Source: Frateuria soli
GTDB lineage: Bacteria > Pseudomonadota > Gammaproteobacteria > Xanthomonadales > Rhodanobacteraceae
Direction of reading: 5' to 3'
Length of the DNA: 64,000 nt
Assembly: GCF_021117385.1 (NCBI RefSeq)
Contig: NZ_CP088252.1
Span: forward strand, 2,874,501-2,938,500
The notes under the pieces are model-generated. The model made no database searches and was not told where the DNA came from. It saw only the letters and a list, made by a program, of their open reading frames with translations. Within the stretch, counting starts at the first letter, position 1. Every line of letters starts with the position of its first letter. The position numbers were made by a program, and so were the translations under genes. Positions 1 through 64,000 of this stretch are shown piece after piece.

Positions 1-398
1 TCGCCGAGATCCACGACAGCCATCACCCCATCGCCGCCAGCCTCTATTACGAGGACCAGCGGGCGGAGGCCGGGCGCCGCGCCGCCGACCTGCGCAAGCA
101 CCGGCTGCCGAAGTACCTGGGTTACTTCGAACAGGTGCTGGCGCGCGCGGATGGCCGCCACGCGCTGGGCGAACACTCCTACGTCGATCTGTCGCTGTTC
201 CAGCTGATGGCCGGCCTGGACTACGCCTTCCCCAACGCCATGCGCCGGCTGAGCAAGCACACCCGGCGGCTGCGCGCGCTGGCCGGGGAAATCGAGCAGC
301 GCCCCCGCATCGCCGCCTACCTCGCCTCGCCGCGACGCCTGGCGTTCAACGAGCAGGGCATCTTCCGCCACTACCCCGAACTGGACGATCCGGCCTGA
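1..398 (+). CDS. Glutathione S-transferase, C-terminal part (5' end outside window)
   Basis: The frame is open from base 3 to a TGA at 396-398 and gives 131 residues. They look like the all-helical C-terminal domain of a cytosolic glutathione S-transferase: a YYEDQ helix, then GEHSYVDLSLFQ, which resembles the conserved N-capping and hydrophobic staple region of GSTs, then RPRIAAYLASPRR near the end. The thioredoxin-like N-terminal domain with the glutathione-binding residue lies upstream of the window, so substrate class cannot be judged. Such enzymes conjugate or reduce electrophiles with glutathione in the cytoplasm. A REP-like hairpin follows 8 bases after the stop. Confidence 0.85.
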   Translation, partial: AEIHDSHHPIAASLYYEDQRAEAGRRAADLRKHRLPKYLGYFEQVLARADGRHALGEHSYVDLSLFQLMAGLDYAFPNAMRRLSKHTRRLRALAGEIEQRPRIAAYLASPRRLAFNEQGIFRHYPELDDPA

Positions 399-405
399 CG
401 CCTTC

Positions 406-477
406 TGCAGGAGCGCACCCGTGCGCGACCGCGCGGCAACGGTGCGCATGGCGGTAACGCACAGGTGCGCTCCTGCA
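406..477. repeat. REP-like palindrome, type 1 (GTGCGC arms)
   Basis: Two perfect 14-base inverted arms (406-419 and 464-477) flank a 44-base centre. The arms carry the head GCAGGAGCGCACC. A second copy with longer arms lies at 46515-46594. The element sits between two convergent genes (GST and EamA), where it could fold as a bidirectional transcription stop or mRNA stabiliser. It resembles REP elements mobilised by REP-associated tyrosine transposases; no such transposase gene is in this window. Confidence 0.75.
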
Positions 478-492
478 AGTTTTCGGCGACGG

Positions 493-924
493 TCAGAACA
501 GCGCGATGACGATCGCGCCGGCGACGATCAGCGCGCCGCCCACCAGCAGCGGCAGGCTCGGCTTCTCGCCCAGGAACACCAGCCCCAGCACGATGACCAT
601 CGCCACGCTGAGCTTGTCGATCGGCGCCACCTTGCTCACCGGCCCGAGCTGCAGCGCGCGGTAGTAGCACAGCCAGGAGAGGCCGGTGGCGATGCCGGAG
701 AGCACCAGGAACACCCAGCTGTGCCATGGCAGCCCCGCCGGACGCGCCCACTCGCCGCGCAGGCTCAGAATGCCGGCGGTGACCGCAAGGATCACCAGCG
801 TGCGGATGAAAGTGGCCAGGTTGGAGTTGATCCCGGCCACGCCGAGCTTGCCGAACAGGGCGGTGAGCGCGGCAAAGAACGCCGAGCCCAGCGCGAACAG
901 CAGCCAGCTCTGGCGCAGGTCCAT
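493..924 (-). CDS. EamA/DMT family transporter, single-domain
   Basis: 143 residues with five hydrophobic segments spread over the whole length, matching one EamA repeat rather than the usual two (about 290 residues). Members of this half-size group are inner-membrane proteins that probably dimerise to make a full transporter. Visible family features are the N-terminal ALFGKLGVAGI segment and the GLVFLGEKPSLPLLVGGALI stretch typical of the last helices of an EamA unit. It starts 7 bases after the stop of the DUF2782 gene on the same strand, so the two are probably co-transcribed. The substrate is unknown. Confidence 0.85.
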   Translation of the reverse strand: MDLRQSWLLFALGSAFFAALTALFGKLGVAGINSNLATFIRTLVILAVTAGILSLRGEWARPAGLPWHSWVFLVLSGIATGLSWLCYYRALQLGPVSKVAPIDKLSVAMVIVLGLVFLGEKPSLPLLVGGALIVAGAIVIALF

Positions 925-931
925 GGCCGGC

Positions 932-1405
932 TCAGTCGCCCGCGGTGGACGCGGACGCGGGCGTCGCAGGCCTGGACTTGCCCCACTCGAGGATCTTGTA
1001 CATCACCGGACGCGTGGGTTTCTGACCGTGCTCGTCGACCAGCCGGCCGCTCGGGTCGACCATGTAGGTCTGCGTGATGCCGTTGGGCGGCGTGACCACC
1101 ACCATGTAGAGCTGGCCATTGCGGCGGTACTCCTGCACGGTGTTCTCGCCCTGCCGGTGCACGCTGACCTCGGGCATCGGCTCGCCGGAGCGGATCGGCG
1201 CAGGCTTGCGCGGCTGCAGCGACGTTCCGCTCTGCGCCGGCGTCGCGGGCACGCTCTGTGCGGGCGCCGCCGGCGGGGTTGCCTTGACGCCCGGATCGTT
1301 CATGCCCGGCGGCGGCGGCACGTTCACCGGCGGCGGGGTGGACTGGGCAAAAGCAGGCGCGGCGAGAAACGCGGGCAGGAGGACGAGCGCGGCGGAAAGC
1401 TTCAT
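932..1405 (-). CDS. DUF2782 family secreted protein
   Basis: 157 residues from the ATG at 1405. An in-frame ATG at 1438 exists, but the 1405 start puts a clean signal peptide at the N-terminus (MKLSAALVLLPAFLAAPAFA, cleavage after AFA). A proline/alanine-rich linker of about 50 residues follows, then a compact C-terminal domain (about residues 75-145: VSVHRQGENTVQEYRRNGQLY, VVTPPNGITQTYMVD) that matches DUF2782. The function is unknown; the protein should be periplasmic or envelope-bound. DUF2782 genes often lie divergent from polA in Xanthomonadales, as here. It probably forms a two-gene operon with the EamA transporter downstream. Confidence 0.8.
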   Translation of the reverse strand: MKLSAALVLLPAFLAAPAFAQSTPPPVNVPPPPGMNDPGVKATPPAAPAQSVPATPAQSGTSLQPRKPAPIRSGEPMPEVSVHRQGENTVQEYRRNGQLYMVVVTPPNGITQTYMVDPSGRLVDEHGQKPTRPVMYKILEWGKSRPATPASASTAGD

Positions 1406-1489
1406 GGCGAGGGCCCTGGGGGATTTGCCGGCGAGCATAGCAGCGGCCCCGGCGCGGGCCGGTGAACCGCGACCTCATGGCACGCGTGC

Positions 1490-1495
1490 GAGAAT
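1490..1495 (+). promoter_or_regulatory. Candidate extended -10 for leaderless polA
   Basis: Hexamer GAGAAT preceded by TGC (extended -10 form) and followed by exactly 6 bases before the polA ATG. The expected transcription start would fall on the A of ATG. No Shine-Dalgarno sequence is present. The same geometry occurs before uvrD, rlmI and dinG. Confidence 0.35.
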
Positions 1496-1501
1496 GAGCG
1501 G

Positions 1502-4228
1502 ATGGCACAGCTCATCCTGATCGACGGCTCCTCCTACCTCTACCGCGCCTTCCATGCCCTGCCGCCGCTGACTAACGCGCGCGGCGAGCCCACCGGCGCG
1601 CTGTTCGGGGTGGTCAACATGCTGCGGGCCACGCTGAAGGCGCAGCCGGAGTTCCTGGCGTTCGTCTGCGACGCGCCCGGGCGCACCTTTCGTGACGAGA
1701 TCTACGCCGAGTACAAGGCCAACCGCGCGGCGATGCCCGACGACCTGCGCGCGCAGGTCGAGCCGATGATGGCGATCGTGGGCGCACTCGGCTTCCCGAT
1801 CCTTTGCGTCCCCGGCGTGGAGGCCGACGACGTGATCGGCACGCTGGCCCAGGCGGCCGCGGCGCAGGGTATCGACGTGACGATCTCGACCGGGGACAAG
1901 GACCTTGCGCAGCTGGTCGGCCCGCACGTGAAGCTGGTCAACACCATGACCAACACCACGCTGGACATCGCCGGCGTGACCGAGAAGTTCGGCGTGCCGC
2001 CCGAGCGCATCGTCGACTTCCTTTCCCTCACCGGCGACAGCATCGACAACGTGCCGGGGGTGACCAAGTGCGGCCCGAAGACCGCGGCCAAATGGCTGGC
2101 CGAATACGGCTCGCTGGACGGGGTGATCGCCAGCGCCGACAGGATCGGCGGCAAGATCGGCGAGTACCTGCGCGAAGCGCTGCCCAGGTTGCCGCTCTCG
2201 CGCGAACTGGTGACCATCCGCACCGACCTGGAGCTCGAGCACGGACCGACCGACCTGACCCTGCGCGAGCGCGAGACCGCCACCCTGCGCGAGCTGTTCA
2301 CCCGCTACGAGTTCAAGGCCGCGCTCAGGGAACTCGATGCCGAGACGCTCGGCGAGCCGGGCCCCGCGCCCGTCGCCGCGGTCGCCCCGGCACCGGCCAG
2401 CCCGGCGCCGTCGGCCGCGAAACCGGGCGATTACGAGCTGGTCACCTCGCCCGGGCGCTTCGAGCACTGGCTCGGGAAGCTGCGGGAAGCGCCGCTGATC
2501 GCCTTCGACACCGAGACCAGCGACATCGACGCCATGCGCGCCGAGCTGATCGGCCTGTCCTTCGCGGTCGAGGCCGGCGAGGCCTGCTACATCCCGCTCG
2601 CGCACGACTACCCCGGCGCGCCCTGGCAGCTGGACCGCGACCAGGTGCTGCATGCGGTCAAGCCGCTGTTCGAGGACCCGGCCAGGCCCAAGCTCGGCCA
2701 GCACGCGAAGTACGACATCAACGTGCTGTCGCACTACGGCATCGGCGTGCAGGGTCTCAAGCACGACTCCATGCTGGCCTCGTACGTGTGGAACGCCACC
2801 GCCACGCGCCACGACATGGACTCGCTGGCCAGCCGCTACCTCAACTACCAGACCATCAGGTACGAGGACGTCGCCGGCAAGGGCGCCAGGCAGATCCCGT
2901 TCTCGCAGGTGGATCTGGACACCGCCTGCCGCTACGCCGCCGAGGACGCCGACATCACCCTGCGCCTGCACGAGGCGCTGCAGCCGATGCTGGCGAGCGT
3001 GCCGGCGCTCAAGCGCGTCTACGAGGAGATCGAGGTGCCGCTGGCCCCGATCCTCGCCGGGATGGAGCGCAAGGGCGTGCTGATCGACGTGGACGAACTG
3101 CGCAGGCAGAGCCAGGAACTGGGCAAGCGCATGCACGAGCTGCAGCAGCAGGCCTATGCGGAGGCCGGTTGCGCGTTCAGCCTGGACTCGCCCAAACAGC
3201 TGCAGGCGATCCTGTTCGACCAGCTCGGCCTGGCGGCCAAGGTGAAGACGCCCAAGGGCCAGCCCTCGACCAACGAGGAAGCGCTCGAGGCGATCGCCGA
3301 CGACCACGCGCTGCCGCGGCTGATCCTCGATTACCGTGGCCTGGCCAAGCTGCGCTCGACCTATACCGACAAGCTCGCGCAGATGGTCAACCCGCGTACC
3401 GGCCGCGTACACACCTGCTACCACCAGGCCGCGGTGGCGACCGGGCGCATTTCCTCCTCCGATCCGAACCTGCAGAACATCCCGGTGCGCACCGACGAGG
3501 GGCGGCGCATCCGCGCGGCGTTCGTGGCGCCACCCGGCTGGGTGGTGATGGCGGCCGACTACTCGCAGATCGAGCTGCGCATCATGGCGCACCTGTCCGG
3601 CGACGACGCGCTGCTGCGCGCGTTCAAGAGCGGCGGCGACGTGCACCGTGCCACCGCGGCGGAGGTGTTCGGCGTGGCGCCGGAGGACATCACCCTCAAC
3701 CAGCGCCGCGCCGCCAAGGCGATCAATTTCGGCCTGATGTACGGCATGAGCGCGTTTGGCCTGGCGCGTCAGCTCGGCATCGACCGCGGCGAAGCCAGCG
3801 ACTACATGGCGCGGTATTTCTCCCGCTTCGCCGGGGTGCGCGCCTTCATGGACGCCACCCGCGAGCAGGCGCACCGCGATGGTTTCGTGGAAACCATCTT
3901 TGGTCGGCGTCTCTACCTGGAGAACCTCAAGGCGCGCAACCAGGCGCTGCGCTCCGGTGCCGAGCGCGCCGCGGTGAACGCGCCGATGCAGGGCAGCGCG
4001 GCGGACATCATCAAGCGCGCGATGATCGCGATGGGTGCCTACCTGTGCGACCGCACCGACGCGCACATGCTGATGCAGGTGCACGACGAACTGGTGTTCG
4101 AGGTGCAGGAAGATGCCGTGGATGGCATGCGCCAGGCGGTCATCGAACGCATGTCCGGCGCCGCCGAGCTCGCCGTGCCGCTGGTGGTGGACGTGGGGGT
4201 CGGGGCGAACTGGGAGCAGGCGCACTAG
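1502..4228 (+). CDS. polA: DNA polymerase I
   Basis: 908 residues, usual length for the family. It fills gaps and removes RNA primers during lagging-strand synthesis and excision repair. Three domains are intact. The N-terminal 5'-3' flap exonuclease spans about 1-290 (IDGSSYLYRAFHALPP, ADDVIGTLA, GDKDLAQLV). The 3'-5' proofreading domain spans about 310-500, with Asp336 and Glu338 in FDTETS and a later YAAEDAD motif. The polymerase domain carries DYSQIELR (Asp686), the O-helix RRAAKAINFGLMYG and QVHDE (His861-Asp862-Glu863). There is no Shine-Dalgarno; a -10-like hexamer sits 6 bases before the ATG. A short Ala/Pro linker near residue 290 joins the two nuclease domains. Confidence 0.98.
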   Translation: MAQLILIDGSSYLYRAFHALPPLTNARGEPTGALFGVVNMLRATLKAQPEFLAFVCDAPGRTFRDEIYAEYKANRAAMPDDLRAQVEPMMAIVGALGFPILCVPGVEADDVIGTLAQAAAAQGIDVTISTGDKDLAQLVGPHVKLVNTMTNTTLDIAGVTEKFGVPPERIVDFLSLTGDSIDNVPGVTKCGPKTAAKWLAEYGSLDGVIASADRIGGKIGEYLREALPRLPLSRELVTIRTDLELEHGPTDLTLRERETATLRELFTRYEFKAALRELDAETLGEPGPAPVAAVAPAPASPAPSAAKPGDYELVTSPGRFEHWLGKLREAPLIAFDTETSDIDAMRAELIGLSFAVEAGEACYIPLAHDYPGAPWQLDRDQVLHAVKPLFEDPARPKLGQHAKYDINVLSHYGIGVQGLKHDSMLASYVWNATATRHDMDSLASRYLNYQTIRYEDVAGKGARQIPFSQVDLDTACRYAAEDADITLRLHEALQPMLASVPALKRVYEEIEVPLAPILAGMERKGVLIDVDELRRQSQELGKRMHELQQQAYAEAGCAFSLDSPKQLQAILFDQLGLAAKVKTPKGQPSTNEEALEAIADDHALPRLILDYRGLAKLRSTYTDKLAQMVNPRTGRVHTCYHQAAVATGRISSSDPNLQNIPVRTDEGRRIRAAFVAPPGWVVMAADYSQIELRIMAHLSGDDALLRAFKSGGDVHRATAAEVFGVAPEDITLNQRRAAKAINFGLMYGMSAFGLARQLGIDRGEASDYMARYFSRFAGVRAFMDATREQAHRDGFVETIFGRRLYLENLKARNQALRSGAERAAVNAPMQGSAADIIKRAMIAMGAYLCDRTDAHMLMQVHDELVFEVQEDAVDGMRQAVIERMSGAAELAVPLVVDVGVGANWEQAH

Positions 4229-4244
4229 CGCGCGCCGCCTTGAA

Positions 4245-4386
4245 CCCTCTCCCCTCCGGGGGAGGGTTGGGTGAGGGCCCGGGGCTCGCGGAAAAGTTTC
4301 GTTAGACGGTTCTTTCAGACCCACAACCGCAGGATTCCGGGCGAGGCCCGCCCCCCTGACCCCCGCCCTCTCCCCCGGGAAGAGGG
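4245..4386. repeat. Paired-hairpin palindromic element (CCCTCTCCCC family), copy 1
   Basis: Left hairpin CCCTCTCCCCTCCGGGGGAG followed by a GGGTGAGGG tail (about 4245-4277), and an inverted right end at 4353-4386 (CCCTGACCCCCGCCCTC, then a hairpin). The two ends are inverted copies around a unique core of about 75 bases. It lies 17 bases after polA. The interval 4229-4666 has no gene: besides this element and the terminator at 4571-4607, I see nothing in 4387-4570. Confidence 0.7.
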
Positions 4387-4570
4387 AGCAAGTTCTCGCG
4401 AATGAACGGATCCTGACCTGTTCCGAAGATCCCGGACAGCGTCCTTGAAACTTTCCCGCTCCGGACGCATCCAAGGTTCCGGATGCACGCAACGGCATCC
4501 ACGACCCGCCCACCTCCCTGAGCGGGTCACCGGATGCGAACCTCTCCCCTGGGCTTCGCATCCACCCCCG

Positions 4571-4607
4571 GCCCCGAAGGTTCCCCCTAGCCTTCGGGGC
4601 TTTTTTT
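4571..4607 (+). terminator. Rho-independent terminator downstream of polA
   Basis: A perfect 10-base stem (GCCCCGAAGG with CCTTCGGGGC), a 10-base loop and a run of seven T on the + strand. It is the clearest intrinsic terminator in the window. It lies 340 bases after polA and 60 bases before the small membrane-protein gene, so it insulates that gene from polA transcription. Confidence 0.88.
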
Positions 4608-4666
4608 CGCCCATTCACGGCCGAGCCCGCTAAGATCGGGGCGCACCCCAACCGAGGAGGCGGCTC

Positions 4667-4885
4667 ATGCGTGCAGGACTCATCATCGTAGGCATCATCC
4701 TGTTGGTCGCCGGCATCTGGGTGACCCTGGGCAACGGCAGCTACAAGCAGACCGATACGGTGGCCCAGCTCGGGCCCGCCAAGATCGAAGCGACGCACGA
4801 GAAGGCCGTGCCGCAATGGCTGGGCATCGCCGGCATCGTGGTCGGCGGCCTGCTGACCATCGGCGGTTTCGTCAAGAAGAGCTGA
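4667..4885 (+). CDS. Small two-helix membrane protein, DUF3185-like
   Basis: 72 residues with a hydrophobic helix at each end (about 3-22 and 50-68) and a polar middle (SYKQTDTVAQLGPAKIEATHEK), ending in KKS. This layout fits small inner-membrane proteins of the DUF3185 type; the exact family assignment is tentative. A strong ribosome-binding site (GAGGAGG) precedes the ATG. It follows the polA terminator and precedes uvrD by 56 bases. The function is unknown. Confidence 0.7.
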   Translation: MRAGLIIVGIILLVAGIWVTLGNGSYKQTDTVAQLGPAKIEATHEKAVPQWLGIAGIVVGGLLTIGGFVKKS

Positions 4886-4929
4886 AGACCGGCGCGCCGC
4901 GTACGCGCGGCGCGCTTGACTGGCCCCGG

Positions 4930-4935
4930 TACAAT
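4930..4935 (+). promoter_or_regulatory. Candidate -10 for leaderless uvrD
   Basis: Hexamer TACAAT followed by exactly 6 bases (GGGTCG) and the uvrD ATG. There is no Shine-Dalgarno before the start and no clear -35 at the usual distance. A transcript starting 7 bases after the hexamer would begin at the start codon. Confidence 0.4.
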
Positions 4936-4941
4936 GGGTCG

Positions 4942-7227
4942 ATGGATGTTTCGTACCTGATCGACTCGCTGAACGACGCGCAGCGCGAGGCCGTCTGCGC
5001 ACCGCCCGGGCACTACCTGGTACTGGCCGGGGCCGGTTCCGGCAAGACCCGCGTGCTGACCCACCGCATCGGCTGGCTGACCCAGGTCGAGCGGGTGCCA
5101 CCCTGGGCGATCCTGGCGGTCACCTTCACCAACAAGGCCGCGGGCGAAATGCGCGCGCGGCTGGACTCGCTGATCCCCGGCGGCACCACCGGCCTCACCG
5201 TCGGCACCTTCCACGGCATCGCCCACCGCCTGCTGCGCCGGCACTGGCGCGAGGCCGGCCTGCCGGAAGGCTTCCAGATCCTCGACGCCGACGACCAGCA
5301 GCGCCTGGTCAAGCGCGTGGTGGCCGGGCTCGGCCTGGACGAGGCGCGTTTCCCGCCGCGCCAGGCGACCTGGCAGATCAACGGCTGGAAGGACGAGGGC
5401 AAGCGCCCGGACGCCATCGAGCACGGCAACCACCCCGTCACCCGCACGCTGGTGCAGATCTACCAGGCCTACGAGGAGGCGTGCCGCCGCGCCGGCCTGG
5501 TCGACTTCGCCGAACTGCTGCTGCGCGCGCACGAGCTGTGGCTGAAGAATCCGGCCGTGCTCGAGCATTACCAGCAGCGCTGGCGGCACCTGCTGATCGA
5601 CGAATTCCAGGACACCAACGCGCTGCAGTACGCGTGGATCCGCGTGCTCGCCGGCAACGTCGGCAAGGTGTTCGCCGTGGGCGACGACGACCAGTCGATC
5701 TACGGCTGGCGCGGCGCCAAGGTGGAGAACATGCAGCAGTTCCTGCGCGACTTCCCCGGTGCCCGCACGATCAAGCTGGAACAGAACTACCGCTCCACCG
5801 CGACCATCCTGAAAGCCGCCAACGCAGTGATCGCGCGCAACGGCGGCCGCCTGGGCAAGCAGCTGTGGACCGCGGGCGAGGCGGGCGAGCGCGTCGCGCT
5901 GTATGCGGCCTACAACGAGCAGGACGAGGCGCGCTTCGTGATCGAGCGCATCCGCGAGTACATCGCCGAGCACGGCAGCGCGAAGGACTGCGCGATCCTC
6001 TACCGCTCCAATGCACAGTCGCGCAACTTCGAAGAGCAGCTGATCCAGCGCGACATCCCCTACCGCGTCTACGGCGGCCTGCGCTTCTTCGAGCGCGCCG
6101 AGATCAAGGATGCGCTGGCCTACCTGCGCCTGACCGCCAACCGCCACGACGCCGCCGCCTTCGAGCGCGCGGTGAATACGCCGCCGCGCGGCATCGGCGA
6201 CCGCACGCTGGACGTGCTGCGCCGGCGCGCGCGGACCGAAGGCAGCTCGATGTGGGAGGCGGCGCTGGGCGAGCTGACCGACGGGCGCGAGCTGGCTGGG
6301 CGCGCCAAGAACGCGGTGAAGGGCTTCCTGGCGTTGATCGACCAGATGGCCCGCGATTTTGCTCCCTCTCCCCTCCGGGGAGAGGGCTGGGGTGAGGGTA
6401 CGGGTGCACCAGATGTTCCCGCTCCGACCGAACCCTCACCCCCAACCCCTCTCCCGGCGGGAGAGGGGAGCCAAAGCCTCACCCTCGCCGAACAGGTCGA
6501 CCATGCCATCACCCATACCGGCCTGCGCGACCACTACGAGAAGGACAGCCGCGGCAACGGTGAGGCACGCGTCGAAAACCTCGACGAGCTGGTCAGCGTC
6601 GCCAGCCGCTTCGCCATGACGCCGGAGGACATCGAAGCGGGGTTGACGGAACTCTCCGCCTTCCTTTCCCACGCCGCGCTCGAGGCCGGCGAGGGCCAGG
6701 GCGAATCCTGGGACGATTGCGTGCAACTGATGACGCTGCATTCGGCCAAGGGCCTGGAGTTTCCGCTGGTGTTCCTGGTCGGCATGGAGGAAGGCCTGTT
6801 TCCGAGCCAGCGCTCGACCGAGGACGAGGGCCGGCTGGAAGAAGAACGTCGCCTGGCCTACGTCGGCATCACCCGCGCGCGCGAGCGGCTGGTGGTCACC
6901 CACGCCGAATCGCGGCGCATGCATGGCACCGAGATGCTCGCCCGCCCTTCGCGCTTCCTGGCCGAGATGCCGCCCGAACTGGTGGACGAGGTACGACCGC
7001 GCGTGCAGGTCAGCCGCCCCATGTACGCCGGCCGCTACACCGATACCTCTTCGTTGCAGGAAGACCTGCCGGTCAAGCTCGGCCAGCGCGTTAGCCATCC
7101 GAGCTTCGGCGAGGGCGTGGTGGTCAGCGCCGAAGGCAGCGGCGCGCACACGCGGCTGCAGGTGAACTTCGCCGACAGCGGCAGCAAGTGGCTGGTCGCC
7201 GCCTACGCCAATCTCACGCCGCTGTAG
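4942..7227 (+). CDS. uvrD: DNA helicase II (UvrD), with in-frame palindromic-element insertion
   Basis: 761 residues from the ATG at 4942 (MDVSYLIDSLNDAQREAV, the usual UvrD start). It is a 3'-5' SF1 helicase of nucleotide excision and mismatch repair. Motifs seen in order: Walker A GAGSGKT (Lys35), TFTNKAAGEM, IDEFQDTN, GDDDQSIYGWRGA, LHSAKGLEF and RRLAYVGITRARERL. A C-terminal tail (KLGQRVSHPSFGEGVVV) matches the UvrD Tudor-like extension. Residues about 474-510 are translated from a paired-hairpin DNA element (6361-6472), giving a low-complexity Pro/Gly/Glu segment in domain 2B that homologues should lack. The frame is kept through it and all motifs are intact, so the protein is probably active. 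Confidence 0.96.
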   Translation: MDVSYLIDSLNDAQREAVCAPPGHYLVLAGAGSGKTRVLTHRIGWLTQVERVPPWAILAVTFTNKAAGEMRARLDSLIPGGTTGLTVGTFHGIAHRLLRRHWREAGLPEGFQILDADDQQRLVKRVVAGLGLDEARFPPRQATWQINGWKDEGKRPDAIEHGNHPVTRTLVQIYQAYEEACRRAGLVDFAELLLRAHELWLKNPAVLEHYQQRWRHLLIDEFQDTNALQYAWIRVLAGNVGKVFAVGDDDQSIYGWRGAKVENMQQFLRDFPGARTIKLEQNYRSTATILKAANAVIARNGGRLGKQLWTAGEAGERVALYAAYNEQDEARFVIERIREYIAEHGSAKDCAILYRSNAQSRNFEEQLIQRDIPYRVYGGLRFFERAEIKDALAYLRLTANRHDAAAFERAVNTPPRGIGDRTLDVLRRRARTEGSSMWEAALGELTDGRELAGRAKNAVKGFLALIDQMARDFAPSPLRGEGWGEGTGAPDVPAPTEPSPPTPLPAGEGSQSLTLAEQVDHAITHTGLRDHYEKDSRGNGEARVENLDELVSVASRFAMTPEDIEAGLTELSAFLSHAALEAGEGQGESWDDCVQLMTLHSAKGLEFPLVFLVGMEEGLFPSQRSTEDEGRLEEERRLAYVGITRARERLVVTHAESRRMHGTEMLARPSRFLAEMPPELVDEVRPRVQVSRPMYAGRYTDTSSLQEDLPVKLGQRVSHPSFGEGVVVSAEGSGAHTRLQVNFADSGSKWLVAAYANLTPL
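6361..6472. repeat. Paired-hairpin palindromic element inside uvrD, copy 2
   Basis: Left hairpin and tail (6361-6398, ending TGGGGTGAGGG) and inverted right end (6433-6472, starting CCCTCACCCCCA) around a core of about 34 bases. It is the same family as the intergenic copies after polA and before srkA. The whole element is read through in frame as part of UvrD. Confidence 0.85.
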
Positions 7228-7432
7228 GGCGCGCGCCTCGCCATGCCATGCGGCGATTCGCTGCCCTGGCCGCCTTCCCCGAACGCTGCAGCCCCGAGGG
7301 CCGCGCGCCGCCTCACGTCAGCGAACGAAATCAGATCCCTGCACCAGACGACGTGGCCGGAGCAGGCTGCTGTCCGGGTGCGGCTTCGGCATCCGGCGGT
7401 GGCTTGCCGGCTCCGGTCCGCCCGTAGACGGT

Positions 7433-8236
7433 TCAGTGCGGCATGCGCTCCGACCCTCCGGCATGGCGCAGCGGACAGCCGGCCGAGGGAGTGCCCTGCC
7501 CGCGTGCGAACCGCCATGGCAGCAACATGGGCACGTCGTGCTGGTAGACGCGATAGGTGTCGCCATACCGGGCGACCAGGTCGCGCTCCTCGAGGAACCT
7601 CACCGCGATCAGGATGTAACCGGTGGTCATCAGCGCGAACAACAGGTGGCCCGCGCTCATGTCCGGCGTCGACCAGAACGCGATCAGGAAACCCAGCATC
7701 AAGGGGTGGCGCACGATGCGGTAGTAGGCACGGGTGACGAAGGGGGCGTCAGCTTCGGGCCCGCGTCCGCGCGCATAGCTCCAGACCTGGCGCAGGCCGA
7801 ACAGGTCGAAGTGATCGATGACGAAGGTGCCCGTCAGCACCAGCAGCCAGCCGATCGCAGCCAGGGCGTAGAGCGCCCAGCGGGCCGGTTCGTAGTCCAC
7901 CTGCCAGATCGGCAGCGGCAGCGTGCGCCACTGCCAGAACAGCAGGGCCAGCACGAGGCTGCTGGCGAGCACGTACGTGCTGCGCTCGACCGGTGCCGGG
8001 ACGTAGCGCGTCCACCAGCGCTTGAACGCCGGGCGCGCCATGCCGCTGTGCTGCAGGGCGAACAGGCCAAGCAGCAGCAGGTCGATCGCCAGCGCCACCG
8101 CCAGCGGGCCGGTCGGTCCCTCGTCGAGGGTGCGAGGCACGCCGATGCCGGCGACGAAGCCGATGGCGTAGAGGAAGCTGAGCAGGAACACGGTGTAGGC
8201 GACGATGCCGTACAGCAGAGCGGACAGGCGGGACAT
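7433..8236 (-). CDS. mddA: Methanethiol S-methyltransferase-like membrane protein (MddA family)
   Basis: 267 residues from the ATG at 8236, which has a GAGGT ribosome-binding site 8 bases upstream (a GTG at 8251 is less likely). It has about six membrane helices and belongs to the NnrU/isoprenylcysteine methyltransferase-like superfamily. The stretch ALQHSGMARPAFKRWWTRYV, then PAPVERSTYVL and the C-terminal YYRIVRHPLMLGFLIAFWST resemble MddA, which methylates methanethiol to dimethyl sulfide using S-adenosylmethionine. The substrate is inferred from resemblance only. It lies 40 bases after the di-heme cytochrome gene on the same strand, probably in one operon. The last 25 residues are polar. 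Confidence 0.75.
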   Translation of the reverse strand: MSRLSALLYGIVAYTVFLLSFLYAIGFVAGIGVPRTLDEGPTGPLAVALAIDLLLLGLFALQHSGMARPAFKRWWTRYVPAPVERSTYVLASSLVLALLFWQWRTLPLPIWQVDYEPARWALYALAAIGWLLVLTGTFVIDHFDLFGLRQVWSYARGRGPEADAPFVTRAYYRIVRHPLMLGFLIAFWSTPDMSAGHLLFALMTTGYILIAVRFLEERDLVARYGDTYRVYQHDVPMLLPWRFARGQGTPSAGCPLRHAGGSERMPH

Positions 8237-8276
8237 GGGGGTGTACCTCACTGGCTGGAGCGGGATGCGGGGCGAT

Positions 8277-9704
8277 TCACAGCGCCGACAGGAACGCCAC
8301 GAGGTCGCGCTTCTGCTGCGCGCTCATGTGGACGTGGAAGCGGCTGTCGTAGAAGTCGACGACGTCGGCGAGGGTGGCGGCCGAGCCGTTGTGGAAGTAC
8401 GGCGCGCGGGAAGCCAGGCCGCGCAGGATCGGTCCCTTGAACTTGCCGATATCGGTCCATTTGCCGGTGATCATCGCCAGCCCCGGGTCGGTGGTCTGCA
8501 CACGCTTGCCGGTGGCGAGGCTGGTGAGCGTGTACAGCGGCAGGTCCGGCGTGCGACGGCCGGCATCGGCGATGCCGATGTTCACCGGTAGCGGGACGGA
8601 GTGGTTGCCGATGTTGGGCGCGTTGTGGCAACTGCTGCAGCTGCCGCGGATGACCGTCTTGCCGGTGACGTCGTTCAGTCCCGCGACGCCGGTGATGTCG
8701 ATGCGCATCGAGTTGAACAGCTTCTCGCCGCGGGCGATCGTCGCGCGGGCGCGTCCGCGACGGTCGCTGCCGGACTGCCCGGGATCGTCCCAGCTGTCGA
8801 ACAGGTGCATGGCCCTTTCGTCGAACGCATCGCCGGTCGGGTCGTTGCCGAGCGTGTCGTTGATGCCGACCCAGAAGCGCTGCAGGGCGAGGATGGCGGG
8901 GCCGCCCAGGGCATCGGCCTCGTTGAGGCGGCCGGCATCCCTGTCGTCCACCTGCGCGGTGACCAGGTGCAGCTCGAACTCGACGATGCTGTCGATGATC
9001 GCGTCGGCCGGCGCGCGCGAGGCCTGCTCGTGGCCGAGGATGGCGTTGCGCGCCTGCCGGGCCAGGCTGCTGCGCAGGTTCTGCACGTCGATGCCCGCGT
9101 CCATCGGCGGATTGAACGGGGTGAATGTCTCGCGACCCTCCCACATCACGGCGGTAAGCCAGATCAGGTTGGTCGAGGGCAGCGGGCGGCGGAACAGCGA
9201 AAGCTCGCGCGCACTGGCATAGCCGTAGGGATCGTCCACCGCGCTGAGGCGGAACTGGGCGTTGGCCGGAATCGGCATCCCGACGCGGATCAGCCCGCGG
9301 TCGAGCAGCAGGGCGTAGGCGCTGCGGCGGGCTTCCAGGGACGAGACATCGGCCAGCGGCGAGACCGCGCCGTCGACCCGTGCGAAGACCGGATCCATGC
9401 CGCTGGTGCGCTCGAAACGCTGGCGCAGTTCCTGCGGCGTGACCGACCAGCCCTGTGCCTGGCGGTGGCAGGAATCACAGCTGCGGCCATTGCTGCCCAG
9501 GCCCTGGAAGAACGCATTGTTGCGGTCGATGCGGCCGCCGGGCGTGGTGGTCTGCACCCAGCCGGAGGCATCGGGCGTGGACAGCGGGTTTGCCGGGGAG
9601 GGTTCGGCCTGCCGGGCCTGGCTGGCGCCGACGCCGAGCAGCAACACGGCAAGGGTGGCCAGTCGCCGGGTGGCGACGGGTCGGAGAGTCTGGTGGTCGG
9701 ACAT
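8277..9704 (-). CDS. Secreted di-heme cytochrome c, peroxidase/MauG-like
   Basis: 475 residues from the ATG at 9704 ([10 protein letters not shown]), followed by a signal peptide ending near GASQARQA. Two covalent heme motifs are present: CDSCH (Cys76) and CSSCH (Cys356). The first heme domain carries [19 protein letters not shown]. The second is followed by [10 protein letters not shown] and [20 protein letters not shown], the C-terminal signature of bacterial cytochrome c peroxidase/MauG-type proteins. It should act in the periplasm in peroxide reduction or oxidation of an unknown substrate. The spacing between hemes (280 residues) is longer than in classical CcpA. It is transcribed ahead of the mddA-like gene. 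Confidence 0.85.
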
Positions 9705-9852
9705 GTAGTGGTCCCCGTATCGGTCGTGCCGGGATGGGAAGCGGCGTGGCACGACGAGGAACACCGGGGCACGGCGAAGTGCGACATGGAGTGGCGGTTC
9801 GGGTGGTTGCCGGGCAGGTCGGGCCCCGGCTGCCTGAGGGTTCCAGGCCGGG

Positions 9853-12528
9853 CTATCTGGCGTTTTTCGTACCGGCACCGGCGCGCCACTGCGCGAGTCG
9901 GGCTCCGACCGGCCAGCCGCGGATACGGCCAAGGGCGGCGTCGAAGGCTGGGGTATCGACCGCAGCGGCGTGCCCCGGACCTGGGGTCCTGGCCGCTAGC
10001 GTGAGCTGGGCCTCCAGCCGCCAGGGGTGGCTGGACGGCGCCTGCGCGCGGTCCAGCGCGGCGATCAGTTGGCGCGCGGTGCGTGCGGCGGCGTCATCGT
10101 GGCCCAAGGCGCTGGCCAGACGCGTGGCCTCGACCAGGTAGAGCGGCCAGGACAACGGATCATCGGTGTGCACGCGAGCGTTCCACGCGGCGGTCCTGGC
10201 GTAGGCCGCGCCTGCGCCCGCGCGGTCCCCCGCGGCAGCCAGTGCGCGTCCGCGCACGATGACCGCCAGTGCGAGCGTCACCTCGCGGCTACGGTCGCAG
10301 GTGGCGGCGTCGGCCTGGGCCTGCGCCGCGGCGGCAGCGGCGACCCGCGGCTGGTGCAGCAGCAACTGCGCGCGCGCCTGCTGCAGTTCGCTCCAGGCGA
10401 CCGGGCAGCGCGGCGCCTTGCGCGCGTGCTGCGCGTCGAGCAGCGCCCGTGTCCGGGCCAGCGCGTCGGCGGCGTTCTCGCGCGCGAGCAGCACGTCGAT
10501 GCGCTGCACGCGCGGCTCCAGCGGCTTCCGGCGCAGGCTGTCGCCTAGCGAGTCGACCAGTGCCTGGGCCTTGACCGCGTCCGCCTCGGCGACATCGAGC
10601 TCGCCGCGATAGAGCGCGATCTTCGACTGCAGTTCGAACGTGTTGGCCAGGCTCATCGGGGTGGCGCCGCGCAGCTTGCGCGCCAGCGCCTCGTCGGCCA
10701 GCGCGCGTGCCTCGGCGATGCGGTCGGCGTCGAGCAGCACGCTGGCCAGATCATGGGTGGCAAAGCGCAGTTGGTCGCAACGCAGGCCCGCGGCGCAGTC
10801 GGCGCGGTAGGTGGCGATCATCTGTCGCCCGTAGGCCACCGCGGGGGCCATGTGCCCGCGACCGTCCTCGACCGCCATCGCGATCTTCAGCAGTTCGCTC
10901 CGCGGGACATCGGGCGGCAGCCGCCGTGGCGGGATGGCCAACAGCGGGGCCAGCCGCTGCGCGGCCTCGTCGTAGTTGCCGCGACGGACCAGCGTGCGCA
11001 CCAGTCCCATGCCTGTCTGTACGCGCACGGACGAGGCCTCGGGGAGCTCCACGGCGCTCGCAGCGGCGGCGCGCAGCAGCTTCTCCGAATGTTCCGGATC
11101 ACCCATGTCGCGCAGGACGTTGCCGAGCGTGTAGAGCAGCTCGGCATGCAGGTCCGGCTGGTCGCGCAAATCCCGGGGCAGGCTTTCGGCGGCGTGGTAG
11201 ACCAGGGTCGGCACGTCGGGGCGCTGGCTGGCGGGGACGTCCGGCGCGGTGCTGCCGAGCAGGTCCACGACGAAATCGCGGATCGCCTCCGCCCGCTGCG
11301 CCTCGTGGCGCGCCGCGCGCGCCTGCCACAGTGCGGCCGGGAGCGACACCAGGATGGCCAGCAGGAACGCCGCGGTGATCGCCACGCCGACGCGGTGCCG
11401 CGCCGCGAACTTGCCCGCGCGGTACCGGCGCGAGGGCGGGTGCGCCTGCACCGGTTCGCTGTCCAGGTGGCGCGCGATGTCCTCGGCCAGCGCGCCGGCG
11501 GAGGCGTAACGCCGCTCCGGCTCGGGGCAGGCGGCCTTCAGCACGATGTTGTCCAGATCGCCGCGCAGTCTGCGCCGGATCGGCGCGACCGCCGCAGGCG
11601 AGCGCGTGAGGCCATAGGCCTCGGCGAGGGTCGGGGTGTCGGTGCGCGAGGGTGGCGTGCTGGTGGCGCCGGCCGCGCGACGGCGGCCACTGACCAGCTC
11701 GTCCAGCAGGACGCCCAATGCATAGACGTCGGTGGCGGTCGTGACCGGTTGCTGGGCGAACTGCTCCGGCGCGGCGTAGGCCGGGGTGAGCGCGAGGTGC
11801 CGGGTACGCGTGGCCTCGTCGATGTCCTCGTCGAGCAACTTGGCGATGCCGAAGTCCAGCAGTTTGACGTCGCCCTCGGCGGTGACCAGCACGTTGGAGG
11901 GCTTGAGGTCGCGGTGCACGATCAGCGCGCGGTGGGCGGTCTCGACCGCGCGGCAGACCATGAGGAACAGGACCAGCCGCTGGCGCAGGGCCAGCCGCCG
12001 CTCGCGCGCGTAGTGCGTGATCGGCTGGCCGTCGACCAGTTCCAGCGCGATGTAGGCCTGGCCGGCCTCGGTGATGCCACCCTCGATCAGGCGCGCGATG
12101 CCCGGGTGGCGCAGTCGCGCCAGCGCCTCGCGCTCGCGGCGGAACTGGCGCTGCGCATCGGCGGTGTAGAGGCCGCGCGCGAGCAGCTTGATCGCCACTT
12201 CCTGGCGCACGCCCTCGCTCGAGCGGAAGGCGCGGAACACGGTCGAGGAACCACCCTCGCCCAGTACCTGGACCAGTTCGAACGAGCCGATGGTACTGCC
12301 CGCGGGGAGCGCGTCGGCGACGCTCGCATCGCCGATCGCCTGCGCGGCGCGGGCGGCATCGCCGGTGGAGAGCAGCTCGCCTTCGGCGGCATCGGCGGCG
12401 AGCATGCGTTCGAGCTGCGCGCGCAGCCCCGGGTCGGGGCAGCGCTCGGCCAGCAGACGCGCACGCGCGGCCGCCGGCAGCGGAAGGACCGTTTCGAACA
12501 GCTCGCGCAACGACGGTAGGGATGCCAT
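9853..12528 (-). CDS. Transmembrane Ser/Thr protein kinase with C-terminal helical repeat sensor
   Basis: 891 residues from the ATG at 12528, which has AGGAG 7 bases upstream. A short N-terminal region (1-75) precedes the kinase domain: glycine loop LGEGGSSTVF, catalytic Lys114 in VAIK, HRDLKPSN (Asp207), DFG (Asp225) and AYAAPEQ. It is a Hanks-type kinase with all key residues. One membrane helix follows near 380-400 (GVAITAAFLLAILVSLPAALW). The remaining 490 residues are Ala/Leu/Arg-rich helical, TPR-like and predicted periplasmic. The gene lies just downstream of an ECF sigma factor gene; in Xanthomonas such kinases (PknS type) phosphorylate and activate the paired sigma factor (EcfK type). 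Confidence 0.92.
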   Translation of the reverse strand: MASLPSLRELFETVLPLPAAARARLLAERCPDPGLRAQLERMLAADAAEGELLSTGDAARAAQAIGDASVADALPAGSTIGSFELVQVLGEGGSSTVFRAFRSSEGVRQEVAIKLLARGLYTADAQRQFRREREALARLRHPGIARLIEGGITEAGQAYIALELVDGQPITHYARERRLALRQRLVLFLMVCRAVETAHRALIVHRDLKPSNVLVTAEGDVKLLDFGIAKLLDEDIDEATRTRHLALTPAYAAPEQFAQQPVTTATDVYALGVLLDELVSGRRRAAGATSTPPSRTDTPTLAEAYGLTRSPAAVAPIRRRLRGDLDNIVLKAACPEPERRYASAGALAEDIARHLDSEPVQAHPPSRRYRAGKFAARHRVGVAITAAFLLAILVSLPAALWQARAARHEAQRAEAIRDFVVDLLGSTAPDVPASQRPDVPTLVYHAAESLPRDLRDQPDLHAELLYTLGNVLRDMGDPEHSEKLLRAAAASAVELPEASSVRVQTGMGLVRTLVRRGNYDEAAQRLAPLLAIPPRRLPPDVPRSELLKIAMAVEDGRGHMAPAVAYGRQMIATYRADCAAGLRCDQLRFATHDLASVLLDADRIAEARALADEALARKLRGATPMSLANTFELQSKIALYRGELDVAEADAVKAQALVDSLGDSLRRKPLEPRVQRIDVLLARENAADALARTRALLDAQHARKAPRCPVAWSELQQARAQLLLHQPRVAAAAAAQAQADAATCDRSREVTLALAVIVRGRALAAAGDRAGAGAAYARTAAWNARVHTDDPLSWPLYLVEATRLASALGHDDAAARTARQLIAALDRAQAPSSHPWRLEAQLTLAARTPGPGHAAAVDTPAFDAALGRIRGWPVGARLAQWRAGAGTKNAR

Positions 12529-12674
12529 GACGCCTCTCCTCGCCCTGCCTCTTCCATGAACCCCGGTTGGGGATGGTTTGCGACCCGGCCCCCCTTCCGG
12601 GGCATCCCGCACGGCACGAAGCCGCCGCGCCCGGCCCCGCCCTTCTGCTTCCGCCCGCTGAGGGGGCGCGCGAG

Positions 12675-13205
12675 TCAGTCCATGCGCGCCTTGATGAAGG
12701 CGCGCGCGAAGCGCCAGTCGCGGTCGATGGTGCGCCGGCACAGGCCCAGCGCTTCGCCGACCTGTTCCAGGCTGAGCCCGGCGAAGAAGCGCAGTTCGAC
12801 CACCTGGGCGGCGCGCGCGTCGGTCCGCTCGAGTTCGTCCAGTGCGGCATCCAGCGCCAGCGCCTGTTCGGCCGTGTCGAGTGCGAGCTTCAGCGCCTGG
12901 TCGTCCAGCGTGACGCGCTGCCACTGCCCGCCGGCGCACAGGCGCAGGCGATCGCGCGCGCGGTTGATCAGCAGGTGGCGCATGGCGCGCGCGGCGTAGC
13001 TGAAGAACTGTGCCGGGTGCTCGAACTGCAGGCCCTCGCGCTGGCCCATGCGCAGGTACAGCTCGTGCACCAGTTCGGTGGTGTCGAGGGTGGCATTACG
13101 GCTGCTGGCCAGCTGTCTGGCCGCCATTGCCTTCAGGCGCGCGTAGACCGTGACGAACAGTGCCTCGGCCGAAGGGTCGAGCGGCATCTGCCGTAGATCT
13201 GGCAT
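12675..13205 (-). CDS. ECF-type RNA polymerase sigma factor paired with the kinase (TIGR02999-like)
   Basis: 176 residues. Region 2 is seen in LDTTELVHELYLRM and FFSYAARAMRHLLINRARDR (about 40-85), and region 4 in VVELRFFAGLSLEQVGEALG followed by RRTIDRDWRFARAFI (about 135-175). This matches the ECF subfamily often encoded beside Ser/Thr kinases and lacking an anti-sigma partner. No anti-sigma gene is seen here either, so control by phosphorylation through the downstream kinase is the likely mechanism (inference). The two genes are 146 bases apart on the same strand. Confidence 0.9.
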   Translation of the reverse strand: MPDLRQMPLDPSAEALFVTVYARLKAMAARQLASSRNATLDTTELVHELYLRMGQREGLQFEHPAQFFSYAARAMRHLLINRARDRLRLCAGGQWQRVTLDDQALKLALDTAEQALALDAALDELERTDARAAQVVELRFFAGLSLEQVGEALGLCRRTIDRDWRFARAFIKARMD

Positions 13206-13310
13206 GGCGAAGTACCCCCACGGATGCAGGCCTTCAACGGGGGAATGGTACGCCTGTGCAGTCGGGGTGGAGCGGGCCGGACCGGGAGGCGGGCCATGCG
13301 CGTGGCGGCG

Positions 13311-13333
13311 CCCTCTTCCCCTGCGGGGAAGGG
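13311..13333. repeat. Half-element hairpin of the CCCTCTCCCC family
   Basis: CCCTCTTCCCC, a 2-base loop and CGGGGAAGGG form one hairpin related to the ends of the paired-hairpin elements. It lies between the 3' end of hemY and the sigma factor gene (13206-13367), where it may help end hemY transcripts. I see no gene in this spacer. Confidence 0.4.
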
Positions 13334-13367
13334 ACCGGCGGGCAAGTCGCGCGCCGGTTGCCTGCGG

Positions 13368-14624
13368 TCAGGGCCGCAACCGCGGCATGCCGTGCTCGTC
13401 ACGCTCTTCCACCGCCAGCGAGCGTGTGTCCGGATGCGACAGCCGGCTGTCGCGCGGCAGGTCGAGCGTGGCATCGCCGCGAGTGAGCGCCAGTGCGTTG
13501 CGGTAGCAGCGCTGGGCGAGCGGGATGTCGCCCTGACCGACACAGGCCTCGCCCATGGCTTCCCAGGCGCCGGGACCGGGCGCGATGGCGAGCGCGCGCT
13601 CGAGGTAGGTGCGCGCCTTGCCCCACAGTTGCTGGCGCACGCACATGCGGCCCAGCGCGAGCAGCAGGCCGGGGTCGTTCGGGTGGGCGTCGAGCCAGGC
13701 CTCCGCGCGGCGCAGGCGGGCGTCGAGGTCGTCGCCGTCGAGGGTGCCCCAGGTTTCGGCCAGTTGGGGCGACCACTCGCGGCGCAGCGCCGATTCCAGT
13801 TCGTCCATCGCCGGCAGCGCCTGGCCGAAGGCGGCGGCGCGACGGGCGTAGGCGTCGATCACTGCGGGTGCACGGCGCTGGCCCTTGGGCAGTTGCGACC
13901 ACAACGTGTTGAGCGCCTGGCCATCGGGCGCGGCGAGGATGGCGGCCACCAGGACCCGGGTCTCCAGCGCGGCATAACGCTGCGTGCCGAGCGCGCCACT
14001 TTTCTGCAGCGGCTCAAGTGCCGCCAGCGCGCGTCGCGGTTCGCCGGCGGCGAGCGCGGCCAGGGCCAGTTCGTGCCAGCCGCCAGGGGTGAGGCTGCCG
14101 CTGCCGGCTTCCGGATTCAGCAGCGCAAGGGCTTCGGCCGCCTTGCCGTCACGACGCAGCACGCGCGCACGCACGACGCGGGCGGCCTGCGGCGCGGCCT
14201 GGCCCGCACGGTTGAGCGTTTCCAGCGCACGGGCCGGCTCGCCCCGACGCGAGGCGGCCTCGGCGGAGGCCAGCAACGCGGGGCCGCGCAGCGCGTCCAG
14301 GCGGGCGGCGCGCTCCAGGTCGCGCTCGGCTTCGCCGTGGCGGCCCTCCATCAGCGCGACCAGGCCGCTGCCCAGGCGCTGCCGGCTGACTCGTCGATGC
14401 CGGCGCGACATCGCCCCGAACGGCCAGCGCGCCAGCCGCCACAGGCCGGCGAGGATCACCCCGGCCAGCAACACGATGGCCAGCGCGACCACCACGGTGG
14501 TTTCCACGCGCCAGCCGCGCAGGCGCACCAGCACGTAACCCGGGTCCTCGGCGACCCAATGCCAGCCGAACGCGGCCAGCGCCGCGACCACGATCAGCAA
14601 CAACAGCCAGCGCCAGAGCTTCAC
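13368..14624 (-). CDS. hemY: HemY, TPR-repeat inner-membrane protein of heme biosynthesis locus
   Basis: 418 residues starting at GTG, overlapping the hemX stop by 4 bases (GTGA). Two membrane helices occupy about 5-25 and 42-65 (LLLLIVVAALAAFGWHW, VVVALAIVLLAGVILAGLW), followed by a soluble region built of TPR-like helical repeats. Length and layout fit the proteobacterial HemY_N family, which is not the protoporphyrinogen oxidase also called HemY. It is co-encoded with hemD and hemX; its role in porphyrin metabolism is not firmly known. Translational coupling to hemX is likely. Confidence 0.93.
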   Translation of the reverse strand: MKLWRWLLLLIVVAALAAFGWHWVAEDPGYVLVRLRGWRVETTVVVALAIVLLAGVILAGLWRLARWPFGAMSRRHRRVSRQRLGSGLVALMEGRHGEAERDLERAARLDALRGPALLASAEAASRRGEPARALETLNRAGQAAPQAARVVRARVLRRDGKAAEALALLNPEAGSGSLTPGGWHELALAALAAGEPRRALAALEPLQKSGALGTQRYAALETRVLVAAILAAPDGQALNTLWSQLPKGQRRAPAVIDAYARRAAAFGQALPAMDELESALRREWSPQLAETWGTLDGDDLDARLRRAEAWLDAHPNDPGLLLALGRMCVRQQLWGKARTYLERALAIAPGPGAWEAMGEACVGQGDIPLAQRCYRNALALTRGDATLDLPRDSRLSHPDTRSLAVEERDEHGMPRLRP

Positions 14625-15712
14625 GGCCGCCGCCCCGTGCTGGTGGCGGGGGCCGGCGTGGCGTCGACCGCCTTGAGCGCGTGCACCGCGCGCAGGTTGC
14701 GCAGCTCGGCCAGCGCGGCGCCCAGTTGCACGGGCGTGGCGGGCTTGAGGTTGCCGGCGAGGGTCTCCAGTTGCGCCTTCACGTGCGTCACGCCCGGATC
14801 GGCGGCGTCGAACTGCGCGGCCACGCTGGCCTGCGCCCGCAGGATGGCGGCGTGGGCGGCGTCGACGTCGGCGGCGAGCAGCGCCGCCTGCGCCTGGGCG
14901 AGGTCCAGCGCGGTCAGCTCGCGCGCAAGGCGGGCATCCGCTACCGCCAGCGGCGCGCCGTTATCGCGCTGCACGTTGACCACGCTACCCAGCGCATGAC
15001 GGATGCGCGACCAGGCGCCCGGGCTGGCCGGCTGGGCGGCGGCGTCCTCACGCTTGAGCGGGAGCGTGCCGACTGCGGTCCGAAGCTGCTGCAGGGTCTC
15101 GACCGCACGGGTGCGCGGCACGCTCTGTTCCAGCGCCTCGCGCTCGGCCGCGATGCTCTGCCGCACGCCGGAGAAGGCGCCGTCGTTGACCGCGGCGAGC
15201 GCCTGGTCGGCCAGGCCGTAGGCGGCCGCCGCGCCCTGCGCGTCATGGAACAGCACGTAGCGCTGCTGGCCCATGCGCAGCAGCGTTTCGGTCTCGTCCA
15301 ACAGCATCGCGTCATGACCGGAGAGACTCTTTTCCGATAGCTTGGCGACCGCATCCTCGAGGTTGCGCACGCGCTCGGACTGGCCCAGCAGTTCCTCGCG
15401 CAGGCTGCGATTGACCTGCTCGGCGTCGCCCAGGCGCTGGCGCAGCGAGGAGCGCTCGTCGCCCAGCGTGGTGAGCGTCTCTTCCAGTTGCCCCACGCGC
15501 TGGTCGAGCTGGTCGCCGGCAGCGCCCTGCATCTGCTGCCACTGGCGCCAGGCGACGTAGGCGGCCAGGCCGAGCGCGAGCAGGGCGATCAGCAGCGCGA
15601 GGGCCAGCGTGCCGCCACGGCGCGGAGCCGGTGCGGGCGCGGGGCGCGGAACGGGCGCGGCGGCTGGCACCGGCGCGGCGGGACGATCGGAAGCGAGGTC
15701 GTCTTGGTTCAT
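14621..15712 (-). CDS. hemX: HemX, putative uroporphyrinogen-III C-methyltransferase-like membrane protein
   Basis: 363 residues from the ATG at 15712 (MNQDDLAS); an ATG 9 bases upstream is an equal alternative, as neither has a good ribosome-binding site. A Pro/Ala-rich cytoplasmic stretch (10-32) leads into one membrane helix (about 35-56), a coiled coil (about 65-125, LDQRVGQLEETLTTLGDER) and a helical domain. This matches HemX. Despite its common annotation it lacks the SAM-binding fold of CysG, so the enzyme name is doubtful. It follows hemD and overlaps hemY. Confidence 0.9.
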   Translation of the reverse strand: MNQDDLASDRPAAPVPAAAPVPRPAPAPAPRRGGTLALALLIALLALGLAAYVAWRQWQQMQGAAGDQLDQRVGQLEETLTTLGDERSSLRQRLGDAEQVNRSLREELLGQSERVRNLEDAVAKLSEKSLSGHDAMLLDETETLLRMGQQRYVLFHDAQGAAAAYGLADQALAAVNDGAFSGVRQSIAAEREALEQSVPRTRAVETLQQLRTAVGTLPLKREDAAAQPASPGAWSRIRHALGSVVNVQRDNGAPLAVADARLARELTALDLAQAQAALLAADVDAAHAAILRAQASVAAQFDAADPGVTHVKAQLETLAGNLKPATPVQLGAALAELRNLRAVHALKAVDATPAPATSTGRRP

Positions 15713-15786
15713 GCGCGCCATGCTAGCAGCCCGCATGGCGGGGTTCGCATGGCGGGCGTGAAGCGTGGGCCGGACTCCCGCAGACG

Positions 15787-16539
15787 TCAGCGGGCGGCGG
15801 CGAGAAGGTCGGCGGGCCGGGCCGAAGCGGCACGGCGCACGTGGCCGAATCCAGCCGCACGGGCGGCGGCCTCCAGGCGCTCGCTGCTGACGATGGCGAC
15901 GGCGTGGCTCAGGCGTGTCCACGCCTCCGGCGGCAGGGCTTCCCGGAGGTTGGCCAACGCCTGCGCACTGGAGAGCAGCACGCGGGCACTGGAGCGCAGT
16001 TGCCCGACGGCCTCGACATGCCGGCGATCCAGCCGCGGCGCCGTGCGTCGATAGACCCACACTTCGCGCAGCCGCGCGCCTCCATCGACCAGGCGCTGTT
16101 GCAGCACTCCGCGCCCACCGGGGGCGCCGACCAGCGCCACGCCCCGTCCCCGTACATCGCGCAGCGCGGGCAGGTCGAGCAGGCCTTCGCTGTCCTGCTG
16201 ACGCGTGGGCGCCTGCGCGGCGAGGCCATGGCGGCGCAATGCGGCGGCGGTGCCCTGCCCCACCGCCAGCACCGTGGCGCGTGTGCGCAGCGGCGTCAAC
16301 GTGGCGGCGAAGCGCACCGCGGCGGGGCTGGTGAACAGCACCAGGTCGTCCTGGCGCAGGGCCTCGCACAACGCGGTGCGCGCGCCGTCCCTGCCCTCGC
16401 GCAAGGCCATTCCGGGCAGCAGCAGCGGCACCCCGCCGCGCGCGCGCACCTGGCGCGCGAAGCCCGAGGCGGTGCCGGCGGGCCGGGTGATGACGATCAC
16501 CCGCCCTTCGAGGTCGCCGGAGGTGGAAGCGTGTGGCAC
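15787..16539 (-). CDS. hemD: Uroporphyrinogen-III synthase
   Basis: 250 residues, GTG start. It closes the linear tetrapyrrole hydroxymethylbilane to uroporphyrinogen III, the branch point to heme and siroheme. The weakly conserved family pattern is visible: VIVITRPAGTASGFARQVR at the N-terminus, DLVLFTSPAAVRFAA, VLAVGQGTAAALRRHG and the late SAQALANLREALP. It is first in a hemD-hemX-hemY operon. Unlike E. coli, hemC is not adjacent; the gene upstream is a divergent thioesterase. Confidence 0.93.
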   Translation of the reverse strand: MPHASTSGDLEGRVIVITRPAGTASGFARQVRARGGVPLLLPGMALREGRDGARTALCEALRQDDLVLFTSPAAVRFAATLTPLRTRATVLAVGQGTAAALRRHGLAAQAPTRQQDSEGLLDLPALRDVRGRGVALVGAPGGRGVLQQRLVDGGARLREVWVYRRTAPRLDRRHVEAVGQLRSSARVLLSSAQALANLREALPPEAWTRLSHAVAIVSSERLEAAARAAGFGHVRRAASARPADLLAAAR

Positions 16540-16607
16540 CGCGCAACCCGTTCAGTCGAGACAGGCGGCCAGTGTAAGCCGCTCGCTACACTTGCCGCTT
16601 TCCACCC

Positions 16608-17096
16608 GTGTGCCGCGTTGTGACCGCCGATTCCCGATTGCTTGCCGACGACCTGCTCCGCTTCATCCGCGACAGGATCCCGCTCGCCCGCGCCATGGAC
16701 CTGCGCCTGCACGGTTACGGCCCGGACGGGCTCGTGCTGGCCGCGCCGCTGGCGCCCAACGTCAACGACAAGGGCTGCGCCTTCGGCGGCAGTCTGGCCA
16801 GCCTGATGACGCTGGCCGGCTGGGCGCTGGTCGAACTCGAACTCGAACGGCGCGGCGAGGACTGCGACGTGTTCGTCGGCGACTCGCACGTGCGCTACCT
16901 GGAGCCGGTATGGGAGGACTTCCACGCCGCGGCGCGGCTGGCCGAGGGCGCGGACTTCGCGACCTTCTTCGACACGCTGGCCGAGCGCGGCAAGGCACGC
17001 ATCGACGTGCGTTGCGAGGTGCCCGGCCGTGGCGGGCGTCCGGCCGCCACGCTGGAGGCGCGCTTCGTCGCGAAGCGGCGGGCTGGGGCACAATGA
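16608..17096 (+). CDS. Hotdog-fold thioesterase, YiiD C-terminal domain-like
   Basis: 162 residues from a GTG at 16608; a second GTG at 16620 is equally plausible and neither has a clear ribosome-binding site. The middle of the protein (NVNDKGCAFGGSLASLMTLAGWALVE) matches the putative thioesterase domain found at the C-terminus of YiiD (PF09500 type), in which a GG-S turn starts the central hotdog helix. The substrate is unknown, probably an acyl-CoA. It is divergent from hemD and followed 26 bases later by a lipoprotein gene. Confidence 0.82.
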   Translation: MCRVVTADSRLLADDLLRFIRDRIPLARAMDLRLHGYGPDGLVLAAPLAPNVNDKGCAFGGSLASLMTLAGWALVELELERRGEDCDVFVGDSHVRYLEPVWEDFHAAARLAEGADFATFFDTLAERGKARIDVRCEVPGRGGRPAATLEARFVAKRRAGAQ

Positions 17097-17122
17097 AGGC
17101 CTGTTTCCGGAGGGAATCCGCC

Positions 17123-17536
17123 ATGCGTCGCTATATGTTCCCACTGCTCGCGCTCGTCGCGATGCTCTGCGCCGGCTGCGCGACCGACCAGCGCAACCAG
17201 GCGCTGATCACCACGCTCAACGCCTACGCCAGCACCCTGCGTTGGGGCGATTTCCAGAGCGCGCGGCAGTTCGTCGATCCGAAGGTGCGCGAGGCCCATC
17301 CGCTCAGTCCGCTGGACCTGTCGCGCTACGAGCAGGTGCGCGTGACCGGCTACGACGAGGGCGCCGGTGCCGTGCCGGACGGCGAGAACCAGGTGCGGCA
17401 GGTGGTCCAGATCAGCCTGGTGAACGTGAACACGCAGTCCGAGCGGACGGTGGTCGACCGGCAGAGCTGGCGCTATGACCCGGAGAAGAAGCGCTGGTGG
17501 CTGATGAGCGGGTTGCCGGACATCACGCGGGAGTGA
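17123..17536 (+). CDS. Small predicted lipoprotein
   Basis: 137 residues from the ATG at 17123, which has GGAGG upstream. A short signal peptide (MRRYMFPLLALVAMLCAGC) ends in CAGC, an imperfect lipobox with Cys in place of Leu at -3. The mature part begins ATDQRNQALITTLNAYASTLRW and is a single alpha/beta domain rich in Arg/Glu, with a C-terminal RQSWRYDPEKKRWWLMSGLP. I do not recognise a named family. NTF2-like folds have similar size and an amphipathic first helix, but this is only a guess. Confidence 0.8.
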   Translation: MRRYMFPLLALVAMLCAGCATDQRNQALITTLNAYASTLRWGDFQSARQFVDPKVREAHPLSPLDLSRYEQVRVTGYDEGAGAVPDGENQVRQVVQISLVNVNTQSERTVVDRQSWRYDPEKKRWWLMSGLPDITRE

Positions 17537-17644
17537 GTCCGCTCGCTCTCCCTCGCGGCAAAAGGGCGCCGGAGCGTGGCGGCCTTTGCGCCCGCCGCCA
17601 CCCTCCCGGATAATCGCCGGTTTGCGCATCCGGCCAGGCCTGCC

Positions 17645-18088
17645 ATGAACGACTTCCTGCACAAGCTCCCCACCTTCGTGGGCAACCACCTCGCGCTGTC
17701 GGCGCTGTTCGTGATCATCCTGCTTGCGCTGGTGGCGATGGAGTTCGGTCGCCTGCTGCGCAAGTACAAGGAGCTCACGCCCGGCGGGCTCACCTTGCTG
17801 ATCAATCGCGAAAGCCCGCTGCTGATCGATCTTTCGGCCCGCGCCGACTTCGAGAAGATGCACGTGCCAGGCGCACGCCACGTGCTGCCCAGCCAGTTCG
17901 ATCCCGAGCACAAGGACCTGGCCAAGGCCAGGGACCTGCCGGTGGTGGTGATGGACAAGGACGGCCGTGGCGCGGACAAGGCCGCGCAGCGGCTGGTCAA
18001 GGCCGGCTTCAGCAGGGTCTACACGCTGGGCGGCGGTGTGCTGGCCTGGCAGCAGGCGCAGCTGCCGCTGGCCAAGGGCAGCAAGTAA
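17645..18088 (+). CDS. Membrane-anchored rhodanese-like protein lacking the catalytic cysteine
   Basis: 147 residues: one N-terminal membrane helix (about 16-36, ALSALFVIILLALVAMEFG) and a single rhodanese domain (about 45-142) with LLIDLSARADFEKMHVPGA and the closing VYTLGGGVLAWQQAQLPL. The sulfur-accepting Cys of the active loop is replaced by Asp104 (VVVMDKDGRGAD), so sulfurtransferase activity is not expected. This topology resembles E. coli YibN. The upstream spacer (17537-17644) holds a GATAAT hexamer 30 bases before the ATG, a possible -10. Confidence 0.88.
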   Translation: MNDFLHKLPTFVGNHLALSALFVIILLALVAMEFGRLLRKYKELTPGGLTLLINRESPLLIDLSARADFEKMHVPGARHVLPSQFDPEHKDLAKARDLPVVVMDKDGRGADKAAQRLVKAGFSRVYTLGGGVLAWQQAQLPLAKGSK

Positions 18089-18107
18089 GGACGAAACAGG
18101 TAGCCGT

Positions 18108-19163
18108 CTATCCGCCGATGCCGGCCCGGCCGGCCAGGATCTGCGCCAGCACGTCGGGCGCGTATTCGAACGAATCGAAATAGAGCCGCTCGTCGGGCAG
18201 TCCGGCCTCCGCGAACATCTGCCGGCCGGCATTGATCATTGCTGGCGGGCCGCTCATGTAGACCTCGTGGCCGGACAGGTCCGGCTGGTCCTCCAGCACC
18301 GCCTCGTGCACCAGGCCGGCGCGCATGCCGACGGCGGCGGCCTGCTCCGGATCGGACAGTACCGGGTGGAACTTAAGATCCGGCGCCTCGCGTGCCCAGC
18401 GCCCGGCCAGCTCGCGAAGGTACAGGTCGCCGACGCTGCGCGCGCCCCAGTACAGCGCCATCGGCCGGCGCGTGCCCAGCGCCAGGAAGTGTTCGACGAT
18501 GGCCTTGACCGGCGCGAAGCCGGTGCCGCCGGCCATGAACACCATCGGCCGTTCCGAATCCTCGCGCGGCACGAACGTGCCCAGCGGCCCCTCGATGTGC
18601 AGCCGTGCGCCGGTCGCCAGTCCGTCGTGCACCCACGAGGTGAAGCCGCCGCCGGCGACGTGGCGCACGTGCAACTCGATGCTGCCGTCCAGCTTCGGCC
18701 CGCTGGCGATCGAGAAAGGCCGGCGCCGCCCCTCGTCCAGCAGCACGTCCAGGTACTGCCCCGGCAGCCAGTTGAGCGGCTTCTGCCCAGGCACGGGCCG
18801 GAGCACCAGCCCGGTGACGTCGGGTGCCAGCGGCTGCTTGCCGACCACCTCGACGGTGAGACGGCGCCGCGCGATGTCCTCCACCGAAGTGACTTCGCGC
18901 GCAGCGATGGTCAGGTCGGTGGCCGGCACCGCCTGGCACATCAGGATCGCGTGGCGCGCCATCGCGCTGCCGCTCAAGGCGACCGGCGGATTGCGCGGGT
19001 AGTCGCACTGGCCGGCCAGCAGCGTGGCCTTGCAGCTGCCGCAGACGCCGGCGCGGCACGAGTACGGCAGCGCGATGCCGGCGCGCTGCGCCGCCTCGAG
19101 CACGGTCTCGCCCGGCGCGACGGGGAAGGTGCTGCCCGAGTTCTTGAGGGTGACGGTGAACAC
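18108..19163 (-). CDS. 2Fe-2S/FAD NAD(P)H oxidoreductase (CDP-6-deoxyglucoseen reductase-like)
   Basis: 351 residues from a GTG at 19163. A plant-type ferredoxin domain comes first (about 1-90) with the cluster motif CRAGVCGSCKATLLAGQC, and a fourth Cys (LMCQAVP) completes the four ligands. An FAD-binding domain follows with RPFSIAS, then a NAD(P)-binding domain with FMAGGTGFAPVKAIVEHF and YMSGPPAMI. This is the AscD/Fre-like electron-transfer module, passing electrons from NAD(P)H through FAD and the iron-sulfur cluster to an unknown partner. It is divergent from the thioesterase, with 65 bases between starts. It converges on the rhodanese gene with only 19 bases between stops. Confidence 0.88.
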   Translation of the reverse strand: MFTVTLKNSGSTFPVAPGETVLEAAQRAGIALPYSCRAGVCGSCKATLLAGQCDYPRNPPVALSGSAMARHAILMCQAVPATDLTIAAREVTSVEDIARRRLTVEVVGKQPLAPDVTGLVLRPVPGQKPLNWLPGQYLDVLLDEGRRRPFSIASGPKLDGSIELHVRHVAGGGFTSWVHDGLATGARLHIEGPLGTFVPREDSERPMVFMAGGTGFAPVKAIVEHFLALGTRRPMALYWGARSVGDLYLRELAGRWAREAPDLKFHPVLSDPEQAAAVGMRAGLVHEAVLEDQPDLSGHEVYMSGPPAMINAGRQMFAEAGLPDERLYFDSFEYAPDVLAQILAGRAGIGG

Positions 19164-19228
19164 CCGCGCATTGTCGCCGCGGCGGCCATGGTTGGACAAT
19201 GCGTGCTTTGGTTGATACGGCGCGTCCC

Positions 19229-19666
19229 ATGACGATCTGGAAGCAGGCACCCGAGCTCGAGCGCATCAATGCATGGAGCGACAACACGCTGATGCAGGTG
19301 CTGGGCATCCGCTTCACCGCGATCGGCGAGGACTGGCTCACCGGCACCATGCCGGTGGATGCGCGCACGCATCAGCCGTTCGGGCTGCTGCATGGCGGCG
19401 CTTCGGTGGCGCTGGCCGAGACACTGGGGAGTACCGGCGCGCTGCTGACGCTCGATCCGGAACAGGAGGCGGCGGTCGGCCTGGACATCAACGCCAACCA
19501 CGTGCGTGGCGTGCGGGCGGGCGTGGTCACCGGCACGGCAAGGGCCCTGCACCTGGGCCGCTCGACGCAGGTGTGGGAGATCCGCATCGAGAACGAGGAA
19601 GGCGCGCTGGTGTGCATCTCGAGGCTGACCATGGCAGTGGTGCCACGGCGGGCGGTGGTGCGGTGA
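19229..19666 (+). CDS. Hotdog-fold acyl-CoA thioesterase (PaaI/MenI-like)
   Basis: 145 residues starting MTIWKQAPELERINAW. The signature FGLLHGGASVALAETLGS holds the His and Glu typical of the 4-hydroxybenzoyl-CoA thioesterase/MenI subgroup, followed by GLDINANHVRGVRAGVVTGTA and a last strand CISRLTMAVV. Length matches E. coli YdiI/MenI (136 residues). It hydrolyses an acyl-CoA in the cytoplasm; the physiological substrate cannot be read from sequence. A paired-hairpin repeat follows the stop. Confidence 0.9.
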   Translation: MTIWKQAPELERINAWSDNTLMQVLGIRFTAIGEDWLTGTMPVDARTHQPFGLLHGGASVALAETLGSTGALLTLDPEQEAAVGLDINANHVRGVRAGVVTGTARALHLGRSTQVWEIRIENEEGALVCISRLTMAVVPRRAVVR

Positions 19667-19692
19667 GCTGCGCAAAGGTGCACACACGCTTT

Positions 19693-19843
19693 GCTCCTTC
19701 TCCCCGGGAAGAGGGTCGGGGTGAGGGGCCGGGGCTCGCCGGGAAAGTCCCCCGAAACGTGGAAAGAAAGACCACGCCCTTGCGGAGCCTTTCCGCCAGG
19801 GCGGCCCCTCACCCCAGCCCTCTCCCCGGCGGGGAGAGGGAGC
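19693..19843. repeat. Paired-hairpin palindromic element, copy 3 (before srkA)
   Basis: Left end 19693-19729 (GCTCCTTCTCCCCGGGAAG, ending GGGGTGAGGGG) and inverted right end 19805-19843 (CCCCTCACCCCAGCCCTC, then a hairpin). The core is about 75 bases. The right end stops 8 bases before the srkA ATG and contributes the purine-rich GGAGAGGGAG sequence that, with GGGAG just after it, is the only visible ribosome-binding signal of that gene. Confidence 0.8.
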
Positions 19844-19850
19844 CGGGAGC

Positions 19851-20795
19851 ATGATCGCGGCCCCCTACGCCAACCTCACCCCCGACCTCGTGCTCGACGC
19901 CGTCGGCACCTGCGGCCTCTGGCCGGACGGCCGGCTCCTCGCGCTCAACAGCTACGAGAACCGCGTCTGGCAGGTCGGCATCGAGGACGAGGCGCCGGTG
20001 ATCGCCAAGTTCTACCGGCCCGGGCGCTGGAGCGACGAAGCCATCGCCGAGGAACACGCCTTCGCGCTGGAACTGGCCGACGACGAGCTGCCGGTGGTCG
20101 CACCGCTGGTGTTCGATGGACGCACCCTGCTCCACCATGGCGGCTACCGCTACGCGCTCTATCCCCGTCGCGGCGGCCGCGCCCCCTCGCTGGAATCGGC
20201 CGACCAACTGGAATGGCTGGGCCGCCTGATCGCACGCCTGCACGCGGTCGGCGCGCGCGCACCGTTCCGCCACCGCGAGCGCGTCGACCGCACCACGCTG
20301 ATCGAACGTCCCGCGCGGGCGGTGCTGGCCTCGCCGCTGCTGCCGCCGCACCTGGCCGAGGCCTACCGCGCCGCCGCAGGCCGGCTCGACGAAGCGGTGG
20401 CCGCTCGCCTGGATGCGGTCGGCCCGGTGCGCCAGCTGCGGCTGCACGGCGACTGCCACCCGGGCAACCTGCTGTGGACCGATGCCGGCCCGCACTTCGT
20501 CGACCTGGACGACGCCCGCACCGGCCCCGCAGCGCAGGACCTGTGGATGCTCGCGCACGACGACGCGGCCATGGACGCACTGCTGGAGGGTTACACCTCC
20601 ATGCGCGACTTCGACCACGCGGAGCTTGCGCTGATCCCGGCGTTGCGCGCCATGCGCCAGGTCCATCACGCCGGCTGGATCGCCCAGCGCTGGCCCGACC
20701 CGGCCTTCCCCGCCGCGTTCCCGTTCGCCGCCGAGCCACGCTGGTGGGAGCAGCACGTCGCCGATATGCACGAGCTGGCCGACACGCTGGCCTGA
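19851..20795 (+). CDS. srkA: Stress response kinase A (YihE/RdoA-type Ser/Thr kinase)
   Basis: 314 residues, close to E. coli SrkA (328). It is a cytoplasmic kinase of the aminoglycoside/choline kinase fold implicated in counteracting MazEF-linked death and envelope stress. Visible features: LNSYENRVWQVG in the nucleotide-binding lobe, IAKFYRPGRWS with the ATP-binding Lys, LHGDCHPGNLLW with catalytic Asp201, and VDLDDA with the metal-binding Asp218. The ATG follows directly after a paired-hairpin element whose end supplies the ribosome-binding site. Confidence 0.93.
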   Translation: MIAAPYANLTPDLVLDAVGTCGLWPDGRLLALNSYENRVWQVGIEDEAPVIAKFYRPGRWSDEAIAEEHAFALELADDELPVVAPLVFDGRTLLHHGGYRYALYPRRGGRAPSLESADQLEWLGRLIARLHAVGARAPFRHRERVDRTTLIERPARAVLASPLLPPHLAEAYRAAAGRLDEAVAARLDAVGPVRQLRLHGDCHPGNLLWTDAGPHFVDLDDARTGPAAQDLWMLAHDDAAMDALLEGYTSMRDFDHAELALIPALRAMRQVHHAGWIAQRWPDPAFPAAFPFAAEPRWWEQHVADMHELADTLA

Positions 20796-20862
20796 GTCGC
20801 ACACGACGCGCCGCAAACGCGGCACACTCCGCGCCTTCGTCCACGTGCCTGGAACCCTCTGC

Positions 20863-21297
20863 ATGCGCAGTTTCCTCTTTCGTCTGATCGGCATCCTCGA
20901 AATCGCCGGCGGCCTGTACGGCGCCGCGGGCGCACTGCGCCGCCTGCTGGTGATGGGCTCGACCTACGACATGCTGCACGCGCTGGTGGCGCTGGTCGCC
21001 TTCGGCTTCGTGCTGCTGGCGGGCGTGTGGCTGGTCGAGGGCAGCGACCGGGGCGTGGCGTTCTCGCGCGTCGCGCAGCTGCTGCAACTGCCGCTGATCG
21101 CCACGCCGGTGTTCAGCTATGCGCTGCACGCGGGGGCGTACCTCAACATCTACACCACCTTCCACCTGGCGCGGCCCTGGCTGGACTGGAGCTTCGGCAC
21201 GCAGGGCTTCGTGCTGGCGGTCGCCGGGCCTTCCGTTTCCCGCATCGGGGTGAACCTGCTGGCGGTCGTGTCCTGGCTCATCCTCAAGCTGCGTTGA
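20863..21297 (+). CDS. Conserved membrane protein of unknown function
   Basis: 144 residues from the ATG at 20863. Four hydrophobic segments are apparent (about 5-25, 38-60, 70-90 and 118-142). I do not recognise the family. It follows srkA by 67 bases on the same strand. The internal YDMLHALVALVAFGFVLLAGVWL and the LNIYTTFHLARPWLDW stretch between helices 3 and 4 may help a database search. Confidence 0.75.
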   Translation: MRSFLFRLIGILEIAGGLYGAAGALRRLLVMGSTYDMLHALVALVAFGFVLLAGVWLVEGSDRGVAFSRVAQLLQLPLIATPVFSYALHAGAYLNIYTTFHLARPWLDWSFGTQGFVLAVAGPSVSRIGVNLLAVVSWLILKLR

Positions 21298-21305
21298 TGC
21301 CCTGA

Positions 21306-21401
21306 CTCCCTCCCCTGCTGGCAGGGGAGGGCTAAGGAGGGGTGCTCTTCGCTCCGAACGCCCCCCCTCCCAACCTCCCCCCTGCGTGCAGGGGGAGGAG
21401 C
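21306..21401. repeat. Paired-hairpin palindromic element, variant copy 4
   Basis: Left hairpin CCCTCCCCTGCTGGCAGGGG with a GGCTAAGGAGGGG tail (21306-21340) and an inverted right end (21361-21401, CCCCCCCTCCCAACCTCC, then a hairpin). The architecture is the same as the other copies, but the arm sequence has diverged (CCCTCCCC instead of CCCTCTCCCC). It lies between the membrane-protein gene and rlmI. Confidence 0.65.
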
Positions 21402-21424
21402 AGGAGCGGTCAGGCAAGCACCGG

Positions 21425-21430
21425 TATCAT
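21425..21430 (+). promoter_or_regulatory. Candidate -10 for leaderless rlmI
   Basis: TATCAT followed by exactly 6 bases (GGCCGG) and the ATG. No Shine-Dalgarno sequence is present. The geometry is the same as for polA, uvrD and dinG. Confidence 0.35.
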
Positions 21431-21436
21431 GGCCGG

Positions 21437-22624
21437 ATGAACACCCCCACCCCGCACGACTCCGCCGCCCTGCCGCGCATCCGCCTCAAATCCGACCGTG
21501 CGCCAAGCCACCCGTGGGTGTGGTCGGCGCAGGTGTACAAGCCCGAGCAGCGCCTGCCGCCCGGCAGCGTGGTCGATGTGGTGGACAGCAAGGACCGCTT
21601 CGTCGGTCGTGGCTTCTGGAACGGCCATGCGCGCATCGCGCTGCGGCTTCTCACCGGCGACCCGGCCGAAGCGATCGATGCGGACTGGATCGCCGCACGC
21701 ATCGCCCGGGCGGTGCAGCTGCGCCGCGAGTTGTTGCAGCTGGACCGTGCCAGCGATGCCTGGCGCGTCGTGCACAGCGAGGGCGACGGCCTGTCGGGGC
21801 TGGTGGTCGACCGCTACGCCGACATCCTGGTGATCGAGTATTTCGCCGCCGGCATGTGGAAGTTCCGCGAGGCGATCCACGCCGCCCTGCTCGAACACTT
21901 CCCCGGCGCGCGGCTGTACTGGTTCGCCGAGAGCCACGTGCAGAAGCAGGAATCCTTCGACTGCCGCAGCCCCGAGCCACCGGCACCGGTCCAGGTGCAC
22001 GAACACGGGCTCGCCTTCCACGCCGCGCCGGGCCTGGGCCACAAGACCGGCTTCTTCGCCGACCAGCGGGAGAACCGCCGCCGCTTCGCCGAGTTCGCGC
22101 GCGACCGGCGTGTGCTGGACCTGTGCTGCAACTCCGGCGGCTTCGCAGTGCACGCGATGGCCGCGGGCGCGCGCGAGGCGGTCGGCGTGGACATGGACGC
22201 GGGCATCCTTCAGATCGCACGTGCCAACGCGGCGGCCAATCACCTGGCGATCGACTTCCAGCAGGCCGACATCTTCGACTGGCTGCGCGAGGCGGCCGCG
22301 CGCGGCGAGCGGTACGACGCGGTGATCCTGGACCCGGCCAAGCTCACGCGCGACCGCAACAAGGTGTTCGATGCGCTCAAGAAGTATTTCGCCATGAACC
22401 GGCTGGCGCTGGATGTGATCCCGCCCGGCGGCCTGCTGCTGACCTGCTCGTGCACCGGCCTGGTGGCCGAGGCGGATTTCCTGGAGATGCTGCGCCGCGT
22501 GGCGCTCAACGCCGGCCGCGAGATCCAGGTGCTGCAGGTCGCCGGTGCCGGCGCCGACCATCCGGTGCGCGCCGACGTGCCCGAAGGCCGTTATCTCAAG
22601 GCGGTGTTCTGCCGGGTGGAGTAG
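21437..22624 (+). CDS. rlmI: Class I SAM-dependent rRNA large subunit methyltransferase (RlmI type)
   Basis: 395 residues, matching E. coli RlmI (396), which makes m5C1962 of 23S rRNA. An N-terminal PUA domain (about 12-85, SHPWVWSAQVYKPEQRLPPG) is followed by an EEHUD-like domain and a Rossmann methyltransferase domain. SAM motif I is VLDLCCNSGGFAVHA (near 230), the acidic loop is VDMDAG, motif IV is ILDPAKLT and the catalytic cysteine motif is TCSCTG. RlmK-like specificity cannot be excluded. No ribosome-binding site is seen; a -10-like hexamer lies 6 bases before the ATG. Confidence 0.88.
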   Translation: MNTPTPHDSAALPRIRLKSDRAPSHPWVWSAQVYKPEQRLPPGSVVDVVDSKDRFVGRGFWNGHARIALRLLTGDPAEAIDADWIAARIARAVQLRRELLQLDRASDAWRVVHSEGDGLSGLVVDRYADILVIEYFAAGMWKFREAIHAALLEHFPGARLYWFAESHVQKQESFDCRSPEPPAPVQVHEHGLAFHAAPGLGHKTGFFADQRENRRRFAEFARDRRVLDLCCNSGGFAVHAMAAGAREAVGVDMDAGILQIARANAAANHLAIDFQQADIFDWLREAAARGERYDAVILDPAKLTRDRNKVFDALKKYFAMNRLALDVIPPGGLLLTCSCTGLVAEADFLEMLRRVALNAGREIQVLQVAGAGADHPVRADVPEGRYLKAVFCRVE

Positions 22625-22642
22625 GCGCCGCACCAAGCTCTT

Positions 22643-22716
22643 GTAGGAGCCCACTTGTGGGCGATGCTCTTCGTCCGGCATCAGAGCAGAGGCATCGCCC
22701 ACAAGTGGGCTCCTAC
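22643..22716. repeat. REP-like palindrome, type 2 (GTAGGAGCCCAC head)
   Basis: Perfect 25-base inverted arms (22643-22667 and 22692-22716) with a 24-base centre. The head is GTAGGAGCCCACTTGTGGGC. It lies between the convergent rlmI and pgaD genes. Close copies are at 43164-43236 and 63191-63274. Confidence 0.85.
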
Positions 22717-22756
22717 CGACGTCTCCGGAAGCCCATCCTGACGGCGGTGACGGGCG

Positions 22757-23224
22757 TCAGGCAGGCTCGGGGGCGCGATCGGCCGAACGCCGCACTACCG
22801 GCCGCGCGTTCCGGTCGAACACCAGCGTGCTGTGCTGCTGGCTGCGCATGACCTGGGCCTCGCGCGGGTCCACGTCCAGCGCCATCGCCTCCTCGATGAG
22901 CGCCACTGCCGCCGGTCCTTGCCGGCGCCGCGTCTTGTGGGCGAAGCGCGCCTGGTTGTAATAGGCCCAGCTGGCGAACACCACGGCGCATGCCAGCGCG
23001 TAGCCGAGAATCGACAGCAGGTCGGAGGTCTGGTTGGCGTAGGCCTCGGCCGACAGCTCCACCCAGGCGGTGCGCAGGCCGGCCAGCCATGCCAGCAGCG
23101 TGATCACCGGCAGCCACAGGTACAGCCAGAGCATCCACGCCACCAGCGTGACCAGCGAGGACAGCATCCGCTGCGCCGGCGTGCGCCGGCGCTCGTTCTG
23201 GATCACGAAGCCTTCGGCCTTCAT
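22757..23224 (-). CDS. pgaD: PgaD, poly-N-acetylglucosamine synthase subunit
   Basis: 155 residues with two membrane helices (about 22-48 and 70-93) and a polar C-terminal tail. It is the last gene of the pga operon and starts inside the pgaC stop (ATGA overlap), so translation is coupled. In E. coli PgaD is an inner-membrane partner of the PgaC glycosyltransferase, and the PgaCD complex is activated by cyclic di-GMP. The protein is poorly conserved; the assignment rests on size, topology and position. Confidence 0.88.
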   Translation of the reverse strand: MKAEGFVIQNERRRTPAQRMLSSLVTLVAWMLWLYLWLPVITLLAWLAGLRTAWVELSAEAYANQTSDLLSILGYALACAVVFASWAYYNQARFAHKTRRRQGPAAVALIEEAMALDVDPREAQVMRSQQHSTLVFDRNARPVVRRSADRAPEPA

Positions 23225-24474
23225 CGCAGCCCCCGGTCCGGGCTGGTCCAGATCGCGCGCACGCCGCGACGCTTGAGCAGCGCCCTGGGGAACGCGACCA
23301 CGGTGGTCAGCGTGTTGATCATCCAGTAGGCGATCGGGTACCATATCATCCAGTAGTAGTTGCGTCCGATGCGTGTCTCGTAACGCCGGTCGATCACCAG
23401 ACTGAGCAGGAACTGGGTCAGGCAGGTCAGCCCCAGGATGACGCCGTGCCAGCGCGGCAGCAGGCTGGGGACCGCGAACTCGGGCGGCAGCGGGATGAAC
23501 TTGCCCACCGCCCACAGCGCGACCACCACCACCATCAGGTAGGCCCACACCAGGCTGAGCAGGTATTCCAGCGCCACCGGCCACATGCGCCGGCGGCGCC
23601 AGTTGAACAGACCACCGGCATAGCGCAGCAGCACCTCGCTGCCGCCCTGGGCCCAGCGCAGGCGCTGGCGCCACAGGCCGCGCACGGTCTCGGGGGTGAG
23701 CAGCCAGCACAGCGCGTTGGGCTCGTAGCGCACGTCCCAGTGGCGCATCTGCAGGCGCCAGCTGACGTCGATGTCCTCGGTGACCATGTCGACGTTCCAG
23801 TAGCCCACGTCCAGCAGCGCGCGCTTGCGGAACGCGGCGATCACGCCCGACACGGTGAAGATGCGCCCGTACACGCGCTGGGCGCGCTTGATCAGGCCGA
23901 TGATCGAGGAGAACTCGCCCACCTGCAGCTTGCCCAGCAGCGTTGAGCGGTTGCGGATGCGCGGGTTGCCGGTGACCGCGCCCACGCGCGGGCTTTCCAG
24001 CAGGTGGCGCATCATCCAGTGCGCGGCATGCTCGTCCAGCAGGGTGTCGCCGTCGATGCACACCAGGAACTCGTGGCGTGCGGCGAGCGCCGCCATGCGC
24101 AGCCCCATCGCCTTGCCCTGGTTGCTGGCGAAGTGGATCACGCGCAGCTGGGGCACCTCCGCGGCCAGCGCGTCCAGCTGGTCGCCGGTATCGTCGGTCG
24201 AACCATCGTTGACCGCGATGATCTCGAATTGCGGCCAGCGCTGGCGCGCCAGCTGCCCGATCGTCTCGCGGATGTGCGTGCCTTCGTTGTGGCAGGGCAC
24301 CAGGATGCTGATCGGTGGCTGCTCGGGCAGTAATCCGGGCTCGTCACGCGGTGGCTGCCGCCGCTCCCAGCGCAGGAAGTAGAGGATGCTCCCGCTCATC
24401 CACAGCATCGACATGACCAGCGGGTAGTAGAAGGCAAAGTCGAGCAGCACCGACAGGGCGTGATTCGTATCCAC
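23221..24474 (-). CDS. pgaC: PgaC, poly-beta-1,6-N-acetyl-D-glucosamine synthase (GT2)
   Basis: 417 residues starting at GTG, 2 bases after the pgaB stop. It polymerises UDP-N-acetylglucosamine at the inner membrane. One N-terminal membrane segment is followed by a GT2 catalytic domain (about 50-300) with ISILVPCHNEG, NDGSTDDTG, the metal-binding CIDGDT, catalytic TEDIDVSW and QRLRWAQGG (QxxRW). C-terminal membrane helices (about 310-400) form the export channel. All catalytic motifs are intact. Confidence 0.96.
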   Translation of the reverse strand: MDTNHALSVLLDFAFYYPLVMSMLWMSGSILYFLRWERRQPPRDEPGLLPEQPPISILVPCHNEGTHIRETIGQLARQRWPQFEIIAVNDGSTDDTGDQLDALAAEVPQLRVIHFASNQGKAMGLRMAALAARHEFLVCIDGDTLLDEHAAHWMMRHLLESPRVGAVTGNPRIRNRSTLLGKLQVGEFSSIIGLIKRAQRVYGRIFTVSGVIAAFRKRALLDVGYWNVDMVTEDIDVSWRLQMRHWDVRYEPNALCWLLTPETVRGLWRQRLRWAQGGSEVLLRYAGGLFNWRRRRMWPVALEYLLSLVWAYLMVVVVALWAVGKFIPLPPEFAVPSLLPRWHGVILGLTCLTQFLLSLVIDRRYETRIGRNYYWMIWYPIAYWMINTLTTVVAFPRALLKRRGVRAIWTSPDRGLR

Positions 24475-24476
24475 GG

Positions 24477-26312
24477 TCAGCGCTCCCTGTACGGGTAGGT
24501 GGCCGAGGAGATGCCCGGCCGGATGCGCTCGAGCTGCGGATGGTTGGCCGGGAAGTCGTCCGGGTAGTAGCCCAGGTGCAGCGCACCGTTGACCTGCAGC
24601 AGGCGCATGCGGGCGAGGACCGCCTCCGTGTCGATCGGCTGGCGCGTGTGCCAGTCTTCGGTGGCGAGTTCGAACACGGTCTTCTCGCGCGCCCCCGGCA
24701 CCGCGGCGACGGCCGCGGCGAGGCGCCGGAACCATGCCTTGGCCGGTTCGGCGTGATCCAGTTGCGGCATCGCCATCAGGCCCACTTCATCGTATCCGGC
24801 CACGAATGCCGGCAGCGATTGCGCGAACCACGCCTCGGCCTTGCCGTCGAGCACCGGCGCGGCGAACAGGTTGCGCGCGGTGCGCAACTGCGGCCGCCAG
24901 CGGCGCGCGCGCTCGATCAGTTCGTGGGTGTAGTCGACCAGCCATGCCGTGCGTGCGGCGCCCGGCGGCGGCGCGTCGTGCAGGCGGTCGGTGTCGCGCA
25001 GCAGCGCGTCGTCGGAAAACAGCAGGCCGTCGAACCTGGCATGGCTGGCCAGGTCCTCGTAAAGATCGCCGATCCACCCGCGCACCGCCGGCTGCGAGGG
25101 ATCGAGCCGCGCCACGTCGCGGCCCTCGCCGGCCAGCCCCAGCGCCGCCACCGGATCGCCTGCGCGGGGACGGAATGCCAGCGCCGGCATCCAGGCGTAG
25201 ACATGCACGCCGGCGCGGGTCTGCAGCTGCCAGGCCACGCGCGAGAACAGGTCCGCGCGCATCGGCAGGTGGCGATTGGGAAAATAGAGGGCATCGGCGA
25301 CGCCATCGCCGTCCGGGTCGGCGTAGGCCTGCAGCCAGACCTGGTCGACGTCCATGCGCTTGATGCGGTCGAGCAGCTGCGAGAGGTTGCGTTCGCGCTG
25401 GGCCGGGTCCGGGTCGTAGACATAGTCGAGGTCGACCTGCACCACGCGGCGCGGCTCCTCCTCGTGCGTCGGCATCAGCTGCCAGGCCAGGTCCGCCACG
25501 CCCGGGTCGCCGCCGAGCAACAGTCGATCCAGGGTGCGGTCGCGCGCCGGATCGGGCACGGCGTTGCCCAGCGTCAGCGACATCTCCATGCCCAGTCCCG
25601 CGGCGATTTCGCGGGCCGGCCGGTTGAACGCGCCATAGGGCCAGACGATCGCCTGTGGCGCCACGCCGGTGTGTTCGCGGATCGCCGCCACGCTGCGCGC
25701 GAGGTCATCGGTGATGCGCTCGCGCCAGGCCGTCTCGGTCTCGTAGCTGCCGCTGGCCGGGTCATAACGGCGCGTCACCGCCGCCGGCAGCAGGTTGCCC
25801 TGCGGGTTGCCCAGGATGCCCTCGTGCAGCGCATCGGTGTGCGAAGCGATCTCGACCAGTCCCGAGCGCTGCATCTGGCGCACCTGTCCCCAGGTGACGA
25901 AGCAGGAGGCGTCGCAATCACGGCCGTTGTAATCCAGCCGGTGGCCGGGCGCGGTCTCGATCCAGCCGGTCACCAGCGCCAGCAGCGCGGGGTAGCGGTA
26001 AGCCTGCAGCAGCGGGTAGACGCGCGTGTAGAAGCTTTCCAGTCCATCGTCGAAGGTGAGCAGGAAGGCCTTCTCCGGCAGCGCGGCGCCGCCTTGCGCG
26101 GCGGCACGCACCTGCGCCGCGCTGACCGCGGTCCAGCCGTTGGCATGCAGGTATTCGAGGTGACCGACCAGGTGGTCCAGGCTGGTCGCATCCGGATCGG
26201 TGGTCGGACCCTGCGCGGGGTCGTGGATGTCGTGGTAGCTCAGGATCACCAGCCGGCCGGCGTGCGCGGGGGCGGCCAGCAGGAGCAGCAGGGCGAGGAT
26301 CAGGTAACGCAT
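24477..26312 (-). CDS. pgaB: PgaB, poly-beta-1,6-GlcNAc N-deacetylase
   Basis: 611 residues. An N-terminal carbohydrate esterase 4 domain (about 20-270) has SYHDIHD, FLLTFDDG (Asp88, Asp89) and VEIASHTDALHEG. A C-terminal GH153-type glycoside hydrolase domain (about 290-600) has VQVDLDYVYDPDPAQRERNL and DVDQVWLQAYADPDGDG. It partly deacetylates the polymer in the periplasm, which is needed for export through PgaA. The signal peptide (MRYLILALLLLLAAPAHA) ends without a lipobox cysteine, so this PgaB appears soluble rather than outer-membrane lipid-anchored as in E. coli. Confidence 0.95.
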   Translation of the reverse strand: MRYLILALLLLLAAPAHAGRLVILSYHDIHDPAQGPTTDPDATSLDHLVGHLEYLHANGWTAVSAAQVRAAAQGGAALPEKAFLLTFDDGLESFYTRVYPLLQAYRYPALLALVTGWIETAPGHRLDYNGRDCDASCFVTWGQVRQMQRSGLVEIASHTDALHEGILGNPQGNLLPAAVTRRYDPASGSYETETAWRERITDDLARSVAAIREHTGVAPQAIVWPYGAFNRPAREIAAGLGMEMSLTLGNAVPDPARDRTLDRLLLGGDPGVADLAWQLMPTHEEEPRRVVQVDLDYVYDPDPAQRERNLSQLLDRIKRMDVDQVWLQAYADPDGDGVADALYFPNRHLPMRADLFSRVAWQLQTRAGVHVYAWMPALAFRPRAGDPVAALGLAGEGRDVARLDPSQPAVRGWIGDLYEDLASHARFDGLLFSDDALLRDTDRLHDAPPPGAARTAWLVDYTHELIERARRWRPQLRTARNLFAAPVLDGKAEAWFAQSLPAFVAGYDEVGLMAMPQLDHAEPAKAWFRRLAAAVAAVPGAREKTVFELATEDWHTRQPIDTEAVLARMRLLQVNGALHLGYYPDDFPANHPQLERIRPGISSATYPYRER

Positions 26313-26313
26313 G

Positions 26314-28368
26314 TCACTCCCCCCAGTGCAGGGTCAGTTCAAGCGTGGCGCGCGTTTCGCGGCGGCCGTCATAGGGTTGGCTGTGCCAGCCCAGCCGCCA
26401 GCCGAAGCCGAGCCCCTCGTGCGGCTGCCAGGTCTGTCCGTAGCCGGCGTCGGCAACCCAGCCGGCGGACTGGCCCTGCTGGGTGTAACTGCCCACCGCC
26501 ACGTCGACGAACTGGTGCCAGTTGCGTCCGTAGCGCTCGGCGAGCACGTGGTCCAGGTGCGCGGTGACGGTGGCGGCGCCGTCGCGGCGCGGGTTGAAGT
26601 AGGCAGCGTCGTCCAGCGTGTTGTGCGAGGCGTACAGGTCCGCGCCCAGTTCCAGTTGCAGCCGCGGGCGGGTCAGCACGCGACCGGTAACCCCGAGGTC
26701 CGCCGCGCGGCGGCGGTTGCCGTCGCTGAAGTTGGCCGCCTGTACGCCCAGCCGTGCGGCGAGCAGTTCGCTGGGGCGCCACTCGATCGTGCTGTCCAGC
26801 GTGCTGCCGTGGATGCCGTAATAGCGGGCGCGCAAGGGGATGTCGGCGCCGGCGCTGCTGGCGTCGGTGCTCCACGCCCAGTGGTCGCTGATCGCCCAGT
26901 CGAAGCCCGCCTCCACCGCGGTGGGGTCGCTGCCGGTGCCGCGCGAGGGCAGCGCCTGGAGGTAGGCCTGCAGGCCGCGCCACTGCCCGCGCACGCCCAG
27001 GCCCGCGTCGGTGCGGCGGGCGTCACCCTCGGGCAGCGAGGCCTGCGCGTGGCGGGCGACGGCGTAGAGGCGCCAGTGACCGGCCAGTAGCGGCGAAGCG
27101 AGCGTGGCCCGGGTGTCCTGGTCGCTATCGCCATAGTCGATGGTGTTGCCGCGGCCGAACGTCTGAGCGGCATCGAACTGCCAGCCGCGCTGGCGGTCCC
27201 AGGCCCGGCGTGCGCGCTGCACCTGCCCGTTGCGCGGGTAATGCGCCTCCAGCTCCTCGAGCCCGGGCTCGATACCGGGGAAGTCGCCCAGCTCGCGGCG
27301 CGTCTGGAGCAGTCCCACGCGCACGCCCAGGTCCTGCGGGTCCAGCCCGCGGGCGATCGCCAGGTCCGCCTCGGCACGGCGCGGCCAGCCGCGGCTGCGT
27401 TCGTTGTTGCCCAGCTCGCGGCGCCAGGGCGCGCTGGCCGGCGCCTCGCGCACGCCGGCGGCGAGCCGGGCGTGGGCCTCGGCGAGCAGGCCGGCGTAGC
27501 CGCGCAGCAGCGCAGCGTTGAGGTCGTCTTCGCTGCGATGCGGATTGGCCACCGGCGCCCGGCGCCCGGGCGCGCGCAGCCACACCGGCTGCGCCGCGGC
27601 CGCGGCATCGATGGTCCGGCGAGCCTGCTCGTACCGTCCGGCCTCGCTGTAGGCGTACATCAGCACGATCGCCGGATCGGATTCGCTCCCGGAAATGCTG
27701 CCCGGTGCCGCCGGGCCGGCGCGTTCGAGCAGTCGCGCGGCCTCTTCGGGGCGCTGCCGGTCGAGCAGCGCCTCGGCGAGCGGACGCAGCACGTAGGGCG
27801 GCAAGGCGTCGCGTTCGGCCAGTGTCATGGCGTCGTAGGCGGCGGCCACCTCGACGCTGCGGCCGGCGCCCTGCAGGACCACCAGCCGGTCGAGCCGGGC
27901 ACGGCGCACGATGGCCGGTTCACCGGCATGGCGCGCGACCACCGCATCGAGCTGGCGCACTGCCGCATCGGCGGCGGCGTAGGGATCGGCGCCGGGTGCG
28001 ACCGGATCGCGCACCGCGCGGCGCGCGCGCTGCGCCGCCACGTCGGCATCCAGCCGCGCCAGCAGCGCGGGATCGGCCGGCAGGTCCCGCGCCAGCTCTC
28101 GCGCGCGACTGGCCGCGCCGACATCGGCGAGGGTGAGTACCTGCCGGCGCAGCAGCGCCGCGTCGTCCGGGTGATCGCGCAGCGCGTCCTCGCACAGCGC
28201 CAGCGCGCCGGTCCATTGCCCGGCCTGGCGCAGCTGGTCGATCGTCGCCACCACATCGTGCGTGGCGGCCGCGCCTGCCGCGGCCGGGGCGGCCAGCAGC
28301 GCCGCCCATACGGCGACAGCGAGCGCGAGACGTCCCCCGCCCCCCGGCACGGGGCTCCGAATGACCAT
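26314..28368 (-). CDS. pgaA: PgaA, poly-N-acetylglucosamine outer-membrane export porin
   Basis: 684 residues with a signal peptide (about 1-32). The N-terminal half is alpha-helical and TPR-like (about 40-400), and the C-terminal part is an outer-membrane beta-barrel (about 410-684) ending in the aromatic/alternating pattern LELTLHWGE. It carries deacetylated polymer across the outer membrane. It is the first gene of the pgaABCD operon; the pgaB start codon precedes its stop-to-start gap of one base. Expression probably starts in the spacer 28369-28535, which holds a CRP/Clp-like palindrome. The ribosome-binding site GGGGA is 7 bases before the ATG. Confidence 0.93.
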   Translation of the reverse strand: MVIRSPVPGGGGRLALAVAVWAALLAAPAAAGAAATHDVVATIDQLRQAGQWTGALALCEDALRDHPDDAALLRRQVLTLADVGAASRARELARDLPADPALLARLDADVAAQRARRAVRDPVAPGADPYAAADAAVRQLDAVVARHAGEPAIVRRARLDRLVVLQGAGRSVEVAAAYDAMTLAERDALPPYVLRPLAEALLDRQRPEEAARLLERAGPAAPGSISGSESDPAIVLMYAYSEAGRYEQARRTIDAAAAAQPVWLRAPGRRAPVANPHRSEDDLNAALLRGYAGLLAEAHARLAAGVREAPASAPWRRELGNNERSRGWPRRAEADLAIARGLDPQDLGVRVGLLQTRRELGDFPGIEPGLEELEAHYPRNGQVQRARRAWDRQRGWQFDAAQTFGRGNTIDYGDSDQDTRATLASPLLAGHWRLYAVARHAQASLPEGDARRTDAGLGVRGQWRGLQAYLQALPSRGTGSDPTAVEAGFDWAISDHWAWSTDASSAGADIPLRARYYGIHGSTLDSTIEWRPSELLAARLGVQAANFSDGNRRRAADLGVTGRVLTRPRLQLELGADLYASHNTLDDAAYFNPRRDGAATVTAHLDHVLAERYGRNWHQFVDVAVGSYTQQGQSAGWVADAGYGQTWQPHEGLGFGWRLGWHSQPYDGRRETRATLELTLHWGE

Positions 28369-28445
28369 TGCGTTGTCCCCTGTTCCTGTCCGGCGCAGGC
28401 CGCAGGCCAGCCCGTTGGCGGATCAACCCGTCCGCGCGCGATTTT

Positions 28446-28461
28446 TGTGAACTTTATCACG
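28446..28461 (-). promoter_or_regulatory. CRP/Clp-like palindrome upstream of pgaABCD
   Basis: TGTGA-N6-TCACG, one mismatch from the CRP core TGTGA-N6-TCACA, in a short AT-rich patch (ATTTTTGTGAACTTTATCAC) of otherwise GC-rich DNA. It is centred about 85 bases upstream of the pgaA ATG. Xanthomonadales encode Clp, a CRP homologue that controls exopolysaccharide genes and whose DNA binding is blocked by cyclic di-GMP. Binding here is inference. Confidence 0.5.
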
Positions 28462-28535
28462 CTATTGCGGCTTTCCTGCGCGTGTCCGGCGGCCATCCAT
28501 GCCGGCATCCGCTGCACCCCCGGACGACCGGAAGG

Positions 28536-29729
28536 TCAGCCGTCGTGCGGGATGCGTCCGCGCAGCGAGACCGCATCGAACGGGCCTGCCTGCGCAATGA
28601 GCGCGCGCGCGGCATCCACCTGCCCCCATACGTTCCACAGCAGCACGCCGCGCACGCGGCCGTCGTCCAGGTAATACACCACGCCCTTGCGGTGCGGCTC
28701 GCTCCAGTCCTCCACCCGTTCCAGGCGCGCATCGAGCAGGCCGACCGCCTCGTAGCCGAGGTCGAACAGGTCCGAGTAGAAGTACGGCAGCGTGGTGAAC
28801 TCGCCACCGGCGCCGGCCATCGCACGGCCGGCATGCGCACCCATCTCGACGGCGGCGTTCTCGTGTTCCACCCGCAGCCGTCGGTCGAGCGAGGGGTTGA
28901 AGAAGTTGGCCACGTCGCCCGCCGCCCAGATGTGCGGGTCGCTGGTACGCAACGTCGCGTCGACCACCACGCCGTCGCCGACCGCGAGGCCGGCCTGGTT
29001 CGCCAGCCCGGTATCGGGCGTCACTCCCAGGCCAGCCACCACGGCGTCCACGCGCAGGCTGCGGCCGTCGGACAGCGCCAGCTCGACACCGTCGTCGTCC
29101 GCGCGGCCGTCGACCACCTTGGTCCCCGACAGCAGTTCCACGCCGCGCTCGCGGTAGTAATCGTCCAGGAACGCCGCCAGCGCCGGCGGATAGCGCCCGC
29201 TGCCGATCGAACCGGCCGGGAAGATCATGGTGACCCTGCAGCCGGCGCCGGCGAGCGAAGCGGCCAGCTCGCTGCCGATGAAGCCGCCGCCGACCACCGC
29301 GACGTGCGCACCGGCCACGGCCTGGTGGCGCAGCCGCCGGTAATCCTCGACCGTGCGGAAGTTGATGACGCGCTCGCCCGGGGCCAGCGGCAGCTGCCGC
29401 GGCGTGGCGCCGGTGGCCAGCAGCAGGCGACCGTAGCGGTAGCTGTCGCCCTGGTCATCGCTCGCGCGGCGGTGGGCGGCATCCAGCGTCTGCACGCAGC
29501 GCTCCAGGTGCAGCTGCGCGCCAGTGGCAGCGGTGCCCAGGTCGATCGACTCCAGCGGTTTGTCGCCCTTCCACAGCGCCTTGGACAGGGGCGGGCGCTC
29601 GTAGGGCGGCGAGGTTTCCGCGCTGACCAGGCCGATGCTCGCCGAGGCGTCGGTGGCACGGATCGCCTTGGCGGCCGCATCGCCCGCCATGCCGCCGCCG
29701 ATGATCAGATAGTCGTACGTGTGCTCCAT
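28536..29729 (-). CDS. FAD-dependent NAD(P)H oxidoreductase (ferredoxin/rubredoxin reductase-like)
   Basis: 397 residues from the ATG at 29729. The FAD-binding motif is YLIIGGGMAGDAAAKAIR, the NAD-binding motif is VAVVGGGFIGSELAASLAG (near 150) and the second FAD motif is IWAAGDVAN (near 275). This is the two-Rossmann pyridine nucleotide-disulfide family without the redox CxxxxC, as in rubredoxin or ferredoxin reductases and AIF-type proteins. The substrate is unknown. It is downstream of nothing obvious on its strand, and its 3' end faces the pgaA promoter region. Confidence 0.88.
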   Translation of the reverse strand: MEHTYDYLIIGGGMAGDAAAKAIRATDASASIGLVSAETSPPYERPPLSKALWKGDKPLESIDLGTAATGAQLHLERCVQTLDAAHRRASDDQGDSYRYGRLLLATGATPRQLPLAPGERVINFRTVEDYRRLRHQAVAGAHVAVVGGGFIGSELAASLAGAGCRVTMIFPAGSIGSGRYPPALAAFLDDYYRERGVELLSGTKVVDGRADDDGVELALSDGRSLRVDAVVAGLGVTPDTGLANQAGLAVGDGVVVDATLRTSDPHIWAAGDVANFFNPSLDRRLRVEHENAAVEMGAHAGRAMAGAGGEFTTLPYFYSDLFDLGYEAVGLLDARLERVEDWSEPHRKGVVYYLDDGRVRGVLLWNVWGQVDAARALIAQAGPFDAVSLRGRIPHDG

Positions 29730-29851
29730 GTTCCGCTCCCATGACCCAGGCCACCGACCCATGATGCGCCTGTTCCGGCAACACGGGGACGCCGCGGTGG
29801 GAAGCCCGCGTGCACACGGCCTTGATCGTCGCGCCCGCCACACTCCTGTCG

Positions 29852-30922
29852 ATGAACAGCTGCCCCAGCGAACCCGATCCGGCCCTGCGCGTGGAAGTAC
29901 GCAAGGCAGGCCTGGTCTACGTCAGCGACATGCAGCCGGGCATCCGCCGGCTGCGCCGGGGCAAGGGCTTCGTCTACCGCGACGCCGACGGCCAGCCGCT
30001 CACCGACAAGGCCACCCTGGCCCGCATCCGGGCACTGGCCATCCCGCCCGCCTACGAGGACGTGTGGATCTGCGCCAATCCCGACGGCCACCTGCAGGCG
30101 ACCGGGCGCGATGCCCGCGGGCGCAAGCAGTACCGCTACCACCCCGACTGGCGCGAGTTGCGCGACCACGGCAAGTTCGACCGCGTCCTCGCTTTCGGCG
30201 CCGTGCTGCCGAAACTGCGCCGTCGCGTCCGCCAGGACCTCGCGCGGGCCGGCCTGCCGCGCGAGAAGGTGCTGGCGCTGCTGGTGCGCCTGCTGGACGA
30301 AACGCTGATCCGCGTCGGCAACGAAAGCTACGCGCGCGACAACAAGAGCTACGGACTGACCACCCTGCGTTCGCGCCACGTGCGCGTGGCACGCGGCCGG
30401 CTGCGCTTCTGCTTCAAGGGCAAGAGCGGTCAGGAGCAGGACGTCGAACTGGACGACACGCGGCTGGCGCGGATCGTGCGCCGCGTGCAGCAACTGCCCG
30501 GCCAGCGGCTGTTCCAGTACCTGGACGATGCCGGCGAGCGCCAGCCGGTCGACTCGGGCATGGTCAACGACTACCTGCACGGGGCCTGCGGGGAGACCTT
30601 CAGCGCCAAGGACTTCCGCACCTGGGGCGGCACCGCCCACGCCGCCGGCGTGCTGGCCCGCACGCCGCTGCCGGAGAAGGGCGGCGAGCGCGCCCGCCGC
30701 CATGCGCTGGTGGAGGCGGTCAAAGAGGTGGCCGAAGTGCTGGGCAATACGCCGGCGGTCTGCCGCCAGTCCTACATCCATCCGCAGGTGTTCGAGGGTT
30801 GGTGCGACGGCAGCCTGCAGCGCGCGATCACCGAGGCCTGCGCAGGGAAGCCGCGGGAACTGGAAAAGGCCACGCTGCGCTTCCTGCGGCAACGCCTGAA
30901 GCCGAAGCGTCGCGGCAACTGA
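29852..30922 (+). CDS. DNA topoisomerase IB (poxvirus/bacterial type)
   Basis: 356 residues from the ATG at 29852; a GTG at 29810 would add 14 residues. It relaxes supercoils by a 3'-phosphotyrosine intermediate without ATP. Seen: RRLRRGKGFVYRDADG at the N-terminus, IPPAYEDVWIC, RKQYRYHPDWRELRD, LLDETLIRVGNESYARDNKS, KDFRTWGGT and the nucleophile Tyr308 in CRQSYIHPQV. All catalytic elements of the family appear present. It is divergent from the FAD oxidoreductase. Confidence 0.94.
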   Translation: MNSCPSEPDPALRVEVRKAGLVYVSDMQPGIRRLRRGKGFVYRDADGQPLTDKATLARIRALAIPPAYEDVWICANPDGHLQATGRDARGRKQYRYHPDWRELRDHGKFDRVLAFGAVLPKLRRRVRQDLARAGLPREKVLALLVRLLDETLIRVGNESYARDNKSYGLTTLRSRHVRVARGRLRFCFKGKSGQEQDVELDDTRLARIVRRVQQLPGQRLFQYLDDAGERQPVDSGMVNDYLHGACGETFSAKDFRTWGGTAHAAGVLARTPLPEKGGERARRHALVEAVKEVAEVLGNTPAVCRQSYIHPQVFEGWCDGSLQRAITEACAGKPRELEKATLRFLRQRLKPKRRGN

Positions 30923-30967
30923 GACGGCTGCGCGTAGACTTGGGCCGGTAGCTCGCCGGAACCTGCC

Positions 30968-32410
30968 ATGCCCCACGCCGACATCCTCCTTGCCCTCCTG
31001 CTCCTGGTCGCCCTCGCCATCCTCGTCCTGCAGGTGGTGCTGTTGCGCCGCGGGCGCGCCGACGAGGGCCTCGCCATTCGCCTGGATGCGCTGAAGAGCG
31101 ACGGCGAGCGCCTCGAGCGTGCGTTGCGCGAGGAACAGCGCGCCGGTCGCGAGGAGCTGCAGCAGGGCTTCGATCGCTTCCGCAACCATGTCGCCGACCA
31201 GCTGGGCGGCATGTCGCGCCAGCAGGCCGAGCGCATCGACGGCTTCGGCCAGCGCCTGGACGGCCTCACCACGCGCACCGACGCCGGCCTGCAGGGCCTT
31301 GCCCAGCGCCTCACCGACGATGCCCGCAAGAGCCGCGAGGAAATGGTCCTCACCCTCACCCGCGCCAGCGACCAGCAACGCCAGCAACTGGCCGCGCTCA
31401 CCGCCGACAACGAAAAGCGCATGGGCGAGGTGCGCGCCACGCTGGAGACCAAGCTCAAGGCGCTGCAGGAGGACAACGCCGCCAGGCTCGAACAGATGCG
31501 CGCCACCGTCGACGAGAAGCTGCAGAGCACGCTGGAGACGCGCCTGGGCCAGTCCTTCCAGCTGGTGTCCGAGCGACTCGAAGCCGTGCAGCGCGGGCTG
31601 GGCGAGATGCAGAGCCTGGCCAGCGGCGTGGGCGACCTGAAACGCGTGCTCTCGAACGTGAAGAGCCGCGGCATCCTGGGCGAGGTACAGCTCGGCGCAT
31701 TGCTGGAGCAACTGCTCACCCCCGAGCAGTACGAATCCAACGTCGTCACCGTGCCCGGCTCCAACGAGCGGGTGGAGTTCGCCATCCGCATGCCCGGCCA
31801 GGGCGACGTCGCCCAGCTCTACCTGCCGATCGACGCCAAGTTCCCGGTCGAGGACTACCAGCGCCTGCTCGAGGCGCAGGAGCTGGCCGATGCCGAAGCG
31901 GCCGCCGTCGCCGGCCGCGCGCTGGAATTGCGCGTGCGCGAGGAGGCCAAGCGGATCAGGAGCAAGTACGTCGCCGCCCCGCACACGACCGACTTCGCGG
32001 TGCTGTTCCTGCCGACAGAGGGCCTGTACGCCGAGGTGATCCGCCGCCCGGGCCTGTTCGAACTGCTGCAGCGCGAGCACCGCGTGGTGGTCGCCGGTCC
32101 GACCACGCTGAGCGCCCTGCTCAACAGCCTGCAGATGGGTTTCCGCACGCTGGCCATCGCCCAGCGCAGTTCCGAGGTATGGAACATCCTCGGCGCGGTG
32201 AAGACCGAGTTCGGCAAGTTCGGCGACGTGCTGGAGAAGGTCAAGAAGAAGCTGGACGAGGCCGGCAGGCACATCGACGCCACCGGCGTGCGCACTCGTG
32301 CCATCGAGCGCAAGCTGCGCGGCGTGGAGTCGCTCTCGGGCGAGGTCAGCCAGCAACTGCTCGGGGTGGTCCCGGAGATCGAGGAAGACCTCGAAGAGGA
32401 CCTGGGCTGA
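30968..32410 (+). CDS. rmuC: DNA recombination protein RmuC
   Basis: 480 residues. An N-terminal membrane anchor (about 5-25) is followed by a long coiled coil (about 35-210, rich in Glu, Gln and Arg) and a C-terminal RmuC domain with a nuclease-like fold (SRGILGEVQLGALLEQLL, YLPIDAKFPVEDYQRLL, LPTEGLYAEVI). RmuC limits inversions and rearrangements between short inverted repeats in E. coli. Here it sits in a genome rich in short inverted repeats. It is 45 bases downstream of the topoisomerase IB gene. Confidence 0.94.
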   Translation: MPHADILLALLLLVALAILVLQVVLLRRGRADEGLAIRLDALKSDGERLERALREEQRAGREELQQGFDRFRNHVADQLGGMSRQQAERIDGFGQRLDGLTTRTDAGLQGLAQRLTDDARKSREEMVLTLTRASDQQRQQLAALTADNEKRMGEVRATLETKLKALQEDNAARLEQMRATVDEKLQSTLETRLGQSFQLVSERLEAVQRGLGEMQSLASGVGDLKRVLSNVKSRGILGEVQLGALLEQLLTPEQYESNVVTVPGSNERVEFAIRMPGQGDVAQLYLPIDAKFPVEDYQRLLEAQELADAEAAAVAGRALELRVREEAKRIRSKYVAAPHTTDFAVLFLPTEGLYAEVIRRPGLFELLQREHRVVVAGPTTLSALLNSLQMGFRTLAIAQRSSEVWNILGAVKTEFGKFGDVLEKVKKKLDEAGRHIDATGVRTRAIERKLRGVESLSGEVSQQLLGVVPEIEEDLEEDLG

Positions 32411-32553
32411 ATCGCGGCGACCGGCGCGCATCCGTTCCGGGGGCCAGCCCGTAAGAGCTGGCACGCTTCCGCATGGGAGGCGCTTTGCACATGCCCGGGA
32501 GCCAACGCGCGGCATGCCCGGTAAACTTCAACGACCGCAAGCCGAGTATCCGC

Positions 32554-33153
32554 ATGAGCGATTCCAGCAACCCCAACGACGTCACCCAGGCCCAGGCCGA
32601 GGAAGCCGTGCGCACGCTGCTGCGCTGGGCCGGCGATGATCCCTCGCGCGAGGGCCTGCTGGACACGCCGCGCCGCGTCGTCAAGGCCTATCGCGACTGG
32701 TTCTCCGGTTACGCCGAGGACCCGTCCGAGTTCCTCAAGCGCACCTTCAAGGAGGTCGAGGGCTACGACGAGATGGTGGTGCTGCGCGACATCGAGTTCG
32801 AGAGCCATTGCGAGCACCACATGGCGCCGATCATCGGCCGCGCGCACGTGGGCTACCTGCCGACCAACCGCGTGGTCGGCATCAGCAAGCTGGCCCGCGT
32901 GGTCGAAGGCTACGCGCGCCGCTTCCAGGTGCAGGAGAAGCTCACCGCGCAGATCGCCCACTGCATCCAGGAACACCTGAGGCCCGCCGGCGTGGCGGTG
33001 GTGATCGACGCCAGCCACGAGTGCATGACCACCCGCGGCGTGCACAAGCGCGGCGTGTCGATGGTCACCAGCCAGATGCTCGGCGCCTTCCGCGACGACG
33101 CGCGCACCCGCGCGGAGTTCCTGCAGTTCATCGGGATCCACGGCGCACGCTGA
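32554..33153 (+). CDS. folE: GTP cyclohydrolase I
   Basis: 199 residues; it converts GTP to 7,8-dihydroneopterin triphosphate, the first step of folate biosynthesis. Zinc ligands are Cys86 in [10 protein letters not shown] with a nearby His, and Cys157 in [40 protein letters not shown] is the conserved core. The ATG at 32554 gives the usual FolE length; upstream in-frame codons are not conserved in character. Two further folate genes lie at the end of the window. Confidence 0.96.
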
Positions 33154-33344
33154 CGTTTCGCCGGCGCCGGCCGATACGGCGGCGCCCTCCCCCCGGCTCC
33201 CTCGCGTGCGCAGCCGGCCTGGTGCGCCACCGTGCCGACCGTACGCTGTACGCCGCCAAGCGCGCCGACGCAACCGCGTCGCGGCCGCGGACGAGGTGCT
33301 GGACCCGCTTGCCGCCAGGGCGGGCAGCCTGCTCCAATGCCTCG

Positions 33345-33680
33345 ATGCGCCGCCTGCTTCCGCTCCTGTCCCTGCTCTGCGCGACGGCCCAGGCGACCGA
33401 CTACCCGACCGCGGTTGCCGCCTACCTGGCGCGATTCGACCGGGATGGCGACGGGCGCATCGCGACACAGGAATACGTCGACTACCTCAGCGCCGGCTTT
33501 CGCGAGATGGATGCCGACGGCGACGGCGTGCTCGAGGCCGATGAGCTGCCGCCCGGGCCGCGCCGCGTGCCCCGTTCGCTGGCCGCGTTCCAGGCGGACC
33601 TGCGCGCGCAGTTCCGCCGCTCCGACCGCAACCACGACGGCTTCCTCAGCGCGCGGGAGCTGGCACAGCCGCCCGGATAG
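33345..33680 (+). CDS. Secreted EF-hand calcium-binding protein
   Basis: 111 residues with a signal peptide (MRRLLPLLSLLCATAQA). Three canonical EF-hand loops follow: DRDGDGRIATQE (near 31-42), DADGDGVLEADE (near 52-63) and DRNHDGFLSARE (near 91-102). Each has acidic residues at positions 1, 3, 5 and 12 except the third, which has Asn/His at 3-4. It probably binds calcium in the periplasm; its partner is unknown. It stands alone between folE and an MFS gene, 190 bases after folE (no feature seen in that spacer). Confidence 0.85.
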   Translation: MRRLLPLLSLLCATAQATDYPTAVAAYLARFDRDGDGRIATQEYVDYLSAGFREMDADGDGVLEADELPPGPRRVPRSLAAFQADLRAQFRRSDRNHDGFLSARELAQPPG

Positions 33681-33786
33681 GTAAAGCCCGGCCCTGCATC
33701 CGCCGCACCGCGCCCGTGCCGCGCACGCAGCAATCCGGCCACACCGATGCGTTATCGTGCGCGCTTCGTTCGCCGGCGAGCCGCGC

Positions 33787-35097
33787 ATGGATTCGAACCA
33801 CACCGCACTCAGCGACACGCGCCGCCGCGCGGCGGTGGTCTTCATCTTCGTCACCGTGCTGCTGGACATGCTGGCGTTCGGCATCGTCATTCCGGTGCTG
33901 CCGCACCTGATCGAACAGCTGGCCGGCGGCGGCATCGCCCGGGCGGCGTGGTGGGTGGGCGTGTTCTCCACCGTGTTCGCGGTGGTCCAGTTCGCCTTCT
34001 CGCCGGTGCAGGGGGCGTTGTCGGATCGCTTCGGACGGCGGCCCGTGATCCTGATCTCCAACCTGGGCCTGGCGATCGACTTCGTGATCCTGGCGCTGGC
34101 GCCGACACTTTGGCTGCTTTTCGTCAGCCGCACGCTGCTGGGCATGACCGCGGCGAGCTTCACCACCGCCAACGCCTACATCGCCGACATCACCCCGAAG
34201 GAAAAGCGCGCGGCCGCCTACGGGATGCTGGGCGGCGCGTTCGGGCTGGGCTTCATCGTGGGACCGGGACTGGGCGGCTTCCTCGGCGACATCTCGCTGC
34301 GGCTGCCGTTCTGGGTAGCCGGCGGCCTGGCGCTGTGCAACTTCCTGTATGGCTACTTCATCCTGCCCGAGTCGCTGCCCAAGGAGCGGCGCACGCCCCG
34401 CTTCGAGTTGCACAGCGCGCATCCGCTCGGCTCGCTGAAGTTGCTCCGTCGCTATCCGCAGGTGCTCGGGCTGGGCTTGGTGATGTTCCTGGTGTACCTG
34501 GCGCACTACGTGCTGCAGACCACTTTCGTGCTGTACGCGGACTATCGCTACGGCTGGGGTCCGCAGGCGGTGGGTTTCGTGCTGATGCTGGTCGGTGCCT
34601 GCGACGGTTCGGTACAGGCCTTCCTCACCGGCCGGCTGACGCCGCGCTTCGGCGAGCGGCGCGTGCTGCTGGCGGGCATGGCCTGCGGCATCGGCGCGTT
34701 CCTGCTGATGGGCGTGGCCAAACAGGGTTGGCTGTTTCTCGCCGGCATCCCGCTGATGGCGCTGTGGAGCCTGTCCGGACCACCGATCCAGGCGATCATG
34801 ACGCACCAGGTCGATCCGTCCGAACAGGGGCGGCTGCAGGGCGCGATCACCAGCCTGGGCAGCTTTGCCGGCATCTTCGGGCCGTACCTGTTCGCACAGG
34901 TGTTCGCTTTCTCGATTGCGCCCACGTCGCCACTGCACCTGCCGGGCCTGGCGTTCGTGCTGGCGGCGCTGCTGCTGGTCGTCGGCACCCTCATCGCCGC
35001 GCGCGTGACCGCGCACACCGCCCCACTGGCGGGCACCGAACCGATCGACGAGGCGGCGCACGCTCCCGGCGCGCTGCCGCACGATTCCTCTCACTGA
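33787..35097 (+). CDS. MFS transporter, TetA/multidrug-type (DHA1 family)
   Basis: 436 residues and about 12 membrane helices. The first helix reads [20 protein letters not shown], the antiporter motif between helices 2 and 3 is [15 protein letters not shown], and helix 5 carries the motif C-like [19 protein letters not shown]. These are marks of the 12-helix drug/H+ antiporters of the tetracycline exporter class. The actual substrate cannot be predicted and it is probably a housekeeping homologue. DUF1993 follows 14 bases later, suggesting co-transcription. Confidence 0.9.
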
Positions 35098-35111
35098 CGC
35101 TGGAGTTCTCC

Positions 35112-35624
35112 ATGACGCTTTCGATGTACCAGGCTTCCATCCCCGTGTTCGTGCGCGCCCTGTCCAACCTTGCCCACGTGCTCGCGAAGGGCGAGGCGCA
35201 TGCCAGGGCCAAGGGCGTGACCGACGAGGTACTGCTGAACACCCGCCTGATCCCCGACATGCTGCCGCTGGTCAAGCAGGTGCAGATCGCCTGCGACATG
35301 GCTGCGCGTGGCGCGGCCCGGCTGGCCGGCGTGGAACCGGCCTCGTTCGAGGACAACGAGACGACGCTGGAGCAGCTCTACGCGCGCATCCGGCAGGTCA
35401 TCGACTATGTGCAGGGCTTCGGTGCGTCGCAGATCGACGGCAGCGAAGGCCGCGACATCCACCTGAAGATGCGCAACGGCGAGCTGGACTTCAACGGCCA
35501 GGATTACCTGTTCACCTTCGTGATCCCGAACCTGTACTTCCACTGCACCACCACGTACGTGATCCTGCGCGAGGCGGGCGCAGAGCTGGGCAAGACCGAC
35601 TTCATCGCCGGCGCCCGGCAGTAG
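35112..35624 (+). CDS. DUF1993 family protein
   Basis: 170 residues matching the DUF1993 family throughout: MTLSMYQASIPVFVRALSNL at the start, LIPDMLPLVKQVQIACDMA in the middle and VIPNLYFHCTTTYVILREAG near the end. The fold is a four-helix bundle of the DinB-like superfamily, and the function is unknown. It has a GGAG ribosome-binding site and follows the MFS gene by 14 bases. A strong hairpin follows the stop. Confidence 0.92.
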   Translation: MTLSMYQASIPVFVRALSNLAHVLAKGEAHARAKGVTDEVLLNTRLIPDMLPLVKQVQIACDMAARGAARLAGVEPASFEDNETTLEQLYARIRQVIDYVQGFGASQIDGSEGRDIHLKMRNGELDFNGQDYLFTFVIPNLYFHCTTTYVILREAGAELGKTDFIAGARQ

Positions 35625-35635
35625 CGTTTCCCAAC

Positions 35636-35659
35636 GGCGCGACGGCATCCCGTCGCGCC
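35636..35659 (+). terminator. Hairpin after DUF1993, terminator-like
   Basis: A perfect 10-base stem (GGCGCGACGG with CCGTCGCGCC) with a 4-base loop, 12 bases after the stop. There is no T run, so it is not a classical intrinsic terminator. It may still stop transcription or protect the mRNA end. Confidence 0.5.
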
Positions 35660-35787
35660 CGGCTGAACGGTAGCGATGCGCCGGCTTTCCGGCACATCGC
35701 GAAGCGTGACGGCGCGCACACTCGCCGTCGACGGGTGGCCCGGCCCCTGCTTGTCCCTGCGCGAGTCTCCACTTCCCCGAGCAGATC

Positions 35788-36000
35788 ATGGACAGCTTCT
35801 ACGAGTGCATCATCGCCGGCGGCCCGCAGCACGGGCTGGTCTTCAAGCGCCCGCTGGATGCCCGCCACGCCACGCCGCTGGCGATCGTCACCGACGATGG
35901 GCAGCTGTGCACGCCCGCCGCGCGCAAGTTCGGCTCGCGCGTGGTGCTGCTGCACCCGCAGGCCACCGGCGAGCAATTCCTGACCATTCTGGCGGCGTAG
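35788..36000 (+). CDS. Small hypothetical protein
   Basis: 70 residues (MDSFYECIIAGGPQHGLVFK and so on, ending EQFLTILAA). It has mixed hydrophobic/polar character without a signal peptide or membrane helix. I do not recognise a family. The reading frame has third-position GC like its neighbours, and both flanks (35660-35787 and 36001-36185) hold nothing else I can identify, which favours a real gene. It may be an independent small gene upstream of the FAD protein. Confidence 0.55.
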   Translation: MDSFYECIIAGGPQHGLVFKRPLDARHATPLAIVTDDGQLCTPAARKFGSRVVLLHPQATGEQFLTILAA

Positions 36001-36185
36001 TGGCATGCTGCGTCAGGACCGCGCGGCCGCGCCCGAGCGGCGTCCGGAGCCGGTGATGGCAGCGCCTGCCGCACCGCGTCACCCGCACCTGCCTTGTTCC
36101 GGCGCGTCCGACCCACGGACAATACGCGGCCTGGCGTAACCCCGACCGCATCCCGTCGCGGCCGCCGCCGATCCCTAGCGAGCCC

Positions 36186-37823
36186 ATGCTGCGACTGACC
36201 GACATCAAGCTTCCGCTCGACCATCCGCCCGAGGCGCTGACGGCGGCGATCCTTGCGCGCCTGAAGTTGCCCGCGTCGGCGCTGCGCGGCTTCAGCGTGT
36301 TCCGCCGCGGCTACGATGCGCGCAAGCGCGGCGCGATCGCGCTGATCTATACGCTCGACGTGGAACTGGCCGACGAGGCGGCGGTGCTGGCGCGCTTTGC
36401 CGACGATCGCCACGTGCAGCCCACGCCCGATACCGGCTATCACCCGGTGGCCCGCGCACCGGCCCGACTGGAACATCGGCCGGTCGTGATCGGCTTCGGC
36501 CCCTGCGGCATCTTCGCGGCGCTGATCCTGGCGGAGATGGGTTTCGCGCCCATCGTGCTCGACCGCGGCAAAGCGGTGCGCGAACGCACGAAGGACACCT
36601 GGGACCTGTGGCGCAAGCGCCACCTCCATCCGGAGTCGAACGTGCAGTTCGGCGAGGGCGGCGCGGGCACGTTCTCCGACGGCAAGCTGCACAGCCAGAT
36701 TTCCGATCCGCACCACCACGGGCGCAAGGTACTGACCGAGTTCGTCAAGGCCGGCGCGCCGGAGGAGATCCTCTACGTCAGCAAGCCGCACATCGGCACT
36801 TTCCGGCTGGTGACCATGGTGGAGAACATGCGCGCGACGATCCAGGCGCTCGGCGGCGAGATCCGCTTCGACCAGCGCGTGGACGACCTGCTGGTCGATA
36901 CCGGTCCCGACGGCAGCCGCCACGTGCGCGGCGTGCGGCTGGCCGACGGCGGCGAGCTGCGCTCGGACCACGTGGTGCTGGCGGTCGGCCACAGCGCGCG
37001 CGACACCTTCGAGATGCTGCACGCGCGCGGCGTGTACGTCGAAGCCAAGCCGTTCTCGATCGGCTTCCGCATCGAGCATCCGCAGTCGCTGATCGACCGC
37101 GCCCGCTTCGGGCCCCAGGCCGGTCATCCGATGCTGGGGGCGGCCGACTACAAGCTGGTCCATCACGGCAACAAACCAGGCCAGAGCGGCCGCTCGGTGT
37201 ACAGCTTCTGCATGTGCCCCGGCGGCACCGTGGTCGCAGCCACGTCCGAGCCCGGCCGCGTCGTCACCAACGGGATGAGCCAGTACTCGCGCAACGAGCG
37301 CAACGCCAACGCGGCGATCGTCTGCGGGATCACGCCGGAGGACTTCGCACCCTACGGCGAGGGGCCGCTGGCCGGCATCGCGCTGCAGCGGTACTGGGAG
37401 TCGCACGCGTTCGCCATGGGTGGCGGCGACTACAGCGCGCCGGCACAGCGGGTGGGCGATTTCCTGGCCGGGCGGCCTTCGCGCGAACCGGGCGAAGTGT
37501 TGCCCTCGTACAAGCCCGGCGTGCAGCTGACCGACCTCGCCACCGCCCTGCCCGACTACGCCATCGGGGCGATCCGCGAGGCGCTGCCGCTGTTCGACCG
37601 GCAGATCCGTGGCTTCGCCATGCACGACGCGATGCTGACCGGGGTGGAGACGCGCACCTCCTCGCCGGTGCGTGTCAGGCGCAACGAGGGCGACTACCAG
37701 AGCCTCAACACGCGCGGGCTGTTCCCGGCCGGCGAGGGCGCCGGCTACGCCGGCGGCATCCTGTCGGCGGCGGTGGATGGGATCCGCGTGGCCGAAGCGG
37801 TGGCGCTGGCGATCACGGCCTGA
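36186..37823 (+). CDS. FAD-dependent dehydrogenase, COG2509 type
   Basis: 545 residues. An N-terminal domain (about 1-95) precedes the dinucleotide-binding motif VVIGFGPCGIFAALILAEMG (near 100-120). Later conserved blocks are FGEGGAGTFSDGKLHSQISD, CMCPGGTVVAATSEPGRVVTNG and a C-terminal FAD motif GLFPAGEGAGYAGGI. This matches the uncharacterised COG2509 FAD dehydrogenases. The reaction is unknown; it probably acts in the cytoplasm. The ATG at 36186 has no strong ribosome-binding site. Confidence 0.9.
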   Translation: MLRLTDIKLPLDHPPEALTAAILARLKLPASALRGFSVFRRGYDARKRGAIALIYTLDVELADEAAVLARFADDRHVQPTPDTGYHPVARAPARLEHRPVVIGFGPCGIFAALILAEMGFAPIVLDRGKAVRERTKDTWDLWRKRHLHPESNVQFGEGGAGTFSDGKLHSQISDPHHHGRKVLTEFVKAGAPEEILYVSKPHIGTFRLVTMVENMRATIQALGGEIRFDQRVDDLLVDTGPDGSRHVRGVRLADGGELRSDHVVLAVGHSARDTFEMLHARGVYVEAKPFSIGFRIEHPQSLIDRARFGPQAGHPMLGAADYKLVHHGNKPGQSGRSVYSFCMCPGGTVVAATSEPGRVVTNGMSQYSRNERNANAAIVCGITPEDFAPYGEGPLAGIALQRYWESHAFAMGGGDYSAPAQRVGDFLAGRPSREPGEVLPSYKPGVQLTDLATALPDYAIGAIREALPLFDRQIRGFAMHDAMLTGVETRTSSPVRVRRNEGDYQSLNTRGLFPAGEGAGYAGGILSAAVDGIRVAEAVALAITA

Positions 37824-37887
37824 ACCCGCCCGACCTGAAGCCCCGCTCCGGAACGGAAGCATGGGCATACGCGCATGGGCCGGGACC

Positions 37888-40833
37888 TCAGTCCGCGTCG
37901 CGCTCCTGCTCCAGCCACTCCCCGACCGGCGCCGGGTGCCCGAGCAGGTAGCCCTGCCCCAGCTCGCAACCCATCTCGAGCAGCGCCTCGCACTGTGCGG
38001 GCGTCTCGATGCCTTCGGCGATCACCTGGATGTCGAGCGCACGCGCCAGCGCCAGGATCGCGGCGACCACGGTGGTCGCGGTGGTGTGCTCTTCCTCGCC
38101 AAGCGCATGCACGAACGCGCGGTCGATCTTGAGCATGCGCAGCGGCAGCGAGTGCAGGTAGCTCAGCGAGGAATAGCCTGTGCCGAAATCGTCCAGCGCC
38201 GCACCCACGCCAATGGCGCGCAGGCGTTCGAGCATCGTGCGCACCTGTTCGGGGTTGTCCAGCAGCGAGCCCTCGGTGACTTCCACGATCAACCGAGAAG
38301 GTGGCAGACCGGTGCGTTCGAGCAGTCGTACCAGGCGCGCGTCGAAGTCGCCATGGCGCAGGTGCAGCGCGGACACGTTGAAGGTCAGGAACGTGCTCTG
38401 GTCGTCCAGCCCCAGGAAACGCTCGCAGCCGCGCTCGAACAGCCGCCAGTCGATCGACTCGATGTGTCCGCTGTCGTGCGCCACCCGCAGGAAGTCGGCC
38501 GGCCCGAGCACGCCCAGCTTCGGGTGGTTCCAGCGCAGCAGCGCCTCGTAGCCGACCACCGCGCCGTCCTCCAGCCGGCAGAACGGCTGCAGGTAGGGTT
38601 CGAACTCGTCGCGCACCAGCGCCTGGCGCAGCTCGCCTTCCATCATCAGCACGTCGACCACGTTCTTGGCGAGCGTCTCGTCGAACAGCTCGTAGCGGTT
38701 GCGACCCTGCTCCTTGGCGCGGTAGAGCGCGATGTCCGCGTCACGCAGCACTTCGTCGGCGGTGGCGTAGCTGCCGTCGCCGATGGCGATGCCCATGCTC
38801 GCCGAGGGTGCCAGCTCGCGCCCGGCGATCTGCATCGGCACGCCCAGCGCATCGAGCACACGCTGTGCCACGGCGATCGCGGTCGCGGGAATATCGATGT
38901 CCTCCAGCAGGATCGCGAACTCGTCGCCGGCCAGCCGCGCCACCACGTCCGGGTCGCGCACGCAATCGTGCAGGCGGCGGGCAACCTCCTTGAGGAACGC
39001 ATCGCCGGCCAGGTGGCCGAGACTGTCGTTGATGACCTTGAAACGGTCCACGTCCAGGTACAGCAGCGCGCAGCGACGCCCCGGCTCGCGCTGCAGGATG
39101 GCCAGCACCCGCTCCAGCCGATCACGCAGGAACCCGCGGTTGGGCAGGCCGGTGAGCGCGTCGTGCATCACCTCGTGCTGGAGCTGGCTCTGCACGCGCT
39201 CGCGCTCGGCGATTTCCTGGCGCAACTCGGCGGTGCGCTCGGCCACGCGCAGTTCCAGTTCCGCGTACGCGCGCTGCAGCGACACGGCGGCACGGCGACG
39301 GTGGATGCTGTTGGCGATCTGCAACGCGGCGAAGGTCAGCAGCTCCTGGTCGGCCTGGTCGTAGTCGATCGAGGGCGTGTAGCTCTGCACCGCGACCAGC
39401 CCGATCGCCTCCTCGTCGACCCGCAGCGGCACGCCCAGCCAGCACTCCGCCGGACGACCCACGCGCACCAGGTCGACCTCGCCCTGCCGCGCCAGCGCCA
39501 GCGTGTCTTCGTGGAAGGCCAGCAGGGGCCGCCCACTGCGCAGCACGTACTCGGACAGGCCACGGCCCAGCGGACGCTCCTGCGCCTTGCGCACGCCCGC
39601 ATCGACGTAATAGGGAAACACCAGCTTCTTGCGGTCGGGCGAGAGCAGCGCGATGAAGAAGTTGTCCGCATTGATCAGCTCGCCGACCACCGCGTGCGTG
39701 CGTTCGTAGAACTTGCTCTCGTCGATGTCGGCCGTGGCCAGCTGCGCCAGGTGGAACAGCGCCGCCTGCAGCCGTTCGGCGCGCTGGCGCTCGAGCACCT
39801 CCTGCTGCAGCCCCCGATTGGCCTGGGCCAGTTCCTGCGTGCGCAGGCGCACGCGCTCCTCCAGCTCGTCCTTGCTCTGCTTGCGCTCCAGCGCGGTCAG
39901 CACGTGGCTGCCGACGAATTCCAGCAGCGCGCGGTCGTCCTCGGAGAAGCCGATGCCGGCCTGGTAGCTCTGGACCACCAGCGCGCCATGCACCTGGCCG
40001 TCGCGCAGCATCGGAACGCCCAGCCAGTCCACCGACTCCGGGCCGGACGGGGCGAAGGTGCCCGACACCTGCCGCCTGATCTGGTCCAGGCTGCCCATCA
40101 GCGCCTTGCCGCCGGTGAGCAGGTGCCAGGTCATCGAGTCGCGCAGGCTTTCCAGCGGCACGTCGCGGCTGGTGTCCGGGGCGTCGGTGTCCTCGACGTC
40201 GGCGTAGTAGATGAAGCGCATGGTGCCCTGCTGCGGGTCGCTGCGCACGATGAAGAAATTCTCCGCGTACATCAGCGTGCTCACGATGCCGTGGAGGCGC
40301 CTGAGCATCTCGGGCATGTCCAGCTCCGAGCCGGCCAGGTCGGAGATCGCGAACAGCGCGCGCTGGAGCACTTCGGAGCGCACCAGTTGCTTGTGCGAGT
40401 CTTCCAGGTCGGCCAGCTTCAGCGCACGCTGCAGGTAGGGTCCGGCCAGCGCCAGGAAGGGCTCGAGCCGGACCAGCAACGGTTCGGGCGCCTGGCCGCG
40501 TTCCAGTTCGAGGATCAGGAAAGCGCGCTCCTGGGGTGGCAGGCGCAGCACGAGCTCCTGTCCCTCGTGCACGGGACCGCGCGGGTTCGACGCCAGCAGT
40601 GCACGCGCACGCTCGATGTGCGCGTAGTCGGGCACCAGGCCGCGGCTGCTGCAGGCCCGCGGCAGGCCGCTGCCGGTCCAGGCGACGACCGCGCCAAGGC
40701 AACCGGCCAGGTCGTGCGCGAACGCGGCGACGACCGCCGCGACCTCGGCGGGCGTCATCGCCTCCACCAGGCGGGCCAGCCAGGTTGCCTCGCCCTGCAG
40801 CGACGGCAGCGGGTTGGGCCCGGGCAACTTCAT
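37888..40833 (-). CDS. Cytoplasmic cyclic di-GMP signalling protein, GAF-GAF-GGDEF-EAL
   Basis: 981 residues from the ATG at 40833 (GGAG 8 bases upstream). Two GAF-like sensor domains (about 160-320 and 370-525) are joined by coiled coils (LEERVRLRTQELAQANRGL; ELRVAERTAELRQEIAERE). A GGDEF domain (about 550-710) has the active-site form AGDEF (Ala635 to Phe639). An EAL domain (about 730-975) is intact, with YEALLRW (Glu763), FNVSAL, VEVTEGSL, DDFGTGYSS, LKIDR and AEGIET. There is no membrane helix. It probably degrades cyclic di-GMP and may also make it. A link to the pga operon in the window is plausible but not shown. Confidence 0.93.
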   Translation of the reverse strand: MKLPGPNPLPSLQGEATWLARLVEAMTPAEVAAVVAAFAHDLAGCLGAVVAWTGSGLPRACSSRGLVPDYAHIERARALLASNPRGPVHEGQELVLRLPPQERAFLILELERGQAPEPLLVRLEPFLALAGPYLQRALKLADLEDSHKQLVRSEVLQRALFAISDLAGSELDMPEMLRRLHGIVSTLMYAENFFIVRSDPQQGTMRFIYYADVEDTDAPDTSRDVPLESLRDSMTWHLLTGGKALMGSLDQIRRQVSGTFAPSGPESVDWLGVPMLRDGQVHGALVVQSYQAGIGFSEDDRALLEFVGSHVLTALERKQSKDELEERVRLRTQELAQANRGLQQEVLERQRAERLQAALFHLAQLATADIDESKFYERTHAVVGELINADNFFIALLSPDRKKLVFPYYVDAGVRKAQERPLGRGLSEYVLRSGRPLLAFHEDTLALARQGEVDLVRVGRPAECWLGVPLRVDEEAIGLVAVQSYTPSIDYDQADQELLTFAALQIANSIHRRRAAVSLQRAYAELELRVAERTAELRQEIAERERVQSQLQHEVMHDALTGLPNRGFLRDRLERVLAILQREPGRRCALLYLDVDRFKVINDSLGHLAGDAFLKEVARRLHDCVRDPDVVARLAGDEFAILLEDIDIPATAIAVAQRVLDALGVPMQIAGRELAPSASMGIAIGDGSYATADEVLRDADIALYRAKEQGRNRYELFDETLAKNVVDVLMMEGELRQALVRDEFEPYLQPFCRLEDGAVVGYEALLRWNHPKLGVLGPADFLRVAHDSGHIESIDWRLFERGCERFLGLDDQSTFLTFNVSALHLRHGDFDARLVRLLERTGLPPSRLIVEVTEGSLLDNPEQVRTMLERLRAIGVGAALDDFGTGYSSLSYLHSLPLRMLKIDRAFVHALGEEEHTTATTVVAAILALARALDIQVIAEGIETPAQCEALLEMGCELGQGYLLGHPAPVGEWLEQERDAD

Positions 40834-41031
40834 GCACGCGCTCCACGTCGTCCGGCTCGGTTGCCACCGATCCGGTCGTGCGCCCCTGCAGAGCAACAGC
40901 GCCGCTTCATGGGATTGCCGTGATGCCCCCAGTGCCCACCCATACACTGATGCATACCACAAGATCGGCCGACGTGGACGACTCTTGAGTCGCGCGCAGT
41001 GCTGCACCGCGGTGGACCCACCGGCCCGGGC

Positions 41032-41037
41032 TAGAAT
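41032..41037 (+). promoter_or_regulatory. Candidate -10 for leaderless dinG
   Basis: TAGAAT followed by exactly 6 bases (CGCACC) and the dinG ATG. No Shine-Dalgarno sequence and no clear -35. It lies in the 210-base divergent spacer between dinG and the GGDEF-EAL gene, in which I see no other feature. Confidence 0.38.
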
Positions 41038-41043
41038 CGCACC

Positions 41044-43149
41044 ATGCTCACCGATGCCACCAAGGACGCGATCCGCGCCGCCTACGCGCGCCTGAAGGAA
41101 GGCCTGCCCGGCTTCCGCCCGCGCGCCGCGCAGGGCCGGATGATCGCCGAGGTGGCCAAGGCGCTGGCGACCGCGGGCGGCGCCGCGGTGGTCGAGGCGC
41201 CGACCGGCACCGGCAAGTCGATGGCCTATCTGATCGCCGGCATGGAGGTGGCGCGCGCGCAGAAGAAGAAGCTGCTGATCGCCACCGCCACGGTGGCGTT
41301 GCAGGAGCAGCTGGTCGAGCGCGACATCCCGCTGTATCTGAGGCTCCACGGCAGCGAGGCGAAAGTGGCGCTCGCCAAGGGCCGCGGCCGCTACCTGTGC
41401 CCGCGCAACCTGGCGATGGCGCGCCAGAGCCTGGGTGGGGGAGCCAGCCAGCTGGGCCTTGGCTTCGACGCTGACCTGACGCTGTGGTCCAAGCCGCCGG
41501 CCGAGCGCGACCGGCAGGCGCTGTCCAGGCTCGCCGGAGCGTTCGAGCGAGGCGAATGGAACGGCGACATGGACGCGGCGCCCGAGCCGGTCGGCGATCT
41601 GCTCAGACCCATGCTCACCACCAGCGCCGGTGGCTGCACCGGACGCAAGTGCACGCACTTCATGAACTGCCCGTTCTTCGCCGCGCGGCGCGCCGTGGCG
41701 GATGCCGAGCTCATCGTCGCCAACCAGGATCTGGTGCTGGCCGATCTCACCATGCCCGGCGAGGACGAGGGTTGGGGCGGCGTGATCCTGCCCAAGCCGA
41801 GCGAAACGCTGTACGTGTTCGACGAGGCGCACCACGTGCCGGCCAAGGCGATCGACCGCGGTGCCGCCGAGGTCTACCTGGGCGCCAGCGTGCGCCAGCT
41901 GAGCCGCCTCGCGCGCCAGGTGCATGCGGCCTACTCGCTGACCGACAAGGAATCGCTGGGCAAGCTCGCGCTCGATGCGGGCGACGCGAAACTGCAGGAA
42001 CTTTCCGACGGCCTGGAGGAACTGGAAAAGACGATCCGCCTGGCCTGGCTGCCCGATCCGGCCGAGAACGAACCGATGTACCGCGGCTCGCTCGGTCAGT
42101 TGCCGGAGGACTGGGTAGCGCAAGCACAGGCGCTGCATGCGCAGACCGCCGAGATCCAGCGCTGGCTCACCGCCGTGCGCCGCGCGGTGGTGGAGATGAC
42201 CGACGGCGGCCCGACCCAGGAAGCGCTGGCACGCGAGCTGGGCATGGCCATGGAGCGGCTCGACCGGCAGGAGCGCACCTGGCGCGCCTGGGCCGGCGAC
42301 GATGCCGAGAACGCCCCGCCGCTGGCGCGCTGGGTGACGCTCGCCGGCGACCAGCAACTCGTCTGCCACGCCTCGTCGGTCTCCGCCGGCGGCCTGCTGC
42401 GGCACGTGCTGTGGAACAACGCCAGCGGCGTGGTGCTGACCTCGGCCACGCTGAGCGCGGGCGGCAACTTCCGCGGTTACGCCGATGCCGTCGGCCTGCC
42501 GGACGAGGCCGTCACGCTGAGCCTGCCCTCACCGTTCGACCTGGCCGCGCAGGCGCGGCTGGAAGTACCGGCGATCGACGTGCTGCCGGACGCGCGCGAG
42601 GCGCACGCGCAGGCGATCTGCGACTGGCTGGCCGAGCACCTGGACTGGAGCGCCGGCAACCTGGTGCTGTTCACCTCGCGCGCCAAGCTCGACCGCGTGC
42701 TGCAGCGCCTGCCGATCGACAAGGTGCGCAAGGTCCGCGCGCAGGGCTCGCTCGGCAAGGCGCAGCTGATCGCCGGGCACGTGGCGGATGTCGAGTCGGG
42801 CAAGGGCAGCACGCTGTTCGGACTGGCCTCCTTCGGCGAGGGCCTGGACCTGCCCGGCAAACTTTGCGAGACGGTGGTGATCACCCAGCTGCCGTTCGCG
42901 GTGCCGACCGATCCGGTCGGCGCGACCTACGCCGAATGGCTGGAGTCGCGCGGACGCAATCCGTTCCTGGAAGTGAGCATCCCCGAGGCCACGCGCCTGC
43001 TCACGCAGTATTGCGGGCGACTGATCCGCAGCGAGACCGACCGCGGCCGCATCGTGCTGCTGGACCGGCGCGTGGTGACCAAGCGCTACGGCGCGGGCAT
43101 GCTGCGCGCGCTGCCGCCGTTCCAGCGGGTGATCGAGCGCGTCGCCTGA
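41044..43149 (+). CDS. dinG: ATP-dependent DNA helicase DinG
   Basis: 701 residues, usual length. It is an SF2 XPD-like 5'-3' helicase that resolves R-loops and D-loops. Walker A is EAPTGTGKS (Lys58), the DEAH box is VFDEAHHVPAK, and the late motifs include FGLASFGEGLDLPG and RLLTQYCGRLIRSETDRG. Four cysteines for a 4Fe-4S cluster are present (YLCPRNL near 119, then the group GGCTGRKCTHFMNC near 200). All elements of an active enzyme are intact. A -10-like hexamer 6 bases before ATG suggests a leaderless mRNA. No LexA box is obvious. Confidence 0.95.
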   Translation: MLTDATKDAIRAAYARLKEGLPGFRPRAAQGRMIAEVAKALATAGGAAVVEAPTGTGKSMAYLIAGMEVARAQKKKLLIATATVALQEQLVERDIPLYLRLHGSEAKVALAKGRGRYLCPRNLAMARQSLGGGASQLGLGFDADLTLWSKPPAERDRQALSRLAGAFERGEWNGDMDAAPEPVGDLLRPMLTTSAGGCTGRKCTHFMNCPFFAARRAVADAELIVANQDLVLADLTMPGEDEGWGGVILPKPSETLYVFDEAHHVPAKAIDRGAAEVYLGASVRQLSRLARQVHAAYSLTDKESLGKLALDAGDAKLQELSDGLEELEKTIRLAWLPDPAENEPMYRGSLGQLPEDWVAQAQALHAQTAEIQRWLTAVRRAVVEMTDGGPTQEALARELGMAMERLDRQERTWRAWAGDDAENAPPLARWVTLAGDQQLVCHASSVSAGGLLRHVLWNNASGVVLTSATLSAGGNFRGYADAVGLPDEAVTLSLPSPFDLAAQARLEVPAIDVLPDAREAHAQAICDWLAEHLDWSAGNLVLFTSRAKLDRVLQRLPIDKVRKVRAQGSLGKAQLIAGHVADVESGKGSTLFGLASFGEGLDLPGKLCETVVITQLPFAVPTDPVGATYAEWLESRGRNPFLEVSIPEATRLLTQYCGRLIRSETDRGRIVLLDRRVVTKRYGAGMLRALPPFQRVIERVA

Positions 43150-43163
43150 CCCGGCACACCCCA

Positions 43164-43236
43164 GTGGGAGCCCACTCGTGGACGATGCTCCTGCTCCGGG
43201 TGGCTCAACGAGCATCGCCCACGAGTGGGCTCCTAC
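43164..43236. repeat. REP-like palindrome, type 2, second copy
   Basis: Arms 43164-43189 and 43211-43236 match as an inverted pair with two mismatches. The head is GTGGGAGCCCACTCGTGG on the left and GTAGGAGCCCACTCGTGGGC on the right arm read in reverse. It lies between dinG and hutD. Confidence 0.8.
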
Positions 43237-43264
43237 AATGGAGGCTTTGCCGCCGGGCTTTGCC

Positions 43265-43831
43265 GTGTCCGATTCGATCCTCCGCCTGCACGATTGTCCT
43301 GCCCGCCCCTGGAAGAACGGCCTGGGCCGCACCCGCGAACTGTCCGTGGCACCGCACGGCGCCGGCATGGACGACTTCCTCTGGCGTGTGAGCGTGGCCG
43401 AGGTAGACAGCGCGGCGCCGTTCTCCGCCTTTCCCGGCATCGACCGCACCATCGTGCTGCTGGAGGGCGACGGTTTCACCATGACGCTGGACGACGGCCG
43501 CACGCATGCGCTGACCGAACCGTTCGTGCCCTTCGCATTTCCGGGCGAGGCGCAGGTGGCGGTCACGCTGGCCGGCGGCGCCACCCGCGATTTCAACCTG
43601 ATGGTTCGTCGCGGACGCGCGCGCGGGCGCGTTGCTGTCTGGCGCCAGCCCGCGGATGCCCGGCTGCAGACCAACACCGTGCTGCTGTACTGCGCACGCG
43701 GGCGTCTGGAGGTCGGCGATGCGATGTTGCAGCCCGGCGATGCGTGGCTGCCCGATGCGACGGCTCCGGTACGGCTGCAACTGACGCCGGGCGCGGTGGT
43801 GCTCGCCGTGGATGTGCAGCCTGCCGGCTGA
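43265..43831 (+). CDS. HutD family protein (cupin-like)
   Basis: 188 residues from a GTG at 43265. An in-frame ATG at 43238 is possible, but it forms part of a TACAAT hexamer that could itself be the -10, and the 43265 start gives the spacing to RPWKNGLGRTREL seen at the start of HutD proteins. Other features: FLWRVSVAEVDSAAPFSAFPG, DRTIVLLEGDGFTMTL and a C-terminal cupin-like strand region. HutD (Ves) proteins are associated with histidine utilisation, but no hut genes are in the window. The biochemical role is uncertain. Confidence 0.85.
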   Translation: MSDSILRLHDCPARPWKNGLGRTRELSVAPHGAGMDDFLWRVSVAEVDSAAPFSAFPGIDRTIVLLEGDGFTMTLDDGRTHALTEPFVPFAFPGEAQVAVTLAGGATRDFNLMVRRGRARGRVAVWRQPADARLQTNTVLLYCARGRLEVGDAMLQPGDAWLPDATAPVRLQLTPGAVVLAVDVQPAG

Positions 43832-43915
43832 GCTGCCTGCCGCGCGGTGATGCCGTCGTCACGGCAACTGGTCGATCCGCCCCTATGATCGGTGACAGCC
43901 CCAGGGAGAAGCGCG

Positions 43916-44503
43916 ATGCAGTTGATGATCTATGGCCTGTTCGTCTTCCTCGGTATCCACGTGGTGCCGCTGGTCTTTCCGCGCTGGCGCCGCCGGCAGA
44001 TCGACCGCCTCGGTGAGCGCACCTGGAAGGGCGTGTTCGCCCTGGTCGCGCTGGCCGGGCTGGTGCTGACCGCCATCGGCTTCGGCCGGGCGCGGCGGCT
44101 GCCGCTGGTGCTCTACGCGCCGCCGCCGTCCATGGACCATCTCAACGCGCTGTTCACCCTGGTGGCCTTCGTGCTCGTCGTGGCGGCCTACGTGCCGCGC
44201 AATCACATCAAGGCGGCGCTGGGCCAGCCGATGCTCCTGGGCGTGGTGGTCTGGGCGTCGGGCCACCTGCTCGCCACCGGCATGCTGCACGACGTGGTGC
44301 TGTTCGGGATCTTCCTGTCCTGGGCGATCCCGATGGCGGTCTGGCTGCGCCAGCGCGACCGGCTGGAAGGTATCGTCTACCCCGCCGGGACATTGCGCGG
44401 CGATGCGATCGCGGTGGTGGTCGGCGCCGGCGCATGGTGCCTCTTCGCGTTCTGGCTGCACGGCTGGCTGATCGGAGTCGACCCGATGGCCGCGATGCAC
44501 TGA
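43916..44503 (+). CDS. NnrU family membrane protein
   Basis: 195 residues from the ATG at 43916, preceded by AGGGAG. Five to six membrane helices cover it: YGLFVFLGIHVVPLVFP at the start, then VFALVALAGLVLTAIGFGRAR, LFTLVAFVLVVAAYVP and LLGVVVWASGHLLATG, which holds the GHL motif of NnrU. NnrU was named from a denitrification cluster but is widespread in non-denitrifiers; no nitrogen oxide genes lie nearby. It belongs to the same membrane superfamily as the mddA-like protein in this window. Confidence 0.9.
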   Translation: MQLMIYGLFVFLGIHVVPLVFPRWRRRQIDRLGERTWKGVFALVALAGLVLTAIGFGRARRLPLVLYAPPPSMDHLNALFTLVAFVLVVAAYVPRNHIKAALGQPMLLGVVVWASGHLLATGMLHDVVLFGIFLSWAIPMAVWLRQRDRLEGIVYPAGTLRGDAIAVVVGAGAWCLFAFWLHGWLIGVDPMAAMH

Positions 44504-44578
44504 CGGGTGCCGCCAGTCATCTACGCGCCGGGGATCCGCCGCGCTAGAGTGCCCTCCCCGCCACCCCGAGGTCCGGTC

Positions 44579-44776
44579 ATGGTCGGTTTCCTGCTCTGGT
44601 TGCTGCTGCTCGTGTTCTGCTGGCCGTTGGCACTGCTGGCGCTGGTGCTCTGGCCGCTCGTCTGGTTGATCTCGCTGCCGTTCCGGCTGGTAGGGATCAC
44701 CCTGCACGCGGTGTTCGCCTTCCTCGGCGCGCTGCTGATGCTGCCTGCCCGCGTGCTGCGCGGCCGCCCGGCCTGA
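44579..44776 (+). CDS. Small membrane protein
   Basis: 65 residues from the ATG at 44579 (GAGG 7 bases upstream). It is almost wholly hydrophobic, with two adjacent helices (about 2-24 and 28-52), ending in Arg-rich RVLRGRPA. No family recognised. Its stop is one base before the GTG of the next gene, so the two are probably translated together. Confidence 0.7.
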   Translation: MVGFLLWLLLLVFCWPLALLALVLWPLVWLISLPFRLVGITLHAVFAFLGALLMLPARVLRGRPA

Positions 44777-44777
44777 G

Positions 44778-45377
44778 GTGGACAAGCCGTTCGCGCCGGC
44801 CTGCGAACGCAACCGCGAGCCGATCCTCGGCGTGCTGCGCGAGGTCTTCGCGCAATGCACGCGCGTGCTGGAGATCGGCAGCGGCACCGGCCAGCACGCC
44901 GTGCATTTCGCCGCCGCCATGCCGTGGCTGGACTGGCAGTGTTCCGACCGCGCCGAGTACCTGCCTGGCATCCGCGCCTGGCTTGACGAAGCCGGATTGC
45001 CGAATACGCCCGCTCCGATCGAGCTGGACGTGGCGGGTCACTGGCCATCAGCCCGCTACGACGCGGTGTTCAGCGCCAACACGCTGCACATCATGGGATG
45101 GGCGGAAGTCGGACAGCTGTTCGCACACCTGTCCGCCATCACCACCGATGATGCCGTGCTGGCGATCTACGGTCCGTTCAACCGCGACGGCCACTTCACC
45201 AGCGACAGCAACGCAGCCTTCGATCGCTCGCTGAAGCTGCGCGACCCACGCATGGGCCTGCGCGATGCGGAGGCGGTGGATGCGCTGGCAGGCACCGCCG
45301 GGTTCGTGCTGCTGGAAGATCGCGCGATGCCCGCCAACAACCGCTGCCGCGTGTGGCGCCGGCTAAGTGCCGCGTGA
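44778..45377 (+). CDS. DUF938 class I SAM-dependent methyltransferase
   Basis: 199 residues from a GTG. Typical DUF938 features: FAPACERNREPILGVL at the start, SAM motif I VLEIGSGTGQHAVHFA, the DAVFSANTLHIMGW block, IYGPFNRDGHFTSDSN and a C-terminal PANNRCRVWRR. The substrate is unknown. It is coupled to the small membrane-protein gene upstream by a one-base gap. Confidence 0.9.
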   Translation: MDKPFAPACERNREPILGVLREVFAQCTRVLEIGSGTGQHAVHFAAAMPWLDWQCSDRAEYLPGIRAWLDEAGLPNTPAPIELDVAGHWPSARYDAVFSANTLHIMGWAEVGQLFAHLSAITTDDAVLAIYGPFNRDGHFTSDSNAAFDRSLKLRDPRMGLRDAEAVDALAGTAGFVLLEDRAMPANNRCRVWRRLSAA

Positions 45378-45463
45378 CGGGTACCGTCGACCGGTCCCCG
45401 GTTGACGCCGGGTTGATCGCCATGCGTGCCTCATGAGGGCGGTCATCGTCGTTCGGGGACCTC

Positions 45464-46009
45464 ATGCATCAGCACACAGGCGGGCGGTCGTCGCAGCGTC
45501 CGATGCGTACCACCGGAGCCACCGCGCGTGGCGTGGAAGCCGTGCCGTGGCTGGACCTGGAACGCTACATCGGGCGGTGGCACGGCCTGGCCTGGCTGCC
45601 GCTGCCGTTTCAGCGCCGCTGCTCGGGCGAGCTCACGCTGGAATACGCGCCGCGCGACGACGGCCTTGTCGCGGTGGTCAGTGCCTGCCGTGACGAGTAC
45701 GGCCGGGTGAGCGAGGCACACGGCGTGCTGCGCCAGCCCGAGCCGTTGCGCGAACCGGCCCGGCTGCAGTTGCGCTTCGCCCCGGTCTGGCTGAACCGCT
45801 TGCGCTTCGTATGGAACGAGCACTGGGTCATCTCGCTCGATGCCGACTATCGCTGGGCCGTGGTGGGCGAGCCACGGCGGCGCTACCTGTGGATCCTGGG
45901 TCGCGAACCGCGCATGGACTACCACCTGTTCGAGGAACTCAAGGCAGTCCCGCGCCGCATGGGCTACGACCTGGCGCCCCTGCTCGTCTCGCGCCAGCGG
46001 ACCGACTGA
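45464..46009 (+). CDS. Lipocalin (Blc-like) without signal peptide
   Basis: 181 residues. The lipocalin signature GxW is in LERYIGRWHGLAWLPLPFQ (near 35), followed by alternating beta strands, WVISLDADYRWAVVGEPRRRYLWILGRE and a late helix FEELKAVPRRMGYD. It matches Blc-type bacterial lipocalins, which bind fatty acids or lysophospholipids. Blc is normally an outer-membrane lipoprotein, but here the N-terminus (MHQHTGGRSSQRPMRTTGA) is polar with no lipobox, so the protein would be cytoplasmic unless the start is wrong. Confidence 0.85.
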   Translation: MHQHTGGRSSQRPMRTTGATARGVEAVPWLDLERYIGRWHGLAWLPLPFQRRCSGELTLEYAPRDDGLVAVVSACRDEYGRVSEAHGVLRQPEPLREPARLQLRFAPVWLNRLRFVWNEHWVISLDADYRWAVVGEPRRRYLWILGREPRMDYHLFEELKAVPRRMGYDLAPLLVSRQRTD

Positions 46010-46083
46010 GCGGCGCGCATTGCATTTTCCGGCCGAGCCGTCAGGATGACCGGAAGCACTCTACCGGTGGACTCCCGCATCAC

Positions 46084-46482
46084 GTGCGCGCCGTCGATAC
46101 CCTCACTCCCTGCCCCTGCGGCAATCCCGCCGGCTACGCGCACTGCTGCGGGCCGTTGCACGAGGGGCGCGCCGCGCCGACTGCCGAGGCGCTGATGCGC
46201 TCGCGCTACAGCGCCTATGTCCTCAAGCGCGAAGACTTCCTGCTGGCCACCTGGCATCCGGGCACGCGCCCGGCCCACCTGAAGCTCGCCTCGCAGCAGC
46301 CGGCGCCAAGCTGGCTCGGACTGTCGGTGAAGCGCCACGAGGAGGGCGCCACCGAAGCGGTGGTCGAGTTCGTTGCGCGCCTGCGCTACGGCGGCGGGCG
46401 GGCGCAGCGCCTGCACGAGGTGAGCCGGTTCCTGCGCGAGGGCGGCCGCTGGTACTACGTGGATGGCGAGATCCTGGCCTGA
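46084..46482 (+). CDS. YchJ family metal-binding protein
   Basis: 132 residues from a GTG at 46084. An N-terminal SEC-C-like zinc motif, CPCGNPAGYAHCCGPLHEG, is followed by PTAEALMRSRYSAYVL and the NTF2-like YchJ domain. Length fits the family (about 125-160). The function is unknown. Between its stop and the convergent ligB gene lies a type 1 REP-like palindrome. Confidence 0.88.
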   Translation: MRAVDTLTPCPCGNPAGYAHCCGPLHEGRAAPTAEALMRSRYSAYVLKREDFLLATWHPGTRPAHLKLASQQPAPSWLGLSVKRHEEGATEAVVEFVARLRYGGGRAQRLHEVSRFLREGGRWYYVDGEILA

Positions 46483-46514
46483 CGCCGGCTCCCCTGTTCG
46501 CTGCGGTGAACCCT

Positions 46515-46594
46515 TGCAGGAGCGCACCTGTGCGCGACCGCGACGGGCGGTCGAGCAGTGGAGGCGCGCGGTCGCGCACAGGCGCGCTCCTACA
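46515..46594. repeat. REP-like palindrome, type 1, second copy
   Basis: Inverted arms of about 28 bases (46515-46542 and 46567-46594) with two mismatches. The left arm starts TGCAGGAGCGCACCTGTGCG. It lies between the convergent ychJ-like and ligB genes. The sequence is closely related to the copy at 406-477. Confidence 0.8.
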
Positions 46595-46610
46595 GGTCCC
46601 CGCACGTTGG

Positions 46611-48428
<1,818 letters not shown>

Positions 48429-48499
48429 TCAGGTGGGCCCCGGCCCTTCGACCGACCCTCGTCCCGACGAGGAGAGGGCCGGAGCGCGGATTGACGGCC

Positions 48500-49252
48500 T
48501 TACCATGCCACTTCGCTGCGGCCGTCCGGACGTCCTTCCGGTCCGAACCGGCGCTCGATGATCCGGCCACCACCCGCGCGGCCCACCAGCACCAGCGTGC
48601 TCGCGCGCGTGCCGTACTCGGGGCCACGGATGAACGCGGGGGAAAGCCGGCGTTCGCGCTCGCGGCCGATGCCGGTGTCGGGAAGTTCGTGGTCCAGGGC
48701 CGGCTGTTCGTCCGCCAGGGCCGCGAACAGCGGCGCGACGTCCTCCATGCCTTCGTCCAGCCATGCCTGCAGGCGTGCCATCAGCTGGCGCGTCTTCGGC
48801 CAGGGCGTGTTGAAGTCCGCGTTGGACAGCCCATGCACGCCCGGCGTCACCGCCTGCACGCGCGGCTCGGGCCGGTTGCCCAGATAGAACGCGGCCTGCG
48901 CATCGAAGGTAAGCAGGTTGAAAGGACGATAGCCGGCTGCCGACGCGCCCAGCGCCTGCGCATGTGCCGTGGCGTCGGCACAGCCGCGCAGCCAGTCGGT
49001 AACCAGCAGGCCGCGCGAACGGCCCGTCTGCGGCAGACGCGGGTCGCGCACGTTGGTGACCACGCCGCAGCGGCCATCCGTGCTCAACCCGAGCCAGGTG
49101 CCGCCGGCTTCCAGGTCGCGTCCGGCGATGACCGGCATGTCGTTCCAGCGGGCCAGCGGCGCGCTCGGGCGGGCGTGGTATTCGTCACGGTTGCCCGCCA
49201 GCACCAGCCGCCAGCGCGGATGGATGTTCCAGGCAAAGGCGATGAGGCACAT
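48500..49252 (-). CDS. NRDE/TANGO2 family protein
   Basis: 250 residues. It begins MCLIAFAWNIHPRWRLVLAGNRDEYHARP, containing the family-defining NRDE motif near residue 21 and an N-terminal Cys2. Further conserved parts are AGGTWLGLSTDGRCGVVTNVRDP and the late RASTLVLVG. The family includes human TANGO2, linked to heme trafficking and lipid metabolism; an Ntn-hydrolase-like fold has been suggested. The bacterial function is unknown. The spacer 48297-48499 shows no gene, only a degenerate GC-rich hairpin. Confidence 0.9.
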   Translation of the reverse strand: MCLIAFAWNIHPRWRLVLAGNRDEYHARPSAPLARWNDMPVIAGRDLEAGGTWLGLSTDGRCGVVTNVRDPRLPQTGRSRGLLVTDWLRGCADATAHAQALGASAAGYRPFNLLTFDAQAAFYLGNRPEPRVQAVTPGVHGLSNADFNTPWPKTRQLMARLQAWLDEGMEDVAPLFAALADEQPALDHELPDTGIGRERERRLSPAFIRGPEYGTRASTLVLVGRAGGGRIIERRFGPEGRPDGRSEVAW

Positions 49253-49414
49253 CGGATCGCTCGCAGTCGCGGGAGAGCCTTCATTGTCCCCCCGATAGAC
49301 GAGGGCGCGCCGCCGGCGTACCCCGGGGAAACGGTTTGTCCGCGGGGTTCGTCGATGCGTCGCCCGGCCGCAGGCCGAGCCATGGCTGTCTGCGGATGCC
49401 GCAACGCCCTGCGA

Positions 49415-51526
49415 TCAGAACACGAGCCGCATGCCGACCGTCACGCTCCGCCCCGGGGCTGGCTCGTAGTAGCGGCCGTTGCCGCCGTTGACGATCACCG
49501 AACCGACCAGGCGGCGGTCGAAGAGATTGTCGATCCGTGCGGAGACATGCAGGCGGCTGTCGCCGAGCGCCAGGCCGTAGCCCAGGTCGAGGCCCGTGCG
49601 CAGGTAACCGGGCGCCGTGGCGCTGTTGCGGTCGTCCACCGGTACGGGGCCGGCACCGTCGAGTTCGAGCCCGCCGCGCCATCCCAGTTCGCCCCCGCGT
49701 TCCAGGCGCAGCGAGCCGTAGCGCCACGGCACGCCGGGGATGCGCGTGCCGGCCGGCACCGGCAGGTCCGGTGCCAGGCAGGGCGTGTCCGCGCAGGCCA
49801 GGAAGCCGCTGCGGAAGCGCGCATCCAGCCAGGTCAGCCCCATGCGCAGCTTCCAGCCGGCGCCGAGCTCGCCGCGGACCGACAACTCGGCGCCGCTGCG
49901 CCGGCCGCGGCCCACGTTGCGGTAGGTGGACCGCCCGTCGTGGTTGCTCGCCACCGCCAGTTCGTCCCGGCTGTCCGCGCGGAAAAGCGCCAGCTCGACG
50001 CCAAGCTCGTCCCGCGGCCGCCACTTCAGGCCCAGTTCGACGTTGCGGCTGCGCACCGGTGCCAGGTCGAGCGCCAGGCCCGCGCCGCCGTCGTCGCGAT
50101 AGCCCAGCTCGTTGAAGGTGGGCGTCTCGAAGCCCTCGCCGTAGCTGGCGTACAGGCGCAGGTGCGCATCGGGCCGGAAGTCGATGCCCGCCACCGGCGT
50201 GGTTGCGCGGTAGCGCACGCGACCGCTGTCGTCGGGGTTGCCCGCGGTGACATAGCGGTCGCGCGTGTGGAAGGCCACCTCGCTGTGCCGTGCGCCCAGC
50301 AGCAGCGACCAGCGCGGCGCGACGCGCCAGTACAGCTGCGCGTACTGGTCGAACGCCTGCACGCGGTCGCGCTCGTCGCGGCGCAACGCACCGGCCACGC
50401 CGAGGGTGTCGCCGACGAAGTTCTCGTAGCCGCGGCGATGCTGGTCCTGCGCGTCCCGGCTCGCGCCCAGCACCGCTTCCAGCGGTCGCCCCAGCGCCCG
50501 CCCACGATGCGTCCAGCGCGCATCGACCCCACCGTAGCCGCCCGCCAGGTCGATCACCCCGCCGGCACTGAGCGGGCTTTGCTGCGCGGTGGGCGGGATC
50601 GACAGCACCTGGTCAACCGACCGCCGGCCGGCGTAGCCCATCAGGCGCACGCCGTCATGCTCGCCCTCGGCACTCCAGGTCGCACCCAACTGCTGCTGTT
50701 CCACGCGCTTGCGGGTGTCGAAGGCAGCCGCTGCCTCCACCGACTGGCGCGGGTCGGCCCGCCACTGCGCGCGGGTGAGGCCGAGCGGGTCCTGCGCCTG
50801 CGGCTGCGCCAGCGTGTTGATCACCACGGTCAGCGTACGTCCGCTGCCCAGGTCGAATCCGAGACGCGCGTTGCCGGCAGTGCGTTGCGCGCGGCTGTGC
50901 GCACGATAGCCGTCGGTACGGAAATGGCCCAGCCACACGTTGTAGTCGAGCGGGCCGGCCATGCCGCGCGTCCCGGCATCCAGGCGCCAGCTCGCATCGG
51001 CGCCGGCGAAGGCTTCCAGCGTGCTCACCGGTACCGGCCCGCCCGCGGCGGTCCACACCTGCACCACGCCACCGGAGGAGTTGCCGTACAGCGCCGAGAA
51101 CGGCCCGCGCAACACCTCCACGCGATCGGCGGCGGCCAGCGCGATGTGCGAGAGCTGGCCCTGGCCGTCCGGCATCGTCGCGGGAATGCCGTCGACGTAC
51201 AGCCGCACGCCGCGCACGCCGAAGCTGGCGCGCGCGCCAAAGCCGCGGATCGAGAGTTGTTCGTCCTGCGCATAGTTCTGCCGGCTGCGCGCCAGCACGC
51301 CGGGCACGCCGACCAGCGCCTCGGACAGGTTCACGCCCGGCTTGCCGCTGGCGCCGGTGTCCACCGCCATGCGGAACAGCGCGGCCGGCAGGTCGAACGG
51401 CGCGATGTCCAGCCGCACCGCCTGCACCGGCACCGGCGGCAGCTCGGTGACGGCCTGCGCCGCCAGCGCCAGCGGCCAGCCGGCGACCGCGATCGCGACC
51501 CACGTTCGACGCTTGCCCATCGACAT
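49415..51526 (-). CDS. pqqU: TonB-dependent outer-membrane receptor, PqqU (YncD)-like
   Basis: 703 residues from the ATG at 51526 with a signal peptide (about 1-25). The plug domain (about 50-165) contains SRQNYAQDEQLSIRGFGARA, GVRGVRLYVDGIPATMPDGQ and VEVLRGPFSALYGNSSGGVV. The barrel ends with IDNLFDRRLVGSVIVNGGNG, YYEPAPGRS and a terminal Phe. These blocks closely resemble what I recall of E. coli YncD, shown to import the cofactor pyrroloquinoline quinone. No pqq biosynthesis or quinoprotein dehydrogenase gene is in the window, so PQQ scavenging is an inference from similarity. Confidence 0.85.
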   Translation of the reverse strand: MSMGKRRTWVAIAVAGWPLALAAQAVTELPPVPVQAVRLDIAPFDLPAALFRMAVDTGASGKPGVNLSEALVGVPGVLARSRQNYAQDEQLSIRGFGARASFGVRGVRLYVDGIPATMPDGQGQLSHIALAAADRVEVLRGPFSALYGNSSGGVVQVWTAAGGPVPVSTLEAFAGADASWRLDAGTRGMAGPLDYNVWLGHFRTDGYRAHSRAQRTAGNARLGFDLGSGRTLTVVINTLAQPQAQDPLGLTRAQWRADPRQSVEAAAAFDTRKRVEQQQLGATWSAEGEHDGVRLMGYAGRRSVDQVLSIPPTAQQSPLSAGGVIDLAGGYGGVDARWTHRGRALGRPLEAVLGASRDAQDQHRRGYENFVGDTLGVAGALRRDERDRVQAFDQYAQLYWRVAPRWSLLLGARHSEVAFHTRDRYVTAGNPDDSGRVRYRATTPVAGIDFRPDAHLRLYASYGEGFETPTFNELGYRDDGGAGLALDLAPVRSRNVELGLKWRPRDELGVELALFRADSRDELAVASNHDGRSTYRNVGRGRRSGAELSVRGELGAGWKLRMGLTWLDARFRSGFLACADTPCLAPDLPVPAGTRIPGVPWRYGSLRLERGGELGWRGGLELDGAGPVPVDDRNSATAPGYLRTGLDLGYGLALGDSRLHVSARIDNLFDRRLVGSVIVNGGNGRYYEPAPGRSVTVGMRLVF

Positions 51527-51635
51527 ACCCGTACGCTGACGATCATCCATGGTAGCGGCCGCCCGTGCAGGCGCTGTCGCGGCGCGGGCGTCAGCGCACC
51601 CTACGACGCGCCCGCTTCGGGGATAATCGGTCCCC

Positions 51636-52811
51636 ATGCGCCGACCCACCCTTCGTGCCCTCGTCCGCCTGCTGACCCTCATCGCACTGGCCTTCGCCAT
51701 GCCCGCCGTGGCGCAGGATCCGTCCCTGCACAAGCAGGCCCAGGCCAAACAGCAACTGGCCGAGCTGCGCAGCAAGATGGAAGCCCTGGCCCGCGAGCAG
51801 GCACGGACCGCCGCCCGCCGCGACAGCGCCAACGCCGAACTGGCACGCCAGGCGAACGCGCTGGCCCAGGCCGCCCGTGCACTGCGCGAGGCGGACGCCG
51901 CGCTGGCGGCCAAGCAACAGGAACTGGAGCAGTTGCAGCAGCAGCGCAGCGAGCTGGAGCGGCGCCTGGCCGGCCAGCGCGCGGCCATCGCCGATCTGCT
52001 GCGCGCCACCTACACGCTCGGCCGCGGCACCGACCTGCGCCTGCTGCTGGGCGATCAGGACCTGGCGCAGATCGCACGCGCGCTGGCGTACTCGAAGTAC
52101 TTCCAGCAGGATCGCGCCGCGCGCGTGGCTGAACTGATGAACGAGCTCGGCCGCCTGCAGCAGCTGGAGGCCGACATCACCGCCGAACAGCAGGCCCTGG
52201 CCGCCACCCGCGCCGAACGCGCGAACAAGGCCCGGGCACTCGCCACCCAGCGTGCCGCGCAGCAGAAGCTGGTCGCCCAGGCCAATGCCAGGTACAAGGA
52301 CGAGAGCCAGCGCCTGGCCGCGATGAAACAGAACGCGCAGTCGCTGGACCACCTGGTCGACAAGCTGCAGCGCGCGATCGACGAGGCCGCCCGCGAAGCG
52401 GCGCGCAACGAGCGCGCCAGCCCCGCCGCGCCCAGCCGTGCCGGCGGCAAGGCCGACATCCGCGGCAACCTGCCCTGGCCCGCGTCCGGGGCGGTGGTCA
52501 GCTACGGCAACGGCGTGCTGATCAAGGCCGAAGGCGGCAGCGAAGTGCACGCGGTGGCGCGGGGCCGGGTGGTCTATGCGGCCTTCCTGCGCGGCTACGG
52601 GCTGCTGGTCATCCTCAACCACGGGGACGGCTGGCTGAGCATGTACGGCAACAACGAGAGCGTGCTGCGCAGCGTCGGCGACCAGGTCGCGGCGGGCGAG
52701 GCGATCGGCACCGCCAGTCCGACCACCGGCGTCAACACCGGCGTGTATTTCGAACTGCGTCACAAGAACAAGCCCGTCGACCCGCGCGGCTGGCTGGCCA
52801 GGCGCCGTTGA
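51636..52811 (+). CDS. envC: Murein hydrolase activator EnvC
   Basis: 391 residues: signal peptide (about 1-26), a long coiled coil (about 30-255, Ala/Gln/Glu-rich) and a C-terminal LytM domain (about 275-385, LPWPASGAVVSYGNGVLIKA, VILNHGDGWLSMYGNN). The LytM domain lacks the HxxxD zinc site, as in EnvC, which does not cut murein itself but activates AmiA/AmiB amidases at the septum. A GATAAT hexamer lies 8 bases before the ATG. A carboxy-terminal protease gene follows, the usual envC-ctp order. Confidence 0.93.
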   Translation: MRRPTLRALVRLLTLIALAFAMPAVAQDPSLHKQAQAKQQLAELRSKMEALAREQARTAARRDSANAELARQANALAQAARALREADAALAAKQQELEQLQQQRSELERRLAGQRAAIADLLRATYTLGRGTDLRLLLGDQDLAQIARALAYSKYFQQDRAARVAELMNELGRLQQLEADITAEQQALAATRAERANKARALATQRAAQQKLVAQANARYKDESQRLAAMKQNAQSLDHLVDKLQRAIDEAAREAARNERASPAAPSRAGGKADIRGNLPWPASGAVVSYGNGVLIKAEGGSEVHAVARGRVVYAAFLRGYGLLVILNHGDGWLSMYGNNESVLRSVGDQVAAGEAIGTASPTTGVNTGVYFELRHKNKPVDPRGWLARRR

Positions 52812-52897
52812 CGCCCCCCGCGCCGCGCCGCAGGCTAGCTTTGGAACGACCACGCTGCCGCGCTGTCGAAATCTGCCGGATACCCAGGAGTCTACGC

Positions 52898-54241
52898 ATG
52901 CATCCGATCCCCCGTGCCCTGGCCTGCGCCGTGACCGCCGCGCTGGCGTTCGCGCCGTTGCACGCACAGCAGGCTCCGGCCGGCGCGGCGAGTTCGGCGG
53001 CGCCGGCCAAGGCCGCCAGCGCGCCCGATCCGGTCGATCTCGACGACGTGCGCAACTTCAGCCGCGTCTACGAGGTGGTGCGCCAGGCCTACGTCGAGAA
53101 GGTCGACAACAAGACGCTGATGAAGGCGGCGATCAGCGGCATGCTGAGCGGACTGGACCCGCACAGCGAGTACCTGGACAAGCAGGGCCTGCAGCAGCTT
53201 TCGGAGGACACCACCGGCCAGTACAGCGGCCTTGGCATCGAGGTGCTGGAGGTGGACGGCACGCTGCGCATCATCGCCCCGATCGACGACACCCCGGCCG
53301 CGCGCGCCGGCATCAAGCCCGGCGACACGATCGTCAGGATCGACGGCAAGGCGGTCGACCCGGAGAACGTGGACGACATGTTCAAGCTGCTGCGTGGCGA
53401 TCCGGGCAGCAAGGTCACGCTCTCGATCCTGCACGAGAACAGCGACCAGCCGGTCGACATGCACCTGGTGCGCGAACAGATCTCGGTAACCAGCGTGAAG
53501 CTGCGCGAACTGCAGCCCGGCTACGCCTACATCCGCATCAGCCAGTTCCAGGAAGACACCGCCGACGACCTGGAGCGCAAGTTCTCCGCATACGTCGCCA
53601 GGCACGGCCAGCCCAGGGGCGCGGTGCTCGACCTGCGCTCCAACCCCGGCGGTCTGCTCACTTCGGCGGTGGCGGTCAGCGACGACTTCCTCGACACCGG
53701 CGGCATCGTCAGCACGCGCGGACGTCTTGCCGATGCCAACCTCACGTTCGACGCGCACCCGGGCGACCTGCTGCAGGGCGCGCCGATGGTGCTGCTGGCC
53801 GACAACGGCACGGCTTCGGCCGCGGAAATCGTTGCCGGCGCGCTCAAGGACAACCGTCGCGCACTGATCGTGGGCCGGCGCACCTTCGGCAAGGGCGTGG
53901 TGCAGACCGTGCTGCCGCTGGATGCCGACCATGCAGTCAAGCTCACCACCGCCCGCTACTACACGCCCAACGGCGCCTCGATCCAGGCCGAGGGCATCAA
54001 GCCGGACATCGCGCTGGCCGAGCTCACCGTCAACAAGGCCGACAGCCAACCGGAGCTGATCAACTCGGAGGCGGACCTCAAGCACCACCTGGCCAACGAG
54101 AACACCGCCGCCGCGCAGGACATCGACAACGACGGCAGCGTCGAGAACGCCAGGCTGGCCACCCAGGACTACACGCTGGCGCAGGCGTTGAACATCCTCA
54201 AGGGGCTGGCGCTGGGGCACCGCGCGGACGCCGCACAGTAA
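52898..54241 (+). CDS. ctpA: Carboxy-terminal processing protease (S41 family)
   Basis: 447 residues with a signal peptide (about 1-24, ending PLHAQQA). A PDZ domain spans about 100-190 (YSGLGIEVLEVDG, AARAGIKPGDTIVRIDG). The S41 protease core has GAVLDLRSNPGGLL, the nucleophile Ser307 in NGTASAAEI and general base Lys332 in RTFGKGVVQ, 25 residues apart as in CtpA. It cleaves periplasmic or lipoprotein substrates such as peptidoglycan hydrolases. AGGAG lies 8 bases before the ATG. It is 86 bases after envC. Confidence 0.93.
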   Translation: MHPIPRALACAVTAALAFAPLHAQQAPAGAASSAAPAKAASAPDPVDLDDVRNFSRVYEVVRQAYVEKVDNKTLMKAAISGMLSGLDPHSEYLDKQGLQQLSEDTTGQYSGLGIEVLEVDGTLRIIAPIDDTPAARAGIKPGDTIVRIDGKAVDPENVDDMFKLLRGDPGSKVTLSILHENSDQPVDMHLVREQISVTSVKLRELQPGYAYIRISQFQEDTADDLERKFSAYVARHGQPRGAVLDLRSNPGGLLTSAVAVSDDFLDTGGIVSTRGRLADANLTFDAHPGDLLQGAPMVLLADNGTASAAEIVAGALKDNRRALIVGRRTFGKGVVQTVLPLDADHAVKLTTARYYTPNGASIQAEGIKPDIALAELTVNKADSQPELINSEADLKHHLANENTAAAQDIDNDGSVENARLATQDYTLAQALNILKGLALGHRADAAQ

Positions 54242-54248
54242 CGCTCCG

Positions 54249-54277
54249 GCTCCCTCTCTCCGCCGGGGAGAGGGGGG
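54249..54277. terminator. Single hairpin between convergent ctpA and tatC
   Basis: One half of the CCCTCTCCCC element family (CTCCCTCTCTCCGCCGGGGA and on) fills the 36-base gap between the ctpA and tatC stop codons. It has a stem of about 9 pairs and no T run. It probably serves as a shared bidirectional stop. Confidence 0.5.
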
Positions 54278-55033
54278 CTATTCGGAGGCCTCACGCGGCT
54301 TGATCAGCCAGCGCACGGCCAGCACGCCCAGCTCGTAGAGCAGGCACATCGGTACGGCCAGCATGATCATCGAGGTGATGTCCGGAGGCGTGATCACCGC
54401 GGCGATCGCGAACGCGCCCACGATGGCGTATCGGCGCACGGCACGCAGCTTGGCGACGTCGACCACGCCCACCGCGGCCAGGATCACGACCGCCACCGGC
54501 ACCTCGAAGCACAAGCCGAAGGCGAAGAACATCAGCATCACGAAATCCAGGTAATGCGTGATGTCGGTCATCATCTCCACGCCCGCGGGCGTCACCGCGG
54601 TGAGGAAGCGGAATGCCGCCGGCAGCACCAGGAAGTAGGCGAACGCGCAGCCGATGTAGAACAGCGCCATCGCCGCCAGCAGCAGCGGCCGCGCCAGCCG
54701 CTTCTCGTGCTTGTACAGGCCGGGGCTGACGAAGGCCCACAACTGGTAGAGGATCACCGGCATGCTGATGAACAGCGCGGTGTAGAAGGCGAGCTTGAGC
54801 GGCGTGATGAACGGGCTGGCCACCTCGGTCGCGATCAGGTGCGCGCCCTGCGGCAGGTGCGCCACCAGCGGCGCGGCCAGCAACGTATAGAGCCGGTTGG
54901 CGAACGGAATCAGTGCCAGCAGGACCAGCAGCACCATCGCGCACGCCTTGAGCAGGCGCGAGCGCAGTTCGATCAGGTGGGAAAACAGGCCCTGCTGCAG
55001 GTCGATCTGCGGCTCGGGCTCAGGCGATGCCAT
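54278..55033 (-). CDS. tatC: Sec-independent translocase subunit TatC
   Basis: 251 residues with six membrane helices. The signature near the start, LFSHLIELRSRLLKACAMV, holds the conserved HLxELRxR motif that recognises the twin-arginine signal. FALVLPAAFRFLT-like and CFEVPVAVVIL stretches follow. TatC is the receptor for folded, Arg-Arg-signal proteins in the inner membrane. Its start overlaps the tatB end by 14 bases. Confidence 0.97.
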   Translation of the reverse strand: MASPEPEPQIDLQQGLFSHLIELRSRLLKACAMVLLVLLALIPFANRLYTLLAAPLVAHLPQGAHLIATEVASPFITPLKLAFYTALFISMPVILYQLWAFVSPGLYKHEKRLARPLLLAAMALFYIGCAFAYFLVLPAAFRFLTAVTPAGVEMMTDITHYLDFVMLMFFAFGLCFEVPVAVVILAAVGVVDVAKLRAVRRYAIVGAFAIAAVITPPDITSMIMLAVPMCLLYELGVLAVRWLIKPREASE

Positions 55034-55475
55034 GCGGATGTTCCTTCACCGGCGCGTGCTTGGGATCGTCGGCGAACAGGTCGCCGGTGAGCGTGTCGCG
55101 TTCGGGCGCGGGCTGGTCGCCCGGGTCCGCCGTGTCGGCGGCCAGCCGCGCGCCCGGCCCGGCCTCGGGCGCTGTCCCCGGGGCAGGCGCAGGCGTGGCG
55201 GCCACCGCGCCAACCGCCTCGCGCACTTCGCGCGCGGTGGCGTTCATCTGCGCCTGCGCGGCCTCGGCGCGCGCGGCGGCCTCGCGCGCGGTGCGCTTGA
55301 TCTCCTCGATCTCCAGCTCGCGTTCGACCTCGGCGCGCACGCTGTCCCAGGTATTGCGCACGCGGCGCACCAGCGCGCCGGCGGTACGCGCCGCGCCCGG
55401 CAGCTTCTCCGGGCCGAGCACGATCAGCGCAATAAGCGCCAGCAGCAGCAGCTTGCCGAAGCTGATCTCGATCAT
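55020..55475 (-). CDS. tatB: Twin-arginine translocase subunit TatB
   Basis: 151 residues. It begins MIEISFGKLLLLALIALIVL, a single membrane helix, then GPEKLPGAARTAGALVRR, the conserved hinge and amphipathic helix, and a charged, Ala/Pro-rich tail. TatB works with TatC to bind substrate. The gene lies 18 bases after tatA and overlaps tatC. Confidence 0.95.
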   Translation of the reverse strand: MIEISFGKLLLLALIALIVLGPEKLPGAARTAGALVRRVRNTWDSVRAEVERELEIEEIKRTAREAAARAEAAQAQMNATAREVREAVGAVAATPAPAPGTAPEAGPGARLAADTADPGDQPAPERDTLTGDLFADDPKHAPVKEHPHGIA

Positions 55476-55493
55476 CGCCGCGCCACCGCGCGC

Positions 55494-55739
55494 TTACTTG
55501 GTTTCGCTGGTGTCGCGCGCCTTGCTGGCGGTGGCATCGGAGGCCGGCGGGTCGGCGCGCAGTTGCTCCTGCGCCTTGCGCTTGGCCTCCTCCTCGTCGT
55601 CCTCGCCCTGCATGGCCTTCTTGAAGCCGCGCACGGCGTTGCCCAGATCCGGGCCCATCTTTGCCAGCTTGCCGGTGCCGAAGATCACCAGCACCACGAT
55701 GAGCAGGATGATCCAATGCCAAAAACTGTCCAGACCCAT
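55494..55739 (-). CDS. tatA: Twin-arginine translocase subunit TatA
   Basis: 81 residues from the ATG at 55739 (MGLDSFWHWIILLIVVLVIF). One membrane helix is followed by the FGTGKLAKMGPDLGNAVRGFKKAM amphipathic helix and an acidic DDEEE tail. TatA oligomers form the pore. It is the first gene of tatABC. The promoter probably lies in the short spacer 55740-55803 or within the end of the SYLF gene. Confidence 0.96.
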   Translation of the reverse strand: MGLDSFWHWIILLIVVLVIFGTGKLAKMGPDLGNAVRGFKKAMQGEDDEEEAKRKAQEQLRADPPASDATASKARDTSETK

Positions 55740-55803
55740 GACTTCAAACCTCTGACGGATGCCGAAAACCGTTGGATTGCCAGGCGCTATGCCAGCAACC
55801 GGA

Positions 55804-56490
55804 TCAACGCGCAGTGTACTCCTCAAGCTGGTCGCGGAAGTCCACGACCGGGCCCGGCACATTGCTGACGCCGCCTTCGAAGATGCGCCGCGGCGTAATG
55901 CCGGGGCCGTAGACCGCCTCGTTGGCGTCGTAATCGATGCGCAGGACGGAGCCGTCCAGCGCCACGCCGGCGAACAGGCCGCGCGAGCGCGAGTAGGAAT
56001 AGATTTCCGCCTTCATCTGCGCGTCCGTGGCGGCACTGGCGGTGCGCCCCACCGGCCCGGCGGCGGCGGCCGCATCGGCGCCGACCGTGAATTTGCCGTT
56101 GACGATCGAATCGACCCCCCGCTGGGTGCGGAAGACCAGCACCACGTCGGTGGAGGACACGCCTGCCTGGAAACCCACGCTGCCGCCGGTCAGGGTGATG
56201 AAGCTCGGGTTGGACCAGGTGCCGTCGGGGCTGCGCACCGAGATAAGCCCCTCGCCGCGGCGGCCGCCGAAGATGAAGCCGGCCTTGACCATGTCCGGAA
56301 TCACCGCGATCGCCTTGGCGTTGCCGAGCAGATCCCTGGGAATCGCCTTGTCCGGCGCCTGCATGACCTCCTGCAGCACGCGTACCGCGTTCTTCGCGCG
56401 CACCAGCGGCGGATCCTCGGCGTGGGCGGCCATCGACGGCAGCAACAGGACCAGCGCGATCAGCGAGCAACGACGCAGTGCCTTGAACAT
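55804..56490 (-). CDS. SYLF/YSC84 domain lipid-binding protein
   Basis: 228 residues from the ATG at 56490 (GGAAGGAG upstream) with a signal peptide (about 1-24, LLLPSMAAHA). The SYLF domain shows AIPRDLLGNAKAIAVIPDMVKAGFIFGGRRGEG and SSTDVVLVFRTQRGVDSIVNGKFTVGADAA. SYLF proteins bind acidic phospholipids; bacterial periplasmic members are of unknown role. It is upstream of tatABC on the same strand (64 bases) and divergent from hemH. Confidence 0.92.
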   Translation of the reverse strand: MFKALRRCSLIALVLLLPSMAAHAEDPPLVRAKNAVRVLQEVMQAPDKAIPRDLLGNAKAIAVIPDMVKAGFIFGGRRGEGLISVRSPDGTWSNPSFITLTGGSVGFQAGVSSTDVVLVFRTQRGVDSIVNGKFTVGADAAAAAGPVGRTASAATDAQMKAEIYSYSRSRGLFAGVALDGSVLRIDYDANEAVYGPGITPRRIFEGGVSNVPGPVVDFRDQLEEYTAR

Positions 56491-56592
56491 GGATGACTCC
56501 TTCCGAGGGGACGGGGGTGCGGCACCGCGCCCGGCGGTGGACGGAACGGCTTGTGGCAGACTCCACCGCCTGCCCGCCGCCGATGCCTTTCG

Positions 56593-57639
56593 ATGCCACA
56601 GCGCGACCACTATACCGGCCCTTCAGACCACGCCCCTGACCGGAACGTTCAGGCAGGCGCGTGCGAGACCGGCGTGCTGCTGGTCAACCTGGGCACGCCC
56701 GAGGCACCGACCGCGCGGGCACTCAGGCCCTACCTGGCCGAATTCCTTTCCGACCGCCGCGTGATCGACTACCCGCGCTGGAAGTGGTGGCCGATCCTGC
56801 AGGTCATCCTGGCGATCCGCCCGCGTCGCTCGGCACACGCCTACGCGCGGATCTGGACCGCGACCGGCTCGCCGCTGCGTGTGCTGAGCGAGGCGCTGGC
56901 CGAGGCGTTGCAGGCGGAGCTCGGCAGCCAGGCGCGCGTCGCGCTGGCGATGCGCTACGGCGCGCCGTCGGTGGCGGCCACGATCGCCGAGCTGCAGGCC
57001 GCCGGCGTGCGCCGGTTGCTGGTGCTGCCGCTGTATCCGCAGTACTCGGCCACCTCCACCGGCTCGGTGATCGATGCGGTCGCCGACGCCCTCAAGCAGT
57101 TGCGCTGGCCACCGGAGCTGCGGCTGGTCAACGACTATCACGACGACCCCGGCCACATCGAGGCACTGGCCACCCGCATCGAGCACTGGTGGCAGGCCAA
57201 TGGCCGCGGCGAGAAACTGCTGCTGTCCTTCCACGGCATTCCGGAGCGCTACGTGCGCCTGGGCGATCCGTACCTGGCGCAGTGCCAGGCCACCGCCGCC
57301 CGGCTGCGCGAGCGGCTGGGTCTGGATGAAAGCCGGTTCCTGCTGAGTTTCCAGTCGCGGGTGGGGCGCGAGCCGTGGCTGCAGCCGTACACCGACGCCA
57401 CCGTGCGCCGGCTGGGCGGCGAAGGGGTCAGGCGGCTGGACGTGGTCTGCCCCGGCTTTGCCGTGGACTGCCTGGAAACACTCGAGGAAATCGCCATGCA
57501 GAACCGCGATTTCTTCCTCGAAGCCGGCGGGCAGGAGCTGCGCTACATTCCAGCGCTCAACGACTCGCCCGGACAGGTGGCAAGCCTGGCCGCGGTCGTC
57601 CGCCGGCATGCGCAGGGGTGGCCCGGCTTCGGTTCGTAG
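56593..57639 (+). CDS. hemH: Ferrochelatase
   Basis: 348 residues; it inserts ferrous iron into protoporphyrin IX, the last step of heme synthesis. It contains GVLLVNLGTPEAPT at the N-terminus, LLVLPLYPQYSATSTGS, the catalytic LLLSFHGIPERYV (His214), LSFQSRVGREPWLQPYT and a Glu-rich ETLEEIAMQN active-site helix. The peripheral region before residue 25 is not conserved, so a later start cannot be excluded. The other hem genes in the window are about 40 kb away. Confidence 0.96.
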   Translation: MPQRDHYTGPSDHAPDRNVQAGACETGVLLVNLGTPEAPTARALRPYLAEFLSDRRVIDYPRWKWWPILQVILAIRPRRSAHAYARIWTATGSPLRVLSEALAEALQAELGSQARVALAMRYGAPSVAATIAELQAAGVRRLLVLPLYPQYSATSTGSVIDAVADALKQLRWPPELRLVNDYHDDPGHIEALATRIEHWWQANGRGEKLLLSFHGIPERYVRLGDPYLAQCQATAARLRERLGLDESRFLLSFQSRVGREPWLQPYTDATVRRLGGEGVRRLDVVCPGFAVDCLETLEEIAMQNRDFFLEAGGQELRYIPALNDSPGQVASLAAVVRRHAQGWPGFGS

Positions 57640-57690
57640 CGCTCGGCACGCCCGCGGCGGCCTGTCGCGTCTTCCGCCGGACCGGGGACA

Positions 57691-58122
57691 TCATCCCTGC
57701 GCCTGCTGCAAACCCAGCCCGCGCTCGACGCGCACCAGCACGCCCGCCAGCGGGGTACGCAGCAGCAATGCGCCCAACCCCAGGCCCAGCGCATCGGCGG
57801 CCAGGTCCCACACACTCGCATCCTCGGGGTCGTGCGGCCATTGCGCCAGCTCGATCAGCAGGCCGAACAGCAGGCAGGCGGCGGCCACGCCCAGGCGGCG
57901 GCGCGACCGGTGGTAGAGGTTGCCCCACCAGCCCATCAGCGCGGCAAAGGCGAGCATGTGCAGCAGCTTGTCGCCCGCGGGCAGGGCCAGCGCCATCGCC
58001 GTGAGGCGACGCGTCGCCGGTAGCAGCGCGATGGCGGCCACGGCGATCATCAGCAGCACGCCCAGCACGGCCCAGCCGCGGTGCCAGCGCAACGGCGCCG
58101 CGTTCTTCGTCAGCGCGCTCAC
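57691..58122 (-). CDS. VanZ family membrane protein
   Basis: 143 residues from a GTG that overlaps the MidA stop (GTGA). Four membrane helices are visible, with KLLHMLAFAALMGWWGNLY, containing the conserved DK-x-x-H-x-x-x-F pattern of VanZ-like proteins, and LLFGLLIELAQWPHDPEDASVWDLAADALG. VanZ gives low teicoplanin resistance in enterococci, but the Gram-negative homologues have no known role. It is coupled to midA translation. Confidence 0.88.
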   Translation of the reverse strand: MSALTKNAAPLRWHRGWAVLGVLLMIAVAAIALLPATRRLTAMALALPAGDKLLHMLAFAALMGWWGNLYHRSRRRLGVAAACLLFGLLIELAQWPHDPEDASVWDLAADALGLGLGALLLRTPLAGVLVRVERGLGLQQAQG

Positions 58123-59312
58123 AGCCGCCCGCCCTGGTCGGCGGCCAGCAGCTCGGCGGCCAGCGGCAGGGCCGGCAATCCACGCGCGAACAGCATCGCC
58201 TGGAAACGCTCGCCCATCTGCTCGGGCAGGGTCAGCCGGCGGACCTGCTGCGCCAGGCGCTGGCGGGCGATGTCGTCGGTCGCCTGCCCATACGCCTGCT
58301 CGAACGCCGCCTGCAACCCGCTGGCGAGCAGGAACTGCGCCTGCGGCAGGTAGGCCGCGACGCCGAACCCGGCGCTGTTGCCGGCCTCGGCCAGCGCGGT
58401 GAAGTCCACCGAGGCGGTGAGGTCGTTCAGGCCCGGCAAGTACAGCGGATCGCCGTGCGCATGGTGGCGGTAGTGCGCCATCAGCGTGCCGTCGCTGCGC
58501 TCGGGCAGGTAGTACTCGCGGCGCACGTAGCCGTAGTCGATGAACAGCATCAGCCCCGCCTCGAGCGTGCCGGCGACCGCCTGCACCCAGTACGGCAGCT
58601 GCGGCAGCACTTCGGAACGGTAGCCGTCCTCGATGGGCCGGCCCAGGTCGCGTTCCAGGTGGCGCACCGCACCGGCGACCAGCGCGTCGGCCGGGCGGTC
58701 CGTGCGCATCAGTCGGCCTTCGCCATCGAGCGTGACGTGTTCCTCGTAGACCTCGCCCGCGCGCAGCGTGAAGCGCGTGGTCGGCAGCGCGTCGACCACC
58801 TCGTTGGCGAACAGCACGCCACGCCAGGCTTCCTCCGGCGGGCGATCGAGCCAGGCCACGCGTGCGTTGAGTCCGGGCGGCAGTGCCGCGGCGAGCCGAT
58901 CGCGCTGGCGCTCGCGCAGGTCGGCGCTCGGCTCGAGGATCAAATAGCGGCGCGGCAGCGTGCCGGCCTCGGCGAATGCATGCAGCACGGCTTCGGCGAA
59001 GGCGCCGCTGCCACCGCCCAGTTCGAGGAAATCGGCCTGCTCGCCAAGCATCGCCAGGACCGGCTGCACCGCGTTGGCCACGCAACGCGCGAACAGGCCG
59101 CCCAGCTCCGGCGCAGTGACGAAATCGCCGGCCTCGCCGAACTTGGTCTTGCCCGCGCTGTAGTAGCCCAGGCCGGGCGCGTACAGGCAACGCTCCATGT
59201 ACTGGGCGAACGGCATCGGCCCGCGCGAAGCGATCTGCTCACGCAGGAGCTGCAGCAGGCGGTCGGAGTGCGCGCGCTCGTCGGGGCCGGGATCGGGGAG
59301 TCGTGAGGCCAT
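58119..59312 (-). CDS. MidA/NDUFAF7-family SAM-dependent protein methyltransferase
   Basis: 397 residues from the ATG at 59312. Features: MPFAQYMERCLYAPGLGYYS at the N-terminus, FGEAGDFVTAPELGGLFARC, SAM motif FLELGGGSGAFAEAVL, ILEPSADLRERQ, FANEVVDALP and the FIDYGY motif. Human NDUFAF7 methylates an arginine of a complex I subunit; the bacterial function is unclear. VanZ is translated from within its stop codon. Confidence 0.92.
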   Translation of the reverse strand: MASRLPDPGPDERAHSDRLLQLLREQIASRGPMPFAQYMERCLYAPGLGYYSAGKTKFGEAGDFVTAPELGGLFARCVANAVQPVLAMLGEQADFLELGGGSGAFAEAVLHAFAEAGTLPRRYLILEPSADLRERQRDRLAAALPPGLNARVAWLDRPPEEAWRGVLFANEVVDALPTTRFTLRAGEVYEEHVTLDGEGRLMRTDRPADALVAGAVRHLERDLGRPIEDGYRSEVLPQLPYWVQAVAGTLEAGLMLFIDYGYVRREYYLPERSDGTLMAHYRHHAHGDPLYLPGLNDLTASVDFTALAEAGNSAGFGVAAYLPQAQFLLASGLQAAFEQAYGQATDDIARQRLAQQVRRLTLPEQMGERFQAMLFARGLPALPLAAELLAADQGGRL

Positions 59313-59459
59313 GGGTCGGGTTCGATGCAAAAAAGACGGACAGGTTAGCCGATGCGATGTGGCGAGCCTGTCGGGGCGCCTTTCCCCCAGCGGGGTCGGA
59401 CCGCGCATCGCGCAGGCTGGCAGCCCCGCACCTGCGAGCATGGCTGGGACAGCGTTCGC

Positions 59460-61592
59460 TCAGAAATCCTTCTGCAGGCTCAGGTAGACGCCGCGCCGCG
59501 GCCCGAACTGCGGCGCACCCACGCCGATGCCGCTGCCGTCGCGCAGCGCGTAGCTGCGGTCAAGCGCATTGAGCACCGCCAGCTGCGCGTGCAGGTCGCC
59601 CAGACGCCCCGCCGTGAAGTCGTGCGCCACGCTCAGGTTCAGCTGGAAATACGCCGGCAGGTGGTCGCCGTTGGGGACCTCGCCATCGCGGCGCATGCCG
59701 CTGCCGAACAGGTAGTCCGCGCCCAACCGCGTGCGCTCGCCGAGCGCGTAGCTGATGCCGCCGGAGGCCGCCAGCGTCTGGTCATGGTCGAGGTGGACGT
59801 AGTGGTCGGCGATGTAGGCCAGGTCGTTCGGGTCGAAGTTGTACTGGCTGGTGATGATGCCCTTGCCAACCGCCTGGCTGGCCGCGAGGTTGAAGTAGGT
59901 CGACAGCGGCCCGGCGCGGTAGTCGAGGGTGAACTCCACGCCCTTGACCCGGCCCCGGGCGAGGTTGAAGGTCGAATAGACCAGCGCGGAGCCGAACTGG
60001 CCTTCGTCCTGCAGGCGGCGGACCTTGCGGTAGTAGGCGTCCACGCCGAGCGTCCACGCGCCCAGCGTCTGTTGCACGCCGGCGTCGAAGTAGTCCGAGC
60101 GCTCGGCCAGCGGCGTGTTGTTGCCCAGGTCGGGCACCGCGTTGGTGGTGCCGTCGAAGCGGGCGATGTTCTCGCTGGTGATCATCTCGGTGGCCGGCGG
60201 GGTGAAGTAGCGTGCATAACCGGCGTGCACCACCGTGTTGCCGGTGGCCTGCCAGACCAGGCCGACGCGCGGGCTGAGCTGGCTTTCGGTGCGATCCAGC
60301 TGGTAGCGGTCCCCGCGCAGGCCCAGGTTGAGAGTCCAGGCTTCGCCAAGGCTCCACTCGTCCTGTACGTAAGCCGACCAGGTCCTTGCGGTGAGGCGGT
60401 TGGCGTCGCGGATTTCCAGCGGCGTGGTGCTGGCCTGTCCGCCCTCGGCATCGACCGGGAACACCCAGGCATCGTTGCCGCTGCCGGAGCGCTCGAAGCT
60501 GCCGTAGAGGCCGTAGCGCAGCGTGTGGACATCGCCCAGCGGCGTGGCGAAGTCGGCCTGCAGCGTACTGGCGCGGTTGCGGCGGGTGACGTCCGAGGCA
60601 ACGCCGTTGAACATCAGCTCGCCCACCCGGTCCGGGGTGTACTCCAGGTCGGTGTAGCGCTGGCCCAGCGACACCTGGTAGTCGCTCCGGCCGAGCCGGC
60701 CCTGCAGGGCGAGCACGCCGAAGCGCGTGTCTTCCCGCTGGCGGGCATCGAGCAGGGACGAATCGAAGTCCGTGCGGTCGAGATAGCCGAATTGCGGCGA
60801 CTGGCCCGGCACGTCGGGAATCTCGAAGCGGTTGTTGGCGGTGCCGAACAGCAAGCTCAGGCGTGTGTCGGCGTCGACCAGGTAGCTGACGTCGCCGAAG
60901 CTCTTGAGCTGGCTCGTGTGATCGTGGATCGGCGTGCGGCTGGCGGTCGGGTTCTCGATGCCCGCGTCGCTTTCCAGGTAGTTCGCAGTGAAGAAGCCGC
61001 TCCAGCGATCGTTGCTGCCCCACAGCGCAAGGTTCGGATTGAGCGTGCCGAGCGAGCCCCCGGTAAGCCCCACACTGCCGCCGTTGCCGAGCTGGTGGCC
61101 GCTGCGGGTGGTGATGTCGACGACCGCCGCGGTGCGCAGGCCGTACTGCGCGGGCAGCGCGCCATCGAGCAGCGTCATGCTCTGGACCGCGCGCGCGTCC
61201 AGCGTCTGGCCGAAGCCGGCGATCGACTCGGGAACGATCACGCCGTTGATGCGGTATTGCAGGTTGCCGTGGTCGCCACGCACGTGCAGCCCGCCGTAGG
61301 AGTCCTGCACCACGCCCGGCGCCTGCAGCAGCACCTGGTTGACCGGCGTGGAAGCGCCCAGCGGCAGTTGCGCGATGGACTGCCGGTCGATCACATACTG
61401 GCTGGAGCCGGTGTCGGGCGAGAGCGCGTTGCGCGACAGGTCCAGCGCTGCGCTGACGTCGACGGTGCCGAGCTCGCGCACCTGCGGCGGCGACGGCGGC
61501 GTGGTATCGCCGGTCGTGGTATCCGCCGCCGGCGCGGCGAGGGCCGGACTGAGGGCGCAGGCAAGACTGAAGGCAAGCAGCGTACGGGGCAT
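59460..61592 (-). CDS. TonB-dependent outer-membrane receptor, candidate zinc-regulated
   Basis: 710 residues from the ATG at 61592 with a signal peptide (about 1-20, ALSPALAAPA). The plug spans about 40-170 (VNQVLLQAPGVVQDSYGGLH, VRGDHGNLQYRINGVIVPES, DGALPAQYGLRTAAVVDI) and a 22-strand barrel follows, ending LQKDF with terminal Phe. I cannot name the ligand from the protein. A palindrome resembling the Zur operator lies 33 bases upstream of the start codon, so uptake of zinc or a zinc chelate is the best hypothesis. It stands alone with no TonB or ABC genes beside it. Confidence 0.88.
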   Translation of the reverse strand: MPRTLLAFSLACALSPALAAPAADTTTGDTTPPSPPQVRELGTVDVSAALDLSRNALSPDTGSSQYVIDRQSIAQLPLGASTPVNQVLLQAPGVVQDSYGGLHVRGDHGNLQYRINGVIVPESIAGFGQTLDARAVQSMTLLDGALPAQYGLRTAAVVDITTRSGHQLGNGGSVGLTGGSLGTLNPNLALWGSNDRWSGFFTANYLESDAGIENPTASRTPIHDHTSQLKSFGDVSYLVDADTRLSLLFGTANNRFEIPDVPGQSPQFGYLDRTDFDSSLLDARQREDTRFGVLALQGRLGRSDYQVSLGQRYTDLEYTPDRVGELMFNGVASDVTRRNRASTLQADFATPLGDVHTLRYGLYGSFERSGSGNDAWVFPVDAEGGQASTTPLEIRDANRLTARTWSAYVQDEWSLGEAWTLNLGLRGDRYQLDRTESQLSPRVGLVWQATGNTVVHAGYARYFTPPATEMITSENIARFDGTTNAVPDLGNNTPLAERSDYFDAGVQQTLGAWTLGVDAYYRKVRRLQDEGQFGSALVYSTFNLARGRVKGVEFTLDYRAGPLSTYFNLAASQAVGKGIITSQYNFDPNDLAYIADHYVHLDHDQTLAASGGISYALGERTRLGADYLFGSGMRRDGEVPNGDHLPAYFQLNLSVAHDFTAGRLGDLHAQLAVLNALDRSYALRDGSGIGVGAPQFGPRRGVYLSLQKDF

Positions 61593-61624
61593 CGTCGGGT
61601 GGTTCCGGGGTCGTTGGAGCTGAA

Positions 61625-61639
61625 TGTTATAACGTAACA
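61625..61639 (-). promoter_or_regulatory. Zur-like operator upstream of TonB receptor
   Basis: TGTTATAACGTAACA: perfect 5-base inverted ends (TGTTA/TAACA) around 5 bases. It agrees with the gammaproteobacterial Zur consensus core (ATGTTATA-N-TATAACAT) at about 14 of 17 positions when flanks are included. It is the most AT-rich patch in the neighbourhood and lies 33-47 bases before the ATG. TTATAA inside it could also be part of a -10. Confidence 0.5.
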
Positions 61640-61740
61640 ATCCTTCCGGACATCCGCCACGGGTCGAAAGTCATGCCCGGGTCGCATGCGCCATTCACGG
61701 CCAGTCACCGACACTGGCCGCCCCATCCGCAGGAGCCGCC

Positions 61741-62403
61741 ATGGCCGATTCACCGACCCAGGTCCCCGCCGTGCCCGCACCGGTCGAGCACGGACGCATC
61801 GCCGCGGCGATCCTTGACTTCGCCAGCCAGATTCCCGACAGCCGGGTGCACCGGGGGCTGCACCCGGAGGCGAAGGCGCGTGAACTGGCCTCCCAGGCCG
61901 CGCGCAAGGCGGCGCTCACCGCCGGCTCGCTGGCGCTGCCGCCCGGGCCGCTGGGCTGGCTCACGGTGCTGCCCGAGCTGGTGGCGATCTGGCGGATCCA
62001 GGCGCAGATGGTCAGCGACATCGCGGCCGCCTTCGGCCAGCACGCCAGCCTGGGCCGCGAACAGATGCTGTGGTGCCTGTTCCGCCACACCGCGGCGCAG
62101 GCATTCCGCGACCTGGTGGTACGCATGGGCGACCGGCTGCTGTTCCGCCAGCTGTCGGCCACGCTGGCCGAGCGCGTGGCCCGGCGGATCGGGATCAGCC
62201 TGACCCAGCGCTCGGTGGGCGCCGGTATCTCGCGCTGGCTGCCGGTGATCGGGGCGGCAGGCGTGGGCGCCTACGCCTGGTACGACACCCGCAGCGTGGC
62301 GCGCACCGCGATCGAGCTGTTCGGCAGCGGCAGCCTGGTGCGCACCGAGCCGCTGATGGTGCCCGACGGCGTCATCGAGCCGGAAGATCCACCGCCGCCG
62401 TGA
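61741..62403 (+). CDS. EcsC-like family protein
   Basis: 220 residues. An amphipathic/hydrophobic middle (GSLALPPGPLGWLTVLPELVAIWRIQAQMVSDIAAAFG, about 62-100) resembles EcsC-family proteins. A second hydrophobic stretch follows (SRWLPVIGAAGVGAYAWYDTRSVARTAIELF, about 160-190). EcsC was named from a Bacillus ABC transporter locus, but no transporter is near. Membrane association is likely and the function is unknown. It ends in an acidic/proline tail and precedes the pteridine reductase gene by 31 bases. Confidence 0.75.
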   Translation: MADSPTQVPAVPAPVEHGRIAAAILDFASQIPDSRVHRGLHPEAKARELASQAARKAALTAGSLALPPGPLGWLTVLPELVAIWRIQAQMVSDIAAAFGQHASLGREQMLWCLFRHTAAQAFRDLVVRMGDRLLFRQLSATLAERVARRIGISLTQRSVGAGISRWLPVIGAAGVGAYAWYDTRSVARTAIELFGSGSLVRTEPLMVPDGVIEPEDPPPP

Positions 62404-62434
62404 CGGCCCGCGTGCTTTGCGGCAAGCTCGACGG

Positions 62435-63181
62435 ATGAGCCACCAGCATCCCCGCCCCGTCGCACTGGTCACCGGCGGCGCCCGCCGCGTCGGCGCCAGC
62501 ATCGCCCGCACGTTGCACGCGGCCGGCTACGACCTCGCCCTGCACTACCGTCACTCCGCCGAGGAGGCCGCCGCGCTGCTGGCGGAACTGGAGCGCGCGC
62601 GCGCCGGCAGCACGCTGGCAATACAGGCCGACCTCGCCGCGGTCGATCGCCTGCCCGCACTGGTGGACCAGGTGCTGGCCCGTTTCGGGCAACTCGACGC
62701 CCTGGTCAACAACGCCTCGGCGTTCTTTCCCACCCCGGTCGGCAGCGCCACGCCGGCGCAGTGGGACGAGCTTTTCGCGTCCAACGCCCGAGCCCCGTTC
62801 TTTCTCGCCCAGGCGGCGTGGCCGGCACTGCGCGAGGCACGCGGGGCGATCGTCAACCTGGTCGACATCTACGCCGAGCGCGCGCTGGCCGAGCACCCGA
62901 TCTACGTGATGGCCAAGGCCGCGCTCGCTGCCATGACGCGCACGCTCGCGCAGGACCTGGCGCCCGAGGTGCGCGTCAACGGCGTGGCCCCCGGCGCGGT
63001 GCTGTGGCCGTCCGAAGGCAAGGACTACGACGATCGCGCGGCGCTGCTGGCGCGCACGCCGCTGCGGCGCGCGGGCACGCCGGAGGACGCCGCCTCCGCC
63101 GTGCTCTGGCTGCTGCGCGATGCACCGTTTGTCACCGGACAGATCATCCGCGTGGATGGGGGCCGCACGTTGCTCGTATAG
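62435..63181 (+). CDS. Pteridine reductase (SDR family)
   Basis: 248 residues. The coenzyme-binding motif is TGGARRVG (residues 14-21), with the double Arg that marks pteridine reductases (PTR1/FolM) among short-chain dehydrogenases and favours NADPH. NNASAF, the active-site pair Tyr157 and Lys161 in YVMAK, and a late VAPGAVLWP complete the fold. It reduces dihydrobiopterin/dihydrofolate or related pterins. folK lies close by on the other strand, which supports a pterin or folate role. Confidence 0.92.
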   Translation: MSHQHPRPVALVTGGARRVGASIARTLHAAGYDLALHYRHSAEEAAALLAELERARAGSTLAIQADLAAVDRLPALVDQVLARFGQLDALVNNASAFFPTPVGSATPAQWDELFASNARAPFFLAQAAWPALREARGAIVNLVDIYAERALAEHPIYVMAKAALAAMTRTLAQDLAPEVRVNGVAPGAVLWPSEGKDYDDRAALLARTPLRRAGTPEDAASAVLWLLRDAPFVTGQIIRVDGGRTLLV

Positions 63182-63190
63182 CCGTTGCCT

Positions 63191-63274
63191 CTTGTAGGAG
63201 CCCACTTGTGGGCGATGCTCCTGGCCCGGTCCGGCGCCCAGAAAAAGCATCGCCCACAAGTGGGCTCCTACAAG
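63191..63274. repeat. REP-like palindrome, type 2, third copy
   Basis: Perfect 29-base inverted arms (63191-63219 and 63246-63274) with a 26-base centre. The head is CTTGTAGGAGCCCACTTGTG. It is the most symmetrical copy in the window. It lies between the pteridine reductase gene and a truncated gene remnant, 10 bases from the end of the latter. Confidence 0.88.
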
Positions 63275-63283
63275 GGATCCGCG

Positions 63284-63463
63284 CTATTTCTTCGGGCGGA
63301 AAGCACCTTGCAGCAGCGCCGGTTCGAAACCCGCGCCGCCCTCGCCGGCTTCGGCATAGCGGTAGAGCGCGGCGGCGTAGATGCCTTGCAGCGAGGCCTG
63401 CACCAGGCTCAGCAACACGAGCGCGACGACCACCACGATCACCGCGACCACCACGGCCGGCAT
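63284..63463 (-). pseudogene. C-terminal remnant of a DUF6159-type membrane protein
   Basis: An open frame of 59 codons (ATG 63463, stop 63284) reads one strong membrane helix (AVVVAVIVVVVALVLLSLVQ), then ASLQGIYAAALYRYAEAGEG and FEPALLQGAFRPKK. This looks like the last quarter of DUF6159 family proteins, which are normally about 280-300 residues with several helices. Similarity may run a few codons upstream of the ATG, but the rest of the gene is missing: the DNA beyond about 63490 shows no matching frame before folK. It is best seen as a deletion remnant; a short expressed protein is not excluded. Confidence 0.6.
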
Positions 63464-63660
63464 CGAATGCAGCGCGAACGCAGCACCGCGGCACTCGCCT
63501 TCATCAACGCCCAGCTGCGCGCAAACCTGCCGCCCATGCGTTCCCCTTATCGATCCGTGAATGCCGGCGGCTTTCTAGCACCCGCCCATCCTCGGCGAAA
63601 GTGGCGGTCCGCCCTGGAGCAGTCCGCCCGGCGGGCGATCGTTTTCGTGCGCCACGACGC

Positions 63661-63690
63661 ATTGCGCCGGGGAGCATTGCGCCGGGGAGC
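63661..63690. repeat. Two tandem copies of a 15-base unit
   Basis: ATTGCGCCGGGGAGC is repeated exactly twice, 18 bases before the folK stop. The surrounding spacer (63464-63707) has no gene. It probably arose by slippage. Confidence 0.8.
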
Positions 63691-63707
63691 ACCGTCCCCG
63701 GTGGTTC

Positions 63708-64000
63708 CTACAGCGGGATGGCTTCGAGCGGCTCGCGGTCGTGCGGGAACGCCGCCCACAGCTCGGCCATGCTGCGCCCGTCCAGCGGGTGGCGCAGGTC
63801 CGGCGCGACGTCGGCCAGCGGCTTGAGCACGAAGGCGTGCCGCAGCTCCCTGCGCGGGATCTGCAGGTGGCCGGGGCCGTCGAGCACGCGCTGGTCGTAC
63901 AGCACGATGTCCACGTCCAGCGTGCGGTCCGAATACCGCGGCACGTCGCGGCGGCGGCCGTGGCGGTCTTCCAGTGCGTGCAACCAGTCGTTCAGCGCTT
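63708..64000 (-). CDS. folK: 2-amino-4-hydroxy-6-hydroxymethyldihydropteridine pyrophosphokinase, C-terminal part
   Basis: 97 codons of the 3' end are visible and the start lies beyond the window. RRRDVPRYSDRTLDVDIVLYD contains the HPPK signature (R-x-x-x-R-x-x-D-x-D), with the two magnesium-binding aspartates in LDVDIV. It is followed by LQIPRRELRHAFVLKPLADVAPD, the usual C-terminal block with the substrate-contacting residues. It transfers pyrophosphate from ATP to the pterin in folate biosynthesis. It converges on the pteridine reductase gene. Confidence 0.93.
   Translation of the reverse strand, partial: ALNDWLHALEDRHGRRRDVPRYSDRTLDVDIVLYDQRVLDGPGHLQIPRRELRHAFVLKPLADVAPDLRHPLDGRSMAELWAAFPHDREPLEAIPL

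Follow-up and report, generated by a model that had tools for sequence, protein, structure and literature searches.

The uvrD gene of Frateuria soli encodes, in frame, a segment whose sequence identifies it as two inverted intrastrand-triplex (PIT/TM_ECO-type) repeats. We consider it probable that this triplex-type pair entered before the genus diverged and is tolerated filler in a permissive loop that unrelated repeat families have reused. Coordinates (Table 1) refer to the window, i.e. the whole 64,000-nucleotide stretch of DNA that was analysed.

Table 1. uvrD, its repeat-derived segment and the related intergenic copies in the window.
Feature	Positions	Strand	Basis
uvrD (DNA helicase II), host gene, 761 aa, intact	4942..7227	+	NCBIfam NF008743 over cut-off; Pfam UvrD-helicase and UvrD_C
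Site B (turn NVGK ahead of VFAVGDDDQ), empty here; heptamer repeat there in 5/87 relatives	5656..5667	+	UvrD rows
Repeat-derived coding segment, site A; residues 474-509 repeat, 510-512 (SQS) uncertain	6361..6477	+	alignment; pLDDT <50 at 478-510
Left half unit: hairpin CCCTCTCCCC-tcc-GGGGAGAGGG (arms 6364-6373/6377-6386), C, tail TGGGGTGAGGG (6388-6398); triplex motif, second loop type B-like (CT)	6364..6398	+	motif search; Table 1 of Holder et al. 2015
Core separating the half units, 34 bases	6399..6432	+	pair comparison
Right half unit, inverted: tail 6433-6445, hairpin arms 6446-6455/6459-6468; second loop type A-like (TT)	6433..6468	-	motif search
Intergenic copy of the same family, downstream of polA	4245..4386	.	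half unit 4354-4374
Intergenic copy of the same family	19693..19843	.	half units 19707-19727 and 19806-19826

The segment starts at the first base of codon 474, and the inverted half units (6364-6468) are read as residues 474-509 without a stop, with UvrD helicase domains on both sides. In this copy, the hairpin CCCTCTCCCC/GGGGAGAGGG is followed by a tail reading GGGGTGAGGG, and the right half is the reverse counterpart. Arms, tails and frame thus confirm the original prediction of a paired-hairpin DNA element lying in frame within uvrD; its statement that the frame is kept without a stop also holds, the segment being translated and the gene intact. The core is short, as the gap between half units spans 31-159 bases in 42 inverted pairs from the fetched stretches (a few of these pairs share one half unit). 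In an AlphaFold model of UvrD (mean pLDDT 80.5; 50 sequences in the alignment), residues 478-510 have a pLDDT below 50 and are flanked by helices 453-473 and 515-525. With this very low model confidence the insert looks like a disordered-type loop, although the low pLDDT may partly stem from few of the 50 aligned sequences having the insert. The predicted loop between two helices agrees with the proposal that the element is tolerated as a loop. Alignment to 2is1 places the insert at about residues 470-478 of E. coli UvrD, which we take to belong to subdomain 2B.

The half-unit motif matched seven times in the window (≤3 mismatches), compared with 0.20 matches expected in shuffles. Five of the matches fall in the three elements described in the original prediction, whose intergenic copies are real and of one family with the uvrD element; its origin in a dispersed, mostly intergenic repeat family is likewise supported. 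The two other matches, at 11622 (in a kinase-like frame) and 61535, have three mismatches each and were taken as chance.

TM_ECO, formerly PIT, is the E. coli intrastrand triplex motif treated by Holder et al. (2015; PMC4666352, citing Hoyne et al.), whose Table 1 has CCCTCTCCCTGTGGGAGAGGGCCGGGGTGAGGGC as its first entry. As in TM_ECO, a pyrimidine-purine hairpin of 9-10 bp here precedes a mirror-type third strand whose triads are canonical: on the left of the uvrD copy, 9/9 purine-motif triads between tail and stem are of this kind, and on the right 10/10. The stem CCCTCTCCC/GGGAGAGGG, the third strand GGGGTGAGGG and the arrangement in inverted pairs of two loop types are also alike. In the part of Holder et al. 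considered here, each of five inverted E. coli pairs joins one type A and one type B motif (PMC4666352). The same pairing of second loops is found here when loops are typed simply by their first base (T or C), a more permissive rule than the TTA/CCG of Holder et al.: A-like and B-like loops are joined in 32 of the 42 pairs, the uvrD copy included, against about 19 expected from the loop frequencies, the others being three A+A, three B+B and four unclear pairs.

Unlike TM_ECO, the type A loop of the present family (hereafter F1) is TT before GGGG rather than TTA, the family has a common core (about GCCGGGGCTCGCGGG), and a second subfamily carries the tail GGGGAGAGGG (by eye). The two subfamilies seen by eye in F. 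soli thus combine tail GGGGTGAGGG with core GCCGGGGCTCGCGGG and tail GGGGAGAGGG with core GGAGGCYTTTG, and both tails are triplex-compatible. The setting differs as well: the same part of that source reports E. coli copies as always intergenic (PMC4666352), whereas copies here lie in frame in uvrD, hrpA, mfd, lhr, ppc and lpd; the intergenic location belongs to the E. coli description and lies outside the motif's definition. It also reports the triplex of one E. coli copy as shown in vitro and unsupported in vivo (PMC4666352). At least one frame is open in each of the 42 paired copies, and 141 of their 252 frames are open in total. A head-to-tail array of F1 half units with a repeated peptide-like unit and an open frame was observed at G000:C1:570772-571317 (in L218).

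All six genus genomes examined have the insert in frame at site A, and a sequencing error is therefore very unlikely. The original prediction had named, as evidence against itself, a segment shared by all close homologues and conserved at the amino-acid level. All six do carry the segment, but in the other five members its peptide is only 46-77% identical to this one (13/28 to 30/39 aligned residues), with the rest of UvrD at 95-97%. Between L003 and L004, codon positions 1/2/3 of the insert differ by 0.15/0.17/0.23, compared with 0.05/0.03/0.17 in the 150 codons upstream; near-equal divergence within the insert, absent upstream, was seen in all four equal-length pairs tested. As the insert codons differ about equally at all positions, the peptide appears to drift while the frame is kept. 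Judged from these comparisons, the copy is old in the genus and would have entered before the genus diverged; its presence in all six members and the divergence pattern both speak against a recent insertion, and the picture of a fresh one was abandoned. F1 inserts show reading variants (PSPLRGEG, PLSPRERG; by eye), with at least five changes in 19 rows on the left and five in 20 on the right. Block replacement as their source was dropped, since slippage would also be compatible with divergence at every codon position.

To place this copy among its relatives, we compared 87 UvrD rows. UvrD was found at E ≤ 1e-100 in 145 of 147 family genomes, the matches listed being without internal stop, and rows were kept from 80 fetched regions, the six genus genomes and seven loci of named genomes. 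The 80 regions are a selection rather than a random sample, which began with the nearest relatives and passed over contig-edge and many distant loci (59 of the 145 matched genomes outside). Six rows were excluded: four taken to be duplicates (L100, L134, L138, L164), one presumed duplicate (L117) and one truncated row (L131). Eight rows without the regex anchor at site A were assigned by eye, L006 to F1 and seven to none. At site A, 21 rows have F1, 10 have an unrelated heptamer repeat (F2; GGGATTS/GGGAATS) and 9 have a decayed insert, the other 47 being empty; the cut allowed three mismatches, a level that 1 of 740 shuffles attained for F1 and none for F2.

We mapped these states on a quick tree built without sites A and B, in which 34 of 84 inner branches are open. 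Presence or absence at site A takes 16 changes, 12 of them forced by starred (well-supported) branches, and the four states together take 26; F1 accounts for 13 changes (8 forced) and F2 for 9 (6 forced), and site B takes five changes for its five filled rows. That the whole family goes back to one ancestral insertion is unsupported by this tree, given the 12 forced none/filled changes. Close sisters also differ: L108 has F2 and L151 is empty, and L109 has F1 and both L133 and L142 are empty. Since their nearest rows are empty, the inserts of L108 and L109 are likely gains. The clean insertion anticipated in related UvrDs was not borne out; in the pairs read, the insert replaces native loop residues, and other genera have an unrelated repeat there. 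L149 (uvrD of G146) carries one F2 sequence at both sites A and B, with 120 of 129 aligned bases equal, and offers a natural example of copying within a gene. Separately, the UvrD of L029, a record titled Bacillus subtilis SK7B5, is 61% identical to this one and resembles neighbouring Stenotrophomonas rows; the assembly is probably mislabelled or contaminated.

Because unrelated repeats occupy it in relatives, the UvrD loop seems to be a site where genomic filler can settle and is tolerated, and not a newly acquired working part, and we infer that its filler has no function. If the insert instead served UvrD, for example by tuning the 2B region, and protein-level selection maintained it, its presence throughout the genus genomes examined would fit, as would the fact that 2B is the regulatory subdomain of UvrD. 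The near-equal divergence at all codon positions, the unrelated peptides at site A (with more than half of the rows having none) and the very low model confidence argue against this, and we regard it as very unlikely. Arrival by recombination with a foreign uvrD allele would be in line with L008, where the codons beside the site B insert differ from those of its sister L005. However, L008 groups with L005 (support 85), and outside the two sites UvrD of this genome is 95-97% identical to that of the other five members, making such an origin extremely improbable.

Repeats of both families also lie inside other genes. In the F. soli genome, 122 repeat clusters, a subset of the copies that includes two-mismatch places only in part, were collected in 428,815 of 3,488,520 bases (89 with F1, 38 with F2). 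A codon-usage scan (score cut 0.15, and 0.1 in genome G011) flagged ten of them, comprising one chance match and nine in-frame clusters in eight genes: uvrD, hrpA, mfd, lhr (two clusters; a third by eye), ppc and lpd for F1, and aceE and nadE for F2. Gene names follow NCBIfam; lhr scores best, though below the cut-offs, with models of large ATP-dependent helicases, and we take this gene to be Lhr. In G011, which belongs to another genus, 146 places match the tail motif (≤1 mismatch), and 80 clusters in 70 stretches yielded eight in-frame clusters in six genes (metH, lhr, an ABC-F gene, hrpB, lpd and murL). By eye, its three lhr clusters sit at the three places used in F. soli, and its lpd insert in the same linker. 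Among 30 HrpA loci (29 frames read), one loop holds F1 in eight (one weak), all six genus members included, and F2 in one. Among 30 Mfd loci, one loop holds F1 in four (two weak, one of these in another family) and, by eye, a third repeat type in two; three of the six genus members are filled and three empty. The third type, in mfd of G013 and G011 (L373, L381), reads as a peptide of its own in the same Mfd loop (RHPGEGRDPA / RRPGASRDPA..LDSGLRRND; by eye). The HrpA and Mfd loops are thus reused by repeats similarly to the UvrD loop.

Helicases make up four of the eight host genes in F. soli. Open frames of helicases defined by PF00271 (14 matches) and PF13361 (6 matches, 4 genes) cover 48.7 kb, or 1.4% of the genome, and the chance of at least four helicases among eight hosts is 2.6e-6 at 1.4% and 5.1e-5 at 3%, for a class chosen post hoc and an incomplete host list. 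The hosts therefore look non-random, with at most 1.4% of bases (two Pfam families) against half of the genes, which plain loop tolerance does not predict. Helicase and repair genes could be preferred targets if these enzymes or loci interact with hairpin or triplex DNA. G011 is in keeping with this (two of six scan hosts are helicases, and a targeted search found F1 in its uvrD and hrpA as well), as are the many repair genes listed for GTAG/CGTC REPs in the part of Di Nocera et al. (2013; PMC3733652) considered here. Yet polA, a repair gene next to uvrD, is free of internal copies at all 30 loci (a three-mismatch match in L351 belongs to a frame extended upstream), metabolic genes are hit too (ppc, lpd, aceE, nadE, metH, murL), and the helicase class was named after the data had been seen. 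Such targeting is quite unlikely in our judgement. A bolder version, in which hairpin or triplex repeats preferentially colonise genes of helicases able to unwind or process them, coupling repeat and enzyme and making the loop a fast-changing tuning part, is a speculation to which we give very little credence.

Mobility was examined from the side of possible movers. The genome has two Y1_Tnp genes. One is RAYT-like (L002) and is flanked by five copies of a different, GTAG-type REP, which is therefore likely the RAYT substrate; the other (L001) has neither F1, F2 nor this REP nearby. The GTAG-type REP (about GTAGGAGCCCACTCGTGGGCGATGC) also forms three inverted pairs in the window, at 22643/22692, 43164/43212 and 63194/63247. 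F1 and F2 units are absent from the roughly 1.5 kb around each Y1_Tnp gene, so the arrangement of GTAG/CGTC REPs, whose copies flank a RAYT gene, is not that of F1 and F2, and a RAYT was rejected as their mover. The element had been called mobile-looking, but an enzyme that would mobilise it could not be identified. The inverted-pair layout, the many dispersed copies, the likely single-lineage gains in L108 and L109 and the presence of a RAYT-like gene would suit a non-autonomous transposon (MITE/BIME) that depends on a transposase, RAYT-type or other, and enters genes at a low rate. We nevertheless consider this unlikely: besides the surroundings of L001 and L002, no clean target duplication was seen at inserts in the filled/empty pairs read, and in the part of Holder et al. 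considered here the E. coli motif has no link to mobile elements (PMC4666352).

Under the preferred reading of tolerated filler, an inverted PIT/TM_ECO-type pair would have entered the UvrD loop before the genus diverged, by copying linked to replication or repair (template switching or ectopic recombination) rather than through a dedicated transposase. The insert would persist because the repeat is GC-rich and stop-poor and because the loop tolerates almost any filler in the right frame. The UvrD loop, together with a small number of loops in further large enzymes, prominently helicases, would have gained, decayed and lost unrelated dispersed repeats repeatedly. A further observation, besides the excess of helicase hosts, fits this reading less well. 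The DNA hairpin is stronger than in synonymous recodings (z < -2) in 11 of 20 F1 inserts, compared with 3 of 10 F2 inserts, 1 of 9 decayed inserts and 0 of 37 empty loops, and DNA-level constraint or refreshing of F1 inserts by gene conversion may therefore be at work; the window's own uvrD copy (z = -1.6) is outside this group.

These results move a known non-B-DNA repeat from an intergenic setting into conserved proteins, where unrelated repeat families meet in shared loops, and they provide natural filled/empty pairs among close relatives. Both the spread of such repeats without a known transposase and the excess of helicase and repair genes, as loop tolerance versus targeting, are made testable.

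In-frame palindromic repeats are known from Rickettsia (PMC2229807, as far as covered here), and the original prediction compared the uvrD element with these Rickettsia palindromic elements. The comparison stands for behaviour, as both are palindromic repeats translated in frame in conserved proteins; by sequence the present repeat is of the triplex type. For triplex-type motifs in coding sequence, no earlier report was found at the level of titles and abstract openings, which is not proof of absence. A further parallel comes from the GTAG/CGTC REPs, which, in the part of Di Nocera et al. (2013; PMC3733652) considered here, occur as dimers in ORFs, including many DNA repair genes and UvrD/REP helicases, much as the repeats described here do. 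Unlike those REPs, F1 and F2 have neither a GTAG nor a CGTC tag, and GTAG is likewise missing from the uvrD repeat. In the same part of that source, REPs of two xanthomonads fall at roughly one position in recB, and different sites are reported for other genes of one class (PMC3733652), whereas here unrelated families reuse shared sites. Two points are new as far as we have seen: triplex-type repeats occur in coding sequence, and unrelated repeat families reuse one set of protein loops.
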